IMG/VR virus record: IMGVR_UViG_3300027906_000109
Span: 1-27,987 of that record
Reading direction: 5' to 3' (one strand)
From: a virus
Length of the DNA stretch: 27,987 nucleotides
In this document: piece after piece, positions 1-27,987 of the stretch
Layout of the letters: the number at the start of each line of letters is the position of its first letter
How positions within the stretch are numbered: the first letter of the stretch is position 1
The notes under the pieces: model-generated
What the model saw: the letters and a program-made list of their open reading frames with translations, nothing else
Database searches by the model: none
What the model was told of the DNA's origin: nothing
Translations under genes and position numbers: made by a program

Positions 1-1887
1 CACCTCATGGATAGCCTCCCAAACATACTTAGCGAGGTAGCCTGTAACCTTGTATCTTTCTTGCTCGCCGAAGGGGTTGTTGCGTAGCTCTTTGCGTAGC
101 TTGTCCTGATACCACTCATCAACATACGCACGACACGAATAAAACGTCCCTCCGTATGGGTAAACCATGGTGGGTCTCTTTGTGGTCTTACGGTCGATGC
201 CAAAGGCGACCCACTTGCTCGCGGTAGAGTTGCCGTTCGCTGCGTCCTTGCGCAGCTTGTCTTCAACATGGGATGCAATGACGGCATAGATGTCTTGAGG
301 GTATGGTGTGGGTGCGGCGTTGGTTGAGTAGGCGGTCTCTTCGCACTTCGTCAGACAGGCTAGTAGCTGCAAGCCGTTGTTAGTGGCGTCCTGAGCGCAA
401 GGTAACTTACTTTTAACAGAGCCATTCTTAACAAACTCATCCCACTCAAAACACCACGCGAGGTGCTGCCAAGGTTTGTCCGCGTCCTTCCATGTTAGAT
501 GCCCCTTTGGGTCGGACGCAATCAGATGAGCTTCGTCGGCGTAGTCGTAGGCCCACTGCACGCGTTCCTCTAACGTAACCTTGTCAAACCCGTAGGTATT
601 TGCCCCGTGTATTGCGAGCCACTCGGCGTCTTCTTTGGTCTTTAGTTTTTCATCCCGGTAGAACTGCAAGAGACCCCGGGACGGGTCCGCATTCTGCACA
701 TTCAAGAACGCGGGGATGTTGTATACGCGCCCTCTCCAATCAACATTAGAAGGAAAGAAAAAACGATTACCCTCAAACTTTTGAGCAAGGTGGAGAACCT
801 TTGCAGTTAACAACCGGCGTGACTTTGTGGACAGGTTAAGGTCGTAGATTTTTGCAGCAGCCCTGCGCCAGTTTGTGTTGGCTTCCTTGTTTGTCTTGAA
901 GTCTTTTGGGACCGGAGGGAACTCTTCGTCTTTGCGGTTGGGGATGTCTCCTATGGTGACGTTGTTATCCCACGCCCACTCCATGACATCTTTTACTCTT
1001 GAGTTAATTTCCCAAGGAGTTTGCTGAATGTGGTTGACGGCTTCCATGGGTTCCTCAAGCGCTCCGGTGATGGAGCGGAGGTAATCCATATTAGTGCTCT
1101 TGATAAAAGATATTGGAGGTAGTCTTTCATCGTCCGGGTAACCGCCTTTCCATACGCTTGTCCAAGGCTCAGGCGTTTCGACACTAGGTAACCAAAACGG
1201 TTCGACCAGTTCTCTGTTCTCGTTATAATTTTCAATCCAATCGAGGAGTTCTTGAGTGGGAGCCACAAAGCGCGTTGGCCTTCTCCCGGCGCGTTCTAAT
1301 ACATAGACGTATTCGATTAAACCGGTGCAGTATCTAAATAGTTCTACCGCATTCAATCCCATATTCAGCTTATCTCTAGTGCCCCACTTGGTGAACTCTG
1401 GCATTAAACCTTTACTGGCTTCATGCTTCATTGAAGAGCGCACATGGCGCACCTTTGCTTTTAATCCTTTGCGTTTTTTAGCGCCAAGAAGAATTCCTTT
1501 TCCCTTTTCCTCATTGGTTTCTAATAAAAACCGACAACGAAGCTCGTCTTCTACTCGCGCTCCTAAAAAAATAGCTACCTGCGCTAAAGAGCGCTTTTTA
1601 GTGATGCTGTCGATTATGGATTTAACAGCAATGAACGCTAAAACCTTGGGGTTTATGGTTTGAATGTCGATTTGGTAGCGTGCGGGTGTGGCGTAGGAAG
1701 TAACTGAGTCCCGCCATTCCTTGAGCTTTTCAGTGTATGCGGGGAGCACGTTGCGCATTAGCGCTTGCCCGTATTTTGTTTCTATTTCCGCTTCGCGCCC
1801 CTTTGCGCTTTCTACTTTAGAACGATACCTACCCACCCCCAAGGTAAGCATATCTTCGTTGAGTTGTGTTTGTGTTAGACGCTGCAC
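1..1887 (-). CDS. T7-type single-subunit RNA polymerase (partial, N-terminal two thirds)
   Basis: DNA-directed RNA polymerase that would transcribe the phage middle and late genes. About 629 codons are open with no stop before the left edge, so the C-terminus (including the last catalytic Asp region) is outside the window. Visible family motifs: DWRGRVY near residue 383 (palm motif A, metal-binding Asp), a QDATNNGLQLL segment near 499-509 where relatives usually have DGSCNG/SGIQH, and the O-helix KRPTMVYPYGG at about 570-580, with Lys570 and Tyr578 matching T7 Lys631 and Tyr639. The start is taken as GTG at 1887: the next in-frame upstream codons lead to a TAA, and the 12 extra residues align with the T7 segment ahead of its LAREQLALEHE region. 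ATG at 1851 is the alternative; neither has a good ribosome binding site. A candidate promoter lies at 1996-2004. Confidence 0.96.
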   Translation of the reverse strand, partial: MQRLTQTQLNEDMLTLGVGRYRSKVESAKGREAEIETKYGQALMRNVLPAYTEKLKEWRDSVTSYATPARYQIDIQTINPKVLAFIAVKSIIDSITKKRSLAQVAIFLGARVEDELRCRFLLETNEEKGKGILLGAKKRKGLKAKVRHVRSSMKHEASKGLMPEFTKWGTRDKLNMGLNAVELFRYCTGLIEYVYVLERAGRRPTRFVAPTQELLDWIENYNENRELVEPFWLPSVETPEPWTSVWKGGYPDDERLPPISFIKSTNMDYLRSITGALEEPMEAVNHIQQTPWEINSRVKDVMEWAWDNNVTIGDIPNRKDEEFPPVPKDFKTNKEANTNWRRAAAKIYDLNLSTKSRRLLTAKVLHLAQKFEGNRFFFPSNVDWRGRVYNIPAFLNVQNADPSRGLLQFYRDEKLKTKEDAEWLAIHGANTYGFDKVTLEERVQWAYDYADEAHLIASDPKGHLTWKDADKPWQHLAWCFEWDEFVKNGSVKSKLPCAQDATNNGLQLLACLTKCEETAYSTNAAPTPYPQDIYAVIASHVEDKLRKDAANGNSTASKWVAFGIDRKTTKRPTMVYPYGGTFYSCRAYVDEWYQDKLRKELRNNPFGEQERYKVTGYLAKYVWEAIHEV

Positions 1888-1995
1888 GCCTTGTTACATA
1901 TGTCGAAAAAATACCTACGTCAATCTCACCTGTCTAAAAGCAAACGGATATTAGACACGTTTTAAGCGCGGTTGGAGTAACCGGGCTCAATCGGG

Positions 1996-2004
1996 ATGAT
2001 AGTA
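1996..2004 (-). promoter_or_regulatory. candidate promoter motif TACTATCAT, copy 1 (upstream of RNA polymerase)
   Basis: The coding strand reads TACTATCAT about 109 bases before the polymerase start and just after the operon terminator. The same nonamer recurs in the other two early-region gaps. The following bases CCGATTGAGCCC closely match those after the 4844-4852 copy. It contains a TATCAT similar to a -10 hexamer and an ACTAT core as in T7/SP6 promoters; no -35 hexamer is visible, so the polymerase that uses it is not settled. Confidence 0.55.
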
Positions 2005-2038
2005 TAGGGGGTGGTTGGGTTGGTGTGTGGGTGTGGGC

Positions 2039-2075
2039 AAAAAAAGGGGCCTTAGCTGTGTGAGAGCTAAGACCC
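2039..2075 (-). terminator. rho-independent terminator after the early operon
   Basis: On the minus strand a stem of three G-C pairs, one A/C mismatch and seven further pairs (GGGTCTTAGCT with AGCTAAGGCCC), loop of seven, is followed directly by a run of seven or more T. It separates the GP88 operon from the RNA polymerase gene, which then needs its own promoter. Confidence 0.8.
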
Positions 2076-2080
2076 TTGGT

Positions 2081-2179
2081 TTATTGAAACTTTAAGAATA
2101 TTTTAGTGAAGGCATAGATGATGAGTGCCCACATAAAGTATTTAAGGTTTGCTAGTAGTGTGAAGTATAGTTTCTTCAA
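2081..2179 (-). CDS. possible 32-aa membrane peptide
   Basis: A TTG-started open frame of 32 codons lies between the GP88 gene and its terminator. The peptide begins with a KKLYF basic/hydrophobic start and has a long hydrophobic middle (FMWALIIYAF), ending in KFQ. No ribosome binding site is visible and the start is non-ATG, so this is only a candidate. It would be cotranscribed with the early operon. No family recognised. Confidence 0.33.
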   Translation of the reverse strand: MKKLYFTLLANLKYFMWALIIYAFTKIFLKFQ

Positions 2180-2186
2180 TGCATAG

Positions 2187-2825
2187 TTAGTGTAACGCGT
2201 AGTTAACCGTTAGAACACTTTTGTCCCAGCAAGCTCTACAGTCTTGGCATGAGTTGCCTTGATGTAGAGCTGGACAGTTGAGGGAATCGCCATCGAACCC
2301 GACACTTGATTGCGTTGCTTTGGTTCGTAGTTGTATCGGATTCGATGGCTTTTGTCCCACCATGCTTGCTGAAATGCGTATGTTTAGGTTGTCAGCAAGA
2401 GTTTGGCGTTTTAACCACTGTGATAACAGTTTGGTTTCTCTAGTAGGTAACCAGAACTTAATATCTGGGAGTGATAGTGCAACATTGTTGATGGCACTGA
2501 GGTGGTCTAACGATTGAATATCTCCGCTGTCGTGCCAACGGAAATATCCACTCTTCTCCTTTTTGCTAATGAGCTGCGTGATAAGTTCTCCCCATTCAGT
2601 CTCGTTTGATAGGACTGCGTCTAGCCGTTTGTAGAGGGCTGTTTGGACGTTGGCGAATAGGTAGCGATTCTTAAGCGCGTAGCACCCCGAGCAAACGGAG
2701 TTGTCAATTTGCCGTAGCAAGGAGCCGCGCTTACAGGCATAAGCTGGTAGGCTATACCCGTGGCACGGCATCTTGCTAGGCTTTGATAGAGAACCGATGC
2801 GGTCCTCTAGAGCTTTGACGGTCAT
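2187..2825 (-). CDS. GP88-family cysteine-rich phage protein
   Basis: A 212-aa protein with the layout of the 'Gene product 88' phage family (GP88): an N-terminal SLPAYAC segment with Cys21, Cys31, Cys45 and Cys48 (the last pair in a CSGCYALKNRY motif), and a C-terminal cluster Cys184, Cys193, Cys196, Cys199 ending close to the C-terminus. Eight conserved-looking cysteines suggest metal or Fe-S binding; the biochemical role of the family is not known to me. The ATG at 2825 has a GAGGT ribosome binding site at good spacing, one of the few clear ones in the early region. Last well-supported gene of the early operon. Confidence 0.8.
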   Translation of the reverse strand: MTVKALEDRIGSLSKPSKMPCHGYSLPAYACKRGSLLRQIDNSVCSGCYALKNRYLFANVQTALYKRLDAVLSNETEWGELITQLISKKEKSGYFRWHDSGDIQSLDHLSAINNVALSLPDIKFWLPTRETKLLSQWLKRQTLADNLNIRISASMVGQKPSNPIQLRTKATQSSVGFDGDSLNCPALHQGNSCQDCRACWDKSVLTVNYALH

Positions 2826-2834
2826 TTGACCTCG

Positions 2835-3098
2835 TTAATGGTAGCTTGTCGATAGGATAGCGTGCGTCAGGACAATACCTAACGTGACAGACGAAACCGG
2901 TTCTTTGAATCCTTGGTAGACTTTTTGTGCGCCTTGAGGAGTAACAACGATGATAGTGTCATTGTTAAACTCACTAACACCAAAGCCCATTTCGATAGCG
3001 GCGGGGATAGCTTTTTTCCAGAATGATGCTGGAGCTTTGGACGCCACTGCGTTTTCATCAAAGAATTGTTCTACGCTGTCTTTGTCGTAGTATCCCAT
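2835..3098 (-). CDS. early hypothetical protein, 87 aa
   Basis: Unrecognised acidic-to-neutral protein starting MGYYDKDSVEQFFDEN. No signal peptide or clear membrane span; the C-terminal part (VTLGIVLTHAIL) is mildly hydrophobic. The ATG follows the DUF932 stop codon by one base (TAA C ATG) and the gene is followed after nine bases by the GP88 gene, so it is part of the same operon and probably translationally coupled. No Shine-Dalgarno sequence. Confidence 0.8.
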   Translation of the reverse strand: MGYYDKDSVEQFFDENAVASKAPASFWKKAIPAAIEMGFGVSEFNNDTIIVVTPQGAQKVYQGFKEPVSSVTLGIVLTHAILSTSYH

Positions 3099-3099
3099 G

Positions 3100-4131
3100 T
3101 TACGGCGTGATGTATCTGCGTGTTGGTGAGTAACCGCTAGGTTGTTTGTCCCAGTTGAGACCTATGTTACGCGCATTGTCATGCGTGAGCGCTTGCCACA
3201 AGTTGTCTGTGTATTCTCGCTTGAGCGGAAGCGGACAGACGTTGGTGCGGTCACCATACTTGGAATGACCTTCTGCGTATGGCTCTTTGGTTTCTTTGTC
3301 GATGGTAAGCTCACCACGGTGGACGTAGGTGTATGCATTGAGCAGCCGCCAGAGCGTATACTGTTCGTTACCGTTGTCGTCTCTGTAACCTTCGGGATGT
3401 TCTGGTTGGTTGAACATATCGTGGACACGGTGTGTGCGACCGGGTTGCACGAAGTTATTGTCAGACGAGTTGAGACCAATGAACGCATGAGCAATTTCTG
3501 GTGCGATGTGCCAGTTCTTGAACATGATGATGTCTGAGCGCAGCTCTTTGACGCTGTCTTTGTATTCTGATAGTAGGTCAAACATACGCTCGTTGAACTT
3601 GTCGAAGCCGAACCTGCTGTTCTTGGCTTTGACATGAATGTCACCACCGAACATTAGATTAGAACAAACAATAACTTTGTTACCGATAGCAAGTTCCATA
3701 GGAAGACGCTTGTCGTGGCTATTGCGAGCGATGATGTAAGTTTCTACATCGTCAGCAAGCTGTAGCTCTTTGTTCTTGATACGCGCAATAAGGAAGAACC
3801 TATTGGCTACTTTGGCTCTTCGTTTGTTTAGCAGCATTGGGAAGCCGGGGATACGTAAAGGAACGTCTGTTGATTGGACAGAGTCAACTTTGAACGCGAT
3901 GTCGTCGATTTCGATGTTGAAGTTCGAGCAACCTTTGACAACTGCTTGGGCGAACTCGTAGTGAGGCGTAAGCTGGTTGTGCGAATGATAGTTGCGATTT
4001 GTGTCACCATCGGAGGCATCAGGAGTATGGAAGTTCTTGAGGTCTTCGATGTTGCGGATTTCTTCGCCAGCGCCCATGACTGATACAGGGCTAGGCGTTA
4101 TTGCTTGTGTTGGTGGTGGTGTTGTTTCCAT
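3100..4131 (-). CDS. DUF932-family protein
   Basis: A 343-aa protein. The central segment IGNKVIVCSNLMFGGDIHV (about residues 149-167), preceded by conserved hydrophobic strands from about residue 90, matches the DUF932 / phage-plasmid-like protein family, in which a 'VCDNLAF.G' motif is typical. The family is common in plasmids and phages; its molecular function is not established. The N-terminal 30 residues are Pro/Thr-rich and probably disordered. It is the largest gene of the early operon. The start ATG at 4131 lies 20 bases after the 64-aa gene, without a Shine-Dalgarno sequence. Confidence 0.82.
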   Translation of the reverse strand: METTPPPTQAITPSPVSVMGAGEEIRNIEDLKNFHTPDASDGDTNRNYHSHNQLTPHYEFAQAVVKGCSNFNIEIDDIAFKVDSVQSTDVPLRIPGFPMLLNKRRAKVANRFFLIARIKNKELQLADDVETYIIARNSHDKRLPMELAIGNKVIVCSNLMFGGDIHVKAKNSRFGFDKFNERMFDLLSEYKDSVKELRSDIIMFKNWHIAPEIAHAFIGLNSSDNNFVQPGRTHRVHDMFNQPEHPEGYRDDNGNEQYTLWRLLNAYTYVHRGELTIDKETKEPYAEGHSKYGDRTNVCPLPLKREYTDNLWQALTHDNARNIGLNWDKQPSGYSPTRRYITP

Positions 4132-4151
4132 GGTTCTATGTGTTATAGAAA

Positions 4152-4346
4152 TTATACGAGAGAGTTACGGATTGTAGTTTCTTGAACGAATCTGTTCCAG
4201 TCTTTCATTCCTGTTTGCCTATATGATAGGTATTCTTTTCTGAGGTGTTCTGCTTGTTGCAGTGTGCATACTTGAGTTGCTTTTTTCTCTAGCTCTATAC
4301 GGTCTACTGCGGTCATACGACCTTTAGGTGGTTGTGGTGTAGTCAT
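4152..4346 (-). CDS. early hypothetical protein, 64 aa
   Basis: Small charged, probably helical protein beginning MTTPQPPKGRMTAVDRIELE. The ATG at 4346 is preferred over a longer open frame because it begins inside the last 23 bases of the preceding gene (overlap 4324-4346) and the extra upstream residues are only a shadow of that gene. No recognised family. Same operon as DUF932 and GP88 genes. Confidence 0.72.
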   Translation of the reverse strand: MTTPQPPKGRMTAVDRIELEKKATQVCTLQQAEHLRKEYLSYRQTGMKDWNRFVQETTIRNSLV

Positions 4347-4656
4347 CGTTGATGAATGTTTTTTGTTCGAAGTCAAACGCAGCACGGGTGGCTACGTAGG
4401 ATGGCTTGCGACCTTTTATTAGGATGTTGATGTATTCTATTAGTTGTTTTTGGGTGAGAATGGGTTGATGTTTTACTACATGACTAGGTGAACCGTCTGG
4501 TTCTAGGTCAGGTGAGCCCTCATCGTTTATGTGCGTGTATTTTTTGTGCAATTCATTGACTTTGTCGTCGAATTCTAGGCAGAAGTCTCCGTATTCTTTC
4601 GTTACTTTTTCATATGGATGTAGGTCGGATGGCACGAAGTCTTGATAGTTACGCAT
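4324..4656 (-). CDS. early hypothetical protein, 110 aa, probable C-terminal part of an interrupted gene
   Basis: Acidic soluble protein starting MRNYQDFVPSDLHPYEK. The same reading frame stays open upstream for 18 more codons until a TGA at 4711-4713, and beyond that TGA runs another 29 codons to an ATG at 4800, so the protein is probably the C-terminal two thirds of an ancestral 158-residue protein. ATG 4656 is the first ATG after the TGA, with only a weak GCAGAG ahead. No family recognised. It overlaps the 64-aa gene downstream. Confidence 0.7.
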   Translation of the reverse strand: MRNYQDFVPSDLHPYEKVTKEYGDFCLEFDDKVNELHKKYTHINDEGSPDLEPDGSPSHVVKHQPILTQKQLIEYINILIKGRKPSYVATRAAFDFEQKTFINDDYTTTT

Positions 4657-4710
4657 CTCTGCTACAAGTCCTATGCGACCAGCGTCACGGCTGGCGAATG
4701 TAGCGGCTAG

Positions 4711-4800
4711 TCATTCGTGTGCGTGTGAAACGTCGAATGTGTCGTTTGGTTCGCATTCATATACAAGGAATTCTAAGAGCTGACTTAATGTTATCTTCAT
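4711..4800 (-). CDS. 29-codon open frame, N-terminal part of the gene interrupted by TGA
   Basis: ATG at 4800 opens MKITLSQLLEFLVYECEPND and continues to HAHE, then TGA, in the same frame as the 110-aa gene. Residues after the stop (LAATFASRDAGRIGLVAE) read as a natural continuation, with TGA where TGG (Trp) would fit. It lies 44 bases after the promoter-like motif at 4844-4852, in the position expected for the operon's true first codon. TGA is the normal stop of several other genes here, so code reassignment is not supported. Confidence 0.6.
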   Translation of the reverse strand: MKITLSQLLEFLVYECEPNDTFDVSHAHE

Positions 4801-4843
4801 AATACACAACAAACAAAACACACTTAGTTGGGCGCAATCGGCA

Positions 4844-4852
4844 ATGATAGTA
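4844..4852 (-). promoter_or_regulatory. candidate promoter motif TACTATCAT, copy 2
   Basis: Exact nonamer on the coding strand, 44 bases upstream of the ATG at 4800 that opens the DUF932/GP88 operon. The downstream bases TGCCGATTGCGCCC resemble those after the copy at 1996-2004. Confidence 0.55.
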
Positions 4853-4856
4853 GCGT

Positions 4857-4942
4857 GGTGACGCCGGGAGTGTCGGTTTGCTCGCCGGGAGTGTCGCTTG
4901 GTGACGCCGGGAGTGTAGCTTGGTGACGCCGGGAGTGTCGCA
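4857..4942. repeat. four tandem 22-bp repeats
   Basis: The core CGCCGGGAGTGT occurs exactly at 4862-4873, 4883-4894, 4905-4916 and 4927-4938, spaced 21, 22 and 22 bases. Most copies are flanked by TTGGTGA before and CG after. The period is about two helical turns, so bound proteins would line up on one DNA face. Confidence 0.9.
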
Positions 4943-4953
4943 TTGGTTTTGGC

Positions 4954-4976
4954 GCGGCGTTAGCCGCCAAGATGAC
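4954..4976. repeat. dispersed hairpin repeat, copy A
   Basis: Stem GCGGC/GCCGC with a four-base loop, followed by CAAGATGAC. It matches 6411-6433 at 20 of 23 positions; the differences are two loop bases and one flank base. Confidence 0.7.
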
Positions 4977-5018
4977 CCCGAGCGAAGCGAGGGAAAATTT
5001 TTTTGCATATACGCACGA

Positions 5019-5043
5019 AAGCCGCCCTGGTGAGGAGCGGCTT
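5019..5043 (-). other. hairpin immediately after promoter-like motif copy 3
   Basis: AAGCCGC pairs with GCGGCTT (7 bp, 11-base loop). On the minus strand it starts three bases after the TACTATCAT motif and is followed by one more T, so a transcript from that motif would begin with this stem-loop. It may stabilise a 5' end or act as a weak attenuator. Confidence 0.5.
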
Positions 5044-5045
5044 GC

Positions 5046-5054
5046 ATGATAGTA
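5046..5054 (-). promoter_or_regulatory. candidate promoter motif TACTATCAT, copy 3
   Basis: Exact nonamer 12 bases past the stop of the 202-aa early gene, pointing toward the DUF932/GP88 operon, 202 bases ahead of copy 2. No -35 hexamer seen. Confidence 0.55.
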
Positions 5055-5066
5055 TGTTTGCTTGTG

Positions 5067-5675
5067 TTAGCCTACGCAATCCCGCAGCGGGTAGCCTGTG
5101 GCGCGGTAGGTGGGATTCTTGCGGTAGCGCCATGCCTTTCTCCATTCTCTCGGGATACCGTCGGGGCGAGCTGCGCCGATTGAATCGATACCAGAGAACC
5201 CGGTGAATTCCGGTTCAAGGTGCGCGTCAGGGTCTTCCTTGTCTGTCTCATGTGCGAGATGATTGGGAAGGTGGCGCTCACTTGTCACGGTGTGAACGTC
5301 GTGCTCCCAATCGAGGAGGGCGCGAAGCCTTTCCTGCGCGGTTGCTTGTTCTTCCTGTGAAATGTGGGTGTCTCCGTATTCCTCGAGATTGTCTAGGCTG
5401 ACAACCTCCGCCCCTAGGCTTTGAGCTAGGGTCTGGAATTCGGTTCCCATATCATCAAGTTGTATGGTGTTATCTTTGCTCGCGCTGTCGGGGGTGCATT
5501 GCTCCCAGTGCTCGAGAAGGTCTCCCGGTGTCATGCGAAGCTTGCGAGTTCGCACGGCTTTCATAGCTTGAGAGAATAGGCGCTTGTTGAGCTGTGCTCT
5601 GCGCTTTGAGAATCTGCTCTCGTCTGCCCTACGATTGATTAGGGAAGATTGGAATTGTGTGGGTGCGTGTCTCAT
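5067..5675 (-). CDS. early hypothetical protein, 202 aa
   Basis: Unrecognised protein. The N-terminal 50 residues are strongly basic (Arg/Lys-rich: RRADESRFSKRRAQLNKR), the middle is acidic (Asp/Glu-rich around residues 75-165), and the C-terminus is again basic and aromatic (EWRKAWRYRKNP). No transmembrane segment. The ATG overlaps the stop of the preceding gene (ATGA at 5672-5675), so the two are translationally coupled. By position it is one of the first expressed early genes, a class that in T7 relatives is devoted to host takeover; that role is inference only. Confidence 0.82.
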   Translation of the reverse strand: MRHAPTQFQSSLINRRADESRFSKRRAQLNKRLFSQAMKAVRTRKLRMTPGDLLEHWEQCTPDSASKDNTIQLDDMGTEFQTLAQSLGAEVVSLDNLEEYGDTHISQEEQATAQERLRALLDWEHDVHTVTSERHLPNHLAHETDKEDPDAHLEPEFTGFSGIDSIGAARPDGIPREWRKAWRYRKNPTYRATGYPLRDCVG

Positions 5676-5971
5676 TGTGCGGCGGGCTTTGGCTTCATTG
5701 GATTGAAAAAGCAGCGCGTTTCTTTGCGGCCGTGCTCGTTTTCCGTGGTCCTGAATTCGTAGTGGAAACGCACGGTGTCACCGATGGACAGTCCAGAAAG
5801 GAATGGGTTGGGCTTGGTTTCATCGTCCCAGATTTTCGCGATTTGTTCGTCTCCGTATTCTGCCTTGTAAAGAGAAGCCGGTCCGGTTGAGGTGTTGATA
5901 TTTGTGGTCACGTTGAAGATGACACCCGAGGTGATTCCCTCGGCCGGTTGTGTTGCTGCTTGTGTTTGCAT
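5672..5971 (-). CDS. early hypothetical protein, 99 aa
   Basis: Unrecognised soluble protein starting MQTQAATQPAEGITSG. The order of beta-rich segments (VIFNVTTNINTST, GDTVRFHYEF) suggests a small beta-fold, with phrasing reminiscent of OB-fold-like proteins, but no family is assigned. First gene after the genome-end region and the pair of promoter-like motifs at 6107-6115 and 6278-6286. No Shine-Dalgarno sequence before the ATG. Confidence 0.8.
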   Translation of the reverse strand: MQTQAATQPAEGITSGVIFNVTTNINTSTGPASLYKAEYGDEQIAKIWDDETKPNPFLSGLSIGDTVRFHYEFRTTENEHGRKETRCFFNPMKPKPAAQ

Positions 5972-6042
5972 TGGTTGGAATATATCTGAATTAAAATGAA
6001 TTCAAAGCAAAAAATAAACTTTTAATCGTCTTTTTTTGCGGT

Positions 6043-6060
6043 GGGTGGTGGGCGGGTGGG
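6043..6060 (+). other. canonical G-quadruplex motif
   Basis: Four GGG runs with loops of 4, 1 and 1 bases on the plus strand (GGGTGGTGGGCGGGTGGG). It lies in the leader between the 6107-6115 motif and the first early gene, so the transcript carries the C-rich complement. Confidence 0.6.
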
Positions 6061-6085
6061 CGCTGTGTTCTACGTGGAACGCGCC
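6059..6085 (-). other. leader hairpin downstream of promoter-like motif copy 4
   Basis: GGCGC/GCGCC plus GTTC/GAAC, with a three-base bulge on one side and a six-base loop. It begins about 22 bases downstream of the TACTATCAT motif at 6107-6115 on the transcribed strand. Confidence 0.5.
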
Positions 6086-6106
6086 GAACCGGGCTAGGAG
6101 GGATGA

Positions 6107-6115
6107 ATGATAGTA
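6107..6115 (-). promoter_or_regulatory. candidate promoter motif TACTATCAT, copy 4
   Basis: Exact nonamer on the coding strand, 136 bases upstream of the first early gene (ATG at 5971). Same orientation as all other copies. Confidence 0.55.
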
Positions 6116-6128
6116 GATTTTTCACAAA

Positions 6129-6147
6129 GCTAGCGCGTAGTGCTAGC
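6129..6147. other. GCTAGC hairpin
   Basis: Two GCTAGC copies separated by seven bases; each is itself a palindrome, so the pair is both a direct and an inverted repeat and can form a 6-bp stem-loop. Confidence 0.45.
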
Positions 6148-6155
6148 GACTGAAA

Positions 6156-6258
6156 AAGATACAAGCCGCAAGCTACCGAACGGAGCTGCTCAAGAAAAAA
6201 ATAAGCGAAGCGTTTTCTTGAACAGTGAGAGTGAGGTAGCTCGCGATGGCTATATCTT
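6156..6258 (-). ncRNA. candidate structured RNA between two promoter-like motifs
   Basis: Nested complementary segments: AAGATA (6156-6161) with TATCTT (6253-6258), AGCC (6164-6167) with GGCT (6248-6251), GCTACC (6172-6177) with GGTAGC (6235-6240), and an inner 9-bp stem TCAAGAAAA (6190-6198) with TTTTCTTGA (6213-6221). Together they fold into one long arm capped by a hairpin. It begins about 20 bases after the motif at 6278-6286 and ends before the next motif, and on the minus strand the structure closes into a T run. The strand is inferred from the promoter orientation. Confidence 0.45.
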
Positions 6259-6277
6259 GTTGTCATACTTGAAGCGG

Positions 6278-6286
6278 ATGATAGTC
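6278..6286 (-). promoter_or_regulatory. candidate promoter motif, copy 5 (one mismatch)
   Basis: Coding strand reads GACTATCAT, differing from the other four copies only in the first base. It is 171 bases ahead of copy 4 and would transcribe the structured segment at 6156-6258. Confidence 0.45.
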
Positions 6287-6337
6287 GGACGGCGTCTCCG
6301 TAGGCGGACGACAAGTCTTTTGATAAGATAAAACATA

Positions 6338-6369
6338 CAACAAATAACACACCACCTGTGTGTATGTTG
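6338..6369. other. CA/GT-rich hairpin
   Basis: CAACA and ACACAC pair with GTGTGT and TGTTG around a five-base loop, with a four-base bulge on one side. Confidence 0.4.
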
Positions 6370-6410
6370 GGTGTTGTTGGGAGGGGAAGAAGCAGCCCCG
6401 CAGGGACAAC

Positions 6411-6433
6411 GCGGCGCGAGCCGCCAAGATTAC
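6411..6433. repeat. dispersed hairpin repeat, copy B
   Basis: GCGGC/GCCGC stem with loop GCGA and flank CAAGATTAC; second copy of the element at 4954-4976. It is followed by a perfect 12-base palindrome TTGGTGCACCAA. Confidence 0.7.
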
Positions 6434-6526
6434 TTGGTGCACCAAAAAACGCCAACAAATCCAAAGACGCCCAAAGGCTCACCCGGGGCAGCCCAGCGCA
6501 CCAAGCGCTGACCAGCAGCGGAACAG

Positions 6527-6660
6527 CAAGTGCTTGCCACTTGTGCATTCCCTGCGTTCGCTAGGTGAGCGCTCTGCGCGTCCCAGCAGTGGGAGAACAA
6601 AGGCTTGCCCTTTGTGAGCCCCTGCGCCAGTCGGGGGACGAGCATAGGCTTGCCCTATGC
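6527..6660. repeat. three hairpins with identical CTTGC loop and different stems
   Basis: Stem-loops at 6527-6543 (CAAGTG/CACTTG), 6597-6615 (ACAAAGG/CCTTTGT) and 6642-6660 (GCATAGG/CCTATGC) all carry the five-base loop CTTGC (GCAAG on the other strand). Stem sequences differ but remain fully complementary, as expected for selection on structure. Smaller hairpins such as CCCA/TGGG lie between them. Confidence 0.8.
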
Positions 6661-6667
6661 GAGGAGC

Positions 6668-6687
6668 GGGGGTGCACGGGGGTGCAC
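6668..6687. repeat. 10-bp tandem duplication
   Basis: GGGGGTGCAC occurs twice head to tail without a spacer, 28 bases from the end of the 55-aa gene. Confidence 0.85.
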
Positions 6688-6714
6688 GGAGCGACACGCT
6701 ATAGCGTTACCACC

Positions 6715-6882
6715 TCAGATTTTCTTATTAAAACAAAGGGCCTTTAGTTCCCCAAGTATCCCCAGAGCTGTCTCATTGCCCTCAAGGTGCGCTCTAAGCT
6801 CCTCTAGATGGCTTTTAATCAATGCTAAGCGGCTTATGCGCTGTATGTGCACCCAGTGTTTAGAAACATCAATGATTCTCAT
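6715..6882 (-). CDS. hypothetical protein, 55 aa
   Basis: Small basic, probably all-helical protein (MRIIDVSKHWVHIQRISRLA..., then heptad-like LIKSHLEELRAHLEG). Its ATG overlaps the stop of the preceding gene as ATGA (6879-6882), and its TGA is the last codon before the long non-coding region. No family recognised. In T7 the equivalent place holds the small gp19.2-19.5 genes. Confidence 0.72.
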   Translation of the reverse strand: MRIIDVSKHWVHIQRISRLALIKSHLEELRAHLEGNETALGILGELKALCFNKKI

Positions 6883-7052
6883 TTAGGTTTCTGCTTAGAT
6901 TTCATCTGTTCTTTCCAGCTAGGAGCCTTGAGTCCCTTTTTCTCTAACCAAGCGTCACACGCCTTGTTTACTGAAGAAGACAGATTGTTGATGTAGAGAC
7001 CTGAAGTGTCTCTTACTTTATGTTCTTTGTTGTAACGACCCCTAATGCTCAT
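6879..7052 (-). CDS. hypothetical protein, 57 aa
   Basis: Small very basic protein beginning MSIRGRYNKEHKVRDTSG and ending KSKQKPK, with one Cys and two Trp in the middle. ATG overlaps the TGA of the preceding gene (7049-7052), and its own TGA overlaps the next ATG (6879-6882). The pair of ATGA junctions is the main support that all three small frames are real. No family recognised. Confidence 0.75.
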   Translation of the reverse strand: MSIRGRYNKEHKVRDTSGLYINNLSSSVNKACDAWLEKKGLKAPSWKEQMKSKQKPK

Positions 7053-7231
7053 GGTTCTAAGAGATATCTATCTGGTAGGCCCTGTTGTGGGACTATTTGC
7101 TGGTAGTGTTGGTCAATTCTCCAAGCGTTTATGACTTCGTATACCTTGAAGGCGGCTTGGATAACGCACATAGAGAGCACCATTGTAATTAGCAGGACTA
7201 CTAGAGTCTCTGTTAATGTCATGGCTTTCAT
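7049..7231 (-). CDS. small membrane protein with type IV prepilin-like N-terminus, 60 aa
   Basis: MKAMTLTETLVVLLITMVLS begins a protein with one hydrophobic helix (residues 5-28) and a short soluble tail. The pattern short basic leader, A, then M-T-L-x-E followed by a hydrophobic helix is that of a class III (prepilin) signal, with Glu at position 5 of the mature form; the usual Gly before the cut is Ala here. At 60 residues it is far shorter than true pilins. A plain small membrane protein is the alternative. A GAGGAG lies 19-24 bases upstream of the ATG, too far for a standard ribosome binding site, at the edge of the hairpin at 7254-7281. Coupled by ATGA to the next gene. Confidence 0.7.
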   Translation of the reverse strand: MKAMTLTETLVVLLITMVLSMCVIQAAFKVYEVINAWRIDQHYQQIVPQQGLPDRYLLEP

Positions 7232-7592
7232 AGTTGTAAGTATATTGTAACTCCTCGCCCCCCACGTTTAAGGGGGACGAGAAGCTTGCGTTACACACAA
7301 CACACAACACGCAACGAAACTATTTAGGTTGGCCTTGAGAGCAAGCCTTTAGGCACTCTCTTCGACGCCTTTGTCGGCACCTAACGGTGCGCCTAAATCT
7401 TCTTTTCATATTTTTATGATTGACAAGGGGCACTCAGGGTTACACTATGTGTGTCCGGTAGGTGCCTTTAAAAGTGAAATAAACACTTAGAACCCACATT
7501 CAACATCCATTAAAGGTGTGTTGTTATTCTTAACCGTAAGACAGCTCTAAGTGTAACTTAGAGATACCCTAAGTGGTCATATATCCCATCTC
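7232..7592. other. hairpin-rich intergenic region of 361 bases
   Basis: No credible gene. Four stem-loops: 7254-7281 (CTCG and CCCCC with GGGGG and CGAG, one C/A mismatch), 7337-7360 (GAGAG and GCC with GGC and CTCTC), 7376-7393 (GGCACC with GGTGCGCC) and 7545-7563 (CTCTAAG/CTTAGAG). None is followed by a T run on the minus strand, so they look more like RNA-processing or DNA-end structures than terminators. Confidence 0.65.
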
Positions 7593-7904
7593 TCACAGCC
7601 TCCAGACCCTTATGATGGCTGGGGCAGCTAAGCTCTCCACTGCTGTTACGACCTGTTCCTCTATCTTTTCGGACAGGACTCTGCTTGTGTTGAACGAGAT
7701 GCCAGCTAGGTCAAGGGCACAGTGGATCACTTCGTGCACCAGACAAGAGCGAAACAACTGGCGGTCCCTTAGCACGCTTCTGTGCAGGTTTATGCAGCGC
7801 ATCTCGGGGTCATACTCAGCCAACCTTCCGGGCATCTCATCCTTCACGTTTACCGGTATGCGCTGTCCGGCTACGTTGATAAACTTAGGTGGTTCGATAT
7901 TCAT
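7593..7904 (-). CDS. putative zinc metallopeptidase-like protein
   Basis: A 103-aa protein with HEVIH at residues 57-61, the HExxH zinc/catalytic motif, followed by a helix with SEKIEEQVV that could supply the third ligand Glu. The organisation (short N-terminal beta part, HExxH helix, Glu-rich helix) is like small ImmA/SprT-type minimal metallopeptidases in phages. Substrate unknown. ATG at 7904 follows the terminase TAA by two bases; a longer TTG start (7916) would overlap the terminase and is less likely. Confidence 0.7.
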   Translation of the reverse strand: MNIEPPKFINVAGQRIPVNVKDEMPGRLAEYDPEMRCINLHRSVLRDRQLFRSCLVHEVIHCALDLAGISFNTSRVLSEKIEEQVVTAVESLAAPAIIRVWRL

Positions 7905-7906
7905 TG

Positions 7907-9568
7907 TTACATCCAAGTAGAGTTAGCCCCCTTGGCTCCCATATAGGTTTCCGCAAAGCGTTGTAGCTCAGCGTCTATTCTGTCTGTCTTGCGCTCCCTG
8001 ATGCGCTTGTCGGCGTCCTGAGCCATCTGTTCGGTCCAGTAGGCCACGGCCATGCTCAGGGCATCTAGGCGGTCATCGTGGGTTATTGCCCCTCGTTGGC
8101 TTGTCAGCCGAGACATCTGGTAGACCAACTGGTATTTAAGCTGGGACTCTAGCGGGTATTTCTGTGCGCTTTCATAGTCATGTTGTATGACTTTCGGGTC
8201 AACTACCAGCCGGTGTTGGTTCATCACAGGCTCTAGGGTGTCGATTATCCGTCTTTCTTTTTGGATGTTGTGTCTGACTTCCTCGACGGTGCACGGGTGA
8301 ATCTTGGTGAGCACTGGCTTGAACAACTCGACAAACATACCGTCTCCGAAGTTGCTCTCGACCACAATGGCATTCACCTTGTTCTTTTTGGCCTTAATGC
8401 TCAGAGCTTTGAGGACTTCATCGCTGTATCCCCCTTGTATTCCTCCGGCATCAACAACAAACAGATACCCATTCAGCATCTTGATGATGGCGTATCCGGT
8501 CTCATCCTTACCCCGCCCAGAGGGGTCAATGGACATCACACAGCCGGTATACGGGATATATTCCCCTATGGTTTCCATGGGGCGATAGAAACGGTCCCCA
8601 GATAGCCCCACATTGGGCACAGACGAGTCCCACTCCAGTTTAGGGTCTCTGGCCCACACAAGCTTCTCCGGGGCCACCTCGGGGTCCACAGACATCACTA
8701 TGAGGTCGCTGGTCTTCAGAGGGAACCTGTCGATGTCACTCAGGCGGGTATCCAGCATAAACTGCATGGAGAACCCGGTGCGCCCGTAGGAGGCCTCTCG
8801 TTCCGCTAGGTCGATGTCAGAGAACCTCAAAGGCTCTGTAGATGACCCCTCGGCCTCGTCATCGACGCATATGTGGCTCACAGCGCCGTCATAGTTAGCG
8901 TCATTGGTCTTATTGGTGACGTATTTAGCTGGCCAGATGCGCTTCCGGTATCCCCTCTCGGTGAGCTTATTGTAGATGGTGTCCTCGCACTGTGGTGTTC
9001 CAAGGAACAATATCTTGGACGTAGCATCTGGCTTGATGATGGCGTCGAACTCCTTGACCTGCTCGCCAAGCTTATCGCGCATCCCTTGGGTGGCGCTATT
9101 TCCCACCACCTCGATGTCATCAGCAACGATAATGTCCGCCCGGGAACCCGTCAGTTGCGATGTGACCCCCAAGGATTTGACGGAGGGGGCATGGGAGGCT
9201 GGCGCGGGTCCGACATCAAAGCTGATTTTAGAGAATCGTTGCTTATCAGATGGTCGCAGATGAGCGAGAATAGGTAACTCATGGATGAGTCTAAGTGTAA
9301 AAGTGCTGAAATCGTCTGCTCTTGTTTTTGACGCAGAGACGACAAGGATATTTCGTCGTGGGTCGAGGAGGAGCTGGTGGACAACGAATGCAGAGCAAAT
9401 CCAACTTTTACCGACTCCCCTAAAGCCTTCGATAATAGCTCGTCTATCTCCTCTTTGCATGTAATCAGCGATTTCATATTGGATTGGGGTGGGGTCAGGG
9501 AGGTTCAGCTCCTTCCATACAATGTATAGAAAGTTACGGAAGTCTTTAAGCTTTTCAGGAACCTCCAT
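7907..9568 (-). CDS. terminase large subunit (T7 gp19-like)
   Basis: DNA-packaging ATPase and nuclease, 553 aa (T7 gp19: 586). Walker A GFRGVGKS at residues 48-55, Walker B IIVADD at 146-151, and the RNase H-like nuclease domain with SIDPSGRGKDETG (Asp348), VVESNFGDG (Glu404) and the C-terminal HDDRLDALSMA (Asp498/499, Asp502). Starts at ATG 9568, four bases after the HNH gene stop; no Shine-Dalgarno sequence. Works with the small subunit at 9790-10014 and docks on the portal. Confidence 0.97.
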   Translation of the reverse strand: MEVPEKLKDFRNFLYIVWKELNLPDPTPIQYEIADYMQRGDRRAIIEGFRGVGKSWICSAFVVHQLLLDPRRNILVVSASKTRADDFSTFTLRLIHELPILAHLRPSDKQRFSKISFDVGPAPASHAPSVKSLGVTSQLTGSRADIIVADDIEVVGNSATQGMRDKLGEQVKEFDAIIKPDATSKILFLGTPQCEDTIYNKLTERGYRKRIWPAKYVTNKTNDANYDGAVSHICVDDEAEGSSTEPLRFSDIDLAEREASYGRTGFSMQFMLDTRLSDIDRFPLKTSDLIVMSVDPEVAPEKLVWARDPKLEWDSSVPNVGLSGDRFYRPMETIGEYIPYTGCVMSIDPSGRGKDETGYAIIKMLNGYLFVVDAGGIQGGYSDEVLKALSIKAKKNKVNAIVVESNFGDGMFVELFKPVLTKIHPCTVEEVRHNIQKERRIIDTLEPVMNQHRLVVDPKVIQHDYESAQKYPLESQLKYQLVYQMSRLTSQRGAITHDDRLDALSMAVAYWTEQMAQDADKRIRERKTDRIDAELQRFAETYMGAKGANSTWM

Positions 9569-9572
9569 GAGA

Positions 9573-9797
9573 TTACTTGTTGTTCGACCTGTTCGTCTTC
9601 TTGCTCTGGATTCTTAGGTTAGAGCGAGAGTTGTTCTTTGGGTTTCGGTCAGCATGGTGCACATCTTTGCCGTCACCCTTCTTCGCCCTTCCAGCCTTAA
9701 TCATCATCGCCCGGGCCTTGTTGCGCCCCGCTCGGCGTTTCTTCTGCTTCGCCTTCTTGTGATATGAGTCGTATTCTTTTCTGTAGTTCCTAGCCAT
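9573..9797 (-). CDS. small HNH-type protein between terminase genes
   Basis: A 74-aa, very basic protein. The C-terminal half carries KDVHHADRNPKNNSRSNLRI, the core of the HNH nuclease fold (H-H ... D.NP.NN...NL). The N-terminal half is Lys/Arg-rich helix. Such small HNH proteins next to terminase genes assist packaging in several tailed phages; this is family knowledge, not shown here. ATG at 9797 overlaps the small-terminase stop by eight bases (ATGGCTAG). Confidence 0.85.
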   Translation of the reverse strand: MARNYRKEYDSYHKKAKQKKRRAGRNKARAMMIKAGRAKKGDGKDVHHADRNPKNNSRSNLRIQSKKTNRSNNK

Positions 9798-10014
9798 GAG
9801 CTGCTTCGTCAAACGGTAAGATTTTAACAAGACTTTCCATAGGGTTATCCTTAGCTAGTCCTGCGTGGATGCCATTGTCCTTCAAGAGCTGCCTAGCGGC
9901 ATTGAGGTCGCTTGGGGCCGCTTCTCCTGACTCAATACGAGTAATGAACTCGTTAATGAGGAGGGCCTGAAGGCTTTTGAGTTGTTCTTCTTGGTTGTCT
10001 ACTTGTCCTTCCAT
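9790..10014 (-). CDS. terminase small subunit (T7 gp18 position)
   Basis: A 74-aa acidic, helical protein (MEGQVDNQEEQLKSLQALLI...) between the holin and large terminase, the syntenic place of T7 gp18 (DNA recognition/maturation subunit A). Assignment rests on position, length and the helical pattern with ESGEAAPSDLNAARQLLKDNG, common in phage small subunits. ATG 10014 begins inside the holin gene (overlap 9999-10014); a longer GTG start at 10044 is possible. Confidence 0.82.
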   Translation of the reverse strand: MEGQVDNQEEQLKSLQALLINEFITRIESGEAAPSDLNAARQLLKDNGIHAGLAKDNPMESLVKILPFDEAAHG

Positions 10015-10154
10015 TCCTTGATTGTCTTTAATATTAAGTAGCACAGCGTGGTCACCCCCACCGCAATACCTACCATCGAGTTAATATCCGCGAGAGTAAA
10101 GGTGCCTAGCATACCTACTATGCCAACCGCAGCGGGGACATGGGTAGAGTCCAT
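9999..10154 (-). CDS. holin-like protein (T7 gp17.5 position)
   Basis: A 51-aa protein with two hydrophobic stretches (VPAAVGIVGMLGTFTL and INSMVGIAVGVTTLCYLIL) and a basic C-terminus KTIKEWKDK, as in class II holins. It sits between tail fibre and small terminase, where T7 keeps its holin gp17.5. ATG 10154 overlaps the tail-fibre stop as TAATG, preferred over a TTG at 10190. Confidence 0.8.
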   Translation of the reverse strand: MDSTHVPAAVGIVGMLGTFTLADINSMVGIAVGVTTLCYLILKTIKEWKDK

Positions 10155-11428
10155 TATTTCGTAGCGATAATAGTTAAGGTTGGATAACAAATGTCCGTGG
10201 CTTCAGAGTTGTAAGCATTGTCATCAAACCAGAAGTTTTTATGGAGCTTTGCGGGCCTAGAATCTGCGTTGCCTTCGTTCGTAGTTCCGTAGCGCTTAAC
10301 TTGAAGCTTCATTGTCCTTAGCGAGTTCCACTCAGAGGTGTTTTGCATATACCCAGTTGATGTATCTGTAGTTTTTGAGCCTTGCCCACCTCTGGTAAAC
10401 ACCCACTTAAAGTGCACCCTGCCTCCGTAGAAATGCGCTGTGCCAGCACTAAACCTAGCTGTTGTTACCTCGTCGGAATCTAAGAAAAACTTGAAGTGAG
10501 CTAAAACAGCCGACGAGTATTGTTGAAAACCGCTGTCCCAAGCCCCAACAGCTTTAGGAGCCAACAAGAACGAAAACTCATAAGAAATGCGTGAGGCATC
10601 AGTAGGAGGTGTATAAGCAAACACTGAGCCTGTTACGTCTACAAAACTGTCGGTTGTTTCTTGAACTACGGGAGTTCCTCCACCGTCTTTAATAGTGGGG
10701 AGCGTATAAGTTCCTCCAGAAGCTTTGTTTACCAAGCTGCCGTCACAGATGCCTTGTATACACTCAAGAACTTCTCCACCCTTTGTCGGCAGGGTTAAAG
10801 TCTTACCGCTTAAATCAAGAGTAGACGCCAACTCCGCTGCGCTAATCTCTCCATTCTGCAAAGTGACACTCTTACCGCTTAGGTCTAACGTGCTCGCTAA
10901 AGCTGCTGCTCCCACGGCCCCATTATCTATTTTATCTGCTGTAACAGAATCGTCTACTAACTCAGGCGTGTCTACAGAGTTGTCTGTCATGTGAACAAGC
11001 TGAACAGAGTTTGTATTCAGTGTAGTAGTCCCTGAGCCTCCGCTAGTATTAGCGTCTTCAGCTACTTCTTGTGCCGCAAATAGGCCCTGCCTGTAAGCGT
11101 TGTCTAGGTCTGCTTCAGAGATGCGAGAGCCTCCTTGGAAGTCCACTAGAGGGTCCATGGTGGTCGCTCTGTAGATTCTAAAGGTGTCAGACGCGCTCGC
11201 GCTAGTAGGACCTGCACTTGGAGCCGCCGACAAGGTGATTATCTTCGTTGTCGTATTAACAGAAGCAACAGTAACAAACTTCCAAGTTCCGCTTACTTTA
11301 ACAGCAAACTTGATGTCTCCTGTGTTTATGTAATCGAAAGTAAAAGGACCGAAGCTAGTCTGCCCAACTGCGTTTGTTGCTGAGCTTCCTGTGCCAAGGT
11401 TGCTTTCTGTATATGATTTATTAGCCAT
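10154..11428 (-). CDS. tail fibre protein (T7 gp17-like N-terminus)
   Basis: A 424-aa protein. Residues 1-130 match the conserved T7 tail-fibre attachment domain (alternating strands, TFRIYRATTMDP at 82-93, FQGGSRISEADLDNAYRQ at 97-114) that joins the fibre to the tail tube. Residues 176-214 contain two copies of LASTLDLSGK (178-187 and about 200-209), a short shaft-type repeat. The C-terminal 200 residues would be the receptor-binding part and are not recognised. Shorter than T7 gp17 (553 aa). No Shine-Dalgarno sequence; the leader reads ATAATCACAG before ATG. Confidence 0.92.
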   Translation of the reverse strand: MANKSYTESNLGTGSSATNAVGQTSFGPFTFDYINTGDIKFAVKVSGTWKFVTVASVNTTTKIITLSAAPSAGPTSASASDTFRIYRATTMDPLVDFQGGSRISEADLDNAYRQGLFAAQEVAEDANTSGGSGTTTLNTNSVQLVHMTDNSVDTPELVDDSVTADKIDNGAVGAAALASTLDLSGKSVTLQNGEISAAELASTLDLSGKTLTLPTKGGEVLECIQGICDGSLVNKASGGTYTLPTIKDGGGTPVVQETTDSFVDVTGSVFAYTPPTDASRISYEFSFLLAPKAVGAWDSGFQQYSSAVLAHFKFFLDSDEVTTARFSAGTAHFYGGRVHFKWVFTRGGQGSKTTDTSTGYMQNTSEWNSLRTMKLQVKRYGTTNEGNADSRPAKLHKNFWFDDNAYNSEATDICYPTLTIIATK

Positions 11429-11449
11429 CTGTGATTATTGATTTAAGAT

Positions 11450-14400
11450 TTATCGGTTAAGTAGCTGTAAGTAGTCGGAGCGAACGTCCGTGAACTCTTT
11501 GAACATTTCGTTTTTTGCTAACGCTCTGTAGCGGTTTATTAAAGTAGAAATGATTTTAGTCCTTGGGTGGTCTTTCCCTGAAGTCATCGTAGTGACCTCT
11601 GGGTATGCTTGATATTCTTCTGACTCAATTACCTTCTTAAGAGCTTGCCTTAAAGTCATTCCTCTAATTGACACCTTTCCGGTTAACTCCTGATAACGGT
11701 CATAAGCGGTCTGGTCTTCGTCGTTTCTATATTCTCTAAGGTTTAAGCGCTCTCCCCCAACAGTCAAAATAGGAGAAGCGTGGCCTTTGCCTACTCCGTG
11801 CCCTTCTATCTCCATATCCACAATGTCCGTAGAAACATCGCTTGAAAAGATAGGGTTCAACCCTTTGACCAGTCCTCCAACATTTTGCTTTCTTTGTACC
11901 TCTCCTAGAAAGTTTCTTCTAGGCATAAGCTTCGGACCCTTTCTCATTCCTTCAGGGAGCTTTTTCATCACTTTGTCCATTATAGTCCGTGCTTCTAAAA
12001 TGGCGGGGTCTTGTCCTCCCGTAAACACGTTTTGAGAGGCATTTAGAGCGTTAGGCACAAACCCGGCTATGACGTTTCCTAATAGTTTTTCACCTTCTTG
12101 GTGCGGCTTCTTAAGAAACTCAAACAATCCGTGTAAGTTTTCAATATACGATTTGTTTGTGATGTTGTTTGTGAGAGCGAGCGTAGTAACCCCAAACACC
12201 TTATTAAACGTAGTCCTATTTTCTTCAATTTCTTCCTCTGTCCCTAATGAGCCGCGCTCACCTTGTCTAGCTTCGTCAAACCCGTGAATAATGTCCGCCC
12301 AAATGCCAAGCATTGTCGCAAAAGGGTCTAATCGTTGGTAACTATACCATTTATCTCCAAGTTTTATTGAGTAAGGCTGCTTTCCTGTAGCTTTCCATGC
12401 TGATGCCTTAGCTTTATCTGACGGCGCGGCCCCAGTCATGCTGTCTTTGATGTTTTCGAGCAAATAAAGCGCTCCAACAGCCAACATACCGCCTGTAGCC
12501 AGTCTTCCGGTGTAATCAGCAGCTTCCATTGTGCCAGCCCTACGATACATGTCCTGAGCTTCCTTAACCATAGCATCAATGGCAGGTGTGCTTAGCTCTT
12601 TGCCGCCCGACTGTGCGCCCTTTCCAATAGAGGTCAGTATCTTTTCATCCATGGCTGCGCTTATTTCTCCCCCTTTGCGGCCTCTAAGTCTGTTCATCAC
12701 CATGCTGCCGGACTTGCCCATAGGTTTAATGGGCACGACACGACCTAACGCAAAAGTAATGATATTTGACGGAGTCCGCACAAAAGGAATAAGGAACGTC
12801 AACCAAGGACTTGATTGCGCTAGTGTTCCCAAAGCCTTTACAGCGGGATTTGTGACCTCGTTAGTAAACGTATTTAACAACGCAAAGTCTGTTCCCCCTT
12901 CGACGAGTTGGTTTCGTTGCCCTAAGTCTTTAGCTTTATAAATAGAGCCGTCTTCCAAAGTCAGCTCATGGTTATAAAAGTGCTCGTCCATGTATTTCTT
13001 CGTCTCAAAGCGCTCTTGACCAAACTCGATTACTTCCCCGGCTTTTCTCCGCGCAGCAAGCGAGTTTTGAGCCTCTTTAAGCACGTTGGCTTCGTTCCTA
13101 AAGCGACCTTCGCTAGTGATTAAGCCTTCAAACCCGTCATTAACAAACCTAGCCAACCCTTTTCCTTTTAAGCCTTTTTCATATCCCTCAACAGCAAGCA
13201 TTGTTCTTGTGTGAGACCTAAAGCTGAGCTGTTTAAAGAACTCATCACCCATCATCAAAATTCTCGTAGGGTGCCGCACAGCGGTTCCAAGCCAGTTAAT
13301 GGCTTTGTGTAAACCGTTGGCGTTCGGTCCTTCCCCTTTAGCGCTATATATCGCTTTGTCTCCTAATCGGTCGCTTCTAAACGCAGTGTGTCCTTGAATA
13401 GACTTAGCTTCGTCATCAATAAACGACTTGCTGGCGTATTTTAAGGCGTCAATAATTGACTCTACGTGGAACAAGCTCCCTAAGTGCGCCTTCAATAGCT
13501 TTAGGTTTCCGTTAGCAATAGCACCCGCTGAAATCTCAAAGTGCCGCAGCGCCATGGTCAGAGAGTTACCCAAGCCATTAACAATCCAAGTAGTTGGAGA
13601 ACCAAGAAGGGCGTTAATAAACCATTCTTGTGTAATCGCCATGCCTTTGCGCTTAGAGGGAATAAACTTAGCAAGCGCCGCATTGGTGGACTGCATTGAC
13701 GCTTCAACTCCCTCGCCCATTTGCTTTACGTTATGAACGTCTTTTGTAATTGCTTGGATTTCCTTTAAGAACTTCCCTTCTTTACCAGCCTTTACTTCAT
13801 TCCTAAAGACACGTTGAGCCGTCTTGCTTGCCACGGAATCACCTTGTAGCTCAAACCCAAGACGCCTGTTCTGTCCTGCAATGTCCCGCCCAATGCTAGT
13901 TGTGCCTGTTTCATACAGGTCGCGTCTCATGCGCAACCCAAGAGACCAGTCGGTTCCTATGTCGGCCCAGAGTTCTTGCACAGCAAGCCATCTGTCCATT
14001 GACGAAAACAACTCAGTCATAGACGCTTCGTAATCAAGCTTCTTAGTAACAGAGCCTTCAGTAATAACTACTATGCCGTTATCTCGCGCCTCTACTGCGT
14101 TATCTACTTTAGCCTTAATGTCTTTTCCTGCTTCTTCAAGAACACCAAACAAAGCTTCTTGAGTATTCTGCAACGCCCTCAAATCTTTGCCGCTTTTTGC
14201 AAAGTCTTCTAACCCTTGCAGAGACTTTTGTGAGTTACCTCCAGTAGCATCGATACCAGCTCTCGCTAGCTCTTCTACTTCTTCATACGTTACTTTTTTA
14301 GCTCCAGCTTTGGTTGCCCCTATTTTGGCTAAACGCGAAACAATAGCCCTGACTTCAGGGACGCTTTTAGCAAACTTAACCGCCCCGTAAGACGCGTTTG

Positions 14401-16618
14401 GTTTCGAGCTGTCTAGCTGACTTGCTTTGGATATTAACTTGTCTGCTTCGTTTTCTAGCTTTGAAATGACAAGCTCTTTAGAGTCTTTACCTTTAGCAAC
14501 GTCGTTCAGTATATCCCGCGCAAACTCTTTCTTGCTCGCCTTGTCTAACGCTTTTGTAGACTCTCCAAGGTTTTCTACAAACCAAGCATCTAGCTCGTTA
14601 TCTGTAGCGTTATCTACATCAATAGGTCTGTATACTGGGGGCTCATTAGGCGTCTCTTGTTCCTTGTAACTACTAATTACGTCCGCCTTTTCTTCTATAA
14701 GCTCTGCTACTTTGTCGGATTTTTTAATAGCGGTCCATTCTTTTGGAACCCCTGATTGTGAGTCATCTCCTAAGATTTTTTGAGCATCTACACGCTTAAC
14801 GGTATAGTCATCGGGGTTTTTGCCCTCTGCTTTAATGGCAGCTAAAGCGCTGCTTTTAGTCTTAAAGAAAGGACTAATAATCTTGTCGCTTTCTGAGGCA
14901 CCAACAAACCCAGCACCCGTTCCTTGTTCCCACCCTTTTGGCTTAATCGTGTTGGGAAGCGAAAGAACACGCTCTTTTTCTTTGGTAATTTCTTGTAAAC
15001 TCTTTTCGTCTGCTATGCGGCGCTTCTCCGCAACGGCTCCTGTATCTGAGTCTCCAAATTCAAACTCGTCAAGCTCTGCCCTATTACGCATGGCAGCTTG
15101 CTCAGCAAAAAGAGTTTCTCCCGCTGGGGCTTCAGTCGTTTCTTCTTCAATAAGCTTTTTAACTTCTGCTGCTTCGGCGGCCTCTTTGTCAGCAATGTCG
15201 CGCTTAACCTTTAACGAAGACAAATCAACCCCAACATCGGCGGTAGCGTCGTCTGTAAACAAAGAACCCATTCCCGGCAAAGGCTGCGCAGTGGGGGTAT
15301 TATCTTGTTTTGCCGCCTTCTTTGCTGCTTCTTGTGCGGCTTTCTTGGCTTCTTTTACCGCTTTCTTGTAGTTCTTGCCGGACATTTTGCCCAGCGAGCC
15401 CTTCCCGGTAGCGACCCATTCTTCAAACGACAACAAATCCTTTCTAACGAATGGCTCTCCTCCAAGCTCTCCTTTTACTAAACGCTTAGCACGCCTTTCA
15501 TACTCTTCTCTTAGAAGGCTTTCAGGAGTTTCTGTGGCTCTCACCACGGCTTCTGGCTTAGGTTCTTCTGAGACCTTTCTCTTTGTTACTGACTCATAGA
15601 TTACAGTATTCTGTTCGTCTCGCGCTTGGCTCTCAAACTGTCTTACCGCTTTGCGTTCGTCAGGAGTAACCGCATTAATTTCTATCGCTTCGGCGTAAGC
15701 CTCCACTTCGTCTACCTCTTCGCCGCGAGCTTTTTGCTCGCTCATAATCCGCGATTTGTCGCGAAATACCTTAAAGGTCTTGTTTAAGCCGCTAACTGCG
15801 GCCTTAGCGCCTACAAAAGCGCTTCCGACAACTCCACCAACAACAATACCTTCAATAACATTCTTAAACCTTTCTTCTATTTCATTATTGTCCGTGCGCT
15901 CTGGGTCGTAAGATAGATATGAAAGCAATGCGCTGCTATCTTCTCCCTTGTGATTCGTGAGCAAGTTAGACAGACGAGCCTCTTCCCCTTTAAAGGCTAC
16001 AAAGTCCGCCATGGCTCCTGCCACGGTAAATTGAGCCGCCTTTCTAACGGAAGGTTTAGCCTTTCTTAGTTTTCTAAGGGTAGACAGCTTAACCGTTGTG
16101 GCTCCTTTAGAGGCAGAGCTAATAACACCTTTAGAAATTAACGAGCCTGACTTAGTGGCTAGCTTACCAGCCTGAGTAACTTTACCGAGTTTACCGGCGA
16201 CCCCCACAAAAGGAACAAACGCCGAAGCAAACTGAACAACACCCTCTCCAAGCATCCCGGGGATGGTCTTAGATTTGCCAAAGAGACTGTTATCGCTTCT
16301 GTCCCAATCCCAAAGACGGTCTCCAGTTACAAAATCCAACAGACCATACACGCCTTCTGCAAAGCCTTCTACGCCTCGGAACCCCATTAACGCGGCGTCT
16401 ACTATATAGTCAGACCCTTTTACTTTTTCGGATTCTTCGGCTTCGTTTAAAGCCTGTCCCGCTAAGCTTGCGCTATTTTCTAAAGGGACTTCTTGTGAAA
16501 AAGTCTCCTGTTCTTGTTCTGGGTTTTGCAAAGAGCTTTGACTCTGAGTCGCTTGCTCTACAGCGTTGCCTTTAGCTGTAGCTTGTTCAACTATAGAAGG
16601 AATGTTAAAATTAGGCAT
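11450..16618 (-). CDS. internal virion protein D (T7 gp16-like), 1722 aa
   Basis: By order and size the large ejection protein that enters the host envelope ahead of the DNA (T7 gp16: 1318 aa). Residues 1-60 are Gln/Glu-rich; hydrophobic segments lie around 120-190 and 255-280; a Lys/Ala-rich and coiled region spans about 300-900; a hydrophobic stretch with TQEWFINALLGSPTTWIVNG lies in the middle; the C-terminus ends SDYLQLLNR. I see no lytic transglycosylase motif near the N-terminus, where T7 gp16 has one. Starts 18 bases after gp15 without a Shine-Dalgarno sequence. Confidence 0.88.
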   Translation of the reverse strand: MPNFNIPSIVEQATAKGNAVEQATQSQSSLQNPEQEQETFSQEVPLENSASLAGQALNEAEESEKVKGSDYIVDAALMGFRGVEGFAEGVYGLLDFVTGDRLWDWDRSDNSLFGKSKTIPGMLGEGVVQFASAFVPFVGVAGKLGKVTQAGKLATKSGSLISKGVISSASKGATTVKLSTLRKLRKAKPSVRKAAQFTVAGAMADFVAFKGEEARLSNLLTNHKGEDSSALLSYLSYDPERTDNNEIEERFKNVIEGIVVGGVVGSAFVGAKAAVSGLNKTFKVFRDKSRIMSEQKARGEEVDEVEAYAEAIEINAVTPDERKAVRQFESQARDEQNTVIYESVTKRKVSEEPKPEAVVRATETPESLLREEYERRAKRLVKGELGGEPFVRKDLLSFEEWVATGKGSLGKMSGKNYKKAVKEAKKAAQEAAKKAAKQDNTPTAQPLPGMGSLFTDDATADVGVDLSSLKVKRDIADKEAAEAAEVKKLIEEETTEAPAGETLFAEQAAMRNRAELDEFEFGDSDTGAVAEKRRIADEKSLQEITKEKERVLSLPNTIKPKGWEQGTGAGFVGASESDKIISPFFKTKSSALAAIKAEGKNPDDYTVKRVDAQKILGDDSQSGVPKEWTAIKKSDKVAELIEEKADVISSYKEQETPNEPPVYRPIDVDNATDNELDAWFVENLGESTKALDKASKKEFARDILNDVAKGKDSKELVISKLENEADKLISKASQLDSSKPNASYGAVKFAKSVPEVRAIVSRLAKIGATKAGAKKVTYEEVEELARAGIDATGGNSQKSLQGLEDFAKSGKDLRALQNTQEALFGVLEEAGKDIKAKVDNAVEARDNGIVVITEGSVTKKLDYEASMTELFSSMDRWLAVQELWADIGTDWSLGLRMRRDLYETGTTSIGRDIAGQNRRLGFELQGDSVASKTAQRVFRNEVKAGKEGKFLKEIQAITKDVHNVKQMGEGVEASMQSTNAALAKFIPSKRKGMAITQEWFINALLGSPTTWIVNGLGNSLTMALRHFEISAGAIANGNLKLLKAHLGSLFHVESIIDALKYASKSFIDDEAKSIQGHTAFRSDRLGDKAIYSAKGEGPNANGLHKAINWLGTAVRHPTRILMMGDEFFKQLSFRSHTRTMLAVEGYEKGLKGKGLARFVNDGFEGLITSEGRFRNEANVLKEAQNSLAARRKAGEVIEFGQERFETKKYMDEHFYNHELTLEDGSIYKAKDLGQRNQLVEGGTDFALLNTFTNEVTNPAVKALGTLAQSSPWLTFLIPFVRTPSNIITFALGRVVPIKPMGKSGSMVMNRLRGRKGGEISAAMDEKILTSIGKGAQSGGKELSTPAIDAMVKEAQDMYRRAGTMEAADYTGRLATGGMLAVGALYLLENIKDSMTGAAPSDKAKASAWKATGKQPYSIKLGDKWYSYQRLDPFATMLGIWADIIHGFDEARQGERGSLGTEEEIEENRTTFNKVFGVTTLALTNNITNKSYIENLHGLFEFLKKPHQEGEKLLGNVIAGFVPNALNASQNVFTGGQDPAILEARTIMDKVMKKLPEGMRKGPKLMPRRNFLGEVQRKQNVGGLVKGLNPIFSSDVSTDIVDMEIEGHGVGKGHASPILTVGGERLNLREYRNDEDQTAYDRYQELTGKVSIRGMTLRQALKKVIESEEYQAYPEVTTMTSGKDHPRTKIISTLINRYRALAKNEMFKEFTDVRSDYLQLLNR

Positions 16619-16636
16619 GAGTATATTAAGTATAAA

Positions 16637-19600
16637 TTAGTTAGAGAACGCTTCGTAATAAGGGTGCTTGTATTGCTCTTCAAGCAGGCGTTGAGGGGAC
16701 GAATACCCATAGGCTTCTGCTATAGATACCCATTGTTTAGCGCTAATTCCTGTGACGCTAATGACGTTTTTTAAGCTTCGGTCTTTTTCAGGCAGCCCGG
16801 TTATAACTGGCTTATTAGCTTCAAAATGATTGCTTTCAAGCGTTACGGGTTTTCTGGTTTCCTGCCACGTTCGGGTGTCCTTAATGTCTTTGGCAGAATG
16901 CTCAGAGTCTTCTTGGTTAAAGAAATAATCTGCGTCATAAGCTACAAACGGCCTATCTTTTAGCGAGTCATTAGATTCAAGTGTTTCTCTGGTTTTTACC
17001 AAATCCGCTAACACAGACGGCTCTACTGAAAGAGCGTTTGCATCGCGAACTTCTTGTTGAAACAGACCAAGCATAAAATTATAATGTTCGGCAAATTTCT
17101 CGGTCTTACCAAAGAAAGGAACAGAATTAGAAGCTTGGTCCGCATATTTAGTTAGAGCGGCCCTAAAGGAACCCCCGGGTTTCGCAAAGACATCTACACG
17201 GGCTTTTGCGGAAGCTTCCACTTCAGCCCATACATTGAGATACACACTTCTTTCTCTTTTTCCCAGCCCCGGACCGGTGTCGCTGTCTTTAGTAAATTTA
17301 GCGGTTTTCAATGCTATAGTAGCGTCAGGTATATTTATGGAGCCCAGCTCGTCCTCAGTCTTCCAGACTCTTTTATACTTTCTACGCCCCGTCTTCTCGT
17401 CAGTTTCCGCTTCTACTTCTTTTGTAAAACGCCTGTATCTAGTAGGAAAGCTGCTGTCTTCGCTGAAGTCTTTTGACATAAAATTAAAAGCACCCTTAAG
17501 CAGCCCTCCCCACCCGCCCATGCTTTCGCTTCTCTTTTTAGCTTCTTCTTGGGTTTCTTTTAACCCTTGAGTATACGGGTATACCGGCATCTCTTTTCTA
17601 GGGATGTCTGTATAAGATAGAGTTTTCTGTGCTTCTTTTGTAAGCTGCTCGGCTCCAGATTCTTCGATTTCTGCCTCTTTTTGCTTAACGCTGAAGTGGC
17701 TCTCTACGTCTTCTCTAAACTTTGCGTTTATCTCTTCAAGTTTGGCGCGTAGTTCTTGGGGATAATCAGCAGTTAAAGGGTTATCTGGTATCACATTTTC
17801 AATAGCTATTTCATAAGCTACCATTAAGGGCGCGAGTTCTGCTTGTAAAGTGCCGCTTTCATCATACGTCATCCTATTTTGAATTCCCATCCACCCTTCC
17901 TTCCCACTAGCTTTAGCTAAAACAAGTCTAGCGGCTTCCTTGCCCGGGGAATTTTCGTCATACCCAACCTTTACTACCGTTTCAAACAAAACGGAGGGTT
18001 CGGCTTGGTTTATAAACCAGCTTTGCTCTTCTAACATCTCTACCCTTACCTGTCTTCTCTTTCCCTTAAGAGACATCAATGTATCCGCAAGCGTGCCGTA
18101 GGCTTCTAACCGCTCCTCTTCCGGTAAGCTTCGCAACTCTTCTTCTAAATCGGGAAACTGCTCTACTACATAATCCAAGAACGCCTCTTCTGTAGCTTGA
18201 ACTTCTTCTGGTGTGTTGCCAGTAGCGTCTACAGCTAGCGTTCCGGGCGCTTGGTGTTCTGTAATCGCTGCAACGATTGTTAATAAAGCGTTATCGTTGG
18301 GGTTGAGCCCTACAACTTTGTAAGCAGCTGGGATAACCTTCTTTTTATAGGCCTTGAGCTTTTTTTCTTTTAGAACCATTTTTTGCTCTTTTGCCCTTTC
18401 TGTAGCTTCTTCTAGGTTCGTTACATAAGTCGGAAAGTTGGTGTGGTCTTTAAAAAGCACCCCATCGACTCGTAAAGTTTCCCCTAATTCTTGTAGAGTT
18501 AACGCAAACATCTTCGCGTCCTTTTCGTCAGCAGCCGCTGCCGCTATAAGTCCTCCTTTGCCATTAGCAGATGGGTTACCCCCGATTAGCCTAAGAATCG
18601 AGTCGCTCCGCATGGCTTGCAGCTCTTTAAACACCTCTGACTCTTCTATCGGAATTGAGACTGTTTCCGGTGGGTTTTTTACAAAATCCGCCACTTCCAG
18701 TGCTCGCCGATAGGTGTATTCGTCATACAGGTTATCAAGGGAAATCTCCTCGTCGCTTAGTATCCTCGCTACCCGCTGTCTTTGAGAAGGGCTAAGAGAG
18801 TCTAAATACGCGTTCGTATTTTCTATAGTTGTGGCAGAAGAGTCTACTCCGCTATAAGCCACTGATTCTACTGAAGGTCCGGGTAAAGGCGCTGCCAATG
18901 TAGTCGGGCGCTTTAACAGCGCGTTTGCGGTTTGTTTATCTTGCTGCGCTTCTGACGCTTTTAAGAACCCAGCAACTAGCTCGGGCATAGCAACCGAGTT
19001 GAACTGAGAAACAGAACTCATAAACCCCTTACCCATTTCCGATTCAGGGTTTAACTGTTTGGATTCTAAATATTCCGTTAAGAGCCCCTTTGACGTTTCC
19101 TCGGCTTGCTCTCTTGTAAGGACTGTTGATAAGCCATCTTCGCTTAGCCCATCTTTAATTTCCTGCTCTCTTTTTTTAATAAACCCTACGTAATCGGGAT
19201 ACAGTCCTGCGCCCATTCGGCGCAATGCGCGTATCTCCCCTAAAGGGTGCTCATGCCGCGCAGCGGGGCCAACCGCGTTATCCACTTTACGCTCGGCGTT
19301 CTTTATGCCGATTTGAAGTTCTTCCGCTTCTTGTCGAGCCTGTTCGCGATATAGTTTCTGGTTTTCTTCTCCCAGCGAACTCCACCAACTGTCCCACTCA
19401 GCGTCTTGGCGTTGTGTGTTTATTTCGTTGGTCTTAAGCTCTTGTTGCAAAATGCGCTCTGATATTTGTTGGTTCTGTATTCCAGCTTGTGCGATTTGCT
19501 CCCCAACCTTTTGCCTAGAAATAGCCTCTCCCTCGATAGCCGCTTGCAGACCTTCTTGCTTAAGAGCTTCTTGCTCTTTTTGCATTTGGTAATTTGTGTA

Positions 19601-19801
19601 TTCCGACAACAAACTACTAACCGACGACAACGAGGCCGCCAGTTTGCCCATGTTTGTTTGAGCAGCTTTTAGAGTTTGTGGTGTTGCTGTTCTCCAGTCG
19701 CCCCCTCTATTTACAAAAGAGCGTAAAGAAACTTCACGACGGAACGCGTCTGCTTGTTTTCTTTCTTCAGTTCGGAGAAGGTTTTTTAACGGGTCTGACA
19801 T
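16637..19801 (-). CDS. internal virion protein C (T7 gp15-like), 1054 aa
   Basis: Large, mostly helical charged protein between the gp14 and gp16 equivalents, forming with them the core and ejection conduit in T7. The N-terminal 130 residues are Gln/Glu-rich (coiled coil: SRQKVGEQIAQAGIQNQQ), with no membrane span. The C-terminus SPQRLLEEQYKHPYYEAFSN is aromatic. Longer than T7 gp15 (747 aa). ATG 19801 has an AAGGT ribosome binding site five bases upstream. One base separates it from gp14. Confidence 0.88.
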   Translation of the reverse strand: MSDPLKNLLRTEERKQADAFRREVSLRSFVNRGGDWRTATPQTLKAAQTNMGKLAASLSSVSSLLSEYTNYQMQKEQEALKQEGLQAAIEGEAISRQKVGEQIAQAGIQNQQISERILQQELKTNEINTQRQDAEWDSWWSSLGEENQKLYREQARQEAEELQIGIKNAERKVDNAVGPAARHEHPLGEIRALRRMGAGLYPDYVGFIKKREQEIKDGLSEDGLSTVLTREQAEETSKGLLTEYLESKQLNPESEMGKGFMSSVSQFNSVAMPELVAGFLKASEAQQDKQTANALLKRPTTLAAPLPGPSVESVAYSGVDSSATTIENTNAYLDSLSPSQRQRVARILSDEEISLDNLYDEYTYRRALEVADFVKNPPETVSIPIEESEVFKELQAMRSDSILRLIGGNPSANGKGGLIAAAAADEKDAKMFALTLQELGETLRVDGVLFKDHTNFPTYVTNLEEATERAKEQKMVLKEKKLKAYKKKVIPAAYKVVGLNPNDNALLTIVAAITEHQAPGTLAVDATGNTPEEVQATEEAFLDYVVEQFPDLEEELRSLPEEERLEAYGTLADTLMSLKGKRRQVRVEMLEEQSWFINQAEPSVLFETVVKVGYDENSPGKEAARLVLAKASGKEGWMGIQNRMTYDESGTLQAELAPLMVAYEIAIENVIPDNPLTADYPQELRAKLEEINAKFREDVESHFSVKQKEAEIEESGAEQLTKEAQKTLSYTDIPRKEMPVYPYTQGLKETQEEAKKRSESMGGWGGLLKGAFNFMSKDFSEDSSFPTRYRRFTKEVEAETDEKTGRRKYKRVWKTEDELGSINIPDATIALKTAKFTKDSDTGPGLGKRERSVYLNVWAEVEASAKARVDVFAKPGGSFRAALTKYADQASNSVPFFGKTEKFAEHYNFMLGLFQQEVRDANALSVEPSVLADLVKTRETLESNDSLKDRPFVAYDADYFFNQEDSEHSAKDIKDTRTWQETRKPVTLESNHFEANKPVITGLPEKDRSLKNVISVTGISAKQWVSIAEAYGYSSPQRLLEEQYKHPYYEAFSN

Positions 19802-19802
19802 A

Positions 19803-20510
19803 TTACCTTGGAGTGATTTGAATTCTTCTTGCGTCGAAAAGCGCCGCTCGGCTTCTTTCGGTGCCGGTCTGCGCTCTGAGTAAGTCTAAGTTTGCTAGCT
19901 GATTTCTGCTTCCAGCTTGAGTAAGGGATAGCTGCGCACGCGAGGTAGCTAGTTGCGAAGCGTTAAGGCTCCTTTGCAGCCCCATAGACTCTCGCTGCAT
20001 AGCGCGAGTTTGTCCGGCTTGGTATTGCCCCATCCCGGTTTGTGCAACATTAAGTAAAATTCCTAGAGGGTTAGGAGAATCAATGGGCTGGTTAATATTT
20101 AGCATATTTTGTTGGTATTGAATACCGCCCCCTTCAAACGAAAGTAGACTAGCTGTGTCGCTCATTTTTTCTTGGAGAACCAACATAGATTGGTATTCAG
20201 CGTTGGCTCTTGCAAAATCAGCCATAGACAACCCAACAGCCGAGCCTCCCACACCTCCTTCTTCGCCAGCCGTTGCGGTAGTAGCTATGGCTTCGTCAGC
20301 TTCTTTATGCCCCTTACCGGCTTCAACAGCTAAGGCCGCGTCTTCTTGCGCTTCCTTGTGCCTAGCGGTCGTCATGGCGTGTTGGTGCCTCTGAAGCTCA
20401 AACCTAGACGCCTGTTGTTGCGCCTGTGCTTGAGCTTTAGCTGCTTGGACTTGCGAGCCGTATTGGGCTACGCCACTAGCAATAGTCAGGGCTATGGGAA
20501 TTGAGCACAT
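19803..20510 (-). CDS. internal virion protein B (T7 gp14-like), 235 aa
   Basis: Begins MCSIPIALTIASGVAQYGSQ, a hydrophobic/glycine start followed by an Ala/Gln-rich coiled coil (QAAKAQAQAQQQASRFELQR) and a Gly-rich linker (EEGGVGGSAVG, about residues 83-93), the usual layout of gp14-type ejection proteins. Second half rich in Gln, Ser and Leu. Slightly longer than T7 gp14 (196 aa). Leader ATAATCACTA before ATG shares ATAATCAC with the tail-fibre leader. Confidence 0.88.
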   Translation of the reverse strand: MCSIPIALTIASGVAQYGSQVQAAKAQAQAQQQASRFELQRHQHAMTTARHKEAQEDAALAVEAGKGHKEADEAIATTATAGEEGGVGGSAVGLSMADFARANAEYQSMLVLQEKMSDTASLLSFEGGGIQYQQNMLNINQPIDSPNPLGILLNVAQTGMGQYQAGQTRAMQRESMGLQRSLNASQLATSRAQLSLTQAGSRNQLANLDLLRAQTGTERSRAALFDARRIQITPR

Positions 20511-20516
20511 TAGTGA

Positions 20517-20984
20517 TTATCTGGTTATAGTAAATTTTCTAAAGAGTTCTCCGTCGATATTGAATGGCTCGCTGAATACAGCTCCGCACCATTCGAGCCA
20601 CTTAAGGCAAACAAAGTTTTCTGCGTGTATATAGTTTGAGACGCTACCGTATAGCTCTACAAGCGCCCATACCCAATTACGACAATGACGAAGAAAGTGC
20701 CGTGAGTATTGGTCAACCTGCGGTGAGCCTAGCATCCATATGTAAGCTTCGGGTGCACCCCCGGCTCCAAAGATAGCCATGACCTTGTTGTCTTTTGTCA
20801 TAACTGTCAGAGACACATCGCTATTCTGGTAAGACCCATTTAGAGCGCTGTGAGGCGTACTGTTAAAGCTTTTAATCTCAAGCTTATCCATCTCCCGTAA
20901 GTTCTGCTCAAGCTCGTCTACGTGAGCCTGAGTGGTCACACGGATGGTGTGTCCTTCCGGGGTGGTCTCTATGACATCAAGCAT
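20517..20984 (-). CDS. internal virion protein A (T7 gp13-like), 155 aa
   Basis: Matches the gp13 / DUF2833 (acetyltransferase-like fold) family: a GAGGAPEAYIWMLGSP segment in the centre, NYIHAENFVCLKWLEWCG and a C-terminal GELFRKFTITR. In T7 this protein is needed for core assembly. ATG 20984 overlaps the gp12 stop by eight bases; the longer open frame starting at 21062 would overlap gp12 by 86 bases and is rejected. Confidence 0.88.
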   Translation of the reverse strand: MLDVIETTPEGHTIRVTTQAHVDELEQNLREMDKLEIKSFNSTPHSALNGSYQNSDVSLTVMTKDNKVMAIFGAGGAPEAYIWMLGSPQVDQYSRHFLRHCRNWVWALVELYGSVSNYIHAENFVCLKWLEWCGAVFSEPFNIDGELFRKFTITR

Positions 20985-23898
20985 AGCGCCTAGAGCGTTG
21001 GTGAACGAACGATTCAAACTCTGCGCTTTGCAAGTTACATGGCCCAGCAGAATCGTTTTCAATAGTTATCACCGTGTCTTTTGGGTTGGTAAACACAGGG
21101 AATCTAAACGCTCCTGACTCAAGAGGCATATTACCTTCTACTGTAGATTGGACCACGGTCGCATTAAAAGGCGCTGTGGTTGTGTCTCTGAGCTTTGGAG
21201 TTACCTTGACGTTAAAGTGGGAAGTGTTCTCAAAGAATACCGTGCCGTTCCTAATAAGCATACGACCGTTCGTCTGGCTCATCTTGTCGCCAGAGGACGC
21301 TTTGAATATCTGTTCTGAGAACGTGTATTTCATGGTGTAAGTAACACCTACATACACTGTAACACTTCCCGACAAACCACCCCCTACTACATTCTCGTTG
21401 AAGGTTAGCTTTGTCGTATTTCCTACGACAATAGGTGACGCTAGGTTCTGCACAAGGAGACCGTCTTTCGTGTAGACCTGTAGAGTCTCATCCGGGCTAA
21501 CCCTGTAAGGAATCGTAAACTCAGGAGTTGCAGCGTCTGCGTTAAAGGTCGCTTCAACTCTGCGGTCTAGGTGAGTGTTGTAGCCTTCAGGGTCTCTAAA
21601 CTTATTCTCCAGAGGAATCTTAAGCAAATGGGTCTGGTTAATAGAGCCTGACTCGTATGACTGAACAATAAACAAATCAGAATCAACAAACCCAACACCA
21701 CGAATACCACCTTTGCTGAGGGTAAACTTACTCCAAGCACTAAGAACTTTCTCGTTCCCGCTAAAGAAATATTTGTAGATGTATATGTCCGTGCCGTCAG
21801 TCAAAGCCATCAGGTTCTCTGAACTTGCCCCGGTCATGGACACAACACCCTTCTTAGCTCCGCTTATAACCTTCTGTGGGATATACTGGGGAACGTGCGC
21901 GGTTATCTCGTTAGCGTCAAAGACATCTGTGTTTGAGTTAACAGTAAACTCACGAACTCCTACATGGGAGCCACGGGTAAACGGGAAGTATATGTATGAA
22001 CCCAAAGCTATTGGGTCTACTGATTCTTCGTATTCGTATTCTGTAATTGGGTTTATCGCTACCGTCTTAGGAGTCAGCAGCTCACCACCACGCAATACGA
22101 ACTGGCTAAAGTCCGAGAAGAGCACAAGGTTCTCTTGGAACGCAATAGCGGACCTGAGCTTAATAACCTTAGAAGAAGAAATCGTAACGTCTATAGGGTC
22201 GCTGTCTAAAAGAGAAGTGACCGATGTCCTGTAGAAGTTGTATTTCTGCAAGTCTAGCGCTCCGTCATAACCACCAAACTTGACCTCTGTCATAGATACA
22301 GAAGCTCCCGTAAGAAACCCAAGGCGTCCTTTGAACTGGAACGCCCCGTCTATTGTGTGACCGATAAACGATGGGTCTGGGTTAGTGTCTTGGTCCCCGG
22401 CAGCAAGAATGTCCAGAGGCATATGGTTTAGCTCAAAGGTGTCAACCCCCGTGCTCTTTAGCATCAAGGGCATTGTGGTAACGTCTATGCGGTTCTCAAT
22501 CTCGTCTCCGCTAGTTTCTTGCCATGTGCCTTCCCCAACTGTCCCTGCTGCGGTGGTGCTGTCTGAACCGTTAACAAGAAATTGAAGATACCTATCGTCT
22601 TCCGCCGCGTCTGCATCTCCCCGGACCATCACCTTGTAGCGGTGTCTGCATATCGTCGGCAGGTCGTTAAGGGTGGCTACGGTCCTATGGACGACTCCTA
22701 TGCCTTCTCCAGCTAACGCGTCGTCAGGGTAAATAGTAAAATCCCCATCGACCACGGTGTAAGAAATAACGCCTAGTTGTGGGCTTAAAAGTGTTGAAGT
22801 AAAGTTTGCTGACTCGGTTATACCCCCGGCTACGCCAGAGCCTAATGGTCTTGGAACTCTGCCATTCTCTCCCTTTGCGTCTTCTACCTCGGCTACGGAG
22901 TCTCCAAATAGAGATTCTAGTATTGTAGTAGATTCTGCGTTTTGGGAAGTGTTGTAAAACCTTAAATTACTCGCCGATGTGCCAGTGCTTCTCTGGGACG
23001 CGCCTGAAAAGGTAAAATTAGAATATTCGTTTGAGCCTTGGTTTATTCTTACTCCGTATTTCTTGTCGTAATCGCCTTGTTTAATAAACACAAGGGCTTC
23101 GTTGTTTAACGGGCGACTCGTAGTGGTTTCTTTGGCGACAGTCTTTTTGGTGTTTAAGACATAGGTAACGTCCCCGGTCGTAAACAACTTTAGGTCTTCT
23201 TTTGGCGAGGTTACTCCTGTGGTAGCGTAGTTTCTGCTTTCTAGAGTAAGGTCAGCGTTAGCTGAGTTAGTTAAAGTGTATTCTAGTGTGTTCTGGTCTG
23301 TTCCGGTCCCGTCACCATAAAGAAGAAAATCTCCATCTGCTTCTGGTATCTCAATGCGAAACCTCTTTTTATCGCTGAGAGTTCCCACTTCGTGCAGGTC
23401 ATATTCATTATGGCCTTTGCCAGCCCCTCCAATAACCCTTACTTTGCCTAGCCTAGAAGTTTCAGTGTTAGCGACAGTAATCGGGGTAGGTTGAGTAAAT
23501 GTCCCTGTGTATAATCTATTAGTTCCTGTGCCAGTCCCGGGGTCTCCTATATCTTCTACGGCTGCAACAACTCCAATATACCGTTCGTTAATTGTAGCCT
23601 GAACTCCGGTCGTAAGGTTGTAAGCGGATACTATTTTGTTTCCTTCGTTATTTTTAATAATAACAACATACCGTTCTGCATCGTCACGCTCGATAAAGTG
23701 CACAAGCGCGTTATCATCCAGCGCCGCGTCCGCAAGTAGAGTCTTTATGTGCTCACAAGCTGGGCGCTTTTGTAAACCATCAACAACACTAGCAAGAGCA
23801 TTTTCTTGCTCTTCGCTTTGTCCTTGAAAGCGGACAGCGTCAGGTTGCTGAGATACACCTTGGATAAGGTTACTTACAGAAGTGTTGATTAAAGGCAT
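20977..23898 (-). CDS. tail tubular protein B (T7 gp12-like), 973 aa
   Basis: Begins MPLINTSVSNLIQGVSQQPD, the highly typical opening of the gp12 nozzle protein of T7-like tails (VSQQPDxxRxxxQ, followed by QENALASVVDGLQKRP). Large beta-rich protein, longer than T7 gp12 (794 aa). Forms the tail nozzle to which fibres attach. Its ATG overlaps the gp11 stop as TAATG (23896-23900). Confidence 0.96.
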   Translation of the reverse strand: MPLINTSVSNLIQGVSQQPDAVRFQGQSEEQENALASVVDGLQKRPACEHIKTLLADAALDDNALVHFIERDDAERYVVIIKNNEGNKIVSAYNLTTGVQATINERYIGVVAAVEDIGDPGTGTGTNRLYTGTFTQPTPITVANTETSRLGKVRVIGGAGKGHNEYDLHEVGTLSDKKRFRIEIPEADGDFLLYGDGTGTDQNTLEYTLTNSANADLTLESRNYATTGVTSPKEDLKLFTTGDVTYVLNTKKTVAKETTTSRPLNNEALVFIKQGDYDKKYGVRINQGSNEYSNFTFSGASQRSTGTSASNLRFYNTSQNAESTTILESLFGDSVAEVEDAKGENGRVPRPLGSGVAGGITESANFTSTLLSPQLGVISYTVVDGDFTIYPDDALAGEGIGVVHRTVATLNDLPTICRHRYKVMVRGDADAAEDDRYLQFLVNGSDSTTAAGTVGEGTWQETSGDEIENRIDVTTMPLMLKSTGVDTFELNHMPLDILAAGDQDTNPDPSFIGHTIDGAFQFKGRLGFLTGASVSMTEVKFGGYDGALDLQKYNFYRTSVTSLLDSDPIDVTISSSKVIKLRSAIAFQENLVLFSDFSQFVLRGGELLTPKTVAINPITEYEYEESVDPIALGSYIYFPFTRGSHVGVREFTVNSNTDVFDANEITAHVPQYIPQKVISGAKKGVVSMTGASSENLMALTDGTDIYIYKYFFSGNEKVLSAWSKFTLSKGGIRGVGFVDSDLFIVQSYESGSINQTHLLKIPLENKFRDPEGYNTHLDRRVEATFNADAATPEFTIPYRVSPDETLQVYTKDGLLVQNLASPIVVGNTTKLTFNENVVGGGLSGSVTVYVGVTYTMKYTFSEQIFKASSGDKMSQTNGRMLIRNGTVFFENTSHFNVKVTPKLRDTTTAPFNATVVQSTVEGNMPLESGAFRFPVFTNPKDTVITIENDSAGPCNLQSAEFESFVHQRSRRYA

Positions 23899-24488
23899 TA
23901 TCGTATATTGTAATTTCTACGCACACCGATGCGCCGATACACATCGTGGTTGTCAAAGATAGTTCTGTCCGAAGACTGTGAGTCCAGCTCTTGGAGACGA
24001 GCGCGTGCTTGCATCTCATCGACCGCTATGAGCGCTTCAAGCTCACGACTACCAACAATCCTACCTTGGAACACCCTAGACGCTCTAAGCGTCATGTAGC
24101 GCCGTGCTGGCTCCGTAAGGTCATCCCAGTCTAGCTGCGTGGTAAGGTCTACTTTGAGTGTAGAGGTGAACGTGTAAGTCTTGTCTTTTCTATTATAAAG
24201 GTAGACTCCGCGTTGGACTACATCGTCGGTGGTTTTAACACCATCAACAAATAAAGTATTGTCTGGAAGACGAAGCCTACCGTCTCCTTCAAGTGTTGGT
24301 TCGTAGTCGGTGATAGTATTGAAGTGCCACTCTTCGGTTTGCACTTCTTTAGCTACTTCACGTAGAACCGTAAGCGCGGTGCTTGCGGATATAGGAAGAG
24401 TCGCTGTATCAGCTAGGGAGTTTATAGGCGATTCACCAATATGCCCAAGCATCTGGTTTACGCTTTCAAGTTCTGTAGTGAGAGCCAT
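23898..24488 (-). CDS. tail tubular protein A (T7 gp11-like), 196 aa
   Basis: MALTTELESVNQMLGHIGESPINSL-type start, then LREVAKEVQTEEWHFNT, characteristic of gp11 gatekeeper/adaptor proteins that join portal and nozzle. Length equals that of T7 gp11 (196 aa). The ATG lies only a few bases after the T run of the terminator at 24492-24533, with no Shine-Dalgarno sequence, so translation depends on transcripts that read through the terminator. Confidence 0.95.
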   Translation of the reverse strand: MALTTELESVNQMLGHIGESPINSLADTATLPISASTALTVLREVAKEVQTEEWHFNTITDYEPTLEGDGRLRLPDNTLFVDGVKTTDDVVQRGVYLYNRKDKTYTFTSTLKVDLTTQLDWDDLTEPARRYMTLRASRVFQGRIVGSRELEALIAVDEMQARARLQELDSQSSDRTIFDNHDVYRRIGVRRNYNIR

Positions 24489-24491
24489 AAG

Positions 24492-24533
24492 AAAAAAAAG
24501 GGGGCCTCCGCAGAATATACCACGAAGACCCCC
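24492..24533 (-). terminator. strong terminator between major capsid and gp11 (T7 T-phi position)
   Basis: On the minus strand GGGGGTCTTCG pairs with CGGAGGCCCCC (11 bp including two G-U pairs, loop of 12), followed by eight T. It sits directly after the capsid gene, the same place as the major late terminator of T7, which lowers expression of genes after gene 10. Confidence 0.9.
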
Positions 24534-24554
24534 TCAAGGGTTAGTTATTATCGG

Positions 24555-25601
24555 TTAGCTTCTAACCATAATAGCGGACTCAGGCCGCAGAATACCGTGA
24601 CCCATTGCATACTTAGCCAACATGAGCGTTGACTGCTTCTGCATTGAGTATTCGGACTCAACAGCGAGGTCCAGCAACTTGACAGTTCCGATTGCGGACC
24701 TGTGTCCAGCAAGGAACTTGAGAACGTCAAGACCAGCATCAAGATAACCTTTGCCAGCAGAGGCTCCATCGGCATCGTCATGCGGGTTGTTATTAGCGTT
24801 CACGTCATCACTCGCAACTTCGTTGGTGGTGATGTCAGTGATGTGCGGCGAGCTGTAGATTTTGATACCCAACAGCGTTGGCACGTTACCACTAGCAATG
24901 TCACCACTTCCACCGAAGTCCCTGTTAATGGCGGCGTTTTCGCTACCAACAAGCAGGTAATACAGGTCAGGAGAAAGAATCGCAAAGCGGTCCTCACTCG
25001 GGATGTGGTTCTCATCCAACTGCTGGGCAATTACCCGGAAGGTTTGAATGATGTTAGCAGCGGTAGACAGGTCAGCAGGAGCACCAGTGGTGCTTCCCAA
25101 GTTAATAACAGTGCCTTGAGCGGCATCTGGGTTAGCGCGGGAGGTAGCATCGACGTTAGCTGCTGCTGCCAGTGTCCGAAGCGTTGCAAGGTCGAAACGC
25201 TTTGCAAGCGCACGTCCAAGCTCGGTCGTGTAAGTAGACCGCACATCGTAGTGGTTCTTGAGTTCGTCAATCTGAGCTACGGAAGTAGCCGCGATAAGAA
25301 CGTCATCAATGTTGATAACACGCTCACGATGTTTGATTGCGGTCGTGTAACCACCACCAGTGGTTTCCTCGAACACATCCTCACCGGGAGTGTGGTATTT
25401 TGCTGTCGCAATGCCCGTTACTGGGAATTGCGCCGACTTACCGCTCGAAATAGTCCGAACGGTGTGAAGCTCTTTCATGACGTTCGACTCTTCAAATGCG
25501 TTAAGCACTTCATTAGCGAACACCTTGAGAAAAAGCGCATCTGTATCGCCCGCTCCCATTGATTGTCCAATGCGAGACGGGGTGATTACTCCATCAGCCA
25601 T
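24555..25601 (-). CDS. major capsid protein (T7 gp10-like), 348 aa
   Basis: Begins MADGVITPSRIGQSMGAGDT and continues with LFLKVFANEVLNAFEE and HTVRTISSGKSAQFPVTG, all typical of the HK97-fold gp10A capsid family; 348 aa is close to T7 gp10A (345). An AAAGGATAA ribosome binding site lies about ten bases before the ATG, the best one in the late block, as suits the most abundant protein. Downstream terminator at 24492-24533. No sign of a T7-like frameshifted long form. Confidence 0.97.
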   Translation of the reverse strand: MADGVITPSRIGQSMGAGDTDALFLKVFANEVLNAFEESNVMKELHTVRTISSGKSAQFPVTGIATAKYHTPGEDVFEETTGGGYTTAIKHRERVINIDDVLIAATSVAQIDELKNHYDVRSTYTTELGRALAKRFDLATLRTLAAAANVDATSRANPDAAQGTVINLGSTTGAPADLSTAANIIQTFRVIAQQLDENHIPSEDRFAILSPDLYYLLVGSENAAINRDFGGSGDIASGNVPTLLGIKIYSSPHITDITTNEVASDDVNANNNPHDDADGASAGKGYLDAGLDVLKFLAGHRSAIGTVKLLDLAVESEYSMQKQSTLMLAKYAMGHGILRPESAIMVRS

Positions 25602-25649
25602 AGTTAATTATCCTTTCTTTAGAATTAAGGTTTGAATTGAATTACAGTT

Positions 25650-26282
25650 TCAAGTCGTTCTTTTCATATTGTTCGCGCATAAGCGTTGTCCTTTCGGGCG
25701 CTCGGTTACTAAGCTATTACTTTTCGACAGGAAATTTTTTACACCCCTAGCGTATGCTTGCGCTAGGCGGTTGCGGGAGGTGGCGTGTTTGTTCCACTCC
25801 GTGTGATTAGAACCAAAGAATGGCTCACACACCACGGCAGGGCACTTGGTTCTGACCAAGAATCCCCCACCCCGCGAAAATCTTTTAAGGGCTTTTATGC
25901 CCCGGTTTTTGCTGTTGTATTCGGCTACTACCTCTACTTGGAGGCACCCAGCGAGCTTCTTGCCGCTGGTTGAGTTGTGGTAATAAAGCATCTCACAGCC
26001 TTCTGCTGTCGGAGACGCTGAGTTAAAGTGCAGCTCTAGGGCAAGGGTAACACCGTCATTATGCATGGTGGTCGATAACCAGCGCATAGAGGAGCCATAG
26101 GAGCCTCCTTCGTAAGCGTCATACACAATAGAAGAAATACCCATATCGTAGAGGTGACGCTTCAGGAGAGCCCCTACGCGCACGTTGAACGCCCATTCGG
26201 ACATCCCACCAACGCTCCAAGCTCCTTGCTCTCCTGCTCTAGAATGACCAATGCAAATACCCACAACGTCACCGGGACTCAA
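25650..26282 (-). CDS. N-acetylmuramoyl-L-alanine amidase (endolysin)
   Basis: Amidase_3-type zinc amidase that cuts the amide bond between muramic acid and the peptide. Zinc/catalytic residues in order: IGHSRAG (His13), Glu29, ELHFNS (His85) and VVCEPFF (Glu153), counted from a TTG start at 26282. The frame is open to 26402, but the extra 40 residues are an out-of-frame Ser/Lys-rich shadow of the nested lipoprotein gene, so a start near 26282 (TTG) or 26264 (GTG) is preferred; this is uncertain. The last 20 residues are basic. T7 uses an unrelated amidase family (gp3.5) in the early/middle region. Confidence 0.85.
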   Translation of the reverse strand: MSPGDVVGICIGHSRAGEQGAWSVGGMSEWAFNVRVGALLKRHLYDMGISSIVYDAYEGGSYGSSMRWLSTTMHNDGVTLALELHFNSASPTAEGCEMLYYHNSTSGKKLAGCLQVEVVAEYNSKNRGIKALKRFSRGGGFLVRTKCPAVVCEPFFGSNHTEWNKHATSRNRLAQAYARGVKNFLSKSNSLVTERPKGQRLCANNMKRTT

Positions 26283-26457
26283 GGTCGTTGACGTAGTGGA
26301 GGATTTCAGCGATTGTTTCTTTTTCTTCCAGAGAGAAAGAATGCTGCTCCAACTTTTGAATAAAGCCCGGAATTTCACTCTTCTTAATCGTCGTGCACCC
26401 AACGATTGATACGCTTATCATTATCGTCGTGACGGCGCTGCTTAACCTTTTTCTCAT
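26269..26457 (-). CDS. lipoprotein, candidate outer-membrane spanin subunit (Rz1-like), 62 aa
   Basis: MRKRLSSAVTTIMISVSIVGC is a signal peptide with lipobox SIVGC (Cys21), then a short tail with a probable helix (EKETIAEILHYVNDLESR). Its first 74 bases overlap the 49-aa gene in another frame, like the nested Rz/Rz1 pair of lambda. Its end overlaps or abuts the amidase start. ATG 26457 is chosen because a signal peptide starts there; a longer frame to 26520 adds only residues antisense to this logic. Confidence 0.7.
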   Translation of the reverse strand: MRKRLSSAVTTIMISVSIVGCTTIKKSEIPGFIQKLEQHSFSLEEKETIAEILHYVNDLESR

Positions 26458-26533
26458 ACTCGTCACGAACCTTGAAAAACAAGGTTGCCAGCTTAGGGAA
26501 CTGAACCAATAAACTGACAACCAGTTTAACCAT
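26384..26533 (-). CDS. candidate inner-membrane spanin (Rz-like), 49 aa
   Basis: MVKLVVSLLVQFPKLATLFF forms a hydrophobic N-terminal segment (broken by one Lys), followed by a highly charged helix (DEYEKKVKQRRHDDNDKR) ending WVHDD. The ATG overlaps the stop of the upstream membrane-protein gene as TAATG (26531-26535). The lipoprotein gene begins inside it in a different frame. Layout matches an i-spanin/o-spanin pair, though it is shorter than known Rz proteins. No direct family match. Confidence 0.65.
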   Translation of the reverse strand: MVKLVVSLLVQFPKLATLFFKVRDEYEKKVKQRRHDDNDKRINRWVHDD

Positions 26534-26721
26534 TATTTGCTCTTAGCCTTTCCAATGTTCAGGGCAAGCCAGCTAACAACTTTACTAGCACGCTCTACCC
26601 ATTTGTTATCGCTTTCGTTCGGAGTCATTGTGGCTACAAGACTAGCCAAAGTTACAACACCCGTAAGGATGCCAATAACTTCTGCTTTGTTCTCGTTAAG
26701 CCATGTAAGTGCTTCAGCCAT
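26533..26721 (-). CDS. small membrane protein, holin-like, 62 aa
   Basis: One hydrophobic span (EVIGILTGVVTLASLVATMT, about residues 14-33), then a polar stretch NESDNKWV and an amphipathic C-terminal helix ending in KAKSK. The pattern is shared by many small phage membrane proteins of lysis cassettes. It could be the holin or an accessory (pinholin/antiholin) to the gp17.5-like protein. The ATG lies one base after the TAA of the 42-aa lipoprotein gene. Confidence 0.7.
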   Translation of the reverse strand: MAEALTWLNENKAEVIGILTGVVTLASLVATMTPNESDNKWVERASKVVSWLALNIGKAKSK

Positions 26722-26722
26722 T

Positions 26723-26851
26723 TTATTCTACGTTGATGTCAAGACTACCGGCGGGTTCTACGCTAATGCCGCCCCAAGGGGTAGACACTGCGCAGGAAAC
26801 AAGGGCAACGCTAAGCGCTGCTACAACTAGGAGGATGATTTTATTTTTCAT
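26723..26851 (-). CDS. 42-aa lipoprotein
   Basis: MKNKIILLVVAALSVALVSC is a textbook lipoprotein signal with lipobox LVSC (Cys20). The mature part is only 23 residues and Pro/Gly-containing (STPWGGISVEPAG). Its ATG overlaps the scaffold stop as ATGA (26848-26851), and an AGT CTCC context offers no strong ribosome binding site, so coupling is likely. It may be a second o-spanin-like subunit or a superinfection/host-envelope factor. Confidence 0.72.
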   Translation of the reverse strand: MKNKIILLVVAALSVALVSCAVSTPWGGISVEPAGSLDINVE

Positions 26852-27612
26852 ATTTTGGAGACTGCCAATCGGCGTTCTACAGTAGCCCTGTAAGAAGGGT
26901 CAACTTCGTATTTCTTTTTACCACGCTCGTCTCTCTCGGACATAGCCGCGAGAACTTGCGCTCTGCTATCGAAAGGCTGGGTGCTATCCCCTTGGGTGCT
27001 TCCACGAAGCAGCGATGGTCTGACACCATTAGCGTCTTCGTATTTACCTTTAAGCCAGTCTACAGCGAGCTTAGCTTGCTCTGTAGTGCCACCTTCAAGG
27101 GCTTTGTTATAAGCGTCTAGTTGCGTTGGTGTGAGTTCTTCAGAGGCCCACTCTGCCATAGCATTGTAGCTATCTCTGCCGCCAACTTCCGATAAGATGC
27201 TGTCTTCTTCGGAAGTCTGCAAAGCGTGTTGACCAGCAATATAAGAATCAACCAACTCACGACTAAGCCCTGCTTTAGCAAGGTTGTCGTATGTCATGTC
27301 GCTTAGCTCACCGCTTTCAGACCACTCGGTAGTTGCTGCTGAGATTGCCTCCGTTTGGCTCTCTCCGCTTGTGCTCTCATCTGGCGCTTCTGTAGGTGGG
27401 AGGTCTTCTGTTTCGCTAGGCTCTTCAGATGAGCCAAGTTTGGACTCAAGATTGTTGTAGGCGTTTGCCAAGTCTTCAGCGGACTTGAACTTGTCGGGAA
27501 GCCACTCCGGGCGGTCGCCTTGCGGCTCTGGGTCTGGAATGTTTGCTGCTTCTTCTTCAAGAGTGATATTCTCTGTTGGGGTAGTGTCGTTTATTTCGTA
27601 TGTGTCAGCCAT
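26848..27612 (-). CDS. capsid assembly (scaffold) protein, T7 gp9-like, 254 aa
   Basis: Acidic protein with RPEWLPDKFKSAEDLANAYN at about residues 34-53, the signature of T7 capsid assembly/scaffold proteins. The middle is Glu/Ser/Thr/Pro-rich and probably disordered, and the C-terminus is basic (ATVERRLAVSKI), the usual capsid-binding end. Slightly shorter than T7 gp9 (307 aa). It starts four bases after the portal stop. Confidence 0.93.
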   Translation of the reverse strand: MADTYEINDTTPTENITLEEEAANIPDPEPQGDRPEWLPDKFKSAEDLANAYNNLESKLGSSEEPSETEDLPPTEAPDESTSGESQTEAISAATTEWSESGELSDMTYDNLAKAGLSRELVDSYIAGQHALQTSEEDSILSEVGGRDSYNAMAEWASEELTPTQLDAYNKALEGGTTEQAKLAVDWLKGKYEDANGVRPSLLRGSTQGDSTQPFDSRAQVLAAMSERDERGKKKYEVDPSYRATVERRLAVSKI

Positions 27613-27616
27613 TGCT

Positions 27617-27987
27617 TTATTCTTCTACTGGAGCTTCCTCTTGTTCAGAGGGAGCCATAGCATCTCGCGTGATGTTGCCTAGAGCTGCGGCCCCTTGCGG
27701 AGCTGCTTTCTCAGCCATAGACATCATCTGCGCTTGTTGCATTTCTTGTTGTATTTGTTCTTGTGTCTTAATGAGCCCTTGGGTCTTGATACCAAGACTT
27801 GTGGCTCTCCGCTTAAAGTATTCTTCGACGTTAACGTATTGACCAATGGCTTGCGGTCCAACCACCTGTGCAGCCCCGGCAAGGAACAGGTCAAGTTTCT
27901 GTAGGTCATTGCCTCGACCCAGTGCTTCGATGCCCGTGATGATGACAGGCTTTACTAGGTCTTTAGGAAGCTTAGGCAGTAGCTTCT
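27617..27987 (-). CDS. portal / head-tail connector protein (T7 gp8-like), C-terminal fragment
   Basis: The frame is open from the right edge to a stop at 27617. It reads LLPKLPKDLVKPVIITGIEA, then LGRGNDLQKL, matching the conserved region near the C-terminus of gp8 portals, and ends with a Gln/Ala-rich helix and an acidic tail (SEQEEAPVEE). The gene continues beyond the window, so the start is not seen. Confidence 0.93.
   Translation of the reverse strand, partial: KLLPKLPKDLVKPVIITGIEALGRGNDLQKLDLFLAGAAQVVGPQAIGQYVNVEEYFKRRATSLGIKTQGLIKTQEQIQQEMQQAQMMSMAEKAAPQGAAALGNITRDAMAPSEQEEAPVEE

Follow-up and report, generated by a model that had tools for sequence, protein, structure and literature searches.

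The DNA analysed here, referred to as the window, is a stretch of 27,987 nucleotides from an IMG/VR record (IMGVR_UViG_3300027906_000109) and represents part of the genome of a T7-like marine phage. The named phage that matches it best is Ayaqvirus S45C18, with 71% terminase identity; a search for DNA-similarity relatives among named phages gave no match. The genes of the minus strand follow the order scaffold, capsid, terminase (7907-9568), small genes, an untranslated stretch, early genes and an ORF (1-1887) that reads as an RNA polymerase, judging from its translation and from the gene order annotated for AP013544 and CRP-171. The untranslated stretch, which separates the terminase and late genes from the early genes and the T7-like RNA polymerase, contains three hairpins. 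The untranslated placement at the end of the late genes, proposed in a preliminary description of this DNA, is borne out, and the hairpins fall inside a predicted direct terminal repeat (DTR; Table 1).

Several other features surround this stretch. The first early protein (99 aa; 5672-5971, minus strand) had no IMG/VR relative in a peptide-pattern search. The gene strand of the window has nine occurrences of an ACTATCA-type motif and the other strand has none; the motif is likely the core of the phage RNA polymerase promoter, and many relatives also have it just past the pause-like site. At 4856-4947, between early genes, a 22-bp unit, TGGTGACGCCGGGAGTGTCGCT, is present as four tandem copies.

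Table 1. Coordinates of the hairpins, repeat boundaries and promoter-like motifs in the window.
Feature	Position	Strand	Place in DTR	Remarks
Hairpin A, GCATAGG-GCAAG-CCTATGC	6642-6660	(-)	+48 to +66	GCATAGG-CTTGC-CCTATGC on + strand; 7 perfect bp
Hairpin B, ACAAAGG-GCAAG-CCTTTGT	6597-6615	(-)	+93 to +111	ACAAAGG-CTTGC-CCTTTGT on + strand; 7 perfect bp
Hairpin C, CAAGTG-GCAAG-CACTTG	6527-6543	(-)	+165 to +181	CAAGTG-CTTGC-CACTTG on + strand; 6 perfect bp
Predicted DTR, holding all three hairpins	6461-6707	(-)		Left boundary base-exact from alignment; right boundary approximate
Predicted terminase left-cut flank, AAGAAAATCTGAGGTGGTA	6708-6726	(-)		By alignment; predicted cut between 6708 and 6707
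Palindrome ACGC-TATA-GCGT	6696-6707	(-)	Predicted start	
Poly-C	6678-6682	(-)	+26	
Concatemer-junction-like ATTTGTT-GGCG-TTTTTT	6444-6460	(-)		
ACTATCA-type motifs	24318, 6286, 6115, 5054, 4852, 3575, 2958, 2479, 2004	minus		

Predicted terminal repeat and its boundaries

The ends of the genome were predicted by alignment with the DTRs of seven T7-like phages whose ends are annotated (T7, T3, phiYeO3-12, K11, BA14, gh-1 and K1F). A flank of the AAA-TCTGA type stands directly before the cut in all seven, and the window flank aligns with AAAAATCTGARTGGGTA, which directly precedes the DTR in T3, BA14 and others. The poly-C run is located at +26 in the window, T7, T3, phiYeO3-12, K11 and BA14, and at +27 in gh-1 and K1F. 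The window has both the flank and the poly-C run at +26, therefore the predicted repeat start is base 6707, and the window reads AAGAAAATCTGAGGTGGTA up to the predicted cut and ACGCTATAGCGTG beyond it. Most of the relatives examined carry the same pre-cut flank, with the poly-C run at +23 to +26. The palindrome at the start of the predicted DTR has the form RCGY-N4-RCGY (N3 in two cases) and covaries across relatives, with arms that read ACGC/GCGT, GCGC/GCGC, ACGT/ACGT or GCGT/ACGC; it is broken in L080.

Approximately 250 bases into the repeat, a TGGCG/AGRCG-TTTTTT core is conserved in relatives, while the ATTTGTT heptamer is not. In the window this heptamer is one mismatch away from ATCTGTT, the class II pause sequence at concatemer junctions (PMC11617373), which is found directly after the DTR in T7. 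The untranslated stretch is the expected site of a T7-like terminal repeat once an assembler has joined the genome ends, and terminal repeats in the middle of a contig have been described (PMC10438801). From these alignments, the hairpin array very probably lies inside the terminal repeat of the genome. A further hairpin-scoring element, GTGCAC-CCCC-GTGCAC at DTR +21 to +36, was rejected; it is instead a sequence duplicated in tandem, and L038 has not kept it.

Hairpins with a shared loop and paired stems

The preliminary description reported three hairpins with the same loop and different, perfectly paired stems, and our analysis reproduces them to the base. The common loop is 5 nt long (CTTGC on the plus strand, GCAAG on the gene strand), and the stems of any two copies differ in 2-3 pairs. 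The hairpins were recovered as a single 24-nt direct-repeat family (identity 67-100%, spacing 71 and 45). They are diverged duplicates of one module, that is, paralogues and not three independent inventions, and one relative, L038, carries two of the three. A consistent second hairpin per unit was considered and dropped, being inconsistent between copies.

The window contains 85 GCAAG words on both strands; the three in the hairpin loops are flanked by 6, 7 and 7 pairs, and the rest by 0-2. Neither two same-loop 6-bp hairpins at most 150 nt apart nor three such hairpins anywhere appeared in first-order Markov simulations of the window (0/300 in each case). Across the window and its relatives (765 kb), 8 pairs of hairpins with a shared loop and different stems were observed, compared with 0, 0 and 0 in three simulated sets of 765 kb. 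A chance origin of the hairpins is ruled out by these simulations.

Covariation was counted over five copies, three from the window and two from L038. In this set 94% of the cells are paired, 4 of the 7 stem pairs are changed on both sides, and there are no wobble or one-sided standard changes; the two broken cells both affect the outermost pair, and both are A.C on the gene strand. Hairpin A of L038, GCATATG-GCAAG-CATATGC, differs by a G-C to T-A change, a compensated double transversion that is unlikely to have arisen by chance. The GCAAG loop is unchanged and never inverted in the five copies. Among the three window copies, the varying columns amount to 0/5 in the loop, 8/14 in the stem and 17/26 in the flank (P ~0.013, post hoc).

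The preliminary description concluded that selection had kept structure and loop but not stem sequence. The internal covariation behind this conclusion is real, and L038 adds an orthologous compensated change; selection is not the sole explanation, in that correction of the arms by template switching gives the same pattern (PMC8794818). The compensated change in L038 fits selection on structure and template switching alike, because both predict it. Relatives with stems broken without compensation, which the same description regarded as counter-evidence, were encountered only in a mild form: hairpin B of L038 has an A.C outermost pair with the inner six intact, and hairpin C is absent, as is the whole 61-nt block that contains it.

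Other hairpins with shared loops or covarying stems were observed in the window and its relatives. On the minus strand at 6108-6157, a hairpin TTTTTCA..GCTAGC-ACTACGC-GCTAGC..TGAAAAA is followed by the promoter-like TACTATCATTC; its counterpart in L007 carries compensated T-A to C-G changes in both parts of the stem (TTTTCCA/TGGAAAA and GCCAG/CTGGC), which makes it a stronger case of covariation between orthologs than the GCAAG hairpins. A second family of hairpins with a shared loop, TGCAGTAGC, and different stems is located downstream of the pause-like site and the predicted repeat in L013 (5192, 5752) and L015 (11089, 11655); it is possible that a GCTACTG near the L015 hairpin pairs with the loop as a pseudoknot. 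The presence of this family suggests that shared-loop modules arise repeatedly around these genome ends. Also downstream of the pause-like site, L010 and L011 have orthologous hairpins (GAAAAATCCAC/GTGGATTTTTC versus GAAAAAAAATG/CATTTTTTTTC) with a near-identical loop. A pair of hairpins sharing the loop GAAATTT is found far downstream of the terminase in two more distant relatives, L070 (9590, 9669) and L071 (14509, 14588).

Distribution of the hairpins among relatives

A search for stem-CTTGC-stem elements, as advised in the preliminary description, was carried out in the window, its relatives and IMG/VR, and with paired stems it returned the three hairpins of the window and those of L038 only. 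In the IMG/VR scan for a degenerate hairpin unit, at least 6 paired stem positions were found only in L038, and the 17 other pattern matches had 3-5 of 7 stem positions paired. Patterns built on a fixed conserved stretch or on the pause site gave no new carriers in IMG/VR. Among the other relatives with conserved boundary signals, L038 apart, no GCAAG hairpins were found.

L002, L003 and L004 have no GCAAG hairpins, although their identity to the window is 95-98% until 12-41 bases beyond the predicted cut. For L003, identity is 97.9% from 9600 to 6695, a point 12 nt within the DTR, after which the sequences are unrelated until 4853; homology is lost at 6695 in L004 and at 6666 in L002. The near-identical phages lose homology within 6666-6707, and 4853 marks the other edge in L003. 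The repeat is common to L038 and the window, but the last late gene of L038 has diverged. The repeat kept in L038 and the breaks in L002, L003 and L004 therefore place exchange points at the terminase cut, on both sides, as if the genomes exchanged left arms there. The DTR interior is hypervariable, and both the location of the hairpin module and its restriction to the lineage of the window and L038 are well supported.

Possible roles of the hairpin array and comparison with known systems

The reading that we prefer, with evenly divided confidence, is that the hairpins are diverged copies of a module in the hypervariable DTR interior of the window/L038 lineage and that they modulate end processing or end stability. 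It draws on a small sample of two genomes and on the predicted ends of this phage, and the molecular role of the hairpins is one that we infer. The module is bounded by the conserved terminase cut, predicted at 6707, and by the concatemer-junction-like pause site (~6460). The hairpins would fold upon exposure of one strand, most likely as DNA, either when the genome is replicated and the terminal repeat copied or during end processing. Their arms would stay matched through copying of one-arm mutations to the other arm by template switching, through selection against mismatched stems, or both, and the loop would be held constant by a putative binding partner. The hairpins could then modulate the processing or the stability of the end, with the cut signal itself lying elsewhere.

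It is possible, if rather unlikely, that the array consists of neutral repeats, in which a duplicated hairpin in a freely varying region has complementary arms only through template switching. This mechanism can create and maintain perfect stems (PMC8794818), and the double transversion in hairpin A of L038 has no wobble path. Additionally, the stems of L010 and L011 were replaced wholesale around a near-identical loop, and the module is missing from near-identical phages; its restriction to one lineage argues mildly for neutrality. However, template switching can invert loops, while the five copies here share one invariant loop, inverted in none of them, with the P value given above, which argues mildly for selection. 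Even less probable is a core signal, read three times, for recognition or cleavage by the terminase. The hairpins do lie inside the predicted repeat and between two conserved end signals, but L002, L003, L004 and all the other relatives keep the boundary signals without the hairpins. The proposal of the preliminary description that they could serve as a terminase or end-processing signal is not supported on this point: the hairpins are not a general terminase signal, because relatives with the same cut boundary lack them.

We consider it unlikely that the hairpins form an untranslated RNA element in the 3' part of late transcripts, where they would act as RNase or exonuclease barriers or as a repeated protein-binding site. 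All genes, as well as the nine promoter-like ACTATCA motifs, are directed through the region on the gene strand. In LUZ100, two terminators have been annotated at and within the right terminal repeat (ONT-cappable-seq). On the other hand, wobbles are missing among the stem pairs that changed, the two broken cells read A.C on the gene strand, and a 200-nt segment of the window has a fold z of -2.2 in the sense and -2.9 in the antisense direction. Fold energy on both strands gave no clear strand preference, as expected of perfect Watson-Crick stems, and neither RNA nor DNA is favored by the mismatch types, of which there are few cases, or by strand-specific folding. Rfam covariance models, including GOLLD, ROOL and OLE, had no match. 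An intrinsic terminator is rejected, as the three stems are followed by TCGTCC, TCTCCC and CTGTTCC and none by a U-run. We also rejected a CRISPR repeat or RNA anti-CRISPR (solitary repeat), since stem sequence is not conserved between copies, as well as a coding function, the overlapping ORFs being judged spurious and the 61-nt block being missing in L038. No tRNA was found.

A bolder conjecture, which we regard as improbable, is that hairpin arrays of this kind, in the genome-end repeats of these marine T7-like phages, evolve fast and are lineage-specific, that a matching phage factor recognizes the loop and thereby tells the ends of co-infecting phages apart, and that each array and the left arm are exchanged together, as one block, at the terminase cut. 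If this were true, the TGCAGTAGC loop family of L013 and L015 would be another, independent instance. The way in which T7-like phages duplicate their terminal repeat and cut it is incompletely understood, and near-identical phages that are shared up to the cut and have a swapped repeat interior, with covarying hairpins in one lineage, offer a direct test of the importance of DNA structure there. Base-level prediction of genome ends is now possible for metagenomic T7-like phages.

Phage T4 provides a known case of a genome in which several intergenic hairpins share their loop but differ in their stems; these CUUCGG hairpins are scattered in transcripts and have an ultra-stable tetraloop. Unlike these, the hairpins of the window have a 5-nt loop (GCAAG/CTTGC), and the three copies occur within 134 bases of a genome-end repeat. 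The double-hairpin and repetitive hairpin elements of mitochondrial genomes (e.g. PMC2800124) are likewise duplicating modules in hypervariable untranslated DNA; compared with them, the module in the window bears no sign of movement to other sites, and the second hairpin of its units is inconsistent between copies. Hairpins maintained by template switching (PMC8794818) show similarly compensated, partly double-transversion changes with perfect Watson-Crick pairing; they represent a mutational mechanism and not a genetic element, and from two genomes that mechanism is a candidate one for the window.

The DTRs of T7-like Autographiviridae (T7, T3, gh-1, K11, K1F and BA14) occupy the same site and have the same type of pre-cut flank and the poly-C run at +26/27; they are 160-232 bp long, compared with ~247 predicted here. 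Unlike in the window, no tandem family with a shared loop and different stems was seen in these six DTRs, and in those of K11, gh-1 and K1F perfect stems of at least 5 bp with a loop of 3-9 are lacking. The DTR of T7 contains a hairpin GTCAACC-TTC-GGTTGAC at +66 and that of T3 a hairpin TTAACC-TTC-GGTTAA at +79, which again combine one loop with a compensated stem.
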